Shown: piece after piece, positions 1 through 64,000 of the stretch
Numbering within the stretch: the stretch's first letter is position 1
Layout: each line of letters begins with the position of its first letter
Source of the DNA: Deltaproteobacteria bacterium
GTDB taxonomy: Bacteria > Desulfobacterota_D > UBA1144 > Nemesobacterales > UBA2774
Assembly (NCBI GenBank): GCA_029262275.1
Contig: JAJCZS010000029.1
Span: 62,001 to 126,000 of the forward strand
DNA length: 64,000 bases
Direction: 5' to 3'
The notes under the pieces: model-generated
Seen by the model: only the letters and a program-made list of their open reading frames with translations
Databases searched by the model: none
Told to the model about the DNA's origin: nothing
Program-made: the position numbers and the translations under genes

Positions 1-3000
1 GGATCGATATAATATTGGCGGAAACAACATTCGACACGCTAAATCTTAAAGCCGCCATATGTGGTATTAAAAACTTCTTAGATGAACATCCAGTGAAATT
101 ACCTCTCATGCTTTCAGTAACCATAACAGATGCTTCTGGGCGTACGTTGTCTGGTCAGACTATAGAAGCATTTTGGAACTCAGTAAGGCATGCGGACCCA
201 CTTAGTGTTGGTATAAATTGTGCACTTGGTGCTCAGGAAATGAGGCCCTATATAGAAGAGTTATCTAAAATAGCAGACTGTTACATCAGCTGTTATCCAA
301 ATGCCGGATTACCTAATCCGCTTAGCGAAACCGGATACGATGAAACACCGGATGACACTTCAGGATTTTTAGAGGAATTTGCTGAAAGCGGATTTATAAA
401 CATAGTAGGTGGATGCTGTGGTACAACACCTGATCATATTGGGGCGTTGGTAAATAAATCTAAAAGTATCACCCCTAGAGTTGTGCCAACTCTTACTCAA
501 GCAACTAGGTTGAGTGGACTTGAAGCACTTAATATTGGCCAGGACTCACCTTTCATAATGGTGGGAGAGCGCACAAACGTTACTGGCTCACCCAGGTTTG
601 CAAGGCTTATTAAAGAAGATGATTTTGATACAGCTCTCAGTGTAGCCAAACAGCAGGTAGAGAATGGAGCTAATATAATCGATATAAATTTCGATGAAGC
701 GCTCTTAGACGGTGAGGCTTGCATGAAAAGGTTCCTAAACCTGGTTGGCTCCGAGCCTGACATCTCTCGAGTTCCAATAATGATAGATAGCTCTAAATTC
801 ACAGTTATAGAAGAAGGGCTCAAATGCATTCAAGGGAAGGGAATTGTTAACTCCATAAGCTTAAAGGAAGGGGAAGACAAATTCCTAGAGCAGGCGGAGA
901 TAGTAATGCGCTACGGAGCTGCTGCTGTAGTCATGGCCTTTGATGAGAAAGGACAGGCCGCTACAAAAGAAGAGAAAATCCGTATTTGCGGGCGTGCTTA
1001 TAAGCTTTTGACTGAGAAAGTCGGCATGGACCCTAACGATATAATCTTTGACCCTAACGTGCTCACTGTAGCTACAGGAATTGAAGAACACAACAATTAC
1101 GCAGTAGATTTTATTGAAGCTGTACGTGAGATTAAGAAAGTGTGCCCTGGGGCTAAAACCAGCGGCGGTATAAGCAATATATCATTTTCCTTCCGTGGCA
1201 ATAATGTAGTAAGAGAAGCCATGCATAGCGCTTTCTTATATCACGCGATAAAAGCTGGTTTGGACATGGCAATCGTGAATGCCGGAATGCTAGAAGTATA
1301 TGAGAACATAGACAAAGAATTACTTCAAAAAGTAGAAGATGTACTTCTAAACAGAAACCCCGATGCGACAGAAGCTCTTATAGAACATGCAGAGCAAGTA
1401 AAGGGCTCTCAACAAACCAAAGAGAAAGACACCGAGAAATGGCGTGAGGGCACGGTCGAAGAAAGACTTTCTCACGCACTAGTGAAAGGTATTGTGGATT
1501 ATATAGATGAGGACACTGAGGAAGCACGGCAGAAATGTGATAAACCACTAGAGGTGATTGAAGGGCCACTTATGAACGGCATGAAAGTGGTAGGAAAGTT
1601 ATTTGGGGAAGGGAAGATGTTCTTACCTCAGGTTGTAAAAAGTGCCCGTGTTATGAAAAAAGCAGTTGCATTCCTCGAGCCATATATGGAAGCCGAGAAA
1701 GCCCGCTCGGGATCAGGGCAGGTTAAAGGCAAATTTGTAATAGCCACTGTTAAGGGCGATGTACACGATATAGGGAAGAACATCGTAGCCGTTGTGCTAG
1801 GATGCAACAACTATGAAGTTATAGATCTAGGAGTCATGGTAGCGTGTGACAACATTTTAAAAACAGCAAAGGATTTAAATGCAAATATTATTGGCCTTAG
1901 CGGACTTATAACCCCATCACTTGATGAGATGATCTATAACGCCTCTGAGATGGAGAGACAGGGCTTTAACACCCCTCTTCTAATTGGCGGAGCTACAACG
2001 AGCAAAGCACACACGGCTATTAAGATAGCGCCAGAATACAGTGGTGTTGTAAGCCATGTTCAGGATGCCTCACTAGTAGTAAATATTTGCAACGATCTGC
2101 TTAACCCTGAGAAATACGACAAAGTTGCAACTGAGCTTCAGTCAAAACACAAGGAGCTGCGCGAGCTTCACACCTCAACACAGCAGAAAACAAATTACTT
2201 ATCGATTGAAGAAGCTAGGTCTAAAGGATTTGAGAGCGATTGGGACAAAATTACTATCGATGTTCCTAAGAAACTAGGAACTCAGGTAATAGAGACTCCT
2301 GTCGAAGAAATCATCCCCTATATAGACTGGTCACCTCTATTTTGGGTTTGGGAGCTTAAAGGTTCATATCCAAAAATTTTGGAGCACAAAAAATGGGGTG
2401 AGCAAGCAAAGACTATATTTGACGATGCTCAGAAACTATTAGAACAAATTGTAAAGGAAAAACGCTTTAGACCAAGAGCCGTTTTATCATTCTGGCCTGC
2501 TAATAGTGTGGGTGATGATATAGAGATTTACTCAGACAATGCAAGGGATAAGATAATTTCCAAATTCTACACACTCCGTCAGCAAAAAGATAAGGGGCAG
2601 AATGAAACCTACCTGGGCTTATCAGATTTTATAGCTCCTAAAGAGTCAGGAAAGGAAGACTATATGGGAGGGTTTGTTGTAACAGCCGGGGAAGAGGTTG
2701 AGCATTTCTCTGAGAGTTTCAAAGATAATAATGATGATTACTCAGCCATTATGGTACAAGCACTCGGAGACCGTATTGCTGAGGCTCTGGCAGAGATGAC
2801 ACACAAAAAGGCCAGAGAGATTTGGGGCTACGGAGAAGAGGAGAATCTGTCTCCGGAGGACTTAACTAAAGAAAAATACAGGGGTATCAGACCGGCACCA
2901 GGCTATCCCGCATGCCCAGACCATACAGAGAAAGGCACACTCTGGCAGCTTCTGGATGTAGAGAAGAATATTGGAGCCAGCATAACAGAGAATTATGCCA

Positions 3001-3191
3001 TCTATCCTCCAAGCTCTGTAGCCGGACTTTATTTCGGTCATCCCGAGTCTAAATACTTCCACCTAGGACAGATAGATAGAGACCAGGTTGAAGAATACTC
3101 TAAACGAAAAGGAATATCAGTGTCTGAAGCTGAGAAATGGCTCAGGCCTAACTTGGGATATGATACATCCACTACCAAGCGGGCTGTATGA
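1..3191 (+). CDS. metH: Cobalamin-dependent methionine synthase (5' end cut by window)
   Basis: Transfers a methyl group from methyltetrahydrofolate to homocysteine through bound cobalamin, in the cytosol. The frame is open to base 3 with family-like sequence ahead of the first possible TTG at 15, so the N-terminus lies outside the window. Counting from that TTG: homocysteine-domain zinc cysteines at about 69 and 134-135 ([15 protein letters not shown]); pterin domain from about 180 ([10 protein letters not shown]); cobalamin motif DVHDIGKN at about 582-589, whose His is the lower cobalt ligand; C-terminal SAM-binding activation domain with [15 protein letters not shown] near 956. All four modules are present, so it is the full reactivatable type. 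Convergent with the next gene, four bases away. It works with metK and ahcY at 57.8-60.2 kb. Confidence 0.97.
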
Positions 3192-3195
3192 TGGA

Positions 3196-3573
3196 CTAGT
3201 TAGAATACTTCTTCAAAATTTCTACCAACTCTCTTGAAAACCTTGAGCGGGGCATAACAACATCACATCCAATCAAGACCGCTTGTTTTTTTAACTCCTC
3301 CTCCACATGAGGCATATAACCAAGCATAGTTACTCCCACTAACTCTGAGGTGGCTTTAATATTCTTTATTACCTCCATAGGATTTAACTTCTTAGAATTC
3401 AAATCAACTATTATCAAATTAGGTAGCGTGCTTGATAAAGACTCTATCAATCCGTCTGTATTCTTTACTATTTCCAGATTTACCCCTGCCTGTTTAGCAG
3501 CTTCTTTAATCTTAGAAGAAAAAAACATATCGTCTAATACTGCAACAACCCTTGTCTGTATGGCCTCACTCAT
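3196..3573 (-). CDS. Stand-alone receiver-like protein with degenerate active site
   Basis: A 125-residue protein with the length and hydrophobic pattern of a single response-regulator receiver domain and no output domain. The acidic pair (D14, D15) and the usual phosphoacceptor Asp (D57, IIVDLNS) are present. The switch Thr/Ser position is Gly (about 85, MLGYMPH), and the invariant Lys before Pro in the last loop is missing (VVMPRS, about 106-110). Phosphotransfer is therefore doubtful and a phosphorylation-independent role is possible. The start has a strong ribosome site (AGAGGAG). It is divergent from the HAD gene at 3637. No kinase is nearby. Confidence 0.75.
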   Translation of the reverse strand: MSEAIQTRVVAVLDDMFFSSKIKEAAKQAGVNLEIVKNTDGLIESLSSTLPNLIIVDLNSKKLNPMEVIKNIKATSELVGVTMLGYMPHVEEELKKQAVLIGCDVVMPRSRFSRELVEILKKYSN

Positions 3574-3636
3574 TTAATATACTCCTCTTAAACAATTCTA
3601 TATCAATGACTCGATATCTACAAAGAAGGTACAATC

Positions 3637-4344
3637 ATGAAAGACGCAAAGATAAACACAATATTTTTTGATGCAGCCGACACGCTGTTTTATATCAAAC
3701 AAGGCCTGGGAAATACATACGCCTCTGTAGCTAAGAAACACGGTGCTGATCCAAAGCCTGAGGATCTGAGAAAGGCTTTTTCAAAAGCTTTCACCACCGC
3801 ACCTCCACTTGCATTTGGACCAGTATCTCAAGAAGAAAGAAAACTTCTAGAGAAAAGTTACTGGAGAGATATTGTAGAGAACGTCTACAACGAGGTAGGT
3901 ATGTTTGAAGGGTTTGATGCGCACTTTGATGAGCTTTTTGAGGTATTTAGAAGTGATGCTTGGGAAATCTTTCCAGAGACTAAGAACGTATTAAACGACC
4001 TTAAAGAAAAGAACTACAAACTTGGAATTGTCTCTAATTTTGACTCAAGAGTATATGATGTGATGAACAACTTAGAGATACGCGAATACTTCGACAGCTT
4101 CGTGATTTCAAGTGAAGCGGGACATGCCAAACCTGATCCGAACATATTTCATATAGCGCTAAAAGACATAGGATCTGATCCGAAAGAATGTATTCATATC
4201 GGGGATAACATCTACAACGACTTTCATGGTGCTAGGTCTCTTGGTATACAAGCACTAGTGCTAGACAGAGAAAATGAATATGAATCAATTGGGGATCAAC
4301 ATAAGGTTTCTAACTTAGAGGATATCCATAAATTCTTGAAATAG
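3637..4344 (+). CDS. HAD-superfamily hydrolase (REG-2/HDHD3-like)
   Basis: A cytosolic 235-residue haloacid-dehalogenase-fold protein with an alpha-helical cap after motif I. Motif I is FFDAADTLF near residue 10: the nucleophile Asp is present, but the second Asp of the usual DxDxT is Ala. Motif II is VSNFD (about 125-130), motif III is the Lys in HAKPDPNIF (about 163), and motif IV is GDNIYNDFHGAR (about 189-200). Missing the general acid Asp is typical of some HAD subgroups and makes the exact reaction uncertain; a small-molecule phosphatase is the default guess. AAGAAGGT lies upstream of the ATG. Its stop codon sits inside a hairpin shared with hemB. Confidence 0.85.
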   Translation: MKDAKINTIFFDAADTLFYIKQGLGNTYASVAKKHGADPKPEDLRKAFSKAFTTAPPLAFGPVSQEERKLLEKSYWRDIVENVYNEVGMFEGFDAHFDELFEVFRSDAWEIFPETKNVLNDLKEKNYKLGIVSNFDSRVYDVMNNLEIREYFDSFVISSEAGHAKPDPNIFHIALKDIGSDPKECIHIGDNIYNDFHGARSLGIQALVLDRENEYESIGDQHKVSNLEDIHKFLK

Positions 4345-4356
4345 AGGCTCTATTTT
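4339..4356. terminator. Short AT-rich hairpin shared by convergent genes
   Basis: AAATAGA-GGC-TCTATTT is a perfect 7-bp stem with a 3-base loop, followed by TT. The stop codons of the HAD gene (4342-4344) and of hemB on the other strand (4350-4352) both fall inside it. It could act as a weak terminator in both directions, but the stem is AT-rich, so this is tentative. Confidence 0.4.
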
Positions 4357-5327
4357 CGGTTTAAAACTTTGGCTGCATCTTTTGCAAAATAGGTAAGTAT
4401 TAAATCAGCCCCGGCTCGTTTAATACTGATAAGAGTCTCCATCATCACAAGCTCCTCATCAATCCAACCAAGCTTACCGGCTGCTTTAACCATAGAGTAT
4501 TCACCACTTACGTTATATGCCGCTACAGGATGATCAAACTCTTCCCTAGCAGCTCTAATAACATCCAAATAAGGAAGTGCGGGCTTAACCATAACAATGT
4601 CGGCTCCTTCCTCAATGTCGAGCTCTATTTCTCTAAGCGCTTCTCTAACATTAGGGGGGTCCATCTGATAACTGCGCCTGTCACCAAACTGAGGGGGAGA
4701 CTCAGCAGCTTCTCTAAAAGGCCCGTAAAACGCTGAGGCATATTTTGCAGAATATGACATTATCGTAACGTTCTCGAAACCGTTCTCATCAAGCTCTTCC
4801 CTTATCACACCCACTCGCCCGTCCATCATATCAGATGGGGCAACCATATCTGCTCCAGCCTCAGCATGGGAGAGCGCCATATGAGCTAAATAATTTAGAG
4901 TCTCATCGTTATCCACATCACCATCTTTTATAATTCCGCAGTGACCATGGCTTGTATACTCACACATGCAGACATCTGTGATGACGATTATATCTTTTAC
5001 TTTCTTCTTTATTTCTCTGACGGCTTGTTGGATTATTCCGTTTTTGTCATATCCCTCAGTACCCATCTCGTCTTTTTGTGAGGGGATACCAAAGAGGAGT
5101 ACAGCTTTTATACCAAGTTTTTTTACTTCCCTAATCTCTTTGATAAGATTGTCTATGGATAGCTTGTATATGCCTGGCATCGATTTTACTGGCACTTTTT
5201 TGTTCTTTCCGGGCATAACAAACATTGGATAAATAAGATCATCCACACTGAGCTTGGTTTCTGCCACAAGTGCTCTGACATTAGAATTCTTTCTCAATCT
5301 TCTTGGACGATATGTTGGAAAATACAT
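4350..5327 (-). CDS. hemB: Delta-aminolevulinic acid dehydratase (porphobilinogen synthase)
   Basis: Condenses two 5-aminolevulinate molecules to porphobilinogen, the second common step of tetrapyrrole synthesis. The cysteine-rich zinc site is visible ([14 protein letters not shown]), marking the zinc-dependent type. The two active-site lysines lie in [12 protein letters not shown] and [11 protein letters not shown] chose ATG at 5327 ([13 protein letters not shown]), which matches the usual N-terminus. An in-frame ATG at 5414 would add 29 unfamiliar residues and lacks a ribosome site. Length from 5327 is 325 residues, normal for the family. Divergent from glnS. The product may feed heme or the cobalamin used by MetH. 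Confidence 0.95.
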
Positions 5328-5417
5328 GGTCTCTAAGTTTAATTGTTTTAAAGTTACTAAGCAATATTGCCGGCTACATTTATGATCTTTATGTCCGTTG
5401 ATGTTTGCAGGCAATAG

Positions 5418-5423
5418 TATAAT
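5418..5423 (+). promoter_or_regulatory. Possible -10 box for glnS
   Basis: A perfect TATAAT lies 29 bases before the glnS ATG at 5453. A TTGATG at 5398-5403 could serve as -35, but the spacer is only 14 bases, so only the -10 is convincing. A glnS transcript from here would have about 20 bases of leader containing the GGAG ribosome site. Confidence 0.4.
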
Positions 5424-5452
5424 ATTAATTCCCTCTCAACTTGGAGACAAAT

Positions 5453-7135
5453 ATGGAACAAGATAATAATAAAAGCCTCGACTTCATTCGTACAATCATT
5501 ACAGAAGACATGGCAAACAATAAGAACGAGGGTAGGGTAGCAACAAGGTTCCCACCCGAGCCCAATGGCCATCTCCATATAGGTCATGCAAAGTCTATTT
5601 GTCTTAATTTTGGTGTTGCAAAGGAATTCGGCGGCACCTGCAACCTTAGGTTTGATGATACAAACCCGACTAAAGAAAACACCGAATACGTTGAATCCAT
5701 TATGGAGGATGTAAAGTGGCTGGGGTTTAGCTGGGGTGACCGCTTATATTACGCATCTGATTACTTCCAGAATTTATATGATTATGCAATTCAATTAATT
5801 AAAGACGGCAAAGCCTATGTAGATAGTCTTAACGCAGACCAAATAAGAGAGCATAGAGGAACCCTTAACGAACCGGGAAAAGAAAGTCCATTTAGGAATA
5901 GACCGGTTGAAGAGAGTATTGATCTTTTTGAACGTATGAAGAGTGGCGAGTTTGATGAGGGCGCACATGTGCTGAGAGCAAAAGTCGATATGGCTTCTGG
6001 TAATTTGAATATGCGTGACCCCATAATGTATCGCATACTAAAACAGCCACACCATAGAACTGGTGACACTTGGTCAATCTACCCAATGTACGATTTTGCA
6101 CATGGGCAGTCCGACTCGATAGAAAAAATTACACACTCTCTGTGCACACTTGAGTTTGAAGCCCACAGACCACTATACAATTGGTTTGTAGACGAGCTAG
6201 GTATTTACGCACCAAGACAGATAGAATTTGCGAGATTAAATTTGACTTATACAGTGATGAGCAAAAGAAAGCTTATGCAACTTGTAACCGAGGGGCAAGT
6301 ATCTGGCTGGGATGATCCTAGAATGCCGACATTATCAGGACTCAGAAGAAGAGGCTATACGGCTAACTCAATTAAAACCTTCTGTGATAAAATTGGCGTT
6401 ACTAAACACGACAGCGTAACGGATGTGGCACTTCTTGAGCACAGCTTAAGAGATGATTTAAATAAAACAGCCCCACGTGTAATGGGTGTCTTAAACCCAC
6501 TAAAGGTTGTTATAACTAATTATCCCGAAGATCAATCTGAAGAATTGGACGCCGTGAACAACCCAGAGGATGAGAGCGCAGGCAAGAGGAAAGTTCCGTT
6601 CAGTAGAGAGCTCTATATTGAAAGAGACGACTTTATGGAAGACCCTCCAAAGAAATTCTACCGACTTTCTCCGGGAAGAGAGGTTAGATTTAGGTATGCC
6701 TATTTCTTAACCTGCACAGATGTCATAAAAGATGAGAGCGGCAATATAATTGAAATTCACTGCACTTACGACCCTGAGACCAAGGGTGGAAACGCACCAG
6801 ACGGAAGAAAAGTTAAAGCAACCATTCATTGGGTCTCAGCTAAATATGGAATTAAGAGAGAAGTAAGATTATATGACAGACTGTTTACTGATCCTGACCC
6901 GGAGCATAATAAAGAAGGAAAAGAATTCACAGAATTTCTAAATCCCGACTCCCTTACTGTACTTAAAGAATGTTATCTTGAACCAAGTCTTGCTGATGTT
7001 AAGCCGGGTGTTAATTATCAGTTTGAAAGACTGGGTTATTTTATTACAGATCCAGATGTTTCTGATGATGGACAGACAGTATTTAACAGAACCGTCACAC
7101 TTAGAGATGCGTGGGCTAAAGCGAAGGGCAGATAA
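5453..7135 (+). CDS. glnS: Glutaminyl-tRNA synthetase
   Basis: Class I synthetase charging tRNA-Gln directly. It has the HIGH-type motif [12 protein letters not shown] near residue 36, the KMSKS-type VMSKRK near 265, and a C-terminal beta-barrel anticodon region with [15 protein letters not shown]. About 560 residues, the normal bacterial length. The frame is open back to a TTG at 5441, but GGAG at 5443-5446 is correctly spaced for ATG at 5453, which I take as the start. Having GlnRS suggests direct glutaminylation rather than sole reliance on GatCAB. Convergent with the PurN-like gene six bases downstream. Confidence 0.96.
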
Positions 7136-7141
7136 AATCCA

Positions 7142-7906
7142 CTAGCCTGCGTATTGTAATCCTGCTTGCTCTAACTTAACTCCATCCATATATACATTAT
7201 TTTCACTGTCCACTCCCAAACAACCCTTTGCAATTAAATTGTGCACCGCATAGGGGAATATCTTCCATTCTCCCTCTTCTCTGATTTTCTCATTCATAGG
7301 ATCTTTATCTTTTTCAGAACAGCCTTTTAGCGATATTGATGTGGATTGTATTAGAGAAGAGCCAAAGCGCTCATCCACACTTTGTAGGAATACTGTGCAC
7401 TTAATACTATCTTCTCCGGCTCTTAATGCCTGAACTGAGGCGTCCACCCCTGTAATGAGATAATCTTTCGTAATATCCCCTGGGTAGAGATTGATTACTT
7501 TATTTTTATATCTATTTAAAAATAGGCTCCCGAGTCTTCTTCTATAGCCTGCAAGTACTATCAAATCCGGGCTGCATACAGCCTCTATCTGGGAGATTAC
7601 GGCTGCGTCATAGTAGCTTCTCATTATTTCATCGTTTGGATCACTACTGGTTAGCTCAAAAAATTTCTTAGAACTAAGATTAACAACCGGAATGTCATAT
7701 TCCTCAGCTATTCGAGCCCCCTTACAATTAGGAACATTTGTGAACACAACATCTACTCTCCCATAGTCTTTCTCACCCAGTCTTTCAAGACGCTTTTGTT
7801 CTTCATAAATAGCTATAAAATTTGTGCCGGAGCCTGATAATAATACGGCGACACTCATAGGTTTATTGGTAGGATTATAAATTAGCTCTATCTCAGATTT
7901 ATTCAT
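7142..7906 (-). CDS. PurN-like formyltransferase-fold protein with altered catalytic residues
   Basis: Resembles phosphoribosylglycinamide formyltransferase (purine synthesis): LLSGSGTNF near 22-30, PDLIVLAGYRR near 113-123. In active PurN the catalytic triad is Asn-x-His-Pro plus a later Asp. Here the first site reads NLYPGD (N139 kept, His replaced by Tyr141), the TVH position is TVF (Phe173) and the Asp position is Phe (ERFGSS, about 181). At 254 residues it is about 50 longer than typical PurN, mainly at the C-terminus. The fold call is good, but formyl transfer looks unlikely. ATG at 7858 (MSVAVLLSG) is an alternative start closer to the usual N-terminus; neither has a clear ribosome site. 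Confidence 0.75.
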   Translation of the reverse strand: MNKSEIELIYNPTNKPMSVAVLLSGSGTNFIAIYEEQKRLERLGEKDYGRVDVVFTNVPNCKGARIAEEYDIPVVNLSSKKFFELTSSDPNDEIMRSYYDAAVISQIEAVCSPDLIVLAGYRRRLGSLFLNRYKNKVINLYPGDITKDYLITGVDASVQALRAGEDSIKCTVFLQSVDERFGSSLIQSTSISLKGCSEKDKDPMNEKIREEGEWKIFPYAVHNLIAKGCLGVDSENNVYMDGVKLEQAGLQYAG

Positions 7907-7965
7907 AAATACATCTATCCATTAGAAATCATTTGCAATATTAATCAGTTCAGGGAAATTATATC

Positions 7966-7971
7966 TATAAT
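7966..7971 (+). promoter_or_regulatory. -10 box close to cdsA start
   Basis: A perfect TATAAT ends six bases before the cdsA ATG at 7978, so a standard initiation site would fall at or next to the start codon. There is no Shine-Dalgarno sequence in front of this ATG. No good -35 is seen 17 bases upstream. Confidence 0.4.
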
Positions 7972-7977
7972 AATACT

Positions 7978-8841
7978 ATGAGCAACCCCATTCAAAGACT
8001 ACTCACGGCTATAATAGCAGTTCCGATAATGTATGTAATCTTCTTAATAGGAGGCATACTCTATCTTCTTTTTTTCCTTGCACTCATATTCGCTGGACAA
8101 CTTGAGTACCAAAAACTGCTCGAATCAAAGAACTTACCCAACGAAAAAATTCTTGGAATCATCTCATCACTGCTGATGGGATTGTCTGCCTATTTAGGTT
8201 ACTACTACTTCACTTTCTGTTTCACTGCTGTGGTGTTGGTCATACTTATTTTAGACCTACGGAAAGGTGATTTCAGCCAAACGGTTACAAACATCGGTGC
8301 TACGATTTTTGGAGTAATTTATCTGGGCTGGCTTCTTAGTCACGGCATATTACTTAGGAATTTAGATCAGTTTGAGAACATTAGGGCATATGCATATAAC
8401 AACCAAGGTCTTTCAGATCTAGGCTTTTTTCTAGTAGTTTTCGCAGTGGCATGCACTTTTTTAAATGACACAGGTGCCTACTACACTGGCAAAATGATGG
8501 GCAAAAACAAACTCGCCCCAAAAATTAGTCCGGCTAAAACCATTGAAGGCACAGTTGGCGGAATAGTGGTTTGTATTATTACGGGATTAATAGTGAATTA
8601 TCTCTTTGGAAACCCACTTAGTTCCGACTGGACCATAGCCTTTGCACTGCTGGTTGCAATTGCCGCTATATTGGGCGATCTTGTTGAATCCTCCATAAAA
8701 CGGGGAGCGGGTATCAAAGACTCAGGAGATATAGTTCCGGGACACGGCGGAGTTCTGGATAGATTTGACAGCCTTATTTTTGTATTTCCAGTCTCTTATT
8801 ATTTTATAATACTTTACTACAGCATGCATGGAGCAATTTAA
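7978..8841 (+). CDS. cdsA: Phosphatidate cytidylyltransferase
   Basis: Makes CDP-diacylglycerol from phosphatidate and CTP, the branch point for membrane phospholipids. It is an integral inner-membrane enzyme of 287 residues with several hydrophobic helices from residue 8 on. The diagnostic C-terminal signature is present at about 230-260 (GDLVESSIKRGAGIKDSGD, then PGHGGVLDRFDS), carrying the metal-binding aspartates. It is usually next to an undecaprenyl synthase gene, which is not seen here. It precedes the mla operon, with a hairpin between them. Confidence 0.94.
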   Translation: MSNPIQRLLTAIIAVPIMYVIFLIGGILYLLFFLALIFAGQLEYQKLLESKNLPNEKILGIISSLLMGLSAYLGYYYFTFCFTAVVLVILILDLRKGDFSQTVTNIGATIFGVIYLGWLLSHGILLRNLDQFENIRAYAYNNQGLSDLGFFLVVFAVACTFLNDTGAYYTGKMMGKNKLAPKISPAKTIEGTVGGIVVCIITGLIVNYLFGNPLSSDWTIAFALLVAIAAILGDLVESSIKRGAGIKDSGDIVPGHGGVLDRFDSLIFVFPVSYYFIILYYSMHGAI

Positions 8842-8851
8842 CCCTGTTTCC

Positions 8852-8874
8852 CAGTAGCGCTGCTGTATTTTGTT
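8852..8874 (+). terminator. Possible terminator after cdsA
   Basis: CAGTA-GCGC-TGCTG forms a 5-bp stem (one G-T pair) with a 4-base loop, immediately followed by TATTTTGTT. Position, 10 bases after the cdsA stop, fits an intrinsic terminator, though the stem is short. Confidence 0.4.
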
Positions 8875-8880
8875 ACACAA

Positions 8881-8909
8881 TTGACTCTAATTAATGTTCT
8901 GTGTTAACC
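8881..8909 (+). promoter_or_regulatory. Possible promoter of the mla operon
   Basis: TTGACT at 8881-8886 is a good -35. The -10 region about 17 bases on (TTAACC/TAACCT) is poor. The position between the cdsA hairpin and the first mla gene supports it, but the match is one-sided. Confidence 0.3.
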
Positions 8910-8972
8910 TCACCTTAAATCCACAAAGAGGGCGAACATTTCATAGACTATCAAGCAACATAGACGGTTATA

Positions 8973-10121
8973 ATGACAAAACCACATACAACAACTACGA
9001 GACCCTCTCTTGAAATTATAAAAGAGAATAACAATACACTTAGGCTCAAAGTTAAGGGTTCCTTGAATGCCTATACAACCGCTGTTATATGGAATGATTC
9101 TCTATCAGAGTTTAAAAAAACAAACCCAAAAGAATTAATACTTGACGGAGCAGGAATCGATTACTGTGACGCCTCTGGTATCGCTTTTATAACCGATCTT
9201 AGAATTAAACAAGATGAAGCAGGCGGGGCCTACAAAGTAGAAGGGCTCTCAGATGAAATAAACAAACTATATAAACTCTTTGATCCTAAGGATTTTGAAA
9301 AACCTGAGGAAATAGAATCTAAAGTCTCAGAAAACAAAATAGAAGCCGCAGGCAGATTAGGTTATGCCGCCTGGGAAGAATTGAAAATAAATATAGTTTT
9401 CACTGGTCGTGTTACCGTAGCTCTATTTCAGGCACTACTTCGTCCAGACAAGATTAGATGGCGGGATGTATTTGTCACATCAGAGAAATTTGGAGCAAAT
9501 GCTCTATTTATAATAGCACTTGTGAACTTTCTAGTAGGGCTTGTAATTGCTTTTCAGTCAGCCGTTCCCATGAAACAATACGGAGCCCAGATATTTGTGG
9601 CTGACCTACTGGTTATCGCATATTTTAAAGAGTTAGGTCCTCTTATGACAGCATTTGTTGTAAACGGCAGAAGCGGATCTGCCTTTGCAGCGGAGCTTGG
9701 AACAATGAAGGTAAACGAGGAGCTTGATGCACTTGATACTATGGGGCTAGATCCAGTTCCTTTTCTGGTTGTGCCAAAAGTAATTGCTTCTGTAGCTATG
9801 CTGCCGCTACTAACAGTCTTTGGAAACCTCTTTGGACTAATCGGAGGACTGGTTGTTATGTTTTCTCTCGGCTTTACCTTTTCTACATATATAAATCAGC
9901 TTACAATTGCAGCCACATACGGAATGCTGCTAGCGGGATTATTCAAAACACTCTTTTTTGCTGTAATTATTGCTGGCGTTGGTTGTCTTGCTGGAATGAG
10001 AGCAGCAAAAGGACCTTCTGCTGTAGGTGATGCTGCTACAAAAGCTGTGGTTGTAGGAATAGTGCTAATGATCTTAGTAGATGGTTTGTTCGGAGTCATA
10101 TACTACATTTTGGGAATATAA
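8973..10121 (+). CDS. mlaE: MlaE-type ABC permease with N-terminal STAS domain
   Basis: Permease of the Mla/MCE phospholipid transporter between inner and outer membrane. Residues about 15-110 form a STAS domain (ILDGAGIDYCDASGIAFI, with the conserved D-x-SG), the module that is a separate protein, MlaB, in Escherichia coli. About residues 130-382 are the permease with about five membrane helices and the family stretch GRSGSAFAAELGTMKVNEEL. The fusion fixes a 1:1 ratio of STAS and permease. First gene of a four-gene operon; its stop is followed one base later by the mlaF start. Confidence 0.9.
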   Translation: MTKPHTTTTRPSLEIIKENNNTLRLKVKGSLNAYTTAVIWNDSLSEFKKTNPKELILDGAGIDYCDASGIAFITDLRIKQDEAGGAYKVEGLSDEINKLYKLFDPKDFEKPEEIESKVSENKIEAAGRLGYAAWEELKINIVFTGRVTVALFQALLRPDKIRWRDVFVTSEKFGANALFIIALVNFLVGLVIAFQSAVPMKQYGAQIFVADLLVIAYFKELGPLMTAFVVNGRSGSAFAAELGTMKVNEELDALDTMGLDPVPFLVVPKVIASVAMLPLLTVFGNLFGLIGGLVVMFSLGFTFSTYINQLTIAATYGMLLAGLFKTLFFAVIIAGVGCLAGMRAAKGPSAVGDAATKAVVVGIVLMILVDGLFGVIYYILGI

Positions 10122-10122
10122 A

Positions 10123-10887
10123 ATGGCTGAGACAATAATTAACGTTAAAGATTTTACAGCCGCATACGGCGACAATGTCATAATAGACAATATAAATTTT
10201 GATGTCTATAAGGGAGAGAAGTTTATCATCCTTGGTGGCTCGGGCTGCGGAAAGAGTACGCTCTTAAAACACATGATTGGACTATATCGCCCCGCTAACG
10301 GAAGCATTTTGATAGAAGGTGAAAATATATCTAAAGCCGAGGGTCAGGAGAGAATCGAAATACTAAAGAATATAGGTGTAGCCTATCAATTAGGAGCACT
10401 TTTTGGATCAATGTCGGTTTTAGAAAATGTTAGGCTCCCGCTTGAGGAATATACGGATCTTAACAACGACTCAATAGATCTAATTGCCAGAATGAAGCTC
10501 AACATAGTTGGTTTGACTGGGTCTGAGGATAAAAGCCCGTCTGAACTCAGCGGAGGAATGATAAAACGTGCAGCTCTGGCAAGAGCTATGGCTCTAGATC
10601 CAGATATTTTATTCCTAGACGAACCCTCAGCAGGTCTTGATCCAATTACTTCAGCTGAGCTTGATCAGCTTATAAACCAGCTTGCAAAAAGTTTAGGAGT
10701 AACTTTTGTAATTGTCACACATGAGCTAAATAGTATTTACAATATCGCTGATAGAGTTATTATGCTAGATAAGAGCACTAAGGGAATAATTGCTACTGGA
10801 GACCCCGAGTACTTAAGAGACAATTCGGAAATACCGATAGTGCAAAAGTTTTTTAAGAGACAAACTGATGAACAGCTTGGCGGTTAA
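10123..10887 (+). CDS. mlaF: MlaF-type ABC transporter ATPase
   Basis: Cytoplasmic ATPase powering the Mla lipid transporter. Walker A GGSGCGKST at 38-46, Q-loop region VAYQLGALFGSM, signature LSGGMIKRAALARAMA, Walker B ILFLDEPSAGLDP and the H-loop in VIVTHEL are all intact, so it should be active. The frame is open 42 bases further upstream, but ATG at 10123 gives the normal N-terminus (MAETIINVKDF) directly after the mlaE stop. 254 residues, typical length. Confidence 0.95.
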   Translation: MAETIINVKDFTAAYGDNVIIDNINFDVYKGEKFIILGGSGCGKSTLLKHMIGLYRPANGSILIEGENISKAEGQERIEILKNIGVAYQLGALFGSMSVLENVRLPLEEYTDLNNDSIDLIARMKLNIVGLTGSEDKSPSELSGGMIKRAALARAMALDPDILFLDEPSAGLDPITSAELDQLINQLAKSLGVTFVIVTHELNSIYNIADRVIMLDKSTKGIIATGDPEYLRDNSEIPIVQKFFKRQTDEQLGG

Positions 10888-10909
10888 ACAATAGCTAACG
10901 GACAATATT

Positions 10910-11872
10910 ATGGGCCAAAAACCTAACTTTTTTAAAATTGGAGTATTTGTAATAGCGGGATCACTATTCCTGGCAATAGCTATAATTGTTTTTGGGGCAG
11001 GCAAATTTTTCCAGGAAAAATATGTAGTCGAAACATATTTTGATCAATCTGTTCAAGGACTCAGCGTAGGTGCTGCTCTTACATTTCAGGGAGTACAGGT
11101 TGGAAATATTAGCGAAATAGGTTTTGTGTTTCAAGACTACGATACTGATTATCAATATGTTTTAGTCAGAGCAGAAATCTATCCCAATAAAAACCGTCAC
11201 AAGGGAAAATCAAAGATCTTCATAGATGACAGTAACCGAGAAGAAGGTTTACAAAAAATGATTGATAAAGGTCTAAGATTACAGCTTGCGTCCCAGGGAG
11301 TAACGGGAATTGCTTTTCTAAATGCTGTATATCTTGATCCAGCGGATTATCCCCCGCTAAACATCGACTGGAAGCCCGACAACCCTTATATACCTTCAGC
11401 TCAGGGAACAATAGCTCAGATTACTCAGATGATTGAAAAACTTACAAAAACTATAGAAAGTATTAATTTTAAGGAAATATCAGATGATGTAGAACAGCTT
11501 GTAGTCACTTTAAATATGGCCGTACAACAAGCAGATATCCCACGAGTTAGTAAAGACCTTCAACAATTGCTAATCACTCTTAATCAAACAGTTGAGAATA
11601 CCGACAAGATAATTAAGAGCAAAGACCTTAAGGAAACTTTGGCCAATATCGCCCAAACCACAGAGGAACTCAAAGCAACACTAAGACGCACTGACCGTCT
11701 TCTACAAAACAGAGAGCACAATATTGGAACAATTCTTCAGAATGTTGAGCGAATATCAGAGGACATAAGTGAATTCATGGTTACAGTAAGAAGGTATCCT
11801 TCCTGGGTTCTTTTTGGAGAACCACCACCTCATTTAGGGCATGAAAATGAAGAGGAGAATAAAAACAAATGA
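10910..11872 (+). CDS. mlaD: MlaD-like MCE-domain protein
   Basis: Periplasmic substrate-binding part of the Mla transporter. One N-terminal membrane anchor (about residues 8-28) is followed by an MCE domain (YFDQSVQGLSVGAALTFQGVQVGNISEI, about 42-70 and on). A long helical tail from about 160 has repeating hydrophobic spacing and probably forms the hexameric channel needle. It ends with RRYPSWVLFGEPPPH, a stretch I associate with this family. Overlaps the following lipoprotein gene by four bases (ATGA). Confidence 0.92.
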   Translation: MGQKPNFFKIGVFVIAGSLFLAIAIIVFGAGKFFQEKYVVETYFDQSVQGLSVGAALTFQGVQVGNISEIGFVFQDYDTDYQYVLVRAEIYPNKNRHKGKSKIFIDDSNREEGLQKMIDKGLRLQLASQGVTGIAFLNAVYLDPADYPPLNIDWKPDNPYIPSAQGTIAQITQMIEKLTKTIESINFKEISDDVEQLVVTLNMAVQQADIPRVSKDLQQLLITLNQTVENTDKIIKSKDLKETLANIAQTTEELKATLRRTDRLLQNREHNIGTILQNVERISEDISEFMVTVRRYPSWVLFGEPPPHLGHENEEENKNK

Positions 11873-12513
11873 GAAACCTACACATAGTATCTTTATGTTC
11901 CTTTCTATTAATGCTAGCTCTCATCTATGGATGCCCAAGTGTAAGCAAACCTTATCCTGAAAGAACTTTTTTCCTTTTTGAAATCCCGGCTCCATCACAA
12001 ACAGTCAGCCCAATTAAAGATGCGATAGTTGCAGTAGACAGATTTACCATTTCTCCGTCCAGTCAGGGAAGAGAATTTATATACCGAACAACTGATCTTC
12101 AATATAAAACAGATTTTTATAACCAATTCTTTAGACCTCCAGACAATATAATGACTGAAGCTGTCAGACAATGGCTAAACCAGTCGGGTCTATTTGAGGA
12201 GCTTTTATCCCCTGCTAGCCAAGCGTTCCCTAAATATACAATTGAAGGAAACGTTATAGAGCTATACGGGGACTACAGAGATACATCTGCTGCAAAGGCT
12301 GTCATTAGAATTCAGTTCTTTTTACTACAAAACCCAGCGGATGGAACTGATCCAGCAGTCGTGCTTGGCAAGACGTATTTATCTGAGCAATCTATAGGCG
12401 CAGCTTCTCCCAATGCCTTAATGAATGGTTGGAACCTTGCTCTTGAAGATATTCTAGGTGAATTCTTAGACGACCTAAGCTATTCTTTAAAACAATCTGA
12501 ATCTGTTGAATAA
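11869..12513 (+). CDS. ABC-type transport auxiliary lipoprotein (PqiC-like)
   Basis: A 214-residue lipoprotein with lipobox LIYGC (Cys22) after a hydrophobic signal. The body begins RTFFLFEIPAP and includes DRFTISPSSQGREFIYRT, matching the ABC-transport auxiliary family found with MCE systems. Its probable role is at the outer membrane end of the lipid bridge. Translationally coupled to mlaD by ATGA overlap. No substrate-binding MlaC or outer-membrane MlaA homologue is in the window. Confidence 0.85.
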   Translation: MRNLHIVSLCSFLLMLALIYGCPSVSKPYPERTFFLFEIPAPSQTVSPIKDAIVAVDRFTISPSSQGREFIYRTTDLQYKTDFYNQFFRPPDNIMTEAVRQWLNQSGLFEELLSPASQAFPKYTIEGNVIELYGDYRDTSAAKAVIRIQFFLLQNPADGTDPAVVLGKTYLSEQSIGAASPNALMNGWNLALEDILGEFLDDLSYSLKQSESVE

Positions 12514-12536
12514 CTGTAAATAAATCAGTCTTAAAA

Positions 12537-13559
12537 TTATCTGCAATTATAGTTTTCAGGCCTCAGATAGTCGAGCACTGTTTCATCTGTACAAGCCCCT
12601 GTAATTAACGTCGGCAACAAAAAACGCCTTCCATTTCGAGGATTTGTACAATCACATGGGGGCAAATAACTCCCTGATGAAGTTTGGCCCTGTGGCTGGG
12701 CAGGGGTGTTTGGATAATCTGGTTGTGCATTGGGATTGCCAGAATGTCTGACTCCGGGACATTGTCCCTCATAGCCAACACCGGTTCCATCAGGTCTACC
12801 GCTGCTAACTTTTACAATAGGCTTTTTAGGAGTATTCTCGTTGTGACAAAGTGGGAATTCATTTTTGGCTAGATCGCCAATATATCTATAGGAATATATT
12901 TTCTGATTCAATCCATTAGTCTTTCCCGTATCCCAATACACACAAAAAGTATAACAACCGTATGCAAGTGACATACCCGCTGCAGAATTTCTTGTCGAAG
13001 TAGGCGGTCCTGTGAAAACAACAGTCGATGGACTAGGATTTGGAGGAGCAACGGCATATGTTTGGTTTACTAACACAGTTAAATTAACATTGCCAGTATT
13101 ATGGAAAAATACTCCGTATGTAGGAAGTGAACTATCTTCATTTTCACCACCACCGCCATCCACTGAAGGATTATTCACGGTTCTACAATTATAAAATTTA
13201 ATACTATTTACATTATTTTGCCACTCTAGAGGTCCTTCGAAAGTAGTATGAGATGTTCGTTCAATAGACATAGTGCCAGTGTTATTTCCATTCTTCCAAG
13301 TCCCTTTGGCGCGATCACCATTACTGGTTCCAGTAAAGTTTAGTACCGATCCAGATTTCCATTTTACAACTATCTTAGCCTTATTATTAGGTGCTCCATA
13401 AAGAAAGCCTTTGCCATGTAACATACCTCGGTCAGCATCCGCTACTTTAACCTTGCATTCAGTGGTGAGAACCCATTCATCACTTTGGGAATTAGTTGCA
13501 AATAGAAAAAGAAAACTTAATATTAGAACAAGGGGTGAAAATATATATTTTGTGTGCAT
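12537..13559 (-). CDS. Secreted Cys-containing protein of unknown function
   Basis: 340 residues with a clean Sec signal peptide (about 1-27, cleavage near SQSDEW). Three parts are visible: an N-terminal beta-rich region to about 130 (KVKVADADRGMLHG, KWKSGSVLNFTGTSNG) with a Cys pair near each end; a Gly/Ser/Glu linker (DGGGGENEDSS); and a middle domain (YGVFFHNTGNVNLTVLVN, GMSLAYGCYTFCVYWDTG). The C-terminus is Pro/Gln/Gly-rich ending with several Cys (LPPCDCTNPRNGRR). Probably periplasmic or outer-surface, disulfide-stabilised. I do not recognise a family. It is convergent with the mla operon and shows no sign of decay. Confidence 0.8.
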   Translation of the reverse strand: MHTKYIFSPLVLILSFLFLFATNSQSDEWVLTTECKVKVADADRGMLHGKGFLYGAPNNKAKIVVKWKSGSVLNFTGTSNGDRAKGTWKNGNNTGTMSIERTSHTTFEGPLEWQNNVNSIKFYNCRTVNNPSVDGGGGENEDSSLPTYGVFFHNTGNVNLTVLVNQTYAVAPPNPSPSTVVFTGPPTSTRNSAAGMSLAYGCYTFCVYWDTGKTNGLNQKIYSYRYIGDLAKNEFPLCHNENTPKKPIVKVSSGRPDGTGVGYEGQCPGVRHSGNPNAQPDYPNTPAQPQGQTSSGSYLPPCDCTNPRNGRRFLLPTLITGACTDETVLDYLRPENYNCR

Positions 13560-13750
13560 AATCCAATCTTATCACGGCTGAATATCCCAGTCAACAATGC
13601 GTTAATTAATAAAAATACTCACTAGAAACCTAGCTGAAATTAGTAAACACATATTGTAAGAATCAGAAATAAATCACAATTTAGTGTTAAAATCCAGAAT
13701 TTTTAGTATATTCTATTTGCTAGTAAAACTGGGCAAAAGAGAGGAGTAAA

Positions 13751-15181
13751 ATGCGTGCAATAATCATAATCATTATAATAGCTCTGATAGCTATAATAGT
13801 TCCCCCTTACTGGTTTGGCATGAAGGCCGAAGAGGAATACAACAATCTTATAGAGACCGTATCTAAATATGAAAACCTAGAGATTATTAGTCGAAGTTAC
13901 AAAAGGGGATGGTTAAAGTCATCTGGAGAAATTAAGTATTCCGTCAAAGATGAAGATAAAAATCATTTAAAAATTATTCAAAGAGATACAATATATCACG
14001 GCCCAATTCCAATTGGTACTTTATCTACAGACAAGATCACATTAAAGCCAGTAATGGCTATTATTGAAACTGATGCTGATATAAAAACTGATTCAAAAGA
14101 GAAATATGCTGAATTCATTAATTCCCTGCCCCAGGCTAACTTTGAAACAACTCTATCGCTGAGCGGCTATGGAACTACCGAAGTCTCGATACCGGCCGTG
14201 GATAACAAATTAAAAAGTGGTACAAGCCTAAATTGGTCAGGTCTAGATGGACTTATAAACTTTACTCCTGATCTACATAAGGCATCTTCTGTTTTCAACT
14301 TCTCTGAACTTGAGATAGAAGATGAGAAAGCTCTCATAAGCGTAAGTGGTTTGAACTTGGAATCCAATTTGGATTATCCAGCCTCCAATTTCAAAAATCC
14401 TTTAGGGGATATGTCAGTAAAGATCGAGGAGATAAGTTCAGAAGGTAGAGAAGGAGAAGACCCTAATAAAGTAACAATAAGCAATTTTGAAATTACTGCT
14501 TCAACAAACCAAACGGGGAACCTACTAAATCACACCCATAGTGCAGGGATCGGCCAAATATCTGTAGGTGGCAATAGCTATGGACCCGGCATATATGAGT
14601 TTGAGATAAGGAATATAGATAAAACAGCATTTGAGGAAATACAGATGGCTATCAAAGAAAACCAAGCAGATGAAAATCAAGATACTGTAACTTTATCAGA
14701 TTTACTTACAGCTCAGATTATGAAAACACTTCCAAGTTTATTAAAAAACTCGCCAGAAATCGAGCTTACAAAACTATCTGTGAAAACAGGGGAGGGTGAA
14801 ATTAATGGGCACGCTATAATAGCAGCCAGCGGAGATAGCCTAGATAATCCAGAGCTAGCAGCGAATCCAATATTTCTATTAGCTGCTCTATCAGCCGAGA
14901 TGAACTTTTCGGTTTCAAAGCCACTATTCGACAACTTATTAAAAGACTACAAAATTGAAGAAATCACAGACGAGATGAACAACAATGAAAAACTTCCATC
15001 AGATAAAGAACTACAAACTCTGGGTCAAGAAAGAGCACAAGCTGAAATCAAAGAAATGCTTGATCAGAAAATACTGATTTTAAATAACGGCAAGTATGAA
15101 ATAGAGGCCACCTACGGGGTAGGACGAGTAACTTTAAACGGAAACCCTTTGGATCTGGGCGCGCTTATTAATCAGCTTTAA
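13751..15181 (+). CDS. YdgA-like (DUF945) membrane-anchored periplasmic protein
   Basis: 476 residues with one N-terminal hydrophobic segment (IIIIIIIALIAIIVPPYWFG) and the family feature GMKAEEEYN, then SRSYKRGWLKSSGEI near 45-62, as in YdgA/DUF945 proteins. The large exported domain is beta-rich and ends in GVGRVTLNGNPLDL. Function is unsettled in the family; an envelope role is likely. A strong GAGAGGAGTAAAATG marks the start. The last 14 bases overlap the convergent lyase gene. Confidence 0.75.
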   Translation: MRAIIIIIIIALIAIIVPPYWFGMKAEEEYNNLIETVSKYENLEIISRSYKRGWLKSSGEIKYSVKDEDKNHLKIIQRDTIYHGPIPIGTLSTDKITLKPVMAIIETDADIKTDSKEKYAEFINSLPQANFETTLSLSGYGTTEVSIPAVDNKLKSGTSLNWSGLDGLINFTPDLHKASSVFNFSELEIEDEKALISVSGLNLESNLDYPASNFKNPLGDMSVKIEEISSEGREGEDPNKVTISNFEITASTNQTGNLLNHTHSAGIGQISVGGNSYGPGIYEFEIRNIDKTAFEEIQMAIKENQADENQDTVTLSDLLTAQIMKTLPSLLKNSPEIELTKLSVKTGEGEINGHAIIAASGDSLDNPELAANPIFLLAALSAEMNFSVSKPLFDNLLKDYKIEEITDEMNNNEKLPSDKELQTLGQERAQAEIKEMLDQKILILNNGKYEIEATYGVGRVTLNGNPLDLGALINQL

Positions 15182-16040
15182 ATTTTGATTCCTGCTCTCT
15201 GTACTTAGCTGTATCAATCACTTCCTCAAAGTCCTTAAAATTGGACATATCGCTATAACCTTCAGTAGTACCATTTTCCTTTAGATGAGCAAAACAAGAC
15301 TCAATGGCCTTAGTTGCCGAAAACAAGCCGGCAAGAGGGTAAACAACTATTTTGTATCCTAGCTCTTCAAGCTCCTTTGAACTCAAAAATGGAGTCTTCC
15401 CACCTTCCACCATATTGGCAAACAGAGGCACATCATTATCAAATGCCCCGGCTATTTCCTTTAGCTCTTCCACACTCTTGGGAGCTTCAATAAAAACAAC
15501 ATCTGCTCCAGCCTCGGAATAAGCTCTCCCTCTATTAATAGCCTCATCAATACCTAAAGAGGCTCTGGAGTCAGTACGTCCGACAATAACTAGCTCAGTG
15601 TCTCCTCTGGCTTCCACAGCAGCGTGTATTTTCTCTACATGCTCACTCATGGTAATAACCTGTTTACCATCAAAATGCCCGCACTTCTTAGGCCACTGTT
15701 GGTCTTCAAGGATAATTCCACCGCCACCAATTCTAACTACTTCTTCTACAGTCCTCATAACATTTAAAGGGTTTCCATATCCCGTATCAATATCTACAAC
15801 AACAGGTACGTCCACAGAACTCACAATTCTACTCACGCTCCAAAGCATTTCTGTTGCATTTAGAAAACCCATGTCGGGTTTCCCCAACATTGTGGCTGAT
15901 ATTCCAAAGCCGCTGGTGAATGCTACCTCGAAACCTGCTTTTTGAGAAAGCTTTGCACTCACACAATCATGCACACCAGGAAGCACTAATATCCCAGGAT
16001 CTGATAAAATTTCTCTTAATTTCTGACCTTTAGTCATCAT
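15168..16040 (-). CDS. Isocitrate lyase/PEP mutase superfamily enzyme (PrpB-like)
   Basis: A TIM-barrel lyase of 290 residues. The catalytic loop KKCGH is at about 108-112 (QQWPKKCGHFDGK) and the metal-binding DIDTGYG at about 84-90, as in methylisocitrate lyase and related carboxyphosphonoenolpyruvate mutases. The SFGFG/TSGFG entry motif and VGRTDSR (about 152-158) fit the superfamily. No prpC or prpD neighbour is present, so methylisocitrate cleavage is only one option; oxaloacetate or other 2-oxoacid chemistry is possible. Divergent from the MerR-like gene 96 bases away. Confidence 0.8.
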   Translation of the reverse strand: MMTKGQKLREILSDPGILVLPGVHDCVSAKLSQKAGFEVAFTSGFGISATMLGKPDMGFLNATEMLWSVSRIVSSVDVPVVVDIDTGYGNPLNVMRTVEEVVRIGGGGIILEDQQWPKKCGHFDGKQVITMSEHVEKIHAAVEARGDTELVIVGRTDSRASLGIDEAINRGRAYSEAGADVVFIEAPKSVEELKEIAGAFDNDVPLFANMVEGGKTPFLSSKELEELGYKIVVYPLAGLFSATKAIESCFAHLKENGTTEGYSDMSNFKDFEEVIDTAKYREQESKFKAD

Positions 16041-16136
16041 CTATCTCCTAAGTACGCTAACTAGAAAAATAGATAGAGTGTGAGAGCCTGTCAAGAATGA
16101 TTGAACTGAGCGTGGGTTTATGATAGTTTTGAAACT

Positions 16137-16622
16137 ATGGAATCTGGCTACATCACTGGCGCTCCAGACAAGATCGAAAAAGAGAGCCGGCATAAACCAA
16201 AAGCAATTACCATAAAGAAAATAGAGCCTGGGCTTAAGAGCATCGATATAATACATTTGATAGAAGCTCTTGAGGGCATAAAACTAGACTTTGATCATCT
16301 CTACTACTATGAGCACACAGGTTTATTAGTTCCAAGCCTAAAGAAATCTCAGGGCAGGGGAGTTCCCAAGCTTTACTCCACAGAAGACTTTATCATCCTA
16401 AGGTGGCTCATATCTCTTCAAAAAAACGGAATAAATGTAAACCGCTTTCGAGACATCATCGATTTCATTAAAGAGAAAATGCCTGATGTCTTAGAAACAC
16501 CACAAAACTGGAACCTCATTACTGATGGCAAATCCATAAAGTTTGTAAATAAAGTCACACGCAAAACTTTTGAGCTTGCCAAAGATACAAGCCAATATCT
16601 TTTCTCATTCTCAAAAGACTAA
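16137..16622 (+). CDS. MerR-like transcriptional regulator
   Basis: 161 residues. An about 45-residue N-terminal tail is followed by a MerR-type winged helix: IHLIEALEGIKLDFDHLYYYEHTGLLVPS, then PKLYSTEDFIILRWLISLQKNGIN. The usual Arg in LRYYE is Tyr here (LYYYE). The short C-terminal part has no obvious metal or ligand cysteines. Divergence from the PrpB-like gene suggests it may control that gene and itself. No ribosome site is seen at the ATG. Confidence 0.7.
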   Translation: MESGYITGAPDKIEKESRHKPKAITIKKIEPGLKSIDIIHLIEALEGIKLDFDHLYYYEHTGLLVPSLKKSQGRGVPKLYSTEDFIILRWLISLQKNGINVNRFRDIIDFIKEKMPDVLETPQNWNLITDGKSIKFVNKVTRKTFELAKDTSQYLFSFSKD

Positions 16623-16636
16623 GGTTATTAGGAATT

Positions 16637-17908
16637 TTACTTCTGTTCTGATAAAGTGGCACGCTCAGATTTTGTGCCCTCAGCAATTACATCTGGAATC
16701 GATGTGAAAGCAATGCGCAGCGGGGCAGACTCTGACGCATCGTGCATCGATCCAAAATATATACTATTCATCCCATAGCGTTCATTTATCTTATCAAGAG
16801 CCGTTGCTAACTTATCCTGCTTAAACTCATTTGAGAAAAGAGAATAGCTTGTCTCATTAATCGGAGCTAGATCAGACAAAACCACAGCAGTGCTAAGAGG
16901 CGTAAGCCCCCGGGGGGCCTCTCTCCACATCTCAGAGAACGCCTGAATCATACTTTGGGTATCATGGCGTTTACCTATTTTAAGAGTTCTTTTCCAGCTT
17001 CTTTTAGTATTAAAGTATTTGACCTTAATTGTTATATTGCCGGCCAGATATTTGAGCCTCCTGAGTCTAAAAGCAGCTTTGTGTATCAGCCTTATAAGTA
17101 CAGCCCGCGTGCGCTCTTCTGTCCTCATCTCCGGGGCCAATACATGTGAATGGCTCACAGTTCTTCTTTGAGTCTCTCTCTCTGGCAGGTCCTCACCATT
17201 TAATAGATAGCTAAGACGCTTCCCACCTACGTTCTGCCAGATATCCAAGAACCTATCCCCAGATAATGAATAAAGGTCCTCTACATTATGAACATTATGC
17301 TTTTTAAGACGGGCACTCATACTCCTACCTATACCAGGAAGAGCCCTAAGCGAGAGAGGATAGAGAATTTGCGGCAGATCATCCCTTGTTATTACGGTAA
17401 ATCCGTCAGGCTTTTTCATACCGCTTGCAACTTTTGCAATAAAACGGTTGGGGGCAAGACCAACAGAGCAGCGCAAAGACTCTCCCACATTCTTTTTAAT
17501 GGATTCTTTAACTTGGTAGCCTAAAGCGACTGCATTATCATACTTTTTATGCCTTCCCGTAAGCATGCATGACATCTCATCAATAGAATGCACTTTATCT
17601 ATAGGCAGAACTTCTCTTACTGCAGAGACAATTTTGTTGTGACATTCGATGTACAAAGTTGGTCTTGCCTCTACAACGTTTAGAGTGCGGCAAAGCTTCT
17701 TTGCAGTTCCTACTTTTGTACCTGTTTTTATACCAAACTTTTTAGCCTCGTAGCTTGCAGCAATACAACATGTGCTGTCGGCCATCACCGGAACAACAAC
17801 GGTAGGGGTGCCTCTCAACTCAGGCCTCAAGTGTTGCTCGACAGAGGCAAAATAGGAATTCATATCGAGAAAAAGGCAATCCAGTGTTTTATTTGAATTA
17901 TGATCCAT
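16637..17908 (-). CDS. Y-family (translesion) DNA polymerase
   Basis: 423-residue DinB/UmuC-superfamily polymerase. Catalytic carboxylates are present in LFLDMNSYFASVE (about 12-24) and SIDEM (about 110), with the steric-gate region YFASVE. The fingers carry KKFGIKTGTKVGTAKKLC, the palm SVGLAPNRFIAKVASGMKKPDG, and the HhH thumb LRALPGIGRSMSARLKKH. A C-terminal little-finger domain follows. It ends without a clamp-binding motif that I can identify (tail ESAPLRIAFTSIPDV). It could be a Pol IV-like or a UmuC-like enzyme. No LexA-type operator is seen upstream. Confidence 0.85.
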   Translation of the reverse strand: MDHNSNKTLDCLFLDMNSYFASVEQHLRPELRGTPTVVVPVMADSTCCIAASYEAKKFGIKTGTKVGTAKKLCRTLNVVEARPTLYIECHNKIVSAVREVLPIDKVHSIDEMSCMLTGRHKKYDNAVALGYQVKESIKKNVGESLRCSVGLAPNRFIAKVASGMKKPDGFTVITRDDLPQILYPLSLRALPGIGRSMSARLKKHNVHNVEDLYSLSGDRFLDIWQNVGGKRLSYLLNGEDLPERETQRRTVSHSHVLAPEMRTEERTRAVLIRLIHKAAFRLRRLKYLAGNITIKVKYFNTKRSWKRTLKIGKRHDTQSMIQAFSEMWREAPRGLTPLSTAVVLSDLAPINETSYSLFSNEFKQDKLATALDKINERYGMNSIYFGSMHDASESAPLRIAFTSIPDVIAEGTKSERATLSEQK

Positions 17909-17994
17909 TAAGATAATTATGGACCCTTTCTAGGTTTCCGCCAAGGGGGTTATTTTAAATATTGATAAATAGAGATTGTTTGGATTGAACAGCA

Positions 17995-18303
17995 TTAAAT
18001 CTCTATCTTTATTAAATCCCCATCAATATGTACTTTGTATGTATTTATACATTCCTCGGCAGGAGGAGCTATAGCTTCTCCTGATTTAAGGTCAAATTCC
18101 GCACCGTGCCAGGGGCAAGTTACAGTTGTGCCATCAATTTCACCCTCACATAGAGGACCGCCCACATGTGAGCACTCGTTATCAACGGCATAATATTGAC
18201 CCTCGCAATTAAAAAGGGCTATCTCCTTACCATCAACATCAATAAATTTGCCCTGACCACTCTCAAGCTCGCCTACCTTAGCCACTTCTACAAGGTCTCC
18301 CAT
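17995..18303 (-). CDS. Rieske-type [2Fe-2S] ferredoxin
   Basis: 102 residues, a soluble Rieske protein of the non-heme oxygenase ferredoxin type. Ligand motifs CSHVGG (C-x-H) at about 41-46 and CPWHGAEFD (C-x2-H) at about 62-70 are spaced as usual. No membrane anchor, so it is not a bc1-complex subunit. The partner enzyme is not obvious; the TPR gene upstream on the same strand may be co-transcribed (28-base gap). AGGAG precedes the ATG. Confidence 0.9.
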   Translation of the reverse strand: MGDLVEVAKVGELESGQGKFIDVDGKEIALFNCEGQYYAVDNECSHVGGPLCEGEIDGTTVTCPWHGAEFDLKSGEAIAPPAEECINTYKVHIDGDLIKIEI

Positions 18304-18331
18304 TTACAACTCCTAAAAATCTAAGATCCAG

Positions 18332-18649
18332 CTACTCATCAAGAAATTCGATGGACTCTTCAAATTCCTCAGCCATACTGGGGTGTCCATGACGATTAGC
18401 AGCCTCAACCCCTTTGCTGTAGGATTCTTTTGCTTTCTCTATGTTTCCCAATTTCACATAGCACTCAGCCAGCATCCGGTAAACTGCTCCTTCATCTTCT
18501 TTTAATTTTAGATACTCATTTATTTCAACAATGGTATCTTCGTACAGCTCTGCTTTAAAAAGCTCATTTGCAAGACCGTATCTTCCAAGCGGATTACTTG
18601 GGTCTTTTTGAATTAATGTTTTTAACTGCTCTATTCTTGAATCACTCAT
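18332..18649 (-). CDS. Small TPR-repeat protein
   Basis: 105 residues with about three tetratricopeptide-like helical pairs (NPLGRYGLANELFKAELYED, then YRMLAECYVKLGNIEKAKES). Acidic C-terminus. Likely a protein-protein adaptor; no catalytic domain. It lies just upstream of the Rieske gene on the same strand and is probably in the same transcript. Confidence 0.8.
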   Translation of the reverse strand: MSDSRIEQLKTLIQKDPSNPLGRYGLANELFKAELYEDTIVEINEYLKLKEDEGAVYRMLAECYVKLGNIEKAKESYSKGVEAANRHGHPSMAEEFEESIEFLDE

Positions 18650-18682
18650 TTATCAGAACTTCTCCATTCCATATTTAGTCAT

Positions 18683-19327
18683 ATGAATTCTAGCATAGCA
18701 TTAGCAACAAGAGAATTCTCACTAAAAACATTGATTGTTTATATTTATCCTGCATACTCATATGCTAACAAAACCAGACAAACTAATCTCATGTATAGAA
18801 AAACTTTAGATTTTTTATTTCAAGCTCTAGCTGTAAAACAGTATCTCATATTTTCGGGAATGTTTTTTGTTTTAACAGCTTTTGTAATGTTTATATTAGA
18901 CGCTCAGATAAGGCCTTCGGGATGCGCTGACATGATCTCTCTTGAACTGGTATTCACCAAGAGTGGGCTAAATCAAATTTTACTTGATTGTGGAGCTAAA
19001 GGAGTGCGTTCCCATTTAATCATGCTCTGGGTGGATTATATTTTTATTGTCTCCTATGTAGGATTCTTAGCCAACCTTCTTGGCTCCCTGCTTAAGAACA
19101 TTGAATATGAAAGAGCTTTAACTTTGTTTTCTATCCCAATTATAGCAGGTGTATTAGATGTGATAGAGAACACCATCTTCTTGTTTCAACTTCAGAATCT
19201 TGATAGCCTAAATGGAGGACTAATTTTTCTAGCCTCTAGCGCAGCACTAGTTAAGTTTGTCTTAATAGGAATAACGATTATCTTGATATTCTATTATTTG
19301 TTTAAAAAGAAACCTGAAACTGCATAG
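18683..19327 (+). CDS. Unknown four-helix membrane protein
   Basis: Up to 214 residues with about four hydrophobic segments (LIFSGMFFVLTAFVMFI, DYIFIVSYVGFLANLLG, FSIPIIAGVLDVIENTIF, LVKFVLIGITIILIFYY). No motif I can assign to an enzyme or transporter family. An internal ATG at 18791 (MYRKTLDFLFQ) would give 178 residues and a cleaner N-terminus; the first 36 residues look less protein-like and neither start has a good ribosome site. Divergent from the TPR gene. Confidence 0.65.
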   Translation: MNSSIALATREFSLKTLIVYIYPAYSYANKTRQTNLMYRKTLDFLFQALAVKQYLIFSGMFFVLTAFVMFILDAQIRPSGCADMISLELVFTKSGLNQILLDCGAKGVRSHLIMLWVDYIFIVSYVGFLANLLGSLLKNIEYERALTLFSIPIIAGVLDVIENTIFLFQLQNLDSLNGGLIFLASSAALVKFVLIGITIILIFYYLFKKKPETA

Positions 19328-19397
19328 TTAGGATATATATACTGCTCCCCATTTAAAACAAACGATAGTTACATTGGAATAAGTTTTGTTATTGAGG

Positions 19398-19546
19398 CTA
19401 TTGTGTTGGTGTACAATCCGCTATCGTAGAGCTATAGGCGTCCATATTTATGAGCCCTGTAAACAAATTACTCATACACGCTATACATTCATCTTGATTC
19501 AAACTATCCCCCGTTTATGCAATGATTGTGCTAAAAGCTGATACAT
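19398..19546 (-). pseudogene. Possible small broken reading frame
   Basis: On the minus strand an ATG at 19546 reads MYQLLAQSLHKR and stops soon after. One frame over, past a run of five G (plus-strand C at 19508-19512), a second stretch reads GDSLNQDECIACMSNLF and ends at TAG 19398. Six Gs would join them into one 49-residue frame with a CxxC. No ribosome site. It may be a remnant, a homopolymer error or chance. The rest of the 19328-19598 spacer shows nothing else. Confidence 0.25.
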
Positions 19547-19598
19547 GCTAGAATGTAAATTCGCTAAGCATAAATATTACTTTGGAGGCACGTGTGTG

Positions 19599-20492
19599 AT
19601 GGGCACAAAAAGATGGCACCTCGTATTTATATTGATTTTAGCTCTTGGATTTGCAACTAGTTGTACAAACTTACAATCGATACAAGATTTTGGACTAGGC
19701 ACCACAGATTTTGCAAGTTCATATGACAAAGTATATTCCGGCAGTTATGACACGTGTCTTACAAGTGCGGAGATAAGAAACGTAATTATTGAATTGGGGG
19801 AAACACCTTCAAGATCACCACTCACACAACTGCAAGACGACAAAGAGCTTTGTGCACCTTATAAACCTACGACAGAGGCCTTTAACGAGAGCTCTTTAGC
19901 TCTTTCAGATTATGGCCAAGCACTACAGCTAGTTGCGCAACAGAACCAGGGTCCTTCATTTAGAAACACACAGATTATTTCTCAGTTTAGCGGGATCGAT
20001 GAAAGCATTGTTAATACCGTACCAGAATTAAGTAACAGCAAAAAAGATATTGAGACAGTAAACCAATGGAAGCCTTACTTTCAAACCTTCTTTGCCCAGA
20101 AAACTCCACAAGAGGTAATACTGGAAACCCAGCCAAAAGTAGATGCTACTCTTGAGCTTTTAACTATTTTCTCATTGATATACCAGGATCAACTTGATAA
20201 CTATGAAAGAAACATCAAAGTCCTAGACACTTTAATATATGACACAGGATCAAGTGATGCAATTAAAAGAACATTTGTTATAAACAAAAGTAGGGACAAG
20301 AATGCCCGTCAAGAACTGTTAAAGAATTATAATTCAGCTCTTACTTCGGTAAAGGAGTCACAAAAGAAATTATATCAACGCTCAGAACTACAATCACCCC
20401 ACTATAGCGATCCAATTTTCCAGCAAGATATGCAGGAGTTCTTAATTAATATTTCAAACCTCACTCAGCAATCTAAACTAATTTCTGAATAG
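19599..20492 (+). CDS. Putative lipoprotein, unknown function
   Basis: 297 residues from ATG at 19599, chosen because GGAGG at 19584-19588 precedes it and the signal then starts normally (MGTKRWHLVFILILALGF). Lipobox FATSC, Cys22. The mature part is polar and mostly helical, with sections such as QPKVDATLELLTIFSLIYQ and a Lys-rich segment near KRTFVINKSRDKNARQELL. No enzymatic motif seen. Probably anchored to the envelope and facing the periplasm. The frame is open further upstream to 19545 but without support. Confidence 0.75.
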   Translation: MGTKRWHLVFILILALGFATSCTNLQSIQDFGLGTTDFASSYDKVYSGSYDTCLTSAEIRNVIIELGETPSRSPLTQLQDDKELCAPYKPTTEAFNESSLALSDYGQALQLVAQQNQGPSFRNTQIISQFSGIDESIVNTVPELSNSKKDIETVNQWKPYFQTFFAQKTPQEVILETQPKVDATLELLTIFSLIYQDQLDNYERNIKVLDTLIYDTGSSDAIKRTFVINKSRDKNARQELLKNYNSALTSVKESQKKLYQRSELQSPHYSDPIFQQDMQEFLINISNLTQQSKLISE

Positions 20493-20509
20493 ATAATAAT
20501 TCAGCCACT

Positions 20510-21616
20510 TTATTGCTTAGTGGTGATTTTATAAATAACTCCACCTAGATCATCTGATACGAACAACTCCCCACTGTTTCCAACTAGGACATCAACAGGC
20601 CTTCCAAGCTTCTTAGTTGCGGTCATCCACCCAGAGGCAAAATCTTCGGTACCTATGGGTCTCCCATCTTTCATCTTTATTCTGACAACTTTATACCCAG
20701 TGGGGACTGAGCGGTTCCATGAACCGTGATAGGCAACGAAAAGATCACCCTTATATTCATCAGGAAACATAGCTCCATCATAAAATGTCAATCCCAAAGG
20801 CGCTGAATGAGCTTGAAGCTCTACAACAGGGGCTATAGTGGCCTCGCATCTTTTTGGGTCATTAAAATCAGGATCCGCAATCTTATCGCCATAACAATAG
20901 GGCCATCCGTAATCTTTGTTATTTTGAATTATGTTTATTTCATCCGGTGGAAGGTTATCCCCAAGCCAGTCTCTTCCGTTATCAGTAGCCCACAGCTCTT
21001 TAGTTATAGGATGCCAAGTGAGACCGACAGAGTTTCTAAGCCCTGTTGCAAAAATCTCTCCGTCTGTACCGTCTGGATTAAATCTCATAACAGTAGCTCT
21101 ACGTTTATCTTCTTCAATGCATATGTTACAGGAAGAGCCTATGGAAACGTACATTTTTCCTTCCGGCCCAAAAGACACCGTTCTAGTGAAGTGCCCTTTG
21201 GTTGGAAGATCTGGAACAATTATTTCTTTTTCACCTAATTCTTCATGGAACCCATTGTATTTGTATCTAACTATCTGATTTGTCTCCCCGATGTATAGAT
21301 ACCCGTCGTGAAATGCAATTCCATGTGGACGTTTTAAGCCTTCTATGAATTTTCTTATGCCTATTTTGTTTTTAACAGGGGGTTCAATATCATGCATATC
21401 CAATATGCCAACGACAGTACCTTCACCAATAAGTGTTACGAAAAGAAAGTTGTCAGGACTTAGAGCCATAAACCTGGGACTACCCAGACCTGAGGCATAT
21501 TCCTCTATTACGAACCCCTCTGGAACAGTGAGAATATCAACTGAAGATATAGCGGTTAAAGGGATGAAAAGAAAAAAGGAAAGCGTGATTACATTGAATA
21601 ATTTGACCCAATTCAT
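20510..21616 (-). CDS. PQQ-dependent sugar (sorbosone-type) dehydrogenase
   Basis: 368 residues with a Sec signal (about 1-24). Beta-propeller of the soluble glucose/sorbosone dehydrogenase family: GLGSPRFMALSPDNFLFVT, GLKRPHGIAFHDGYLYIGET, TVSFGPEGKMYVSIGSSCN, ATGLRNSVGLTWHP, ELWATDNGRDWLGDNLPPDE and FVAYHGSWNRSVPTGY are typical blade motifs with the PQQ/calcium-binding residues. Likely periplasmic oxidation of an aldose or aldehyde. No PQQ synthesis gene is in the window. Confidence 0.85.
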   Translation of the reverse strand: MNWVKLFNVITLSFFLFIPLTAISSVDILTVPEGFVIEEYASGLGSPRFMALSPDNFLFVTLIGEGTVVGILDMHDIEPPVKNKIGIRKFIEGLKRPHGIAFHDGYLYIGETNQIVRYKYNGFHEELGEKEIIVPDLPTKGHFTRTVSFGPEGKMYVSIGSSCNICIEEDKRRATVMRFNPDGTDGEIFATGLRNSVGLTWHPITKELWATDNGRDWLGDNLPPDEINIIQNNKDYGWPYCYGDKIADPDFNDPKRCEATIAPVVELQAHSAPLGLTFYDGAMFPDEYKGDLFVAYHGSWNRSVPTGYKVVRIKMKDGRPIGTEDFASGWMTATKKLGRPVDVLVGNSGELFVSDDLGGVIYKITTKQ

Positions 21617-21654
21617 AAAAATAGTTTAGCAGGTAGGAAGAAGGATTGATACTA

Positions 21655-22407
21655 TTATATAAGTAGATCTTTATCCTTTTCAGAAGAAGACTCTAGGTTC
21701 AGTAACAAATCATTTTCAAGTAAGTTATCCGTGTCTTTATCAAAAGTGGTTAAAACTCTGGCGTTATCAAAATTAAAGATCTTAATAAAAGATTTTATTG
21801 TAGATTCTTCAATATCCTCCATTTCTATCTCTTCTTTCATTCCTAACCACCCCGCAACAGAGGTCATTTTCACATCTGGAATACCACAAGGCACTATCAT
21901 GTCAAAATAAGAAAGGTCAGTATTAACATTGAGTGCAAACCCATGATAGGTAATCCATCTTTTTACTCCAACCCCTATAGATGCAATCTTGTGTCCATCC
22001 ACCCAAACACCTGTAAGCCCCTCAATACGGTTAGCTTCTATATCAAAATCCCCAAGCATCAAGACAATTAACTCCTCAAGCCCTCTTAAATACTTATGAA
22101 CATCCCGCCCCTTTGTGTTAAGGTCTAAAATTGGATATCCGACAAGTTGCCCCGGACCATGAAAAGTAATGTCTCCGCCTCTGCTTATTTCCTCAAAATC
22201 TATCCCACGTTCAGCCAGATAACGCTCGTTAATAAGCAAATGTCCTTTATGTCCTTTTCTGCCAATTGTAAAAGTAGGGGGGTGTTCTAACAAAAGAAGT
22301 GTATCGCCAATCTCTCCATTTTTTCTTTTCTCAAGCAACCTCATTTGGAGATCGAGGGCGCTTTTATAAGGAACCAAACCAATTTTGTATACATTAAGAG
22401 TGTTCAT
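21655..22407 (-). CDS. lipB: Lipoyl(octanoyl) transferase
   Basis: Moves octanoyl from acyl carrier protein to lipoyl-domain lysines, the first step of lipoate cofactor assembly. Signature RGGDITFHGPGQLVGYPI at about 76-93. Catalytic Lys140 (GHKIASIGV) and Cys174 (VPCGIPDV) are both present. 250 residues; the tail after 215 is longer and more acidic than usual. Sits 19 bases after lpd on the same strand, so the lipoylating enzyme and E3 are co-expressed beside aceE-aceF. No lipA is visible here. Confidence 0.94.
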   Translation of the reverse strand: MNTLNVYKIGLVPYKSALDLQMRLLEKRKNGEIGDTLLLLEHPPTFTIGRKGHKGHLLINERYLAERGIDFEEISRGGDITFHGPGQLVGYPILDLNTKGRDVHKYLRGLEELIVLMLGDFDIEANRIEGLTGVWVDGHKIASIGVGVKRWITYHGFALNVNTDLSYFDMIVPCGIPDVKMTSVAGWLGMKEEIEMEDIEESTIKSFIKIFNFDNARVLTTFDKDTDNLLENDLLLNLESSSEKDKDLLI

Positions 22408-22426
22408 AGTTCAGCATTCCAAAAAA

Positions 22427-23860
22427 TTATGCATTTCTTGCTCTTCCCATAGCAGCCAATGCGGCCTCCATTACTGCTTCGGACAGAGTAGGGTGGGCAT
22501 GAGAAGTCATAGCTATCTCAAGCGGGGTTGATTCTAAAGTGCGAGCAACTCCTATCTCCGCGATTAACTCGGTTGCTCCATGGCCAATTATATGAGTCCC
22601 TAGTATCTCACCTGTACTTTTTTCTGAAATTATTTTTACAAACCCGTCTGTCTCACCAGTTCCAACAGCTTTTCCTGCTGCCCGGAAGGGGAATTTACCA
22701 ACATTATAATCAAAACCTTTTTCCTGCACCTGCTCCTCAGTAAATCCTATTGTAGCAACTTCCGGCTGGCAATAGACACATCCGGGAATATTGTTATAAT
22801 GAACTTTGCTATTTTGGCCTGCCATCATCTCTACCGCAGCAACACCTTCCTCAGAGGCCTTATGAGCCAATAACGGCGGGCCTATTATGTCTCCAATAGC
22901 ATAAACATTGCTGCAAGTGGTCATATATTGATCATCAGTTTTAATAAATCCTCTTTCATCAAGCTCTATACGTAGATCACTAAGTCCAATATCACCACTT
23001 TTCTTGTAAAAACTAAGAGATGTAGGCGCATCATTTGCAACCGGCCTTCTTCCTACTGCAACAAGCACCATAGAGGTCGTTATTTTTGTCTCTGTTTGGT
23101 TTGACATATTCTCAAGTATTACATCAACTGTCTTCTTTTTCTTATTGACTTCCTTGAATTTTGTTCCAGTTAGAACTGTCATTCCACTTTTCTTAAAAAG
23201 CCTTTGCAGCTCACGAGCAACTTCTTTATCGGCTCCCGGTATAATGTTGTCCATCATCTCAACTATTGTCACTTTACTTCCAAAGGAATTATATACATAT
23301 GCAAATTCAGCACCAATATATCCTCCGCCTATAACAACAACTGATTCAGGAACTTCTCTATGAAATATCGCCTCATCGCTTGTCATTATTAACTTTCCGT
23401 CTATATCTAGCCCGGGAAGTGTTACGGGAACAGACCCCGTAGCAATCATTATTTTATCAGTATCTATTTCAAACTGGTCCTTTTCTCCAGTTACTCCAAT
23501 CTTGTTATTTGTTATTAATTTGCCGGTACCGCTAAAGAGAGTGATTTTATTTTTCTTAAATAGGTATTCAACACCTTTATTTAGCGTAGATGAAGCCTTT
23601 CTGCTCTTATCAATAACTTTAGAGAAATCATAAGAAAGACCTTTATGTTGTATGCCGAACTCCTCTGAATGATTGAAGTATTGATAGACTTCCGCACACT
23701 TTAAGATTGACTTTGAGGGAATACAGCCCCAATTAAGACACACACCACCGGGTTTATCCCTTTCTATCACCGCGACCTTCATTCCAAGTTGGGCAGCTCT
23801 TATAGCTCCCACATAGCCACCAGGGCCAGATCCTATAACTGTTAAGTCAAATTTTTCCAT
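22427..23860 (-). CDS. lpd: Dihydrolipoyl dehydrogenase (E3)
   Basis: FAD flavoprotein that reoxidises dihydrolipoamide of the pyruvate dehydrogenase complex with NAD. FAD-binding GSGPGGYVGAIRAAQLG at about 10-26; redox disulfide Cys41/Cys46 in CLNWGCIPSK; NAD site VVIGGGYIGAEFAYVY near 176-191; active-site His-Glu in SHAHPTLSEAVMEA near the C-terminus. 477 residues. Its ATG directly follows CAGGGCT. Divergent from aceE, giving a split but compact PDH locus. Confidence 0.96.
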   Translation of the reverse strand: MEKFDLTVIGSGPGGYVGAIRAAQLGMKVAVIERDKPGGVCLNWGCIPSKSILKCAEVYQYFNHSEEFGIQHKGLSYDFSKVIDKSRKASSTLNKGVEYLFKKNKITLFSGTGKLITNNKIGVTGEKDQFEIDTDKIMIATGSVPVTLPGLDIDGKLIMTSDEAIFHREVPESVVVIGGGYIGAEFAYVYNSFGSKVTIVEMMDNIIPGADKEVARELQRLFKKSGMTVLTGTKFKEVNKKKKTVDVILENMSNQTETKITTSMVLVAVGRRPVANDAPTSLSFYKKSGDIGLSDLRIELDERGFIKTDDQYMTTCSNVYAIGDIIGPPLLAHKASEEGVAAVEMMAGQNSKVHYNNIPGCVYCQPEVATIGFTEEQVQEKGFDYNVGKFPFRAAGKAVGTGETDGFVKIISEKSTGEILGTHIIGHGATELIAEIGVARTLESTPLEIAMTSHAHPTLSEAVMEAALAAMGRARNA

Positions 23861-24009
23861 AGCCCTGTTATTATATATTCAATAACACCTTGGTCAATCC
23901 TTTGGCATTATTGATCTCTTAATTTATTGTGGTCAGAATATAAATTGAAGAATCTATTTCCTTAGAGCAGTATCAAAAATAAAGTAGCATGTATAATATG
24001 TTAAGGGAA

Positions 24010-24039
24010 TTGACGAATATCTAATCATTGCTGTAAAAT
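24010..24039 (+). promoter_or_regulatory. Candidate aceE promoter
   Basis: TTGACG (24010-24015), an 18-base spacer and TAAAAT (24034-24039) lie immediately before the aceE ATG at 24049, which has no ribosome site. Initiation would fall about three bases before the start codon. A second TATAAT at 23992-23997 without a -35 is an alternative giving a leader of about 45 bases. Confidence 0.4.
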
Positions 24040-24048
24040 TTGAATAAA

Positions 24049-26733
24049 ATGAATAAAAAGCCTGATAAGAAGAAAGAGAATATTTCAGAAGAAGAGTTAG
24101 AAAATAAAGAGTGGATAGAATCACTTGACTATGTATTAGATAATGCTGGAGAACAGCGTGCGGCTATACTCATAAAGAAGCTTCAAATCCACGCCCAGAA
24201 AAGAGGAGTTAAGCTACCATTTACAGCCAATACTCCCTATATCAATACAATTGCTACAGAAAAACAGCCAAAGTACCCTGGCGATCCAGAGATAGAATGG
24301 AAGATAAGGAGTCTGATTAGGTGGAACGCTATGGCTATGGTTGTTAGAGCCAACAGACTAGAGGAGGGAATTGGAGGCCACATATCCACATTCGCCTCGG
24401 CTGCTGCATTATATGAAGTTGCTTTTAATCATTTCCTACGTGGCAGAAATGAAAACCATGAAGGTGATATTGTCTATTTCCAAGGTCACGCAGCCCCTGG
24501 AATCTATGCTAGAGCGTTTCTTGAAGGACGACTTAGCATAGAAGACCTTCAAAACTTTAGAAGAGACCTTCAGCCTGAAGGTGGGCTTACATCTTATCCC
24601 CATCCATGGTTAATGCCTAATTTTTGGCAGTTTCCTACAGTATCCATGGGCCTAAGCCCCATTATGGCAATCTATCAGGCCAGATTTAACCGCTATCTTG
24701 AGGATAGAGGGCTTAAAAAGCGCTCAGATGCCAAAGTATGGGCTTTCTTAGGAGACGGAGAGACTGATGAGCCTGAAACCCTAGGAGCTATAACTCTAGC
24801 ATCGAGGGAACATCTGGACAATCTGATTTTTGTGGTCAACTGCAACCTTCAACGCCTAGATGGCCCCGTTAGAGGAAACGGGAAAATAATCCAGGAGCTT
24901 GAGGCAATCTTTAGGGGCGCCGGATGGAACGTAATTAAAGTCATATGGGGAAGCAATTGGGATCCGCTCATTTCTGAAGATAAAGATGGCATTCTTGTTA
25001 AAAGAATGACCGATGCCCTTGATGGTGATTATCAAAAATACTCTGTCGCTTCTGGTGAATATATACGGTCTCATTTTTTTGGTACCGACCCTAGACTCCA
25101 GGAGATGGTAAAAAATCTCTCAGACACCGAGCTTCAAAAACTAAGAAGGGGGGGTCATGACCCAGAGAAGATATTTCCGGCATTTAAAGAAGCTGTTGAA
25201 AACACTGGCTCGCCAACTGTCATACTAGCAAAAACAATTAAGGGTTACGGACTTGGAGAAGCTGGAGAGGGGAGAAACATCACCCACCAGCAAAAAAAGT
25301 TAAACGAAGATGAGCTCAAGCTTTTTAAGAAACGTTTTGATATTCCCATATCTGATGAAGATGTCTCAAGAGCGCCTTTTTACAAACCATCAAAGGACAG
25401 TCCAGAGGTCAAATATATAAAAGAACGAAGAGAAGAGCTTGGAGGTTATCTTCCAAAGCGTGAGGTTATTTGTGATCCAATAAAACCGCCTTCTGAGAAA
25501 CTATTTGAAGAATTCCATAAAGGGTCAAAAACTAGAGAAGTAGCTACAACAATGGCATTTGTTAGGATGCTTGCCAAGATGCTTAAAGATAAAAACATTG
25601 GCAAACTCATCGTACCAATTGTACCGGATGAAGCCCGCACTTTTGGCATGGAAGCACTTTTTAGACAGGTTGGGATTTACTCTCATGTAGGTCAGCTCTA
25701 CGATCCAGTGGACGCTGAAACACTTCTATACTACAAAGAAGCGGTTGACGGTCAAATATTAGAAGAAGGCATCACCGAGGCAGGCTCAATGTCTTCATTT
25801 ATAGCAGCGGGAACCGCCTATGCTACACATGGAATTAATACAATCCCGTTTTTCATCTACTACTCGATGTTTGGATTCCAAAGAATAGGAGACCTAGTTT
25901 GGGCCGCAGCGGACATGAGATGTAAAGGGTTTATGATAGGAGGAACAGCCGGCAGAACAACCCTTGCAGGAGAGGGACTTCAACACCAAGACGGCCATAG
26001 CCATCTACTTGCCTATCCAGTGCCAAACTTAAAGGCCTACGACCCTGCTTTTGCATATGAAATAGCTGTGATTATAGAAGACGGCATAAAACGTATGTAC
26101 GTTGATAGAGAAGATCTTTTTTACTATATAACTGTGATGAACGAGAGCTATATTCAACCCTCAATGCCCGAGGGAGTTAAAGATGGAATATTAAAAGGCA
26201 TCTATAAATTTAGGGATTCTGAGAATAAGGAAGCAACTCTTCATGCACAACTTTTTGGAAGTGGCACCATACTCAACGAAGTACTAAAAGCACAGGAAGT
26301 ACTAGGTGAGAAGTACGGCGTGGCTGCAGACGTATGGAGTGTTACCAGCTATAAGGAGCTCTACCGTGACGGTCTTGATAAAGAACGTTGGAACATGCTT
26401 CATCCCTCTGAAATAAAAAGAGTTCCATACATAACGGAGTGTGTGAAAGATGCTCCAGGAGTTTTCGTTGCAGCATCAGACTATGTCATGGCTCTGCCTG
26501 ATTCCATATCACAATGGCTACCCAAACCACTTGTTTCACTTGGAACAGACGGGTTTGGCAGAAGTGCTGGTAGAAAAGAGCTTAGGGACTTTTTTGAAGT
26601 TGACTGGAGGTACATAACACTTGCCGTACTAGCTTCTCTAACCTGGGAGAAAAAAATTGATCCGGCCGTAGTAGAAAAGGCAATACGGGACATGGATATA
26701 AACCCAAGCAAAGCAAACCCTATACTTTCATAA
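24049..26733 (+). CDS. aceE: Pyruvate dehydrogenase E1 (homodimeric type)
   Basis: Decarboxylates pyruvate on thiamine diphosphate and passes the acetyl group to AceF. About 894 residues, the AceE length, clearly the single-chain type rather than PdhA/PdhB. Thiamine-diphosphate motif GDGETDEPE at about 240-248, ending in VNCNLQRLDGPVRGN; HGINTIPFFIYYSMFGFQR and GRTTLAGEGLQHQDGHSH in the second half. ATG at 24049 is preferred over an in-frame TTG at 24040. A Lys/Glu-rich N-terminal tail of about 30 residues precedes the core. Followed by aceF after 89 bases. Confidence 0.96.
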   Translation: MNKKPDKKKENISEEELENKEWIESLDYVLDNAGEQRAAILIKKLQIHAQKRGVKLPFTANTPYINTIATEKQPKYPGDPEIEWKIRSLIRWNAMAMVVRANRLEEGIGGHISTFASAAALYEVAFNHFLRGRNENHEGDIVYFQGHAAPGIYARAFLEGRLSIEDLQNFRRDLQPEGGLTSYPHPWLMPNFWQFPTVSMGLSPIMAIYQARFNRYLEDRGLKKRSDAKVWAFLGDGETDEPETLGAITLASREHLDNLIFVVNCNLQRLDGPVRGNGKIIQELEAIFRGAGWNVIKVIWGSNWDPLISEDKDGILVKRMTDALDGDYQKYSVASGEYIRSHFFGTDPRLQEMVKNLSDTELQKLRRGGHDPEKIFPAFKEAVENTGSPTVILAKTIKGYGLGEAGEGRNITHQQKKLNEDELKLFKKRFDIPISDEDVSRAPFYKPSKDSPEVKYIKERREELGGYLPKREVICDPIKPPSEKLFEEFHKGSKTREVATTMAFVRMLAKMLKDKNIGKLIVPIVPDEARTFGMEALFRQVGIYSHVGQLYDPVDAETLLYYKEAVDGQILEEGITEAGSMSSFIAAGTAYATHGINTIPFFIYYSMFGFQRIGDLVWAAADMRCKGFMIGGTAGRTTLAGEGLQHQDGHSHLLAYPVPNLKAYDPAFAYEIAVIIEDGIKRMYVDREDLFYYITVMNESYIQPSMPEGVKDGILKGIYKFRDSENKEATLHAQLFGSGTILNEVLKAQEVLGEKYGVAADVWSVTSYKELYRDGLDKERWNMLHPSEIKRVPYITECVKDAPGVFVAASDYVMALPDSISQWLPKPLVSLGTDGFGRSAGRKELRDFFEVDWRYITLAVLASLTWEKKIDPAVVEKAIRDMDINPSKANPILS

Positions 26734-26822
26734 TAGTTAAATTTGTTGGACCATAGAAATAAAGAAAAAACGAAACATAAGATATAATTAACATCAAAGA
26801 ATATTGTTTGAGGTAGGACTGC

Positions 26823-28175
26823 ATGACAATTGAATACAAGTTACCCGACCTGGGTGAAGATATTGAGACAGGAGACGTAATAGGAGTATTTGTTTCAGCT
26901 GGAGATAAAGTTGCTGAAGACCAGGCTCTTTTAGAGGTAGAAACTGATAAGGCTGCAATAGAAATTCCTTCACCGGCTAGAGGAATAGTAAAAGAAGTAC
27001 ACGTAAGTGAGGGAGATACTATTAAAGTTGGTCAGCTCCTAGTCACCATAGACGACGGCAAAGGGAGCGGGAAGGACAGAAATGTAGAAGAAGTTCAAGA
27101 AGTAGAAATCCAAGATGACACAATAGAAGAAATCGCTGAGAAAGAAGTACAAGAAGAAACATATGCCGATCCCGAACCTGAAGAAGAAATAGGAGCCAGT
27201 ACTGAGCAAGAAACGGTATCAGATACAGAAGAAGCCACAGACAAAGCCACCGAGAAAACCAGCCCCGCATCTCCCTCAATAAGAAGATTGGCTAGAGAGC
27301 AAGGTGTGGATATTGAATCCGTAGAAGGCACAGGACCCGGTGGGCGAATATCAGAAGAGGACATTCTAAACCTAGACCCTGGCAACAAATCAAAAACAAA
27401 ATCAAGGCAACAAGAGTCTAAAACTACTGGAACTAAAGTAGAACAGCCCAGCAGCAAAGCAGACGCTGACAAATGGGGAGACACAGAGAGAACTCCCATG
27501 ACAAGAGTCAGAAAGCTTACCGCAGAGCGCCTGACCGAAGCTTGGACAGCTCCTCATGTAACACAATACGACAAAGCAGATATAACCGAGCTTGAAAAGC
27601 TAAGAAAAGGATTTGGTCAGAGCATTGCAAAGGCTGGCGGAAAATTAACAACTACCTCAATTTTATTAAAAGTAGTTGCCTCTGCTCTAGAAGTTTTCCC
27701 TCAATTCAACGCAAGTGTAGATATGGAAAATGAAGAAATTATCTACAAGAAGTACTACAACATTGGAGTTGCCGTAGATACAGAGAGGGGCCTACTCGTT
27801 CCTGTTATAAAAGATGTTAATGAAAAAAGTATTGCGCAATTATCTGTGGAGTTAAGTAAGCTTTCAGAAAAGGCCAGGAACAAAAGGATCTCTGTTGGCG
27901 AGCTACAAGGCGGGACCTTTACTATCTCCAACTTGGGTGGCCTTGGGGGCACATATTTTTCGCCTGTATTAAATACCCCGGAAGTGGCCATTTTAGGAAT
28001 ATCTAGATCAGCGGTAGAGCCTGTATATATTGATGGAGAATTTTCACCAAGACTCATGCTCCCACTATCTCTTTCCTATGATCACAGACTAATAGACGGG
28101 GCTGATGCTATCAGATTCTTACGTTGGATAATTGAAACTTTGGAAGAGCCATTAAAATTGTCACTAGAAGGTTAG
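26823..28175 (+). CDS. aceF: Dihydrolipoyl acetyltransferase (PDH E2)
   Basis: Core of the pyruvate dehydrogenase complex, transferring acetyl to CoA. One lipoyl domain with the modified Lys43 (EVETDKAAIEIP), an acidic flexible linker of about 60 residues rich in Glu, the E1/E3-binding domain SPSIRRLAREQGVDIESVEG at about 150-170, a second linker, and the catalytic domain ending with SLSYDHRLIDGADA (catalytic His and Asp). 450 residues. GAGGTAGGACTGC precedes the ATG. The next gene starts 12 bases after the stop and is probably co-transcribed. Confidence 0.96.
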   Translation: MTIEYKLPDLGEDIETGDVIGVFVSAGDKVAEDQALLEVETDKAAIEIPSPARGIVKEVHVSEGDTIKVGQLLVTIDDGKGSGKDRNVEEVQEVEIQDDTIEEIAEKEVQEETYADPEPEEEIGASTEQETVSDTEEATDKATEKTSPASPSIRRLAREQGVDIESVEGTGPGGRISEEDILNLDPGNKSKTKSRQQESKTTGTKVEQPSSKADADKWGDTERTPMTRVRKLTAERLTEAWTAPHVTQYDKADITELEKLRKGFGQSIAKAGGKLTTTSILLKVVASALEVFPQFNASVDMENEEIIYKKYYNIGVAVDTERGLLVPVIKDVNEKSIAQLSVELSKLSEKARNKRISVGELQGGTFTISNLGGLGGTYFSPVLNTPEVAILGISRSAVEPVYIDGEFSPRLMLPLSLSYDHRLIDGADAIRFLRWIIETLEEPLKLSLEG

Positions 28176-28187
28176 TCTACAAAAAAC

Positions 28188-29675
28188 ATGAGCAGCTTAG
28201 ACAACAATACCAAAATAGCTAGCCTTGAAATACTGCCTGAAGAAAGGTATTTGGATGCGATCGTAGATGTTGTAAGTGATCTTGCAAGCGCAAACGGTAT
28301 AACTAAAAAAGACACCAAGAATCTGGACAAAGTTTTAGTTGAGATTTTCAAAAACATTGTTAAGTATGGATTTGAAGAAGACACCTGTAAACCAATACTC
28401 ATCTCCATCTATAAACGCCTTCATAGTTTTGTGATTGCTATAGAAGATAAAGGTCTTCCCTTTGATTATGAGAACCTTGAACATGGTGAAGACAAAAGGT
28501 TCAAATCATATTTATCTAAAGGATATGCAGATCAGGTTCACTTTTATTCTCTAGGGAATCTGGGAAACAGGACTGAGATTGTAAAGAATCTACCTTCATC
28601 TGACATTCGAGAGGAAATGGACATTTCAGAACATCATGAGCACTTAAAACTAGAACCAGTAGAATCAGATGCAGAGGTAAAGATTGATATCTTAGATGAA
28701 AATAAAATTCATGAGCTAGTGAGGTTAGTCTACAAATGTTATGGCTATACTTATGCCAATGAATTTATGTACTATCCCGAGCAAATTGAATCCCGCTTAA
28801 AGTCTAGTTTGATGTCATCATGTGCTGCATATGATGCTGACGACAATCTAGTAGGGCACCTGGCATTTATTTATAGCAAACCAGGGGCAAAAGTAGGCGA
28901 ATCCGGGGAAGCGGTCGTAGACCCACGTTACCGGGGGCATGGCATTTTCCCTAAAATGAAGAGATTTATGACTGAGCATGCCGTATCACAGGGAGTAATT
29001 GGAGTTTACGGAGAAGCAGTAACAATTCATCCCTATAGCCAAAAAGGAAGCCTTGAGCTGGGTTCGGCTGAGACAGGTTTTTTGCTTGGTTATAGTCCTG
29101 GAACTGTTTCATTTCAAAACATATCTGAGGATGAAAAACCAAGACGCCAGTCAATAGCTCTGATGTATACTCCGGTTCTTAAAAGCAATCATACCAAGGT
29201 TTATGTGCCTCAGATCTACGAAGAATTGGTTAAGACAATCTACAATCAGATCGGATATGAAAGGGAATTTCTTACAGAAAATAAAGACTCCAATTATTTA
29301 AAAAAAGGGAAGGGGCACATCTCTGTATCCATACGCTCAGACCATAACCAGGGAATTATCTCGGTCTCTAAATACGGCAAAAACACCTTAGAAGAAATTC
29401 ACTTTCATTTAAAACAGCTTTGTCTGCAGAGGATAGATTGCATATATGTCGACATACCTCTTAACAAAAAGGGCTCAGGTTATCTTGCCTCAAAACTAAG
29501 GGAGCTAAGCTTTTTCTATGGGTATCTGATCCCTGAGTACTCGGATTCAGATGTCCTAAGACTTCAGTATCTAAACAACGTGGAGATCTCAAAAGAAGAT
29601 ATCAAAACAGCATCAGAGTTTGGGGAGAAACTCTTAGATATAATATTCGATGACTGGTCGCAAGCTACAAAATAG
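28188..29675 (+). CDS. GHKL ATPase-GNAT acetyltransferase fusion protein
   Basis: 495 residues joining two domain types. Residues about 12-145 resemble an RsbW-like GHKL ATPase: N box EIFKNIVKYG (E52, N56), G1 box EDKGLPFD (D87, G89) and a glycine-rich LGNLGNRTEIVKN. Residues about 170-330 look like a GNAT acetyltransferase with the acetyl-CoA loop DPRYRGHGIFPKM (about 245-257). The rest, to 495, may be a second degenerate GNAT-like fold. No His phosphoacceptor domain or membrane segment. It follows aceF by 12 bases, so a link to acetyl-CoA supply is an attractive but unproven inference. Confidence 0.75.
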   Translation: MSSLDNNTKIASLEILPEERYLDAIVDVVSDLASANGITKKDTKNLDKVLVEIFKNIVKYGFEEDTCKPILISIYKRLHSFVIAIEDKGLPFDYENLEHGEDKRFKSYLSKGYADQVHFYSLGNLGNRTEIVKNLPSSDIREEMDISEHHEHLKLEPVESDAEVKIDILDENKIHELVRLVYKCYGYTYANEFMYYPEQIESRLKSSLMSSCAAYDADDNLVGHLAFIYSKPGAKVGESGEAVVDPRYRGHGIFPKMKRFMTEHAVSQGVIGVYGEAVTIHPYSQKGSLELGSAETGFLLGYSPGTVSFQNISEDEKPRRQSIALMYTPVLKSNHTKVYVPQIYEELVKTIYNQIGYEREFLTENKDSNYLKKGKGHISVSIRSDHNQGIISVSKYGKNTLEEIHFHLKQLCLQRIDCIYVDIPLNKKGSGYLASKLRELSFFYGYLIPEYSDSDVLRLQYLNNVEISKEDIKTASEFGEKLLDIIFDDWSQATK

Positions 29676-29681
29676 TTCTAA

Positions 29682-29813
29682 TTACTTTTTGATATCATTT
29701 AAGTCTTTCCATATAATCGGAATAACTGCTCCGTTAATCTTATCCCCATCACTTTTTATAAAATCGGCTTTGGGTATGTTCGCAAGAAATACTGCCTTGA
29801 CATAGCACACCAT
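29682..29813 (-). CDS. Doubtful small frame or remnant
   Basis: A minus-strand frame from ATG at 29813 to TAA at 29682 encodes 43 residues with protein-like composition (IPKADFIKSDGDKINGAV and a Trp/Lys-rich end). It occupies the spacer between two plus-strand genes and has no ribosome site. The frame is open upstream into the next gene's antisense. It may be the tail of a lost gene. I do not recognise it. Confidence 0.25.
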   Translation of the reverse strand: MVCYVKAVFLANIPKADFIKSDGDKINGAVIPIIWKDLNDIKK

Positions 29814-29856
29814 AAAGTCATAAAATAGTTTTGGCTTAATAACGGGCAGAGATAAT

Positions 29857-30192
29857 ATGGAACTCTTTATTTCAATGCAGGCTGAAATCCTAAATAAGGG
29901 CATCTACTTTGAATGCACAGCTATGCAGATGCCTACTGCAAGGACAGGGGAGCAATTTGTAGCTGAATTTAGGGAAGGTGACAAAGACAAATTAGACCTC
30001 TTAAAAAGATACGTAGAAATCCTAGATAATAAGCTGAGCGATGATAACCAATTTCATATAGAACATACTAACTATGGTTTTAAGGTGCTGAAACCTGTGG
30101 ATCCAGACAAAGACTATATGGAACTATGGGAAGAATGGGTAGTTTTTACACAACGGCTACTAGATGAATTAAAGCAGGTAGTTGGCGAATAG
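29857..30192 (+). CDS. Small soluble protein of unknown function
   Basis: 111 residues, acidic, with no signal or membrane segment. Visible parts: EILNKGIYFECTAMQMP near 10-26, a helical stretch KDKLDLLKRYVEILDNKLS, a beta-like HIEHTNYGFKVLKPVDP and a C-terminal helix with ELWEEWVVFTQRLLDELK. The composition and continuous frame argue for a real gene. Family not recognised. Between the ATPase-GNAT gene and ileS on the same strand. Confidence 0.65.
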   Translation: MELFISMQAEILNKGIYFECTAMQMPTARTGEQFVAEFREGDKDKLDLLKRYVEILDNKLSDDNQFHIEHTNYGFKVLKPVDPDKDYMELWEEWVVFTQRLLDELKQVVGE

Positions 30193-30202
30193 AGTCTAAT
30201 AT

Positions 30203-30327
30203 TTACAGCTTCTTTAAGCGTTCTAGAACTTGCATTTCATCCCATCTAAGCTAATATTTTCCCTCAACTCATAGAAGATATTATGTCTTTTTTCCAATGA
30301 AACATTATCTGAAAATGCAGTTTTCAA
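30203..30327 (-). pseudogene. Probable frameshifted remnant of a small gene
   Basis: On the minus strand, from TTG at 30327, the frame reads LKTAFSDNVSLEKRHNIF and continues to ELRENIS before losing sense and stopping at 30223. One frame over, LRWDEMQVLERLKKL runs to TAA at 30203. A single inserted base after the ENIS codons would give one 41-residue frame. No start with a ribosome site. This fills most of the 165-base spacer before ileS. Confidence 0.3.
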
Positions 30328-30357
30328 AGAATAATTTAGGAGATTAATTAGAGTTAG

Positions 30358-33204
30358 ATGTCAGAAGCTAAAAAAATCAATTACAAAGATACCCTTAACC
30401 TTCCAAAGACCACTTTTCCTATGAAGGCAAATCTCAGTCAAAAAGAGCCTGAGATTCAAAAGAGATGGGAAAAAATAAACCTTTACGAGAGAATAAGAGA
30501 GGGGTCACAGGGGAAAGACAAATTTATCTTTCACGATGGACCTCCATATGCAAATGGACCCATTCACCTAGGGCATCTTTTAAACAAAGTTCTAAAAGAC
30601 ATAGTCGTTAGATCAAAAACCATGCTCGGATACGATGTGGACTTTATTCCAGGATGGGACTGTCACGGACTCCCAATTGAGCACAAAGTTTTAAAGGAAC
30701 TCGGAGACAAAGCAAAAGACCTATCAAAACTTCAAATAAGATACAAATGTCAGGCAGACGCAGAGAAATATGTAAAGATGCAGTCCAAGCAAATGAAGAG
30801 ACTCGGCACGATTGGTAATTATAATGACCCTTATTTAACGATGACCCCTGACTACGAAGCTGGAGTGCTTGAAGTATTCTCAAAGTTGGTTGAAAGAGGT
30901 CTGATTTATAGAGATTTAAAACCTGTGCACTGGTCAATTGAAAATCAAACAGCTTTAGCCGATGCAGAGCTTGAATATTATGACCGGGAAGACAGAAGCA
31001 TTTATGTTCTATTTGAAATTGAGAATTCTGAGTCGCTTCCTAAAGAATTGAGTTTACCAGGTGGAGTTTCCGCGTCTCTCATAATTTGGACAACTACCCC
31101 TTGGACACTACCTGCAAACTTAGCAGTTGCCGTATCGGCTGATGGTAACTATGGCTTATACAAAGTAAAGAAAAGTGGAAATGATCACTTTGTAATTATC
31201 GTAGATAACCTGGCAGAGAGTGTATTTAAAAAAGCTGGTGTCACAGAATACGAGAAACTTGGCAGATGCAAAGGTCAGGACTTGGTGGATAGATCTACTA
31301 GTTATAAACATCCTTTTGTAGACAGATCAGGAAAAGTCGTAACAGCTGAATACGTCACTTTTGAAGATGGAACAGGTCTCGTACATACAGCTCCAGGTCA
31401 TGGTGTTGATGACTATCAAACAGGGCTCAAAGAAGGGCTTGATATTTATTGTCCAGTTCTGGGAGACGGTACATTTGATGATACGGTTCCCGAGTGGATA
31501 CGTGGCATAGATGTATGGGAAGGAAACGAGGTTATAACAAATCATCTAAAGACCTCAGGTCATCTGTTTCACGACCAAGAGTATCTTCACAGCTATCCTC
31601 ACGACTGGAGAAGTAAAACACCTACCATATTTAGAGCTACAGAACAGTGGTTTGTAGGGGTCGACAAAAGCACGCCTGAGCTAGAAAAAAGTCTAAGAGA
31701 GCTTGGACTTGATGCTACGGAAAACAAAATAAATTTTTATCCCGATTGGGGAAGAAATCGTCTAAGAGGGATGCTTGAGTCAAGACCTGACTGGTGTATC
31801 AGCAGACAACGCGCATGGGGTCTTCCAATACCAGCATTTCTAAATGATAAAGATGAAATTCTTTTAACTCCAAATTCAGTAAAAGTAGTGATAGATAAAA
31901 TCAGAAAAAATGGAGCAAACTTTTGGTTTAAAGCTGAGCCTCATGAAATAATAGAAGGATATGATCCCAAGGCTGACGAGCTCGCTCCAGAGTGGGCTAA
32001 GCAAGATGGAGCACTCCAAAACTTAAAATTAGGAATGGACATATTTGATGTCTGGTTTGAATCGGGATCATCATGGCACTCTGTTTTAGAACAAAGAAAC
32101 ATTGGCTACCCGGCTGATCTATACCTTGAGGGATCAGATCAACACAGAGGCTGGTTTCAGCTTTCACTATTGCCGGCTTTAGGGGCAACAGGGATACCTC
32201 CTTTCAAAGCACTTCTAACCCACGGGTTTATGGTTGATGCTCAGGGCAGAAAGATGAGCAAGTCAGGTGGTAACGCACTTGAGGTTGAAGAGCTTTTAAA
32301 AACAAATGGAGCTGACATATGCCGCTGGTGGGTAAGCTCTCTTAAATATACAAACGATATAAAAGTGGATCTTGAGTTCTTCAAAGTAGCGGGGGATGAA
32401 TATCGCAAAGTTAGAAATACGATCAGGTTCCTACTTGGAAATATTAATGATTTTGACCCGGCAAAAGATTCAGTCGAGTTTATTCAAGAAGATGCAAATT
32501 CAATTGATGCGTGGGCAATGTCAGAGCTATCTAAATTTGTAACTGATACTAAACAGGCATATCAAAATCTGGACTATAAAAAGGCAAACGAGTTAATATT
32601 CCATTTCTGTTATGAGACATTAAGTGCGGTCTATTTGGCAGCGATAAAAGATAGACTTTATTGTGAGAAGAATGATAGTAGAAAAAGAAGACGCTCACAA
32701 ACCGTAATGCATGAAATGGCTGAAGCACTCATAACACTTATGTCTCCGATACTAGTCCATACATCTGATGAGGCATATAGGAGCCTAAAAGGTGAGGAAC
32801 CAGATAGTCCAAACAGTATTCATCTCCTGGAAATGCCGGAGACACTACAAATTGAAACTGATTCAAATTGGAATAAAGTAATGGAATTGAGGGGTGAGGC
32901 TCTCAAGGCGATCGAGGATGCAAAAGCTTCTGATGGCATAAGTAATCCTCTTGATACAGGAGTTGTTGTAAATCTAGACTCTGAATCATTTAAGAAACTA
33001 AAACCTTTTGAATCAGAATTTGCAGACCTTTGTGGAGTTAGCAGATTCACATTAAATGAATCTGACACCCTAAATATCTCTGTTGAAAATTTAAGCGAAG
33101 AGCCAAGATGTGAGCGCTCCTGGAAAAGAGATACCACAGTTAAAGAACGCTCAGATGGTGGTTTCCTATCTGACCGCGATGCTGAGGCATTAGGACTAAC
33201 TTAG
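30358..33204 (+). CDS. ileS: Isoleucyl-tRNA synthetase
   Basis: Class I synthetase charging tRNA-Ile. HIGH motif PYANGPIHLGHLLNK at about 62-76, editing-domain stretches such as IIWTTTPWTLPANLAVAV and GLVHTAPGHG, KMSKS loop GRKMSKSGGN at about 630-639, and an anticodon-binding helical domain. 948 residues, bacterial type. The C-terminal zinc finger is degenerate: the first pair reads RCERSWKR with one Cys left, and the second pair is replaced in FLSDRDAEAL. AGGAG at 30338 is rather far from the ATG. Confidence 0.96.
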   Translation: MSEAKKINYKDTLNLPKTTFPMKANLSQKEPEIQKRWEKINLYERIREGSQGKDKFIFHDGPPYANGPIHLGHLLNKVLKDIVVRSKTMLGYDVDFIPGWDCHGLPIEHKVLKELGDKAKDLSKLQIRYKCQADAEKYVKMQSKQMKRLGTIGNYNDPYLTMTPDYEAGVLEVFSKLVERGLIYRDLKPVHWSIENQTALADAELEYYDREDRSIYVLFEIENSESLPKELSLPGGVSASLIIWTTTPWTLPANLAVAVSADGNYGLYKVKKSGNDHFVIIVDNLAESVFKKAGVTEYEKLGRCKGQDLVDRSTSYKHPFVDRSGKVVTAEYVTFEDGTGLVHTAPGHGVDDYQTGLKEGLDIYCPVLGDGTFDDTVPEWIRGIDVWEGNEVITNHLKTSGHLFHDQEYLHSYPHDWRSKTPTIFRATEQWFVGVDKSTPELEKSLRELGLDATENKINFYPDWGRNRLRGMLESRPDWCISRQRAWGLPIPAFLNDKDEILLTPNSVKVVIDKIRKNGANFWFKAEPHEIIEGYDPKADELAPEWAKQDGALQNLKLGMDIFDVWFESGSSWHSVLEQRNIGYPADLYLEGSDQHRGWFQLSLLPALGATGIPPFKALLTHGFMVDAQGRKMSKSGGNALEVEELLKTNGADICRWWVSSLKYTNDIKVDLEFFKVAGDEYRKVRNTIRFLLGNINDFDPAKDSVEFIQEDANSIDAWAMSELSKFVTDTKQAYQNLDYKKANELIFHFCYETLSAVYLAAIKDRLYCEKNDSRKRRRSQTVMHEMAEALITLMSPILVHTSDEAYRSLKGEEPDSPNSIHLLEMPETLQIETDSNWNKVMELRGEALKAIEDAKASDGISNPLDTGVVVNLDSESFKKLKPFESEFADLCGVSRFTLNESDTLNISVENLSEEPRCERSWKRDTTVKERSDGGFLSDRDAEALGLT

Positions 33205-33215
33205 AACAGTAGACA

Positions 33216-33557
33216 TTACCCTGGAGGCCAGGTCATCTGCCTTCCTCCAAGAAGGTGTATGTGTAAGTGATACACTTCTTGTCCGCCCTCATTATTAGTG
33301 TTAGCAACAAGTCTATAACCTGACTCCGAAATGCCTAAGTCCTTTGCTACTTTTGATGCTGTTAATAAAAGATGGCCTAGAATTTCCTTGTCATCCCCAG
33401 TCACTTCGGCCATAGAAGGAATTTCTTTCTTGGGAATTATCAAAACGTGAGTCGGCGCTTTAGGATCTATGTCTCTAAAAGCCAGACACAAATCATCCTC
33501 ATAGACAATATCAGCAGGTATTTCCTTATCAATAATCTTTTTAAAAATTGTGCTCAT
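33216..33557 (-). CDS. HIT-family (Hint/PKCI-type) nucleotide hydrolase
   Basis: 113 residues from ATG at 33557. The histidine triad [12 protein letters not shown] is at about 97-108, with [10 protein letters not shown] and DIDPKAPTH typical of Hint proteins. Probably hydrolyses purine nucleoside phosphoramidates, including aminoacyl-AMP side products. AAGGAGAG lies about eight bases upstream, deciding the start over an in-frame TTG at 33563. Convergent with ileS; same strand as the next gene upstream, 12 bases away. Confidence 0.92.
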
Positions 33558-33569
33558 AAGCAACTCTCC

Positions 33570-34634
33570 TTAAGTACGTATTCCGGGCCAACTAGATATT
33601 GGGTCCCTTGAACTAACGATGTTCATGCCTGCATCTGAGAACTCTTTAAATGCCTTGTCAGCCTGATCCGTATAATCAATCACTCCTGGAACTACTATGG
33701 ATGTAGTGCAGTCCTCTAGCAAATAAATTTTCTCAATAAATTTCTTATCGTTTGTTTTAGCCAAGTTAAGCAGATCCGCTATAGTCCATGCCACACAGTG
33801 ACTCTTGGCCTGACCAGCAATTATTACCGCATCAAAATCAACCAACTTCTGATAAAGAGTCTCCGACCCGGCAGGTTTTTCAAACAATGATTCGCTCCTT
33901 CGAAATAATAGCTCTCCATCAGGGCCAGTAGATACTTCTGGCTTGAGAACTGAATAGTGCTCGGTAAGTGGGTGGTCTCCCTTCACATGTATATAGGGCT
34001 GTGAAAATCTAGATATTGTATGGAAGAATACAGCCTCCTCAATAGAGGAAACCAGGGCATGCCCTAATCCTCCAAACATGGCATGGTAAGGCCAAATTGT
34101 GAGATTGAATTTGCCTGATTTTTCTAATTCCTTCGTATAATGGAGCAAGTATTTCTCAATATATTCAAGATTGTAGGGCAAGTTATGGGTAAGTGTTTTA
34201 TTAAATCTCCATTTTCCTTCTTTTATATCCTGGACAGCTATCTGAGTATAAGGCTCTGGATGCTCTCCATTTTCATTTACAAAGAAAATGCTGTGGAACA
34301 TCTGCATAGCCTGGTGTGTATCCATGGTTGGGACAATCTCCGTTATGTTATGAAGATTTCTATACACGAACTCCGCAAGACGGATATTATCATCAACTGC
34401 ACCAGTCCCAGACCTTCCACCCACAAATAGCTCAAAACCAGGAATGCAGAATGTGTTCTGAACATCCACCAATATAAGACAGAGTTTAAAATCATCATAG
34501 GAAGCTGGTTCTAATTCATATTTCTTAGCCCAACCGGATGCATGAGAGGCAATATCCTGATAATTTACACGCCATACCTCTCCTACTTTCTCAGATTTGA
34601 AATGTGCAGGAATCGGTAGTTCTTTATTATTCAT
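33570..34634 (-). CDS. Isochorismatase/nicotinamidase-family cysteine hydrolase, long form
   Basis: 354 residues, well above the roughly 200 of common nicotinamidases. The catalytic Asp is in LILVDVQNTFC (about 53-63) and the nucleophile Cys in IIAGQAKSHCVAW (about 268-280). The mid region with TIWPYHAMFGGLGHALVSS contains inserted sequence between them. It may deamidate nicotinamide or a related amide; the substrate is not clear from sequence. Divergent from lutA and possibly co-transcribed with the HIT gene. Confidence 0.75.
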   Translation of the reverse strand: MNNKELPIPAHFKSEKVGEVWRVNYQDIASHASGWAKKYELEPASYDDFKLCLILVDVQNTFCIPGFELFVGGRSGTGAVDDNIRLAEFVYRNLHNITEIVPTMDTHQAMQMFHSIFFVNENGEHPEPYTQIAVQDIKEGKWRFNKTLTHNLPYNLEYIEKYLLHYTKELEKSGKFNLTIWPYHAMFGGLGHALVSSIEEAVFFHTISRFSQPYIHVKGDHPLTEHYSVLKPEVSTGPDGELLFRRSESLFEKPAGSETLYQKLVDFDAVIIAGQAKSHCVAWTIADLLNLAKTNDKKFIEKIYLLEDCTTSIVVPGVIDYTDQADKAFKEFSDAGMNIVSSRDPISSWPGIRT

Positions 34635-34679
34635 AGTATTTTCTTGTTCTTAATTCTAGTATGATATATATTCTCCTAA

Positions 34680-35468
34680 ATGATGCAACAAAGAAATCCA
34701 CAGCATCCTATTAAAGCCTATATATTCATAACCTGTCTTGTAGATACATTTTTCCCCGAAGTAGGGGAAAGTATGGTTAAAGTTCTAAGAGAACTTGGGG
34801 TAGAAGTGGATTTTATAGAAGAGCAGACATGCTGTGGGCAGCCTGCATATAATAGCGGATATCAAAAAGATGCAAGAGCTGTAGCAGAAAGATTCCTATC
34901 TATCTTTGATAGAGCACTTAATAGTGACCCAGATAAAGAAACATACGTTGTATGCCCCTCGGGTTCTTGCACATCAATGGTTAAAGTATTTTATCAAGAT
35001 ATATTCAAAGACTCCCCGGAATTATTGAAGAAAGTTGAGAGAACATCCCAAAAAACATTTGAATTTTCTGATTTTCTAGTCAGCGTGCTTGGAACTACCG
35101 ATGTTGGAGCCCAATATGATGGGATAGTTACATATCATGATTCTTGTCATTTACTAAGGGAGCTCAGAGTAAAAAATGGCCCTAGAGAGCTTATTAATTC
35201 AGTAAAAGGACTCAAATTTAAAGAAATGGAGCTCCACGATGCATGCTGTGGGTTCGGTGGCACATTTTCAATAAAATTCCCAAATATTTCAGTATCAATG
35301 TTGGATGAGAAAATAGAGGGCATTGTAAATAGTGGGGCTGATACTGTGGTTTCTGCAGATATGGGCTGTCTTATGAATATTGGAGGAGCTTTAAGCAGGC
35401 AAAATATTCCGATAAAAGTAATGCATCTAGCCCAATTACTTGCTCAAAGAGGTAAAAATGGGATATGA
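34680..35468 (+). CDS. lutA: Lactate utilization Fe-S subunit A
   Basis: 262 residues with two cysteine-rich CCG domains (EQTCCGQPAYNSGY near 55-68 and HDACCGFGGTFSIKFP near 180-195) and further Cys at VCPSGSC. Matches LutA/LldE, part of the LutABC complex oxidising L-lactate to pyruvate. The starting ATG could be 34680 or 34683. lutB begins inside its last 11 bases. The pyruvate produced would feed aceE-aceF. Confidence 0.92.
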   Translation: MMQQRNPQHPIKAYIFITCLVDTFFPEVGESMVKVLRELGVEVDFIEEQTCCGQPAYNSGYQKDARAVAERFLSIFDRALNSDPDKETYVVCPSGSCTSMVKVFYQDIFKDSPELLKKVERTSQKTFEFSDFLVSVLGTTDVGAQYDGIVTYHDSCHLLRELRVKNGPRELINSVKGLKFKEMELHDACCGFGGTFSIKFPNISVSMLDEKIEGIVNSGADTVVSADMGCLMNIGGALSRQNIPIKVMHLAQLLAQRGKNGI

Positions 35469-36885
35469 AGAAGTAAAATTCGAGAGGGACTCCAATAAAG
35501 CTATTCACGACAAATCGCTTAAGAGGGCGCTTGTTAATGTTACAAACCAATTTCGGACTAGAAGAAGCAAGGCAAGTAGCGAAGTAGATAATTGGGAGAA
35601 TTTAAGAACAACCGTAAGAGAGATAAAGAAAGAAACTATATCTAATTTAGACACATATCTTCTTATGCTCGAAGAGAGTGTTAAAAGGGCAGGGGGTAGG
35701 GTGCACTGGGCTAAGGATGCGGATGAAGCCTCACGAATAATAGTAAATATAGCAAAGGAAGGAGATGTTAATTCAGTTGTTAAAAGCAAATCCATGGCAA
35801 CTGAGGAAATTGAACTTAACGACAAGTTTGAAGAGGCTGGCATAAAAGTAGTTGAGACCGATCTAGGTGAATATATAATCCAGCTAGCAGGAGAGCACCC
35901 TTCACATATAATTGCTCCAGCTATTCATAAAACGAAAGACGACATATCTAAACTATTTTCAGAAAAATTTGGCATACCTTATTACGAAAAACCTGAGGAC
36001 CTAACTAAATTTGCAAGAGAGAAATTGAGAAGTGAATTTCTAAATGCAGATATGGGAGTCTCGGGGGCTAACTTTGCAGTTGCAGAGACAGGGACAATTG
36101 TCGTTGTCGAAAACGAGGGCAATGCACGCCTCACTACAACAGTTCCTAAAATACATGTGGCACTTGTCGGAATAGAAAAACTTATTCCCAGATACGAAGA
36201 CCTCTCTCTTTTTTTAACAGTACTCGCTAGGAGCGCAACTGGGCAGAAATCATCTACTTATGTCTCATTCATCACAGGACCTAGGCAAACTACCGACATG
36301 GATGGTCCAGAAGAATTTCACCTTGTATTGCTCGACAATGGACGCTCCGGAATTTTAGCGTCTGAAGAAACAAGAGAATCTCTTTACTGTATAAGATGCG
36401 GGGCGTGTTTAAACATTTGCCCGGTCTATAGACAAGTAGGCGGACACGCATATGGATGGGCTTATTCAGGTCCAATCGGAGCAATAATAAACCCGCAGTT
36501 GATGGGTATTGATAAAGCTCCTGAGCTGCCTTTTGCATCATCTCTTTGTGGAGCATGCCATGACGTGTGTCCAGTTAAGATCGACTTCCCAAAAGTACTT
36601 TTAGAGCTTAGAAAAAATGTAGTGGAATCAAAGAATAGGGCAGGGGGAGCACTTTTTGAAAAAGCTGGAATTAAGATGTGGCGATTTAGTGTTGAGCATG
36701 AGGGCATTTATAAACTTGCTAATAAGCTGTCGTATTACCTTCAAATACCTTGGAAAGGAAGCAATGGAAAATTAAAATCCCTTCCTTATCCATTTTCAAG
36801 ATGGACCGAGAAGAGAGATTTTCCTTCAGTTGCGAAGAAAACATTTAGAGAAAGATGGTCTCATATAAAAGATGAGATGGGCTAG
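35458..36885 (+). CDS. lutB: Lactate utilization Fe-S subunit B
   Basis: Central Fe-S subunit of LutABC. The N-terminal two thirds is the LUD domain (SGANFAVAETGTIVVVENEG; VGIEKLIPRYEDLSLFL), followed by two 4Fe-4S motifs: CIRCGACLNICPVYRQVGG at about 304-322 and CGACHDVCPVKIDFP at about 358-372. About 475 residues. ATG at 35458 with AGAGGT just upstream is chosen over TTG at 35440. Overlaps lutA by 11 bases. Confidence 0.94.
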   Translation: MGYEEVKFERDSNKAIHDKSLKRALVNVTNQFRTRRSKASSEVDNWENLRTTVREIKKETISNLDTYLLMLEESVKRAGGRVHWAKDADEASRIIVNIAKEGDVNSVVKSKSMATEEIELNDKFEEAGIKVVETDLGEYIIQLAGEHPSHIIAPAIHKTKDDISKLFSEKFGIPYYEKPEDLTKFAREKLRSEFLNADMGVSGANFAVAETGTIVVVENEGNARLTTTVPKIHVALVGIEKLIPRYEDLSLFLTVLARSATGQKSSTYVSFITGPRQTTDMDGPEEFHLVLLDNGRSGILASEETRESLYCIRCGACLNICPVYRQVGGHAYGWAYSGPIGAIINPQLMGIDKAPELPFASSLCGACHDVCPVKIDFPKVLLELRKNVVESKNRAGGALFEKAGIKMWRFSVEHEGIYKLANKLSYYLQIPWKGSNGKLKSLPYPFSRWTEKRDFPSVAKKTFRERWSHIKDEMG

Positions 36886-36902
36886 GGTGGTTAATTAATA
36901 TT

Positions 36903-37577
36903 ATGGGCAATTCACGAGAAGAAATTCTACATAACATCAGACAAGGACTTAAAGGTGTATCAGTTCCAATGCCAGAGAGTCCAACCTTGAAGGCTGAGGC
37001 ACACGAAGTTTGCAACATTACAGATAAGACTCGGGAAAGATTGAAGACGCAATTTACAGAAGAGCTTGATAACGTAAACACTCATTTAATTGAGGCTAGT
37101 GATGAGAAAGAAATAAAGTCTTCCTTGCTCAATCTTATCAAAGAAAAAGAACTACAGTCTTTTTCAATTTGGGAATCTAGATATTTAAAAGAGATAAACT
37201 TAAAACAGGAACTCAAAAATGCGGGCTTGAAATTAGTCACAGCAAAAAACAAAAACCGAATTGCCGAATCTGAAATTGGAATCACTGAGGTTGATTATGC
37301 AATTGCAGACACAGGAACGTTGGTGCTTTTAACAAACAAGAATCAACCCAGAACTGTGTCACTTTTGCCTCCTATACATTTGGCTATTGTGAGGCCAAAA
37401 AATTTAGTCAGAAATATCGAAGACCTTTTTATAATATTAAAGAGCAAGCTTCAAGAAGGGGATAATATTACAAACTGTATGACCTTTATAACCGGCCCAA
37501 GCCGTACTGCAGACATAGAACTCAATCTAACGCTAGGAGTACATGGCCCGAAAGAATTGTATGTAGTGATGTTATAG
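36903..37577 (+). CDS. lutC: Lactate utilization subunit C
   Basis: 224-residue LUD-domain protein: IGITEVDYAIADTGTLVLLT at about 121-140, VSLLPPIHLAIVRPKNLV at about 150-167, and the family ending FITGPSRTADIE-LNLTLGVHGPKEL. Third LutABC subunit, 17 bases after lutB. Convergent with the SDR gene, 3 bases apart. Confidence 0.93.
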   Translation: MGNSREEILHNIRQGLKGVSVPMPESPTLKAEAHEVCNITDKTRERLKTQFTEELDNVNTHLIEASDEKEIKSSLLNLIKEKELQSFSIWESRYLKEINLKQELKNAGLKLVTAKNKNRIAESEIGITEVDYAIADTGTLVLLTNKNQPRTVSLLPPIHLAIVRPKNLVRNIEDLFIILKSKLQEGDNITNCMTFITGPSRTADIELNLTLGVHGPKELYVVML

Positions 37578-37580
37578 GGT

Positions 37581-38303
37581 TTATTCTTTTTCAATCCACT
37601 CGCGGGCTGTAAATTCTTGACCATTTATATCTTTGGACTCATCTGAGGCTAAATAGACAAAGACAGGTGAGATATCGAGCGGAGTAGGGAGAGTATTTGG
37701 ATCTTCATCAGGATAAGCTCCAGCTCTCATATCAGTGCGGGTGCCTCCTGGATTTACAGAATTCACTCTAACTTTCATACCTTCTAGTTCGTCGGCCAAA
37801 ACCTGAGTAAGGGCTTCAACACCAAACTTGGATGCAGCATAAGCTCCCCATTCTTTTTTACCTTTTCTACCAACACTAGAGCTTACGTTTATAATTGAAG
37901 CAGACTTAGATTGGAATAATAAAGAAAGAAGGTTTTTAGTGACGAAAAACTGGGCGTTTAGGTTTACGTGTATAACTTCTTGCCAAACATCCTCAGGATA
38001 TTCCATGATTGGAGATCTAACACCCAAAATACTTGCGTTATTAACTAGAATATCAATCCTCTGCTTTACAGCTTCAATTTGAAGCGCAAGCTCTTTGACA
38101 TCGTCCAATTTGGTAATATCACAAACGACATAATTAATTAGACCAAATTCTTTTAATTCATCACCGGCAGCTTTAAGATTGTCTTCATCTCGGCCGCAGA
38201 TGATAACTTCAGCGCCTTGCTTGAGATAAGCCTCAGCAATTCCTTTTCCAATTCCTTTACTGCCACCAGTTATAAGAGCAATTTTCCCGTCGAGTTTTTT
38301 CAT
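37581..38303 (-). CDS. Short-chain dehydrogenase/reductase
   Basis: 240 residues. NAD(P)-binding TGGSKGIGKGIAEAYLKQGA at about 10-29, NNAS at about 87-90, catalytic Ser in INVSSSVGRKG and YAASKFGVEA (Tyr-x3-Lys, about 153). Typical classical SDR; GRDEDN after the second strand suggests NADP. Substrate unknown. A short mutated copy of its N-terminal coding region lies at 38922-38956. Confidence 0.88.
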   Translation of the reverse strand: MKKLDGKIALITGGSKGIGKGIAEAYLKQGAEVIICGRDEDNLKAAGDELKEFGLINYVVCDITKLDDVKELALQIEAVKQRIDILVNNASILGVRSPIMEYPEDVWQEVIHVNLNAQFFVTKNLLSLLFQSKSASIINVSSSVGRKGKKEWGAYAASKFGVEALTQVLADELEGMKVRVNSVNPGGTRTDMRAGAYPDEDPNTLPTPLDISPVFVYLASDESKDINGQEFTAREWIEKE

Positions 38304-38380
38304 GGTTGTGAAGTTTACCAGAGCATTTCGTCTATAACGAATAAATATTAATAAGGCTTATTTTAATTACGACGATGCTG

Positions 38381-38386
38381 TATAAT
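38381..38386 (+). promoter_or_regulatory. Possible -10 box for the 38496 gene
   Basis: A perfect TATAAT within GCTGTATAATGG, 110 bases before the start. The -35 position (TTATTT at 38358-38363) is poor. It is the best promoter-like site in this spacer, which otherwise shows only AT-rich sequence. Confidence 0.35.
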
Positions 38387-38495
38387 GGTAATTAATATAT
38401 TCCATCAGCGCTAGTTAACCCAACACACAGTTATAGCGGATAATGAATACTGAAAATCCAAGAAGAATATATCAGTAAACAAAAGGAGCGTTATT

Positions 38496-38873
38496 ATGTC
38501 AACCATTGGCAATACGCAGATTACTATCACATTTATATGCCCAGCGGAACACGTAGCTGAGGGAGAGAGAATTTTTGAAAGTCATGCTAAGTGGATGAAA
38601 GAAACTCATCACAGATCTGGTGAATTAGAACTACTTCGCTATCATATCATTAAAGGACCTGAGTTAGAAAACCCTCTAGATCCTACATCAGCTCCAACTG
38701 GCAACACTATGTTTGTATTGGACGAGATGTATGTGTCTCAGGCGGGTCTTGACGACCATTGGAAAAGAGCTCCTCAAGATTGGGCAGACATCGGCGCATT
38801 AGTAGAATGGTCGGGTAATTGTAAAGTAATCACTGCTCATAATGGAGTTGCTATACAAGGACTTTGGGACTAA
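38496..38873 (+). CDS. Small protein, possibly dimeric alpha-beta barrel fold
   Basis: 125 residues, soluble. The pattern of beta strands around a helix (TQITITFICPAEHVAEGERI; HAKWMKETHHRSGE; LLRYHIIKGPEL; GNTMFVLDEMYVS; GLDDHWKRAPQDW) is reminiscent of antibiotic-monooxygenase-type dimeric barrels, but I cannot name the family. Several His and Trp are conserved-looking. AAAGGAGCG at an ideal distance suggests strong translation. A monocistronic unit with its own promoter-like box. Confidence 0.7.
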   Translation: MSTIGNTQITITFICPAEHVAEGERIFESHAKWMKETHHRSGELELLRYHIIKGPELENPLDPTSAPTGNTMFVLDEMYVSQAGLDDHWKRAPQDWADIGALVEWSGNCKVITAHNGVAIQGLWD

Positions 38874-38888
38874 AAGAATAACAATAGC

Positions 38889-38926
38889 GCGCTTTGATTC
38901 TTTATATAACTTGAGAGCCAAAGCGC
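38889..38926 (+). terminator. Inverted repeat after the 38496 gene
   Basis: GCGCTTTG (38889-38896) and CAAAGCGC (38919-38926) are perfect 8-base arms around a 22-base loop, 15 bases after the stop codon. No T run follows, so intrinsic termination is doubtful; it may stabilise the 3' end. The right arm overlaps the SDR-derived fragment. Confidence 0.3.
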
Positions 38927-38956
38927 CTTGCTTTAAATAAGCCTCAGTAATTCCTT
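38922..38956 (-). pseudogene. Fragment duplicated from the SDR gene at 37581-38303
   Basis: These 35 bases match 38211-38245 at 32 positions, in the same orientation. The minus-strand reading GITEAYLKQGA mirrors GIAEAYLKQGA of the intact gene. An in-frame TAA lies directly before it, so it cannot be functional. Best explained as the remainder of a decayed tandem copy of the gene. Confidence 0.6.
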
Positions 38957-39041
38957 ATTTAAGCCTAAAAGCTCACAAACACTGAGATACGGCATATTCT
39001 GAGTTTGTATTCATAATGTCCGATAAGGTATATTATGTCAA

Positions 39042-39281
39042 CTAATATATTTGTGAATTTGAGAACTGTTTAGGTATTTTGGCAAAATCGCTTCGGTCTA
39101 TACCCTCTTTCGATAAAGAATCTGACGCCACAGCATACCAGTTATCCCCATCAACATCATATATGACTATGTGTATGTGCTCAGGTTTCTTTAAGAGTCT
39201 TGGTACTCGTTTAGCAATTAAATTAAAATAACGGGTATTAAATATATTTATTATGTATACTGAGATAGAAAGCTTTACCAT
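39042..39281 (-). CDS. Doubtful small frame in a decayed spacer
   Basis: From ATG at 39281 it encodes 79 residues. The first third is hydrophobic and not very protein-like; the rest (KKPEHIHIVIYDVDGDNWYA, then SLSKEGIDRSDFAKIPKQF) looks more like a genuine protein. No clear ribosome site. The family is not recognised. Given the SDR fragment next door, it may be part of an eroded gene; the remainder of 38957-39041 holds nothing I can name. Confidence 0.3.
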   Translation of the reverse strand: MVKLSISVYIINIFNTRYFNLIAKRVPRLLKKPEHIHIVIYDVDGDNWYAVASDSLSKEGIDRSDFAKIPKQFSNSQIY

Positions 39282-39310
39282 ATAATAAACTTTGTCATTA
39301 GGAGGCAACA

Positions 39311-39496
39311 ATGCTTAAAGTTAATTGGGATCAAGGAAAATGTATACATAGCGGTAATTGTGTTAAAGGATTCCCTGAAGTTTTTAAAATTGAGAACGAC
39401 CAATTCGTTATTGACGAATCAGGTGGTACAGAAGCTGACCTAAGAGCTGCTGTGGCAGCTTGTCCATCTGGAGCACTTAGCGTTGAAGATGTGTAG
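39311..39496 (+). CDS. Mono-cluster 4Fe-4S ferredoxin-like protein
   Basis: 61 residues of the short divergent ferredoxin type (Fer4_19/YjdI-like). Cysteines in GKCIHSGNCVKGFPEVF (about 11 and 17) and VAACPSGALSV (about 51), the latter like the end of bacterial ferredoxins. Probably a small electron carrier. AGGAGG six bases before the ATG predicts strong expression. No obvious redox partner gene adjacent. Confidence 0.85.
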   Translation: MLKVNWDQGKCIHSGNCVKGFPEVFKIENDQFVIDESGGTEADLRAAVAACPSGALSVEDV

Positions 39497-39664
39497 TTAA
39501 AACACCTTCAACATTAACAATCCCTTAATTGCTCATAAGCAATCACATAGGTCCAAACTCCACGATTCCCTGATAGTTACTCATGGGTAGCTTGAAAAAT
39601 CGGCGTAAATCATTATATTAAATTAACTTTTGAGTAATACTTTAGATATTTGAGGTACGGATAA

Positions 39665-40033
39665 ATGCCTATATACGAATATGAGTGTACAAACTGCGGG
39701 ATGACTTTAGAGGAGCTTCAGAGCTTTTCAGACCCACCACTTAAAAAATGTCCTAGTTGTAAAAAGAACAAGCTTGAGAAACTTATCTCTCTTTCTTCTT
39801 TTCAGCTAACTGGCACAGGATGGTACGCAACAGATTATGCTAATGGGCCAGGCATTCCGGGACGCATTAAAGACCAACAAGACGCAGTCGCAGAAGAAAG
39901 CACTAGCGAGTCTACTACTAGCTCAGATGATAGCAAGGCAACAGTTGCTGAAACTGGACCTTCCTCCGCAACTGACACCTTTAAATCAATAGAGAAAGAG
40001 ACTAAAAAAGCTAAGTCTAATAAGAAAAAATAG
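39665..40033 (+). CDS. FmdB-family zinc-ribbon protein
   Basis: 122 residues. The N-terminal zinc ribbon has CxxC at about 8-11 (YECTNCGM) and CPSCKK at about 30-35, followed by [15 protein letters not shown], the standard FmdB extension. The C-terminal 60 residues are low-complexity Ser/Thr/Asp/Glu then Lys-rich, a common disordered tail. The family is linked to regulation of amidases and C1 genes in some species; the role here is unknown. Confidence 0.88.
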
Positions 40034-40083
40034 TCGACCTGCCCTTTGGTATTTCAATATTTCATTAATCATCACCTACTACC

Positions 40084-40875
40084 ATGGACCTTGGAATAAA
40101 AGACAGAGTTGCAATTGTAGCCGCATCAAGCAAAGGACTTGGTAAAGCCACTGCCTTAGGCCTAGCCAAAGAAGGTGTACATCTCACAATCTGCTCTAGA
40201 GATAAAGCAATTCTTGAGAGCACCGCAGAAGAAATACGGTCCCAAACTAGTGTTGAAGTTCTTCCTATACCATGTGATGTATCTAAAACTGAAGATATTA
40301 AAAACGTCGTTAATGAAACTATAAAGAAGTTCAAGACTGTTGATATCCTGATCAACAATGCAGGCGGACCTCCCACAGGAGGCTTCCTAGACTTTACACT
40401 CGAGGAGTGGCAAAAAGCAATTGAGCTCAATCTATTTAGTGCAATTACTTTTAGTAACGAAGTGATCTCCTATATGAAGAAAAATAAGTGGGGTCGGATT
40501 ATCAATATTACCTCCTATGCAGTAAAGCAGCCTGTTGATGGACTTATGTTATCCAACACAGTGAGAGCTGGGATTATAGGTCTTGCAAAATCTCTGTCCA
40601 ATGAATTTGGTGGAGATAACATACTTGTGAACAACATTTGCCCCGGAAGAATACATACTGATAGAATTGTATTTCTAGCAAATGACCGCGCTAAGAAAGA
40701 AGGGAAAAGTTTTGATGAAGTCATAGACCATATGGGATCAGATGTCCCAGTGGGAAGAATTGGAAAGCCTGAAGAGCTAGCGGCGCTAGCTGTTTTTCTA
40801 GCATCCGAGCAAGCAAGTTATATCACTGGAACGACTATTCAGGTAGACGGCGGTCTTACAAAGAGCCTAATGTAA
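40084..40875 (+). CDS. Short-chain dehydrogenase/reductase (FabG-like)
   Basis: 263 residues: AASSKGLGKATALGLAKEG at about 13-31 (first Gly of TGxxxGxG is Ala), NNAGGPPTGG at about 90-99, INITSYAVKQP, and the active-site region where the Tyr-x3-Lys of ordinary SDRs is not obvious (SNTVRAGIIGLAKSLS). The C-terminus is GTTIQVDGGLTKSLM. Resembles the long-known 3-oxoacyl-ACP reductase-like group that has SNxxR in place of YxxxK; activity uncertain. Followed two bases later by the ComEA-like gene. Confidence 0.85.
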   Translation: MDLGIKDRVAIVAASSKGLGKATALGLAKEGVHLTICSRDKAILESTAEEIRSQTSVEVLPIPCDVSKTEDIKNVVNETIKKFKTVDILINNAGGPPTGGFLDFTLEEWQKAIELNLFSAITFSNEVISYMKKNKWGRIINITSYAVKQPVDGLMLSNTVRAGIIGLAKSLSNEFGGDNILVNNICPGRIHTDRIVFLANDRAKKEGKSFDEVIDHMGSDVPVGRIGKPEELAALAVFLASEQASYITGTTIQVDGGLTKSLM

Positions 40876-40877
40876 CA

Positions 40878-41384
40878 GTGAGTTCCAATAGCAACAATTC
40901 AGTAGTTTATCTAGCCCTACTCTGCTTACTGTACTTCTTTATCACATCTAACTATTTGCCATTATCATCAATCCCTGAGAATCCAATTTACGAAAACCAA
41001 GTAACCTTTGTTGAGATTTCAGAAAATGGAATTTCTACCGTAAGGAGTTTTTCTAAACCCAATCAACTTAAGGAACTAAAAAATAAATACTCTCTAGCAG
41101 AACACTTGAAATCGGGTGACAAAATCATACTCAGCGATGGTGGAGTATCAGTTACCAAAATAAGCGCACTAAAAAGGATTTCATTTGGAGTTCCTATTGG
41201 AATAAACACAGCGACTCCTGACGACCTAAAAGCAATACCTGGTATTGGTGAGCAACTAGCGATCAGGATCATAAACTTTAGAGATGATAAGGGAGAATTT
41301 CAAAACCTGGATGAGCTTGATAATGTAGAGGGCATAGGAAAAAAGAAATTAAAAGCTATAAAGAAGCTGACCTATCTTGATTAA
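40878..41384 (+). CDS. ComEA-like helix-hairpin-helix protein
   Basis: 168 residues starting at GTG. One N-terminal hydrophobic segment (about 8-24, VYLALLCLLYFFITSNYL), then a short beta-rich part, and a C-terminal pair of helix-hairpin-helix motifs (GINTATPDDLKAIPGIGEQL; LDELDNVEGIGKKKLKAI). Matches membrane-anchored ComEA-type DNA-binding proteins of DNA uptake. No other competence gene nearby. Its stop overlaps the convergent PBP gene by four bases. Confidence 0.85.
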   Translation: MSSNSNNSVVYLALLCLLYFFITSNYLPLSSIPENPIYENQVTFVEISENGISTVRSFSKPNQLKELKNKYSLAEHLKSGDKIILSDGGVSVTKISALKRISFGVPIGINTATPDDLKAIPGIGEQLAIRIINFRDDKGEFQNLDELDNVEGIGKKKLKAIKKLTYLD

Positions 41385-44032
41385 CGATTAAGGATAAAAT
41401 CAATCTCGGTCTCAGTATCATTATTAGATTGCCCATAGTCGTTGGGGTAATAATCTCTGGGCATCTCATAAGTTCCTTCATTGATCATAACACTGTGTCT
41501 AATTGAATCTAAAACGTTTTCTCTAAGTGATTCCACACCGTAGGGAATATTCCCATAAGGAGTGCTCACAATCTGTATACTTGAGGGTTTTTTAAATGAT
41601 CCTCCGGGATAGCTCTTAAGAGCATCTTCCATATAGTCGATCCATATTGGAAGCGCCGCCCTTGATCCAGCCTCTTTCTTACCAAGACTTTTGTGATCAT
41701 CTCTTCCAACCCATACTGCTGTTGTTAGCCTTGGACTAAAACCTACAAACCACGCGTCTGTATAATCATTTGTGGTACCTGTTTTCCCGCCAAGAGGAGC
41801 TAACTTTGTAAGATTAAGCGCTTTCATCCCGGTGCCTTCCTTAATAACTGCCTGAAGCAAATCAGTCATTATAAAAGCGGTTTCAGGGCTAATGGTCTGC
41901 TGAGCCATATCTGAAGAGCTGAAATCTACAGGACCTTCTCTAATAAGATCTAAAAACTCATTTGGAGTTAAGAACGAGTATGCGCTGTCACCAAAGAAGT
42001 CATTTGAATCTACGAAAACTTGCTCCTTAAGTGATTCTGAATCGGTGTCCCTGCCCTGGTCTTTGGCAAGCTCTTTTATAATATCTAATCTCTTTTTTTC
42101 TCTCTCCGCCTTTAGATTCTCTTCTTGTGAAACAAATGTTCCACCAGTGTTATCCTCAATTATGCGTCCGTTCCTGTCATATATACGAAGAATAAACTGC
42201 GGTTCAACCAACTTACCGCCATTAGCAAACACATTGTAAGACTTTACCATCTCTAACATCTTAAGATCAGTACCACCAAGGGCAAGAGAGGGATATGGGT
42301 TTAGCTTTGATGTGAAACCGAAATTTTTTGAGTAATCGACAACATAGTGAGGATCGATTTCCAGCATTATTCTCACGGTGGCCAAGTTCCTTGATTTTGC
42401 GAGAGCTTGTCTTAGTACCATCGCACCTTTGTAGTCCCCGTCATAATTTTGAGGTGCCCAGTCTTTTATTACTACAGGCATATCGTAGACGATAGAGGTC
42501 TCAGAGTATCCTTTATCCAAAGCAGCAGAATATACTATAGGCTTAAAAGCAGATCCTGGCTGTCTGAGTGCTTGGGTTGCTCTGTTAAACTGAGAGTTAG
42601 CAAAATCAAATCCACCCGCCATAGCCAAGATATGACCGTTGGTATCCATAGACACAAGCGCAGCTTGAGCTACTGGATTTATATATAGAGAGAACCGGTT
42701 TTTATCATCTTTCTTTTTTAATGCTTTTACTGCTATGACATCCCCTACTTTAAGATGCTGTGGGGAGAGGCTAACACCCTTTAAGGTTGGCTCTCCAGGA
42801 TAGCTCAGGCCTTGGCCAAATGGTTTGCTGACAGAAAAAAGGAGATCACCTATATCTTCCCCTACAGCTATTTGAGCACGATATACTTGAATATCTTCTT
42901 CATCCGCTTTCTGTAGTTTAGCTATTTTTGTTATTACCCCATCATAAATAGTTCCACTCTCCACAACACTAACATTTTGATCATCTCTGAATTTATCTAT
43001 CTGGTCTGTATTTTTTAAATTCTTTGATACAAACTTCCTGCCTCGTCTTGTTTCAAGATCGAGCACACCTCTTTTTACTGCCCACTTGGCCTCGTCATTA
43101 AGTTTTAGATCCAAGGTGGTAAATATCTTATACCCGCCAGCTAAAAAGGCTTCTGTGCCAACTTTGTTCTCTAAATACTTTCTCACATGCTCAACGAAAT
43201 AAGGAGCGACTTCATAGTTAACCCTCTTTCTAGGAACAATCTCAATCTTAAAATCAACTGCCTCTGCTCTTTGCTCCTCTGTAATAAAACCGCCCTCAAC
43301 CATCATTTTGAGTACTGTCTTTTGCCTTTCTAAAGCCCTATCCATGTGTTTACGAGGTGAGAAGTACTCTGGCTTTTTGGGGAGACCCGCCAAAAGGGCT
43401 GCTTCTGCTATATTAATATCCGCGGCTGATTTCCCAAAATAGTTTTGGCTCGCCATTTCCACTCCATAGGTACCGTCAGCTAAGTATATGTGGTTTAGGT
43501 ACAGAAAGAGTATTTCTTCTTTTGATAAATTGTTTTCTATCTTGTGGGCAAGAATAGCTTCTTTAATCTTTCTAGATAAAGTTCTCTCAGGAGTCAGAAT
43601 CACATTTTTTATAACCTGCTGAGTTATTGTACTTGCACCTCTAACCCAGTCCCCTTGCTGAATGTTCTGCATCATTGCAGCCACTATGCTTTTTATATCA
43701 ACACCCTCATGCTCAAAGAAGCGTCTGTCCTCAATAGCTATAAAAGCGTTTTTAATGTGGGGTGGAATGTGTTCGTACGCGACTATTTTACGGCGCTCAA
43801 AAGCAAACTCACCTATCATTGTGCCGTCTGCAGAGTAAACCTCGGTAACAAGTTTGGGTTTGTAGCCGGTAACTACAGATAAATCAGGAAGGTCTTTGGT
43901 GTAGTATTTATATCCAGCATATAAGGCTAATACTCCTGCACCAATTATGAACAGGCAAAATAGCAGAAAATACAAAAGGAACTTGCTTTTCTTTGGTTTT
44001 GTTTTAAGTTTCTTACTCTGTTTTTTTGCCAT
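41381..44032 (-). CDS. mrcA: Class A penicillin-binding protein 1A
   Basis: Bifunctional peptidoglycan synthase, 883 residues, anchored by one N-terminal helix (about 18-40) after a Lys-rich tail. Glycosyltransferase motifs IAIEDRRFFEHEGVD (about 96-110) and GASTITQQVIKN; transpeptidase motifs SxxK in RQPGSAFKPIVYS (about 492), SRN in AKSRNLATVR (about 549) and KTG in LGGKTGTTNDYTDAW (about 750). An OB-like insert lies between the two domains. C-terminus is Asp/Asn-rich. The gene stands alone. Confidence 0.95.
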   Translation of the reverse strand: MAKKQSKKLKTKPKKSKFLLYFLLFCLFIIGAGVLALYAGYKYYTKDLPDLSVVTGYKPKLVTEVYSADGTMIGEFAFERRKIVAYEHIPPHIKNAFIAIEDRRFFEHEGVDIKSIVAAMMQNIQQGDWVRGASTITQQVIKNVILTPERTLSRKIKEAILAHKIENNLSKEEILFLYLNHIYLADGTYGVEMASQNYFGKSAADINIAEAALLAGLPKKPEYFSPRKHMDRALERQKTVLKMMVEGGFITEEQRAEAVDFKIEIVPRKRVNYEVAPYFVEHVRKYLENKVGTEAFLAGGYKIFTTLDLKLNDEAKWAVKRGVLDLETRRGRKFVSKNLKNTDQIDKFRDDQNVSVVESGTIYDGVITKIAKLQKADEEDIQVYRAQIAVGEDIGDLLFSVSKPFGQGLSYPGEPTLKGVSLSPQHLKVGDVIAVKALKKKDDKNRFSLYINPVAQAALVSMDTNGHILAMAGGFDFANSQFNRATQALRQPGSAFKPIVYSAALDKGYSETSIVYDMPVVIKDWAPQNYDGDYKGAMVLRQALAKSRNLATVRIMLEIDPHYVVDYSKNFGFTSKLNPYPSLALGGTDLKMLEMVKSYNVFANGGKLVEPQFILRIYDRNGRIIEDNTGGTFVSQEENLKAEREKKRLDIIKELAKDQGRDTDSESLKEQVFVDSNDFFGDSAYSFLTPNEFLDLIREGPVDFSSSDMAQQTISPETAFIMTDLLQAVIKEGTGMKALNLTKLAPLGGKTGTTNDYTDAWFVGFSPRLTTAVWVGRDDHKSLGKKEAGSRAALPIWIDYMEDALKSYPGGSFKKPSSIQIVSTPYGNIPYGVESLRENVLDSIRHSVMINEGTYEMPRDYYPNDYGQSNNDTETEIDFILNR

Positions 44033-44143
44033 TAAATCTAATATTGTCCGTTAAGTAGTATGGGTTAGGTCTTATAAATCAATAATAATTATACCTGAGA
44101 CAATTGTATTAACTAAACAAAAAAATAGGCTATCCTTATAACT

Positions 44144-44356
44144 ATGAACAATTCATCAGAAACAGTTACTTTTGACACTTATATTCGAAGCGTAGAAAAC
44201 CAGGAAGTTAAGGGTATTTTACTAAAGCTCAAAAATGAGATGCGCAAACCGGATATTACTTGGGAAGCAGTTAAAACCATACTTGTTTCCTTGGAAAAGA
44301 AAGATCCGGAGATCACAAAAGAGATTCTACTGCTACTTATACAAGAGTCAGAATAG
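44144..44356 (+). CDS. Small helical protein of unknown function
   Basis: 70 residues, acidic, entirely helical in appearance (VKGILLKLKNEMRKPDI; EAVKTILVSLEKKDPEITKE; ILLLLIQESE). No Cys, no signal. No ribosome site in front of the ATG. It lies between PBP1A (divergent) and the cysteine synthase gene 61 bases downstream. Not recognised. Confidence 0.55.
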   Translation: MNNSSETVTFDTYIRSVENQEVKGILLKLKNEMRKPDITWEAVKTILVSLEKKDPEITKEILLLLIQESE

Positions 44357-44417
44357 TTCTATCTCAGAATAGAAATGGTCTGAAATAAGTTAATTTTAAT
44401 TGGCGGCTATTAAGATT

Positions 44418-45359
44418 ATGAATTTATCAAATCCTCACAGCAATGTAGTTAACAACATTCTAGAGTTGATTGGCAATACTCCTTTAATCAAGCTAAATAG
44501 CCTTGCCACCCCTAATTCTGCAACGATATGGGCAAAACTAGAGAACTTAAACCCTGCGGGCAGCATTAAAGAAAGAATATGCCTTAGCATGATTGAGGCT
44601 GCAGAAAAAGATGGGTCTATAGACCCTAAAAATACCGTTATCGTCGATGCTACAAGCGGGAATACAGGTATTGGACTTGCACTTGTATGCGCAATCAAGG
44701 GCTACAAACTGATCCTAGCCATGCCGGATGATAAAAGCATGGAAAGAAGACTTCTTCTAGCTGCATATGGTGCGGAAGTAGTTCTAACTCCCGCAGAGAA
44801 TTTAATGGAGGGAGCAATTAATAAAGCACTTGAAATTGCTGACTCTACTCCAGGTTCGTTCATGCTAAATCAGTTTAATAACAAAGAAAATACGAAGACA
44901 CACAAACTTACAACGGGCGCTGAAATAATTGAGCAAGTTCCTGAAAAAATTGACGCTTTTGTGGCCGGAGTAGGAACTGGCGGCACTATTAGCGGCGCTG
45001 GAGAGATATTAAAAGAGCACTATCCTGATATAAGTTTAATAGCAGTTGAACCAAAGGAATGTGCGGTTCTCTCAGGTGGAGAGGCAAATGTCCATGAAAT
45101 ACAGGGTATTGGGCCGGGTTTTATTCCTGAAATCTTAAGTGTGGGTATATATGATGAGATTATTCCCGTAAGTACTGAAGAAGCCCGTTCTTTTACTAGA
45201 GAAATAGCTCTAAAAGAGGGTGTTCTTGTAGGAATTTCCGCTGGAGCTGCAGGTTTTGCTGCACTTGAAGTAGCAAAAAGGCTTGGAAAAGGCAAAAATG
45301 TGGTAACGATTTTTTGCGATACAGGAGAGAGGTACTTAAGCACGGGTCTTTTCGATTAA
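44418..45359 (+). CDS. cysK: Cysteine synthase / O-acetylserine sulfhydrylase
   Basis: PLP enzyme making cysteine from O-acetylserine and sulfide (CysK or CysM; the two cannot be separated here). PLP lysine K51 in GSIKERICLSMIEAA, substrate loop TSGNTGIGLA at about 79-88, phosphate-binding GVGTGGTISGAG, and ISAGAAGFAALE near the end. 313 residues from ATG at 44418; an upstream in-frame TTG at 44400 is less likely. Near-family start motif VNNILELIGNTPLIKL confirms the N-terminus. Precedes ftsH with an inverted repeat between. Confidence 0.93.
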   Translation: MNLSNPHSNVVNNILELIGNTPLIKLNSLATPNSATIWAKLENLNPAGSIKERICLSMIEAAEKDGSIDPKNTVIVDATSGNTGIGLALVCAIKGYKLILAMPDDKSMERRLLLAAYGAEVVLTPAENLMEGAINKALEIADSTPGSFMLNQFNNKENTKTHKLTTGAEIIEQVPEKIDAFVAGVGTGGTISGAGEILKEHYPDISLIAVEPKECAVLSGGEANVHEIQGIGPGFIPEILSVGIYDEIIPVSTEEARSFTREIALKEGVLVGISAGAAGFAALEVAKRLGKGKNVVTIFCDTGERYLSTGLFD

Positions 45360-45381
45360 GCGCAAAAAAGTCATATATTGA

Positions 45382-45404
45382 CCTAATTAGGCTTTATAAT
45401 TAGG
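45382..45404. repeat. Inverted repeat between cysK and ftsH
   Basis: CCTAATTA (45382-45389) and TAATTAGG (45397-45404) are perfect arms around a 7-base loop, 23 bases after the cysK stop. No T tract follows. It sits just upstream of the ftsH -35 and could be a weak terminator or an operator. Confidence 0.4.
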
Positions 45405-45413
45405 GAATCTCTG

Positions 45414-45442
45414 TTGAAAACCCCCTATAACTATGCTATCAT
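45414..45442 (+). promoter_or_regulatory. Sigma-70-type promoter of ftsH
   Basis: TTGAAA (45414-45419), exactly 17 bases, TATCAT (45437-45442): one mismatch from consensus in each box. Transcription would begin near 45449, about 42 bases before the TTG start of ftsH. The following genes through pdxJ run in the same direction with short gaps and may be read from here. Confidence 0.6.
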
Positions 45443-45490
45443 TTTGATTGATTTAGCAGCTTTTAATTTCATTTAGTACAAGAGGGAACA

Positions 45491-47380
45491 TTGAACAGTC
45501 AGTTAATGAAAAACTTAGTATTGTGGCTAGTAATATTTGTAGCGATAATAGCACTTTACCAACTTGTTAATACTCCAAGAACGGGATATGAAGAAATTCC
45601 TTATAGCGAATTTCTGACAAATGTAGAAACAGGTGAAGTAAAAGATGTAGTATTTAAGGGTGAGGAAATCAAAGGTGAGTACGCTGACTCATCAGATAGT
45701 GAGACTAAAAGTTTCAAAACTATTGGCCCTGCAAGTGAACAGTTACTAACCACCCTTGAAGAAAAAGGCATCACATTCAAATTTGATTCTGACAAAGAAG
45801 GTTCTCTAACAAGCATTCTTCTAAATTGGGCCCCTCTTCTGCTTCTAGTTGTAATTATGGTTTTCTTTATGAGACAGCTGCAAGCTGGTGGAAACAAAGC
45901 TATGTCTTTTGGAAAGAACAAAGCTCGTATGTTAAATGAGAACCAAAACAAAACAACTTTCAAAGATGTAGCGGGTGTTGATGAAGCAAAAGAAGAAGTA
46001 CAAGAAATAGTCGAATTCCTACGAAGTCCAAAGAAATTTACAAAATTAGGCGGAAGAATCCCCAAAGGCATATTATTAGTTGGACCTCCCGGAACAGGTA
46101 AAACTCTTTTAGCTAAAGCTATTGCTGGAGAGGCTGGAGTTCCATTCTTTATCATAAGTGGTAGTGATTTTGTAGAGATGTTTGTTGGCGTGGGAGCATC
46201 CCGCGTAAGAGACCTCTTTGCACAAGCGAAACGCCATGCTCCATGCATAATTTTTGTTGATGAGTTAGACGCTGTTGGCAGACACAGAGGCGCTGGATTA
46301 GGCGGCGGTCATGACGAAAGGGAGCAAACCCTAAATCAACTCTTAGTAGAGATGGACGGATTTGAATCTAACGAAGGAATAATTGTAATGGCAGCAACTA
46401 ACCGTCCCGATGTACTGGACCCAGCTCTTCTTAGACCAGGAAGGTTTGACAGACAAGTTGTTGTACCTAGACCTGACGTCAGGGGCAGAGAAGAAATTTT
46501 GAAGGTTCATTCTAGAAACACACCAATGGAAGATGACGTAGAACTATCAGTAATTGCAAGATCTACTCCTGGGTTTTCAGGTGCCGATCTCGAGAACCTT
46601 GTAAACGAATCGGCATTACATGCTGCAAGATTTAGCAGAATGAAAATTACGATGGATGACTTTGAATATGCCAAAGATAAAGTGATCATGGGTGTAGAGA
46701 GAAAGAGCATGATCATAAGTGATTCAGAAAAGAAAATAACTGCTTATCATGAAGCGGGTCACGCCTTGGTTGCAAAACTTACTCCAGGGACAGATCCAAT
46801 ACACAAAGTAACCATTATACCAAGAGGAATGGCACTTGGTGTAACGCAGCAGCTTCCCATAGAGGATCGCTACACATTATCCAGAACTAACCTTAATGGC
46901 ACAATCATGGTACTGCTAGGTGGAAGAGCAGCAGAGGAAATTGTTTTTGGTGAAAGAACTAGTGGTGCTGGAAATGACCTAGAAAGAGTTACTGAGATTG
47001 CCAGAAGAATGGTGTGCGAATGGGGTATGAGCGAGAAAGTTGGCCCTATAACTTTTGGAAAAGGTGATGAGCAGGTCTTTTTGGGCAAAGAAATGTCACA
47101 AACAAAAAAGTATAGTGAAGAAACGGCAATGGATATAGACAGCGAGATTAAATCTATCGTTACTGGAAACTATGAAAAAGCGAAACACTTGCTTGAAGAA
47201 AACATTGATATTCTTCATATGGTAGCTGAAGTCCTCTTAGACAAAGAAGTAATAGACGGCAAGGAATTGGAAGAAATAATTAAGAATAATAAACCTACAA
47301 ATTACCCGTCACCATGGGATAACCCGATTAGTCCGGAAGGTTCCATGGCCTTTAGAGATAATAATATAAAAGATACTTAG
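45491..47380 (+). CDS. ftsH: ATP-dependent zinc metalloprotease FtsH
   Basis: Membrane-anchored AAA+ protease, 629 residues. Two N-terminal membrane helices (about 8-25 and 108-126) flank a periplasmic domain. Walker A GPPGTGKT at about 198-205, Walker [12 protein letters not shown], second region of homology with [20 protein letters not shown], zinc site HEAGH at 420-424. The start is TTG at 45491 with AGAGGG just upstream; ATG at 45506 is further from a ribosome site. First gene of the ftsH-folP-cdaA-cdaR-glmM-pdxJ run. Confidence 0.97.
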
Positions 47381-47476
47381 TCTTATTAAGGCATTTTATA
47401 TTTCTTACTAATAGTTAAGCAGTATCTAATATTCACATAATGCAATATGAATAGATTTACCAAAATAATATAGACA

Positions 47477-48409
47477 ATGCATATTGAGGAAAAAACAACA
47501 TCACAGAAGGAATATAAGATCAACCCAGAGCGGCCTAAAAAGATGAACGCTCAGCAATTAGAGCTGTCTCATCAAATATTCAAATGCAGAGATCACGAAC
47601 TAGAAATAGGATCTAAGACCTATATAATGGGAGTCTTAAACCTCACTCCCGATTCTTTTTATGATGGTGGAAAATATAATACTTTAGACACCGCTCTAAA
47701 ACATGTAGAGCAGATGATAGAGGACGGTGCTGATATTATTGATGTGGGTGGAGAATCTACCAAACCAGGATCATTAGCAGTAAGCTTAGATGAAGAATGT
47801 GAGAGAGTTATCCCCGTTGTAAAAGAAATCAAGAATAACTTTGATTCTATAATCTCTATCGACACTACAAAATCAGAAGTAGCTTTAGAGGCTCTAAAAG
47901 AAGGGGCTTCAATAGTAAATGATATAAGTGGACTTAAGTTTGATAGAAACATTGCGAATGTTGCAAGAGAGTTTGAGGCTGGTCTTATATTGTCCCACAC
48001 CTCCTCACGCCCTGAAGATATGCAAGAACATACCAAGTATGAATCTCTAGTAGAGAACATAATAGAGGACTTAGAGAGTTCAATTCGTATGGCTAAGGAA
48101 AGCGGAATAAATGATGAGAGTATAGCCATAGACCCTGGTTTTGGCTTTGGAAAAACTGCTGAGCAGAATCTAATACTTCTTAAAAATCTTAGAGAGTTTT
48201 GCGAACTTGGAAAACCTATATTAATAGGCACTTCAAATAAATCATTTATAGGGAAAACTTTAAATGCCGAAATTGATGCTCGAGTTGAGGGCACAGCAGC
48301 AACTGTTGCAGTAGGAATATTAAATGGAGCTTCCATTATTAGGGTTCATGATATAGCTTATATGAAGAAGGTAAGCAAAATGGTTGATGCAATTATTAAC
48401 GTAAATTAG
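47477..48409 (+). CDS. folP: Dihydropteroate synthase
   Basis: Joins p-aminobenzoate to dihydropterin pyrophosphate in folate synthesis. Motifs MGVLNLTPDSFYDGG at about 51-65, ADIIDVGGESTKPGS at about 87-101, DPGFGFGKT at about 218-226 and the final RVHDI. 310 residues, including about 45 extra N-terminal residues of polar sequence; an internal ATG (residue 23) could be the true start. The position right after ftsH is a common gene order. Pairs functionally with folC at 52971 and with the folate-using MetH. Confidence 0.94.
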   Translation: MHIEEKTTSQKEYKINPERPKKMNAQQLELSHQIFKCRDHELEIGSKTYIMGVLNLTPDSFYDGGKYNTLDTALKHVEQMIEDGADIIDVGGESTKPGSLAVSLDEECERVIPVVKEIKNNFDSIISIDTTKSEVALEALKEGASIVNDISGLKFDRNIANVAREFEAGLILSHTSSRPEDMQEHTKYESLVENIIEDLESSIRMAKESGINDESIAIDPGFGFGKTAEQNLILLKNLREFCELGKPILIGTSNKSFIGKTLNAEIDARVEGTAATVAVGILNGASIIRVHDIAYMKKVSKMVDAIINVN

Positions 48410-48430
48410 AAGGCGACACAGAGAAAAACA

Positions 48431-49243
48431 ATGTTTGATACAATACTTAATTTTAGATATGTATGGGATACGCTAGACATAGTGCTAGTAGCTTTTATTA
48501 TTTATTACGCTCTAACGATGATAGAAGGCACAAGAGCGCTTCAGGTATTGTTCGGCCTAGTATTGTTATTTGTTCTTTTTTATCTATCTCAGGGTGGATT
48601 ATTCACCTTAAACTGGATATTGGGCCAATTCCTAGGGTCAATAATACTAATTGTAGTAATCCTATTTCAGCATGATATTAGACGTGGTCTTGCGGCAATC
48701 GGGAGACGGCCGTTTTTGTTAAAGATATCGTCTGGAAAAACGAAAGAAACTTATGTAGAGGAAGTGGTAAAAGCCTCTAGCTATCTTGCCAACAGACAGA
48801 TTGGTGCTTTGATAGCAATAGAAAGGAACAATAGCCTGGCTGATTTCATAGAAATAGGGATGAGGATCGACTCACTTTTATCAAGAGAACTCATAATAAG
48901 CATATTTAATCCATCCTCCCCTCTTCACGACGGTGGCATTATTATTGTCAGAGATAGAATCGCCTCAGCAGGATCCTTTTTCCCACTGGTAACAGATCCA
49001 GACTTAGAAAGGGATTTAGGAACCAGACACAGGGCGGCAATTGGGCTTTCTTCGGAATCTGATGCTGTGGTTGTTGCTGTATCTGAAGAAACTGGAAAGA
49101 TTTCTCTTGCAATGGGGGGAGAAATTAAAAGGGGACTTGATGCTACGTCGCTAAACAATGAACTCCTAGATGCTCTTGGAATTAAACGACCTAAAACAGC
49201 CGATAAAATTAAGACTGAGGAGAGCGAACAGGCTAATACCTAG
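48431..49243 (+). CDS. cdaA: Diadenylate cyclase CdaA (c-di-AMP synthase)
   Basis: Makes the second messenger c-di-AMP from two ATP. 270 residues with three N-terminal membrane helices (about 12-85) and a DAC domain carrying LHDGGIIIVRDRI (DGA-type motif, here DGG) and GTRHRAAIGLSSESDA (the RHR motif). The C-terminal tail is charged. Followed by cdaR and glmM, the classic CdaA partners. It regulates osmolyte transport and cell wall turnover in other bacteria. Confidence 0.94.
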   Translation: MFDTILNFRYVWDTLDIVLVAFIIYYALTMIEGTRALQVLFGLVLLFVLFYLSQGGLFTLNWILGQFLGSIILIVVILFQHDIRRGLAAIGRRPFLLKISSGKTKETYVEEVVKASSYLANRQIGALIAIERNNSLADFIEIGMRIDSLLSRELIISIFNPSSPLHDGGIIIVRDRIASAGSFFPLVTDPDLERDLGTRHRAAIGLSSESDAVVVAVSEETGKISLAMGGEIKRGLDATSLNNELLDALGIKRPKTADKIKTEESEQANT

Positions 49244-49252
49244 AGAACTATT

Positions 49253-50230
49253 ATGGTAGATTTAAAATATCCATTTCAACCTGGTTTCAATAAAGAAGGC
49301 AAGAAAAACCCATTTCTAAATAATATTGGGAAAAAGGTTCTTGCCTTAGTAATTGCTATATCACTTTGGCTTGTTGCAAATCTTCAGACAGACGTGGAAA
49401 GAAATGTTGCAATTGATGTTAATTATGCCAACGTACCTTCAGGACTTGTAATTGTTAACAATCCACCTGAGAAACTAAATTTGAGAGTTAGAGGACCTAG
49501 AAGCCAGTTATCATCAATAACAGCTCAAAATATGTTATTTACTATAGACCTTTCAAATATTTCAGATGGAATGTCGAAGTTTGAAATAGGTACAGACCAG
49601 ATCACACCACCCAGAGACGTTCAGGTCACTGGAATAAGCCCGGCTGAAATCAAAATTGAAACCGATAAGCTTGCGGATAAGAAAGTTAAGGTCGAGCCTA
49701 GCATAGGACCTCCTGAGGTTGGCTATGAGATTGTGGGCAAACCTGAGGTGAGTCCGTCAACTGCTCAAATTGAAGGTCCCAAAAATCTACTTTCAAAAAT
49801 AAACAGTATTACTACGGATCCGGTATCTGTGAAAGGTGAAAAATCTAAGTTCACGATAGAAGTCCCTCTACGCTCCCCCTACTCTATTGTAAATATTCTG
49901 GGAGATAATACTGTAAAAGTTACAATTGATATTAAAGAAAAAACCTTGGAAAAAGAATTTAATGACTTAGACATAAGTTATATTAATTTTGGTGATTTTG
50001 ATTTTGAAAAGAATGGCAACATAGCGACGGAGCTCACATTTGAAGGACCTTTTAGCATTATTAACAATCTCAGCGGTAATGACATAGAACTGTTTGTTGA
50101 TGGAAGTGATATTAACAAAACCAATAGAACTAAAAATTACACTTTAAAAGTTGGGGTCAACTACCCTAACAAAGATGTTCTTAAGTTAACAAAGCAATCA
50201 CCTAAGACGATTGAGATAAAACTTAATTAG
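49253..50230 (+). CDS. cdaR: CdaR-like YbbR-domain protein
   Basis: 325 residues with one N-terminal helix (VLALVIAISLWLVANLQ, about 29-45) and repeated YbbR domains outside the membrane (for example NPPEKLNLRVRGPRSQL; VSPSTAQIEGPKNLLSKI; ELTFEGPFSIINNLSG). In Firmicutes the homologue controls CdaA. Starts ten bases after cdaA and ends 13 bases before glmM. Confidence 0.9.
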   Translation: MVDLKYPFQPGFNKEGKKNPFLNNIGKKVLALVIAISLWLVANLQTDVERNVAIDVNYANVPSGLVIVNNPPEKLNLRVRGPRSQLSSITAQNMLFTIDLSNISDGMSKFEIGTDQITPPRDVQVTGISPAEIKIETDKLADKKVKVEPSIGPPEVGYEIVGKPEVSPSTAQIEGPKNLLSKINSITTDPVSVKGEKSKFTIEVPLRSPYSIVNILGDNTVKVTIDIKEKTLEKEFNDLDISYINFGDFDFEKNGNIATELTFEGPFSIINNLSGNDIELFVDGSDINKTNRTKNYTLKVGVNYPNKDVLKLTKQSPKTIEIKLN

Positions 50231-50243
50231 ATTGGAGATATAA

Positions 50244-51617
50244 GTGAAAAACAAAGGAAGGCGTCTTTTTGGAACAGACGGCATTAGGGGTTTAGCAAAT
50301 CATGACCCGATGACTCCTGAGATTAGTTTGAAACTTGGGAAATCTCTGACCTATATCCTAAAACAAAACAAAAAACCCTCTTACAAACCAACTATAGTGA
50401 TAGGCAAAGACACAAGACTCTCTGGCTATATCTTTGAGCAAGCTCTGTCCTCAGGCATTGCATCTATGGGAGGTGATGTTCTTTTGGTAGGACCTCTTCC
50501 AACACCCGCAATTGCATTTATCACAGTCAGCATGAGAGCTGATGCGGGGATTGTTATATCGGCCTCGCATAATCCTTACGAAGACAACGGCATAAAGATA
50601 TTCGACAGATATGGATACAAACTTCCAGATGAGAAAGAGATGGAGATTGAAGATTTAATATGGGACGGCGACGGGAGGCTACTTAAATCCTCACCTGAAG
50701 AAATTGGAAAGGCTTTTAGAATTGATGATGCTCCTGGGAGATACGTGGTATTTGCCAAGAACTCATTTCCTAACAATATGACACTTGAAGGTATTAAAAT
50801 AGTTCTAGATTGTGCAAATGGTGCCGCTTATAAAGTTGCGCCCATTATTTTTCGTGAGCTAGGCGCAGACGTTATAACAATCGGGGTAGATCCAAACGGG
50901 AAAAATATAAATACGAACTGCGGCTCTTTGAATCCTGAGCTACTTAGAGAAAAGGTACTAGAAAGTGGAGCGGATTTGGGTATTGCGCTTGATGGAGATG
51001 CGGACAGGGTTATCTTCTGCGATGATAAAGGTGAGATTGTAGACGGGGACAAAATAATAGCTATCTGTGCTCAGGAAATGATAGAAAAAGGTACTTTAAA
51101 AGGCAACGCTGTAATAACTACTCTTATGAGTAATATGGGTTTAGAGAAATACATAGTGGACCAAGGGCTAGACTTTATACGAACTCAAGTTGGAGACAGA
51201 TATGTAGTAGAAGAAATGAGAGCCCGAGGCGCAAACCTTGGCGGTGAGCAATCAGGGCATATCATATTCTTAGACCACACGACAACTGGTGATGGTACCC
51301 TTGCAGCTCTTCAGGTTCTTGGAATTATGAAATCAAAAGAGAAAACATTGTCTGAACTTTCAAAGATTATAGATCTTTATCCACAAGTTCTAATAAACGT
51401 AAGAGTGAAGAATAAAAAAGATATGAGCGAAATCCCTGAGCTTGAAAAACAGATCAAGCTAAATGAAGAGAGACTAAATGGAAAGGGACGTATTAACATC
51501 AGGTACTCTGGAACCGAGCCAATCTCTCGGGTTATGGTTGAGGGAGAAGACGATGCTTTAATAAATGAAATTGCATCTGAAATTGCAGACACCATTGAAA
51601 AAGAATTAGGAGCTTAA
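50244..51617 (+). CDS. glmM: Phosphoglucosamine mutase
   Basis: Converts glucosamine-6-phosphate to glucosamine-1-phosphate for UDP-GlcNAc. [11 protein letters not shown] at about 10-20, active-site phosphoserine in [16 protein letters not shown] at about 108-123, metal site DGDADRVIF at about 250-258, and the C-terminal phosphate-binding [12 protein letters not shown]. 457 residues. Start GTG at 50244 with TTGGAGAT upstream. Its partner protein CdaA may be inhibited by it, as shown in other species. Confidence 0.96.
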
Positions 51618-51621
51618 AGCA

Positions 51622-52335
51622 ATGCCCAAACTAAATGTAAACATAGACCACGTAGCAACTGTAAGACAAGCGAGAGGAACAACTGAACCTGATCCAGTTT
51701 TGGCAGGATATTTAGCAGAACTAGCAGGCGCTCATGGTATTGTTGTTCACCTACGCGAAGATAGAAGACATATTCAGGACAGAGACCTATACATTCTTAA
51801 AGAAACAGTGAAGACCAAGCTGAACATGGAAATGGCTGCAACAAATGAGATGGTCCGAATAGCAACAGATGTTATGCCTGATATGGTTACACTTGTACCT
51901 GAAAAAAGAGAGGAACTTACCACAGAAGGCGGTCTCGATGTTATAGGCAATAAAAAGACTGTTTCTAAAGCAGTCGATAAGCTAAAAGATAGTGGACTAT
52001 TCGTGAGCCTCTTTATCGATCCTGACGAGAAACAGATTATTGCTTCTAAAGATATAGGAGCAGATATGGTGGAAATCCATACCGGCACTTATGCTGAGGC
52101 CACCAGCGAGAGCAAAATAGAGAAAGAACTTAGAAAAATCGAAAACTCAGTCTCAGTAGCACTTGATCAAGATTTAAGAGTGGCTGCAGGCCATGGTCTT
52201 GATTATAACAACATTGAGCCTATAGTTTGGATTGAGGAAATTGAAGAGCTAAATATAGGACACAGCATCATATCGCGAGCTGTTATTGTAGGAATTGAAG
52301 AAGCTGTTAGTGAAATGTTAATTCTATGTGACTAA
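51622..52335 (+). CDS. pdxJ: Pyridoxine 5'-phosphate synthase
   Basis: Last step of the DXP-dependent vitamin B6 route. 237 residues with the signature [14 protein letters not shown] at about 7-20, [15 protein letters not shown] at about 43-57, EIHTGTYA and AGHGLDYNN near 191-199, and a final [13 protein letters not shown]. Directly follows glmM (4-base gap), as in many Proteobacteria with acpS behind it; here fur follows convergently instead. Confidence 0.96.
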
Positions 52336-52342
52336 GTTTATT

Positions 52343-52804
52343 TTAATCCTTCCCGCATGATGAACAAAGCCCATAAATCTCGAGTTTGTGATTAGAAACA
52401 TTGAACTCATTTAATTTTGCTATCTGTAATAAACAAGATTCTATTTGCATATTCGCAAATTCTACGATTTGCCCACACTCCGTGCAAATCATATGATGAT
52501 GGTGCTCAGCTTCTGACCTTATAGGTTCGTACCTGGCTTTTCCGTCACCAAAATTCCTCTCAGAAGCAATCCCACTCTCTTTAAACAATTTAAGGGTTCT
52601 ATAAACAGTGGCAAATCCAATTGAGGGGCTTTTCTTTTTAATATCTTCGTAAAGTTCTTCTACAGTCACATGTTTTCCCATGTAATTGTTAAAAAACTCA
52701 TTGAAAATAATATCCCTTTGTTTGGTAGACTTAAGATGCTTTTTATTTATGTAGTCGTTAAATCTTTTTCTTTTTTCCATTTTCCTTTTAGCCACTGGAG
52801 TCAT
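52343..52804 (-). CDS. fur: Fur-family ferric uptake regulator
   Basis: 153-residue winged-helix repressor. DNA-recognition region SPSIGFATVYRTLKLFKESG at about 70-89, metal site HHHHMICTECGQIVEF near 115-130 and C-terminal CSSCGKD as second CxxC. AAGGAG seven bases before the ATG sets the start. A strong Fur box lies in the promoter, so the gene probably represses itself with iron. Could be a Zur or PerR; the box sequence favours Fur. Confidence 0.92.
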   Translation of the reverse strand: MTPVAKRKMEKRKRFNDYINKKHLKSTKQRDIIFNEFFNNYMGKHVTVEELYEDIKKKSPSIGFATVYRTLKLFKESGIASERNFGDGKARYEPIRSEAEHHHHMICTECGQIVEFANMQIESCLLQIAKLNEFNVSNHKLEIYGLCSSCGKD

Positions 52805-52825
52805 TATATAGCTCCTTTACGATAT

Positions 52826-52840
52826 TGATATTGATTATCA
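52826..52840. promoter_or_regulatory. Fur box upstream of fur
   Basis: TGATATTGATTATCA matches the 7-1-7 Fur consensus TGATAAT-N-ATTATCA at every position but one. It is part of a longer perfect palindrome ATTGAT-T-ATCAAT (52830-52842), starting 22 bases upstream of the fur ATG. It should overlap the fur promoter and may also affect the divergent folC. Confidence 0.75.
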
Positions 52841-52938
52841 ATAATAAACTAAAGTGAAAATAATATCAATAGGTGAGAACTACTAAATGGAAATAATTAC
52901 CACTATATACCTCAGACATCATTTCTACTCTGAGAGTG

Positions 52939-52947
52939 TGATATAAT
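52939..52947 (+). promoter_or_regulatory. Extended -10 promoter of folC
   Basis: TG-A-TATAAT is a perfect extended -10 element. Transcription would start near 52954, about 17 bases before the folC ATG. There is no good -35, as expected for the extended type. Confidence 0.5.
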
Positions 52948-52970
52948 TTCTACTTTTAATTGAGACAATT

Positions 52971-54224
52971 ATGGAAAATGGAATCGACTACCTAAATTCG
53001 CTAGGACTTCATAAAGTAAAACCGGGGCTTGATCGTATAAATAAGCTGCTTCACTCACTGGGAGATCCACAAGAGAAAGTTCCTGGAATCATTATTGCTG
53101 GAACAAATGGGAAGGGTTCTGTTGCATCAACCATTGCATCTATTCTCTCTGCACAAGGATATAATGTTGGCCTTTACACCTCACCTCACTTAATCAGTAT
53201 TACCGAGAGAATCAAGATTAATGGTGCACAGATTACTGAGCCTAATCTATCTTCAATCCTCTTGGAATTAAAAGAAGTTTGCGAAAAATCCCAGATAGAG
53301 CCAAGTTATTTTGAAATTGTTACGGCTTGTGCTTTTGTATATTTCGCAAGGAGAAATGTTGATTTCAACGTACTTGAAGTAGGAATGGGAGGCAGATGGG
53401 ATGCTACAAATGTAATTACTCCCCTTGTGTCAGTCATAACAAATATCTCAAAAGATCACACCGAATACTTGGGCGAAACAATAGAGCAAATCGCAGCTGA
53501 AAAGGCTTGCATAATCAAACCTAGGGTTCCTGTCATTACCGGAGCTACTACAGAAGCGCTTGAAGTTATTAAACAAAGGGCCAAAGAAGAAGCCTCCCCT
53601 CTTCTTCTATATGGTAGAGATTTTCTTATTAAAGGAAATAATCCAGATGATTTTGACTACGAAGGGATTAATTTTTATTTAAAAAATTTGAGATCAAATT
53701 TAAAGAGTAGTTACCAGTTAAAAAATATAGCGTTTGCAATAGCGGCAATCGAATCACTTGAAACAAATCACAATATAACTACCTCTAAACAATGCATTCG
53801 AGATGGTATATCAAATATACACTGGGAAGGCAGGTTTGAGATAATAAGGGAAGAACCTCCACTGATTCTAGACGGCGCGCACAATCCTGGAGCTGCAAAA
53901 TCGCTTGTAGAATCAATATCAGAAAAATACCCTGATACACTATTTACCTTCTTAATTGCTATGCTGGATGATAAGGGCCATCTAGAATTTTTAAAGGAAA
54001 TATGCTCTATCGCTGATAAGCTGATCATCACCAAAGTGCCATCTGAGAGGACAGCAGAAACACAACAACTTCTTACTCTAGCTAAAGAACATATCGACAA
54101 TGTAGAAGTAATTGAAGATTATAGAAGTGCTTATTCGACCGTTCTGAATTCTAATAAGCCATCATGTATCACGGGTTCACTTTATTTAATAGGCGCAATT
54201 AAGAATCTAAGACAAAATCCTTAA
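52971..54224 (+). CDS. folC: Folylpolyglutamate / dihydrofolate synthase
   Basis: Adds glutamate to dihydropteroate or tetrahydrofolate. 417 residues with ATP-binding GTNGKGSVASTIASIL at about 45-60, SPHLISITERIKING at about 72-86, GGRWDATNVITP (Mur-ligase-like metal region) and LDGAHNPGAAKSLVES near 300. No ribosome site is seen at the ATG. Monocistronic or with the HDAC-family gene 46 bases on. Confidence 0.93.
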   Translation: MENGIDYLNSLGLHKVKPGLDRINKLLHSLGDPQEKVPGIIIAGTNGKGSVASTIASILSAQGYNVGLYTSPHLISITERIKINGAQITEPNLSSILLELKEVCEKSQIEPSYFEIVTACAFVYFARRNVDFNVLEVGMGGRWDATNVITPLVSVITNISKDHTEYLGETIEQIAAEKACIIKPRVPVITGATTEALEVIKQRAKEEASPLLLYGRDFLIKGNNPDDFDYEGINFYLKNLRSNLKSSYQLKNIAFAIAAIESLETNHNITTSKQCIRDGISNIHWEGRFEIIREEPPLILDGAHNPGAAKSLVESISEKYPDTLFTFLIAMLDDKGHLEFLKEICSIADKLIITKVPSERTAETQQLLTLAKEHIDNVEVIEDYRSAYSTVLNSNKPSCITGSLYLIGAIKNLRQNP

Positions 54225-54270
54225 CATCAAAAGAGTTAGGCTATATATTAATACAAAGGAGATAACTTAA

Positions 54271-55305
54271 ATGGCCAAAGTTGGAATTGTATTAGACAAA
54301 CTCTATGTGGATCATGACAATGGTCCGGGACATCCAGAAACATTCGAAAGAGTTCTAGCAATTGTGGACATGCTAAAGTTCACTAAAATGTTTGATGAAG
54401 TGGTGAGGATCGAACCCAGAGACGCAACAAAAGAAGAAATAACCCTAGTGCACACACCTGAGCACTTTGACAAAATAGCCTCTACAAAAGGAAAGCATAG
54501 AGTTTTTTTAGATGCAGATACTACAACATGCGCAGTATCCTTTGATGCAGCACTACGTGCTGCTGGTGGGACAATTTCAGCAATTGACAGTGTGTTAAGC
54601 GGAGAAGTGGACAGAGCTTTTCCAATAGTGCGCCCTCCCGGGCATCATGCAGAGGCTGATAGACCTATGGGGTTTTGTCTTTTTAATAACGTAGCTGTAG
54701 GAGCTGCTTATTTAACTGAAGTAAAGGGGCTCGATAGAGTGCTAGTTATAGACTGGGATGTGCATCACGGAAATGGAACCCAGCATATCTTTGAAGATAG
54801 CTCTAAGGTTCTTTATTTCTCAACACACCAATTTCCGTTTTATCCTGGCACAGGAGCGGCAGAAGAAGTTGGAACAGGTGAGGGAAAAGGTTACACGGTT
54901 AATGTGCCTATGGAGCCTGAAATGGGAGATAACGAATTCATAAAGATTTTTGATGAAATACTAAAACCTGTCATAGACCAATATAAACCTCAGTTTATTT
55001 TAGTTTCAGCTGGGTTTGATATCTTTTTTGAAGACCCTCTTGGCGGAATGAAAGTAACCCCCGAGGGCTTTGCAAAACTAACAAGACACCTAACAGATCA
55101 AGCAGATAGAATTTGCGATGGGAATATAATATTTTTACTCGAGGGCGGATATAATTTGGACGGGCTTTGGATATCTACTAAGGAGATGTTAGAGGAACTA
55201 CTCGACAAAAAACGTTCGGATTATAATATTGGAGACTCGGAGACTAAGGCTGATGATTTGATCGAAAACATTAAGAAGATTTATTCGGATTATTGGAAAT
55301 TTTAA
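54271..55305 (+). CDS. Histone-deacetylase-family amidohydrolase (AcuC-like)
   Basis: Zinc hydrolase of the acetoin-utilisation/HDAC superfamily, 344 residues. Active-site RPPGHHAEADRPMGFCLFNN at about 128-147 (paired His), zinc ligands DWDVHHGNGTQ at about 166-176, and a third Asp ligand in SAGFDIFFEDPLGG at about 248. Likely deacetylates acetylated proteins, polyamines or acetoin-related substrates. AAAGGAG lies upstream of the ATG. Convergent, overlapping the DnaC-like gene by four bases. Confidence 0.9.
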   Translation: MAKVGIVLDKLYVDHDNGPGHPETFERVLAIVDMLKFTKMFDEVVRIEPRDATKEEITLVHTPEHFDKIASTKGKHRVFLDADTTTCAVSFDAALRAAGGTISAIDSVLSGEVDRAFPIVRPPGHHAEADRPMGFCLFNNVAVGAAYLTEVKGLDRVLVIDWDVHHGNGTQHIFEDSSKVLYFSTHQFPFYPGTGAAEEVGTGEGKGYTVNVPMEPEMGDNEFIKIFDEILKPVIDQYKPQFILVSAGFDIFFEDPLGGMKVTPEGFAKLTRHLTDQADRICDGNIIFLLEGGYNLDGLWISTKEMLEELLDKKRSDYNIGDSETKADDLIENIKKIYSDYWKF

Positions 55306-56126
55306 GCTTTTTTCCGCTCTTTTCTGTAGTCCTTTCCTTTAAGATAGAGAAACTCGCACATTTCATGAAGCCTCGACGCAATACGCTCCCCTACCCTTAC
55401 CTCTAAAATTTCGTGCTTATCACCTATCTCTTGGGCTATATCGTATGTTACATAATTAGTTGTTATTAATGTCTTTTTTGAGGCATTATAGCGTTTAGAA
55501 ATAAGCTGATCTAATATGTTTAGCTCCCACTCATTGCTTCTTCCTTTGCCCAACTCATCTATTACAAGCACATCGGCCTCTACAAGTGGCATTATCACGT
55601 CATTCTCCGGAGTCCCTTCTGAATAGGCTTGCTTAAGCTCAGAGAGTAAGTAAAAGAAATCCTTAAACATACACTTTACTCCATGCTTAAGTGTAAGCTC
55701 GGCGATTGTGCCAACCGCTAGATGAGTCTTCCCAAGCCCAGAGGGACCCATAAGCAAAAAACCATTTTTTGTAGGATATTTTTTTACAAACTCCTCTTTT
55801 GCATATTTGAGCGCGCGTTGAAGTGCAGGGTTCATCCTATTTAGTTCAAGCCCCGCATCCACTTGCACAACATGGGAATATTTGGCTGGAATTCCAGCAA
55901 TGTTATAGAGTTTTACATTCCTTCTTATAACACCACAGAAATGACAAGGGGCAATATAGGAATACCCAGCTTTATTTTCAGATAAGATGTTTCCAGTGCC
56001 TCCACAATGAGGACACTCTTCAATACATTTGCATAAAACCGCTCTGGCATTATTGCTGGAATCATCTATTACATAGCCTGACCAGTTACAGTCATCACAA
56101 CCTATTTTTTGAGACTCTCTACCCAT
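55302..56126 (-). CDS. DnaC/IstB-like ATPase with N-terminal zinc ribbon
   Basis: 275 residues from ATG at 56126, supported by CAGAGG seven bases upstream; the frame is open to 56147. Residues 1-65 hold several CxxC pairs (CDDCNWSG, CKCIEECPHCGGTG, APCHFCGVI) that look like DnaJ-type zinc ribbons. The AAA+ part has Walker A MGPSGLGKTHLAVG, Walker B VLVIDELGKG and sensor ITTNYVTYD, close to helicase-loader DnaC. Overlaps the upstream partner gene by 8 bases. Probably loads the replicative helicase. Confidence 0.85.
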   Translation of the reverse strand: MGRESQKIGCDDCNWSGYVIDDSSNNARAVLCKCIEECPHCGGTGNILSENKAGYSYIAPCHFCGVIRRNVKLYNIAGIPAKYSHVVQVDAGLELNRMNPALQRALKYAKEEFVKKYPTKNGFLLMGPSGLGKTHLAVGTIAELTLKHGVKCMFKDFFYLLSELKQAYSEGTPENDVIMPLVEADVLVIDELGKGRSNEWELNILDQLISKRYNASKKTLITTNYVTYDIAQEIGDKHEILEVRVGERIASRLHEMCEFLYLKGKDYRKERKKA

Positions 56127-56790
56127 TGTAATCCTCTGAAGATACATGCAGACTTTTTAGCCCATAATTATTAATCAATATTTCATTACGAAAAGAAGCT
56201 GTGCTTTCTAAAAGAGCAGCCTCGGTCATATGACGGGCTCTATTTCCTAACTTACCCTGGGCTTCAAGCATAATGTCCTTTTTTTCAGATTCTGTAAGAC
56301 TTTCGAAGAAATCATCAATACACTCCTGTTCTATCTGAGCACTCATACTGAGGGCACTATCTCTATTAGATTTCATCTGAGCTAATAACTTTTCTTTCAT
56401 ATTAAGGTAATAACTCCTTAAAATATCTTCTTTCTCTGACTCAATAAAGCTGTTAACTCTCTTAACTACTATATCGAAGTTTGCGCTCGTGTCTAAGTCT
56501 TCTGATGTATCCGAGTCCTTTCCAATTATAGGACTGTACTCTTCTATCGAGTTTTCTATATACTCTGCACACTGCATCAAACTTCTTTTGGATTTAGGGC
56601 CTTGGCCTTCTTTTGATTTCCATTTCTCAAAAGCCTTGTTTATACCCTTGAACACAACTTCTTTTGGAATCTCTTTATTCTTCCACTCCATTATCAGACT
56701 ATAATCCATAGAAGAGAGCATTATCCCCTCTCCAGCTAATGAAAGAAAGTACTTTTCTACATCTTTTATGTAATTAGAATTGTGCTCCAT
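56119..56790 (-). CDS. Uncharacterised partner of the DnaC-like loader
   Basis: 223 residues, mainly helical. N-terminal YFLSLAGEGIMLSSMDYSL, then MEWKNKEIPKEVVFKGINKA and a following KRSLMQCAEYIENSI, resemble a domain seen in DnaD-like primosomal proteins of deep-branching bacteria. C-terminal region with LTESEKKDIMLEAQGKLG. Translation is coupled to the DnaC-like gene by overlap, which suggests a two-part loading system. Family assignment is tentative. Confidence 0.7.
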   Translation of the reverse strand: MEHNSNYIKDVEKYFLSLAGEGIMLSSMDYSLIMEWKNKEIPKEVVFKGINKAFEKWKSKEGQGPKSKRSLMQCAEYIENSIEEYSPIIGKDSDTSEDLDTSANFDIVVKRVNSFIESEKEDILRSYYLNMKEKLLAQMKSNRDSALSMSAQIEQECIDDFFESLTESEKKDIMLEAQGKLGNRARHMTEAALLESTASFRNEILINNYGLKSLHVSSEDYNG

Positions 56791-56819
56791 CGGGTCTATT
56801 TATTCTAAACCAATTCTAT

Positions 56820-56847
56820 AAAAATCCAAAGCGGGCAGCGCCCGCTT
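56820..56847 (-). terminator. Intrinsic terminator after rpe
   Basis: AAGCGGGC-AGC-GCCCGCTT is a perfect 8-bp GC-rich stem at 56829-56847. On the minus strand it is followed by TGG-ATTTTT (A run at 56820-56824 on plus). It lies downstream of rpe, which runs to 56911 on the minus strand. Confidence 0.75.
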
Positions 56848-56910
56848 GTACACTATTTCTTCGTAACTTCAGGGAATAACATGCGAGGCGTATATAAGAT
56901 CTTTAATTTA

Positions 56911-57579
56911 TTAGGATTCCATTTCATTTCTCATCAAAGAGATGGTCTCTGCATAGTCTGAAGTGCCGAAAATGCCAGAGCCTGAAACTATTGAATCTGC
57001 CCCCGCATCTGCTATGAGTTTAATATTTTCTAGCTTTATTCCGCCATCTACCTGAATTAGAGGCCTGTGCTCTAAACCATCTATGATTTCTCTTAGCATG
57101 CCCACTTTATCTGCCATAGACTCAATAAACTTTTGACCAGGAAACCCTGGCTCAACAGTCATTATCAAGACCATATCAACGTATTCAATTACTTCTTCCA
57201 ATACTGATATTGGTGTCATGGGGCTAATCGCAACTCCTGCTGAGACTCCTCTAGCTTTTATCGTAGACAAACTGCCGTGAAGGAGCTTACATGTCTCATA
57301 TTGAAGTGTGATTCCTAAAATTGAGTCGCCTGCTGCGTCAATAAATTTCTCTGAAAAACTCTCTGGAGCCTCTATTTGTAAGTGTATATCTAGGGGCGGC
57401 GGGTTAGTTCTGGCAAGCGCTTCAACAATTGGAATGCCTAATGTAAGATTGTGAACAAAATGACCGTCCATTACATCTACGTGTATCCAATCTGCACCTG
57501 CTTGTTTTATTGCGTCGACCTCTTCTCCGAGTTTGGTAAAATCAGCTGAGAGTATAGATGGTGCTATAATTTTCTTCAT
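56911..57579 (-). CDS. rpe: Ribulose-phosphate 3-epimerase
   Basis: Interconverts ribulose-5-phosphate and xylulose-5-phosphate. TIM barrel of 222 residues with APSILSADFTKLGEEV at about 5-20, WIHVDVMDGHFVHNLTLG at about 31-48, the GFPGQKF phosphate loop, LIQVDGGIKLEN near 176 and SGSGIFG near 200. AAGGAAAA before the ATG. Monocistronic, divergent from metK and ended by a strong terminator. Confidence 0.96.
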   Translation of the reverse strand: MKKIIAPSILSADFTKLGEEVDAIKQAGADWIHVDVMDGHFVHNLTLGIPIVEALARTNPPPLDIHLQIEAPESFSEKFIDAAGDSILGITLQYETCKLLHGSLSTIKARGVSAGVAISPMTPISVLEEVIEYVDMVLIMTVEPGFPGQKFIESMADKVGMLREIIDGLEHRPLIQVDGGIKLENIKLIADAGADSIVSGSGIFGTSDYAETISLMRNEMES

Positions 57580-57705
57580 TTATATTTTCCTTTAGAAGTG
57601 ATTGAGGATACCGATTATAACACTAAAGAATGTTGGATGTAAAATTAACATTATAAAATACACTCATAGACTTTAAGTAATAGACCGCACTTGCTAACAG
57701 AAACC

Positions 57706-57734
57706 TTGACAGTGCCCCTAAAACAATTTACCAT
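57706..57734 (+). promoter_or_regulatory. Promoter of metK
   Basis: A perfect TTGACA (57706-57711), exactly 17 bases, and TACCAT (57729-57734, four of six). Transcription would begin near 57741, leaving about 40 bases of leader before ATG 57781. No SAM-riboswitch core is visible in the 200-base spacer. Confidence 0.55.
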
Positions 57735-57780
57735 AGACGACTTTATTAAATAACCTGAGTACCACAAAAGGACTAATACT

Positions 57781-58941
57781 ATGTCTCTGAAAAACTTTAT
57801 TTTCACTTCTGAATCAGTAACTGAAGGCCACCCTGACAAGATGGCGGACGGGATTTCTGATGCAATTTTAGACGCTATGTTGGCTCAAGACCTTCACAGC
57901 AGAGTCGCTTGTGAGACCCTTATCACAACAGGATTAACAGTGGTTGCAGGGGAAATCACATCAAACGCAATCGTAGATATATCAGGGATTGTAAGAAGCA
58001 AAATTGCCGAAATTGGATACACACACAGCGATATGGGTTACGACGCTAATACCTGCGGAGTACTTGTAGCGATAGATAAACAATCAAGTGATATTGCAAT
58101 GGGTGTGGACTCTGGAGAAACTAAGCAGCAAGGAGCTGGAGACCAAGGGCTTATGTTTGGCTATGCAACGGATGAAACGCCTGAGCTTATGCCCTCCCCT
58201 ATTATATACGCTCACAAACTAACAAAAAGACTCTCTGAGGTTAGACGTGAAGGAATCATGCCTTATCTAAGACCTGACGGAAAGTCACAGGTTACTTTCA
58301 GATATGAAGACAACAAACCAGTTGCAATTGACGCAATTGTAGTTTCTTCTCAGCATTCTGATGATGTTGATAGCAAAAGAATATATAACGATGTTCTTGA
58401 CGAAGTAATAAGACCTTGCATTGATCAGGATTTAATAACAAAAGATACAAAAATTCATGTAAATCCAACCGGCAGATTTGTCACAGGCGGACCTCAAGGC
58501 GACGCTGGACTTACTGGAAGGAAAATAATAGTTGATACATACGGCGGATGGGCAAGACACGGAGGAGGAGCTTTCTCAGGAAAGGATCCTTCCAAAGTAG
58601 ATAGAAGCGCAGCTTATATGGCGCGTTATGTTGCTAAGAACGTTGTAGCTGCTGGGCTCGCAAAGGAATGTGAAGTACAGCTGGCATATGCTATTGGTGT
58701 TGCTGAACCCGTTTCTGTATTAGTAGAAACTTATGGAACAAATAATGTTGATGAAGAAAAAATTGCAGCTGCAGTAAAAGAAGTCTTTAATCTAACCCCT
58801 GCTGGAATTATTAGCAGTCTCGAACTTTTAAAACCCATTTATCAGCAAACTGCTGCTTATGGTCATTTCGGAAGATCTGGGGACGCTTTTTCATGGGAGA
58901 GAATTGACAGAGTTAATGACCTAAAGAAAGCAGTTGGATAA
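57781..58941 (+). CDS. metK: S-adenosylmethionine synthetase
   Basis: Makes SAM from methionine and ATP. 386 residues: [17 protein letters not shown] at about 15-31, [12 protein letters not shown] at about 117-128 and [19 protein letters not shown] at about 260-278 are the three classical motifs. Followed after 46 bases by ahcY, so the two steps of the methyl cycle are probably co-expressed. Confidence 0.97.
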
Positions 58942-58955
58942 TAACTATCATAAAA

Positions 58956-60255
<1,300 letters not shown>

Positions 60256-60264
60256 AAATAACAT

Positions 60265-61152
60265 ATGGACCAACTCCTAGATTCTTTTCTAAGTTATCTT
60301 GCAGTGGAAAAGGGTCTTTCAAAAAATACAATTGAATCTTATGGAAGAGACGTAAGGAAACTTGCTCTCTTCCTACATGAAAATCAAATCTCAGAAGTAA
60401 GCAGTATAAAGTATGAGAACATTCTTGATTTCCTTTCCCATTTTAAAAAACAGGGTTTTAGTGATACCACTACAGTAAGAACCATAGTATCAATAAAGCA
60501 ATTCTTTAAGTATCTTCTGATAGAAAAAATAATAGACGAAGACCCCACCTCACAAATACAGACCCCTAAGATGAAAAAGAGTATTCCTGGGGTTATTTCC
60601 CTTGAGGATGTTGAGAGAGTACTTGCAGCTCCAGTTGAATCAACACCTGAGGGAATAAGAGACTTGGCTATGCTTGAGGTTCTCTACGCAACTGGGATAA
60701 GAGTGTCCGAGTTGATAGGGCTTAAGTTAAATGAAGTCAACTTTGAGATGGGATTTGTCATAGTATACGGTAAAGGCTCAAAGGAGCGCATAGTCCCTAT
60801 AGGTGAGAGAGCACAGGAAAAATTAAAGACATATATGAGTGAATCGAGAACGTCTCTTCTTAAATCAAGAGAGGCAAAAGAACTTTTTGTCACCAGACGT
60901 GGTAGTGGTATGACCAGACAGGGATTTTGGAAACTGATTAAGACCTATGCGCTTAAATCCGGTATAACTAAGGATATTAGTCCCCATACCCTAAGACACT
61001 CCTTTGCAACACATCTTCTAGAGCGTGGAGCGGACCTTAGAGCAATACAGATCATGCTTGGACACTCAGATATATCAACTACGCAGATCTACACGCATGT
61101 AGAGAGTGAGAGGCTTAAAGAAATTCACAAAAAATATCATCCAAGATCGTAA
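60265..61152 (+). CDS. xerD: Tyrosine recombinase XerD/XerC
   Basis: 295-residue site-specific recombinase resolving chromosome dimers. N-terminal SAM-like core-binding domain (AVEKGLSKNTIESYGRD) and a catalytic domain with Arg in YATGIRVSELIGL (about 147), Lys in YGKGSKERIVPI, HTLRHSFATHLLE (His, Arg about 243-246), GHSDISTTQIYTHV with the final His and the Tyr nucleophile near 277. Closest to XerD. It starts the xerD-M50-scpA-scpB-queG-like run; a role in chromosome segregation fits with ScpAB. Confidence 0.93.
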   Translation: MDQLLDSFLSYLAVEKGLSKNTIESYGRDVRKLALFLHENQISEVSSIKYENILDFLSHFKKQGFSDTTTVRTIVSIKQFFKYLLIEKIIDEDPTSQIQTPKMKKSIPGVISLEDVERVLAAPVESTPEGIRDLAMLEVLYATGIRVSELIGLKLNEVNFEMGFVIVYGKGSKERIVPIGERAQEKLKTYMSESRTSLLKSREAKELFVTRRGSGMTRQGFWKLIKTYALKSGITKDISPHTLRHSFATHLLERGADLRAIQIMLGHSDISTTQIYTHVESERLKEIHKKYHPRS

Positions 61153-61204
61153 ATCCAATATAAATTGAGTATATTATCTATCTAAAAATTACACCATTGA
61201 CCTA

Positions 61205-61897
61205 ATGAATTTCGACTTCCTAAACAACATTAATTTTGAATTAATTATCATACAGGCGCCAGTGATCCTGCTGTCTCTAACTATACATGAGTACTTCCAC
61301 GGCTGGACAGCAAATAAGCTTGGAGACCCTACAGCTAAGCTAATGGGGAGACTTACACTTAACCCCATCGCCCACCTAGATGTTCTAGGAACTATTCTTA
61401 TGTTTGTTGTAGGTTTTGGTTGGGCAAAACCAGTGCCAATAAATGCAATGAATTTTAAGGATCCTAGAAAAGGAACTCTTCTTGTAGCTATAGCTGGACC
61501 GCTTTCAAATATAGCCACAGCCATAGTGGCAGGAATGATTTTGCGCCCAATGATACCAAAGGTAATAACAGGAGAGATTGCGCCCGGAAGCATTGACTCA
61601 ATAATTGTCATAATCCTAATTCTAGCTCTTGTCTACGGAATTGCACTTGCTGTCTTTAATATGATTCCAATTCCCCCATTGGACGGCTCACGCGTAATGT
61701 ATGCTATTTTGCCTGATAAATATCTATACCCTTATAGCAGATTTGAGCCCTATGGTGTAATATTTTTGTTCGGATTATTTATATTTGGCGGAGGAATTTT
61801 CAGATATTTGCTATATCCTCTATCATATATTTCACTACTTTTTTCAGGATACAATTTTAGTACTCTATGGGGTATTGTGTATCATCTAATACAATGA
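61205..61897 (+). CDS. M50-family membrane metalloprotease (site-2-protease-like)
   Basis: 230 residues, mostly membrane helices. Zinc site HEYFHGW (HExxH, His about 29/33) in LTIHEYFHGWTANKLGDPTAK, and the second ligand in NMIPIPPLDGSRVM near 155-168 (NPxPPxDG type). Matches the short YwhC/Rip-like subgroup found beside scpA in many bacteria. Substrate unknown. Its stop overlaps the scpA start (ATGA). Confidence 0.92.
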   Translation: MNFDFLNNINFELIIIQAPVILLSLTIHEYFHGWTANKLGDPTAKLMGRLTLNPIAHLDVLGTILMFVVGFGWAKPVPINAMNFKDPRKGTLLVAIAGPLSNIATAIVAGMILRPMIPKVITGEIAPGSIDSIIVIILILALVYGIALAVFNMIPIPPLDGSRVMYAILPDKYLYPYSRFEPYGVIFLFGLFIFGGGIFRYLLYPLSYISLLFSGYNFSTLWGIVYHLIQ

Positions 61898-62667
61898 CGG
61901 AATTAAGCAAAGAACAAGAACACCTACAAGACCCAGAACCCTGTTTGGTAAAGGTTCAACTCTTTGAAGGTCCCCTGGATCTACTTCTTCATTTAATTAA
62001 GAAAAATGAAGTGGATATCTATGATATTCCCATCGCCAGAATAATGGAGCAGTACATTGAATACTTAGAATTTATGAAAGTTCTAAATCTTCAATTCGCA
62101 GGAGAATATCTAGTGATTGCAGCAGAGCTTAGTCTTATCAAGTCTAAGATGCTGCTCCCTAAACCCGTCATAGAAGAAGAGGAAGAAGACCCTAGAGCGG
62201 AGCTTGTGAGAAGGCTGATCGAATATCAGGTCTACAAAGATGCAGCAACAGATTTAGTGGGAAGAGATGTTCTTGGAAGAGATGTATTCAAGAGAGATTA
62301 TATAGACACTTCGTTTGAGACTAATGAAGAAGTTGAGATGATACCTGTGGATATGTGGTCTCTGATTGAGGCCTTCCGTGAATTCTACAAAAGAAGAAGC
62401 TATCTATGGGCTGAAGAGATCTCCTTTGAAGCCGAAACAATCTCAATTGAGGATAAGATTGAACAAGTTATTATACTTCTGCAAACAAGGCCTCAATTAA
62501 AATTCGAGGAACTTTTTGATGATTGTTCCTCAATATCTGACCTTGTGATAACATTTCTGGCTTTGCTTGAGCTTGCAAGAACTGATAATATAGAGGTAGT
62601 TCAAGAAACACCTGATTCGTCAATCTTAATAACATATTCAGGAGAAAGCCAAATTGGATCTTTCTGA
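61894..62667 (+). CDS. scpA: Segregation and condensation protein A
   Basis: Kleisin subunit of the SMC-ScpAB condensin. About 257 residues: VKVQLFEGPLDLLLHLIKKNEVDIYDIPIA is split across about 21-50, then ELSLIKSKMLLPKP at about 82-95, and a C-terminal winged-helix with LLELARTDNIEVVQE. ATG at 61894 overlaps the preceding stop; the frame is open to 61867. Its last 14 bases contain the TTG start of scpB. Confidence 0.94.
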   Translation: MTELSKEQEHLQDPEPCLVKVQLFEGPLDLLLHLIKKNEVDIYDIPIARIMEQYIEYLEFMKVLNLQFAGEYLVIAAELSLIKSKMLLPKPVIEEEEEDPRAELVRRLIEYQVYKDAATDLVGRDVLGRDVFKRDYIDTSFETNEEVEMIPVDMWSLIEAFREFYKRRSYLWAEEISFEAETISIEDKIEQVIILLQTRPQLKFEELFDDCSSISDLVITFLALLELARTDNIEVVQETPDSSILITYSGESQIGSF

Positions 62668-63235
62668 TTTAAAAAAAGCGATAGAGAGTATCATTTTCAT
62701 AGCTGACCAACCTGTTAGTGTGGACAAGCTCTCACTTGCGTTTCCCAATTTTGAGAGAGCCCAGATAAGAAAATGCTTAAAGGATTTGGTTCAAGAATGG
62801 GAAGATCTCGATAGAGGATTTTTACTCTCAGAGATTGCAGGAGGTTTTCAATTTAGAACCGACCCTAAATACAGTGAAGATATATCTAATTACAACAAAA
62901 AGATTAAGAAATTCCGCCTAAGCCGCGCTGCCCTTGAGGTGATAGCCATAATTGCTTATAAACAGCCTGTGACCAGGGTTGAGATTGAAAGCATAAGAGG
63001 TGTGGATTCCTCAGGTGTAATCAATGTACTGTTAGAGCGAAGGGTTATTGAAATTAAAGGTAGAAAAGAGGTTATAGGTAAACCATTTCTATATGGAACA
63101 ACGTCTGAATTTCTTGAGGTGTTTGGACTTAAGAGCCTAAATGACTTGCCTACCTTAAAAGAAATAGATGAGATAAGCCAGAACCTTGAACCTAACATTA
63201 CACCTATAGAAGAAAATAACGAGACTGCGTTATAA
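62654..63235 (+). CDS. scpB: Segregation and condensation protein B
   Basis: Partner of ScpA in SMC loading and chromosome organisation. 193 residues: IESIIFIADQPVSVDKL at about 10-26, IAGGFQFRTDPKYSE, KIKKFRLSRAALEVIAIIAYKQPVTR (split near 78-100) and IRGVDSSGVINVLLERRVIE near 112-131, the two winged helices. Start TTG at 62654 inside scpA; no closer ATG fits. No smc gene in the window. Confidence 0.93.
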   Translation: MDLSDLKKAIESIIFIADQPVSVDKLSLAFPNFERAQIRKCLKDLVQEWEDLDRGFLLSEIAGGFQFRTDPKYSEDISNYNKKIKKFRLSRAALEVIAIIAYKQPVTRVEIESIRGVDSSGVINVLLERRVIEIKGRKEVIGKPFLYGTTSEFLEVFGLKSLNDLPTLKEIDEISQNLEPNITPIEENNETAL

Positions 63236-63246
63236 TACCAAATAAG

Positions 63247-63993
63247 ATGGACGCAGACATTGTCCTAGAAAAAGTAAAAAGTCATTTCCTAAACTCAGGG
63301 TTCAATCTAACTCTTACAATTGACCCACTCCAATATAACAAAGCAGCTGGAGCAAACAAAAAGAATGCAGAAGACTTTCTACCTGAGGCGAAATCTATAA
63401 TTTTAGTTGGTTTTGCGGGAAAAGAGTTCTGGAGCATTTTTCAGAACTATCTACAAAGTAATCCAGAGTTTAAAACTAATAATATTGATCTAATCGACAA
63501 CTATACAATTCTTAAATTTAATGAAGCAAGTCGTATTCTAGATTCTAACAATCTTGAATATGAATCCTTCCACCCCTTTGGAGAGAACGCTATTGAACTG
63601 AATTTTCTCAAACTTGCAGAACTAGGGGGTGCCGGGGTCCCAAGCTTGTTAGGACTTCTTCTGCATCCGGCATATGGAACTTGGATTTCACTTAGAGGGG
63701 CTTTTATAACAAATCTGGAGCCAAATCAATACGATAGGCCTATACATAGTTTTGACCCCTGCCCTACTTGCGATAAACCCTGCATCTCCGCGTGCCCTGC
63801 TCATACAATATCAGAGTCAGGATGGGACTGGGAAGCATGTATGAAATTTAGACTAGATGATATAACTTGTGCTAAGTCTTGCGCTTCAAGACTAGCCTGC
63901 CCCTATGGTCAAGAACAGCAATATCCAGCAGATCAACTCCACTATCACCACAAGTTTGTATTAAAAAGTGTAAAAGAATATTTCCAAGATTAA
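63247..63993 (+). CDS. Short QueG-like Fe-S protein
   Basis: 248 residues related to epoxyqueuosine reductase QueG but about 130 shorter and without its C-terminal repeats. The loop AGVPSLLGLLLHPAYGTW and ISLRGAFITNLEP (about 129-158) match the QueG core. Cysteines follow in FDPCPTCDKPCISACPAHT (about 169-187), with ITCAKSCASRLACPYG near 206-221. The lost sections include parts needed for cobalamin and tRNA binding, so the substrate may differ. Its TATAAT overlaps the scpB stop. Ends seven bases before the window edge. Confidence 0.75.
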   Translation: MDADIVLEKVKSHFLNSGFNLTLTIDPLQYNKAAGANKKNAEDFLPEAKSIILVGFAGKEFWSIFQNYLQSNPEFKTNNIDLIDNYTILKFNEASRILDSNNLEYESFHPFGENAIELNFLKLAELGGAGVPSLLGLLLHPAYGTWISLRGAFITNLEPNQYDRPIHSFDPCPTCDKPCISACPAHTISESGWDWEACMKFRLDDITCAKSCASRLACPYGQEQQYPADQLHYHHKFVLKSVKEYFQD

Positions 63994-64000
63994 ACTTAAC

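Follow-up and report, generated by a model that had tools for sequence, protein, structure and literature searches.

Just downstream of the E2 gene of a pyruvate dehydrogenase (PDH) locus, the window (the whole stretch of 64,000 nucleotides analysed here) carries a gene whose product appears to combine a signalling ATPase fold with an acetyltransferase. What might such a protein do, and is its place beside PDH part of the answer? The reading frame on the forward strand (28188-29675) is open over 495 aa, and, as originally predicted, its ATG at 28188 follows the aceF stop (28175) by 12 bases. The gene and the parts of its product are:

28188-29675, forward strand: GHKL-GNAT-pseudoGNAT gene, an open frame of 495 aa (Pfam, AlphaFold model)
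28209-28595, forward strand: N-terminal GHKL domain, SpoIIAB/RsbW-like, residues ~8-136 (Pfam HATPase_c_2; Z 15.5 against 1th8_A)
28341-28355, forward strand: N-box EIFKN, residues 52-56; the Asn retained by 13 of the 17 phylum homologues
28446-28460, forward strand: G1 box DKGLP, residues 87-91; D87, G89 and P91 unchanged in every one of these 17
28491-28514, forward strand: position of the ATP lid or G2 box, residues 102-109 with the sequence DKRFKSYL; without GxG, R104 and F105 invariant in 17 of 17
28674-29192, forward strand: first GNAT domain, probable catalytic domain, residues 163-335 (Pfam; Z up to 12.9; five invariant residues)
28920-28949, forward strand: GNAT acetyl-CoA loop DPRYRGHGIF, residues 245-254
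29028-29045, forward strand: family motif HPYSQK, residues 281-286
29193-29672, forward strand: C-terminal domain, by its model degenerate GNAT-like, residues 336-495 (separate model of 333-495; Foldseek; Z 8-10)

The proposed union of GHKL and GNAT in one chain was confirmed by both sequence profiles and predicted structure. Pfam places HATPase_c_2 at residues 18-103 (7e-9, 36.2 bits against a cut-off of 27.4) and Acetyltransf_1 at residues 176-270 (1.5e-4, 22.4 bits against a cut-off of 20.7). An AlphaFold model of the full chain, computed from 17 homologues (pLDDT 81.8, pTM 0.83), agrees with Pfam on the order, a non-GNAT N-terminal domain and then a GNAT. In this model the N-terminal domain matches SpoIIAB (1th8_A) with Z 15.5 over 124 aligned residues (rmsd 2.5), and residues ~162-335 match GNATs with Z up to 12.9 over 150 aligned residues (rmsd 3.0); within the GNAT, residues 279-291 and 304-319 are poorly modelled (pLDDT < 50). 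The fold-search list for the whole model is filled with GNATs and SpoIIAB-like chains, which could hide other relations.

The third region was folded separately (residues 333-495, from 22 sequences) with a pLDDT of 93.5. Among the best 50 Foldseek matches listed, this model finds mainly GNATs (E ~2e-4 to 6e-3), and the scores are moderate (query-normalised TM 0.34-0.45, Z 8-9.3). The top Z values, 10.2 and 10.1, belong to the N-domains of NUDT6 and NUDT7, from which antizyme and GNATs differ by about 1 Z at most; we take the NUDT6/7 N-domains and antizyme to be GNAT-like folds as well. On the strength of the model we read residues 336-495 as a degenerate second GNAT-like domain, one in which there is no recognisable acetyl-CoA loop. 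Structure prediction of three regions, suggested at the outset as a check, thus returns a SpoIIAB/RsbW-like GHKL fold for the N-terminal part, a GNAT, and what looks like a second, degenerate GNAT.

A chance fusion or an assembly artefact was set aside in view of the spread of the protein. Of 57 genomes in the phylum, 17 encode it at full length, that of the window included, and the other 16 proteins are 43-80% identical to the window protein; 10 further genomes of the 57 have short matches to the GHKL part only. Other phyla seldom have full-length homologues, with 5 further genomes in one set of 386. The 386 genomes around G167 gave 25 matches: eight intact full-length proteins, one broken copy, one protein of G095 that has the GNAT and C-terminal domain and lacks the GHKL part, and 15 GHKL-only matches. 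The broken copy (L045:7489-8990, genome G059) is frameshifted, perhaps as a pseudogene, perhaps through faulty assembly. Two genomes carry divergent paralogues, two in G340 (L078, L079) and three in G407 (L145-L147). In the tree the 17 proteins of the phylum form a single group (100/100), placed beside the homologues of G068, G072 and G075 (99/98). Purifying selection acts on the whole chain, GHKL domain included: in six pairs, dN/dS is 0.05-0.24 in all domains, values that stand only for partitions with finite dS, as most partitions of the two pairs that join the window protein to its closest relatives are saturated.

What kind of GHKL domain is this? Motifs were counted in an alignment of 31 sequences, 17 from the phylum and 14 intact homologues of other phyla. 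The N-box and G1 box are where the original prediction put them, and the window protein has both N56 and D87. The N-box Asn is kept in 13 of 17 proteins of the phylum (lost in 4 of 17) and in 8 of 14 elsewhere; in the G1 box, G89 and P91 never vary across the 31 sequences, nor does D87 within the 17 of the phylum. The glycine-rich stretch LGNLGNR (residues 122-128), originally listed as part of the ATPase core, is also conserved, but it is not the lid, being located beyond the position where a GHKL lid belongs. At the lid itself GxG is found in none of the 17 proteins of the phylum, the window protein among them, against 6 of 14 in other phyla. Instead, Arg-Phe (R104, F105) is invariant in the lid region of all 17, where 11 of the 14 others have Gly-Leu or Gly-Met. 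The HATPase_c_2 match of the window protein ends at position 90 of the 127 in the profile, and that of the G068 homologue reaches 127. A match to position 127 is also seen in L042, within the phylum, and therefore the GHKL fold continues past position 90. The NCBIfam equivalog model for RsbW gives the window protein 20.2 bits, below its cut-off of 145. Judging from the aligned motifs, the GHKL domain seems to have lost its ATP lid motif in this phylum, and its best reading is a pseudo-kinase-like regulatory domain, which may act on the GNAT.

The core of the first GNAT domain is conserved. All 31 aligned homologues, across phyla, have Y195, E238, R249, H281 and Q285, and of these E238 and H281 are candidate catalytic residues. 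The acetyl-CoA loop of the window protein, RGHGIF (249-254), contains R-x-x-G and ends in Phe. Counting against activity, its last Gly/Ala is replaced by Phe in 17 of 17 proteins of the phylum and its middle Gly by H or K in 6 of 17; the strict form R/Q-x-x-G-x-G/A is found in 1 of 31 homologues. We infer that the first GNAT is active as an acetyltransferase.

The second part of the question concerns the neighbouring genes, which in the window are:

22427-23860, reverse strand: lpd1, divergent from aceE
24040-26733, forward strand: aceE, homodimeric E1 (TIGR00759, over cut-off)
26823-28175, forward strand: aceF, E2 (best NCBIfam match TIGR01348, long E2, 483.5 bits, under its cut-off of 552.1); stop 12 bases before the GHKL-GNAT gene

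An aceF gene is visible upstream, on the same strand, at 13 of the 17 loci of the phylum, which bears out the association with aceF that had been proposed. In 12 of these 13 loci, however, a second E3 gene (lpd2) lies between aceF and the GHKL-GNAT gene, so that "directly behind" describes the window, the sole exception. At two more loci (L032 and L011) lpd2 is upstream and is followed by the contig edge. The lpd2 copies are 63-100% identical to that of L034, which scores over the TIGR01350 cut-off. A search of the window's genome did not find lpd2, its best match (38%) being lpd1. Because relatives carry lpd2 between the two genes and the window's genome is without it, the direct adjacency to aceF is a derived state: the order in relatives is aceE-aceF-lpd2-gene, and lpd2 was lost here, with lpd1 probably the remaining E3. 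Measured to its earliest in-frame start, the GHKL-GNAT gene lies -44 to 37 nt behind lpd2 at 13 of the 14 loci with lpd2, and 1069 nt behind it in L040. An apparent loss of the GHKL-GNAT gene in G004 was discarded, as the contig stops at lpd2.

PDH is not the only constant neighbour. A convergent SDR gene lies within ~350 nt of the 3' end in 14 of 16 relatives; it is ~3.1 kb away in L040 and absent from L031 and from the window's genome. This gene is FabG-like (L034:7239-7988 and homologues). At two of the 17 loci (L041 and L042) PDH genes were not seen, L041 showing only 1.5 kb upstream, and the SDR gene is present at both; it equals PDH in persistence and is retained even at loci that lack PDH. 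Synteny in the phylum runs on to lipB and ileS, and therefore gene order alone is no proof of function and the proximity to PDH may reflect general conservation. Upstream of ileS, the window also encodes a conserved 111-aa protein (29857-30192), 45-72% identical in the loci of 11 relatives and without a match in Pfam or NCBIfam. Promoter-like and terminator-like sites in the window stretch 23800-30400 are at or under chance level, and no Shine-Dalgarno sequence at normal spacing is evident by eye before the gene. The gene is probably co-expressed with PDH, and may be co-transcribed with it. A functional link to PDH is plausible, with the SDR association and the two PDH-less loci calling for caution.

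In other phyla the surroundings change. Searched at 1e-10, 17 stretches (L075-L082, L143-L150 and L085) gave no hit for aceE, aceF or lpd. Homologues lacking an aceF neighbour had been named as evidence against the proposed link; they make up 2 of the 17 loci in the phylum and all 17 of these stretches, so the objection applies in part. Genes for adenylating or acyl-CoA enzymes are neighbours in 5 of 16 stretches (L075-L082, L143-L150) by raw count, or 6 with the GH3-family gene next to the L082 homologue. Three of the five (L080, L144, L145) represent one orthologous cluster, with an MFS gene, two AMP-binding-type genes, LuxE and LuxC, and in the other two (L146, L149) the neighbours are AMP-binding acyl-CoA synthetases. 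A GHKL-GNAT homologue heads the LuxE/LuxC cluster (L145:1-5988, L080, L144), three stretches in which we recognised no gene for a luciferase, and one of the two AMP-binding-type genes (450 aa) is itself without a Pfam match. Adjoining the L082 homologue, fused RimK-like ATP-grasp and GH3-family ligase domains are encoded at L082:3046-5601. No biosynthetic neighbour is common to the whole family.

We therefore return to what the protein might do. With about even confidence, we regard it as an acetyl-CoA-dependent acetyltransferase with a lid-less GHKL regulatory domain, probably made from the PDH operon. Under this reading it would be an N-acetyltransferase whose chemistry is carried out by the first GNAT, while the second GNAT-like domain would serve structure or substrate docking. 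The N-terminal domain would descend from a partner-switching kinase of the RsbW/SpoIIAB type and, its lid motif for phosphoryl transfer being gone, would work as a regulatory domain that tunes the GNAT, either through a bound partner protein or through a nucleotide that it binds but does not turn over. Probably produced from the PDH operon, the protein would use acetyl-CoA made by PDH and might acetylate either a small molecule or a protein, the latter being PDH or some other acetyl-CoA enzyme. For the role first suggested, a sensor of acetyl-CoA or of its production, the analysis gave evidence neither for nor against. Historically, a partner-switching GHKL kinase may have joined a tandem GNAT, with the lid motif later lost in this phylum and the gene settling in the PDH operon.

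The alternative that fares best, possible although we doubt it, is a small-molecule acetyltransferase: the GNAT would acetylate a metabolite in the manner of AblB or Eis, the GHKL and second GNAT-like domains would be structural, and the place beside PDH would reflect stable gene order or acetyl-CoA supply. The variation of neighbours between phyla fits this, as does the SDR gene that remains where PDH is absent. The L143 homologue matches the model of the beta-lysine acetyltransferase AblB, although weakly and far under cut-off (1.4e-4). Tandem GNATs such as Eis also act on small molecules, according to the excerpt of PMC8556138 used here. Against it stand the lack of a biosynthetic neighbour common to the family and an N-terminal signalling fold held by purifying selection.

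A form of the regulated acetyltransferase that we consider unlikely is a bacterial counterpart of the pyruvate dehydrogenase kinases (PDKs). Here the GHKL-controlled enzyme of the PDH operon would acetylate PDH, or take acetyl groups at the lipoyl domain, at high acetyl-CoA and subject to an adenylate state that its lid-less GHKL domain senses. If true, a single operon would contain a closed post-translational feedback loop, and would do so across an order of uncultured bacteria.

It is improbable that the chain is a dead scaffold, a binding protein in which GHKL and GNAT are both non-catalytic. In favour of it, 30 of 31 homologues depart from the strict acetyl-CoA loop consensus, and antizyme is among the folds that the second GNAT-like domain resembles, but the five GNAT residues that never vary in 31 of 31 homologues across phyla point the other way.

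Still less probable is an RsbW-type switch with a GNAT attached, whose GHKL domain would bind a sigma factor or a STAS antagonist and phosphorylate the antagonist. Apart from the fold match to SpoIIAB and RsbW, such a role is suggested by gene neighbourhoods elsewhere. In G068 the homologue closes an operon-like run on one strand (a dCache-HAMP-SpoIIE gene, an RsbW-like gene, a STAS gene, then GHKL-GNAT), and on a Thiodictyon plasmid a GNAT-only relative lies near ATP-binding, SpoIIE and STAS genes, the ATP-binding gene being RsbW-like going by product name and length. Against it, none of the 17 proteins of the phylum has the GxG lid and 4 of them lack the N-box Asn. The usual partners of an RsbW kinase, a STAS antagonist and a PP2C-type phosphatase, were also not found: the window's genome (an assembly 97.5% complete) gave 0 matches to SpoIIE and no free STAS antagonist. 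Its single STAS match forms one chain with an MlaE-like permease (window 8973-10121), and no gene other than GHKL-GNAT is over the HATPase_c_2 cut-off, with one more match below it. In the permease gene the STAS part is N-terminal, and ABC ATPase and MlaD-like genes, named by eye, follow. With no lid and no SpoIIE, free STAS or second RsbW-like protein over cut-off, a sigma-factor switch is unlikely here and was set aside; the original expectation of sigma-factor or phosphatase switching is not borne out in this genome.

Last, the gene is encoded with aceE-aceF in most relatives and mitochondrial PDKs are GHKL kinases acting on PDH, but we give almost no credence to a PDK-like regulator (a GHKL domain that phosphorylates or docks on PDH, with a GNAT that reads or uses acetyl groups), as the domain is RsbW/SpoIIAB-like in sequence and fold and lacks the lid, and the E1 here is a homodimeric AceE, a type that PDKs are not known to phosphorylate.

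The regulated acetyltransferase, our preferred reading, would have implications beyond this locus. GNATs would gain a new kind of control module, a GHKL domain that drifts out of kinase chemistry as the GNAT residues are held constant, and a path would appear by which parts of partner switching enter metabolic acetylation. If the link to PDH is functional, it would offer directly testable feedback on the main source of acetyl-CoA in an uncultured lineage.

Among known systems, mitochondrial PDK shares with the window protein a GHKL fold tied to PDH, and it docks on the lipoyl domain of E2. It appears to belong to another GHKL subfamily and has no GNAT, and the window protein is without the lid; a PDK homologue was set aside since the GHKL domain here is RsbW/SpoIIAB-like, and no PDK family is among the Pfam matches of the window protein down to E 1. 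RsbW and SpoIIAB (HATPase_c_2) are like the window protein in the N-terminal fold, the N-box E and the D-x-G of the G1 box; unlike them, that part is joined to a GNAT and what we read as a second GNAT-like domain, lacks the lid GxG and has no partner set that we could find in the genome. CapK/CapS, as presented in the excerpt of PMC13373217, similarly place an RsbW-like module outside sigma-factor control, but CapK is described there as an active kinase with a STAS-like partner, whereas the window protein has no lid and no partner was found.

We found no description of a GHKL-GNAT fusion in the literature, as judged by the titles and openings of abstracts listed. Parallels come from other acetyltransferases. 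Regulated bacterial GNATs, in the portion of PMC8556138 considered, bear cAMP, amino-acid, NADP+ or acyl-CoA-synthetase domains, and N-terminal ligand domains (for cAMP, amino acids or NADP+) control the GNAT; its type III examples are the cAMP-GNAT proteins MsPat/MtPat, the ACT-GNAT protein PatB and the NADP+-sensing MxKat. The window protein would share with type III a ligand-type domain followed by a GNAT, if its N-terminal domain is regulatory as we propose; it differs in that this domain is GHKL, absent from the examples given in that portion, and in its added second GNAT-like domain. The same source describes tandem GNATs with one active domain (Eis, type V). Eis has two GNAT-type domains, as the window protein would on our reading, the second apparently without acetyl-CoA binding, but Eis is described there without GHKL and ends in a further C-terminal domain. 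The working principle, an N-terminal domain that controls a GNAT and a tandem GNAT of which one domain is active, is therefore known, and the GHKL module would be new to the list given in that part of PMC8556138.
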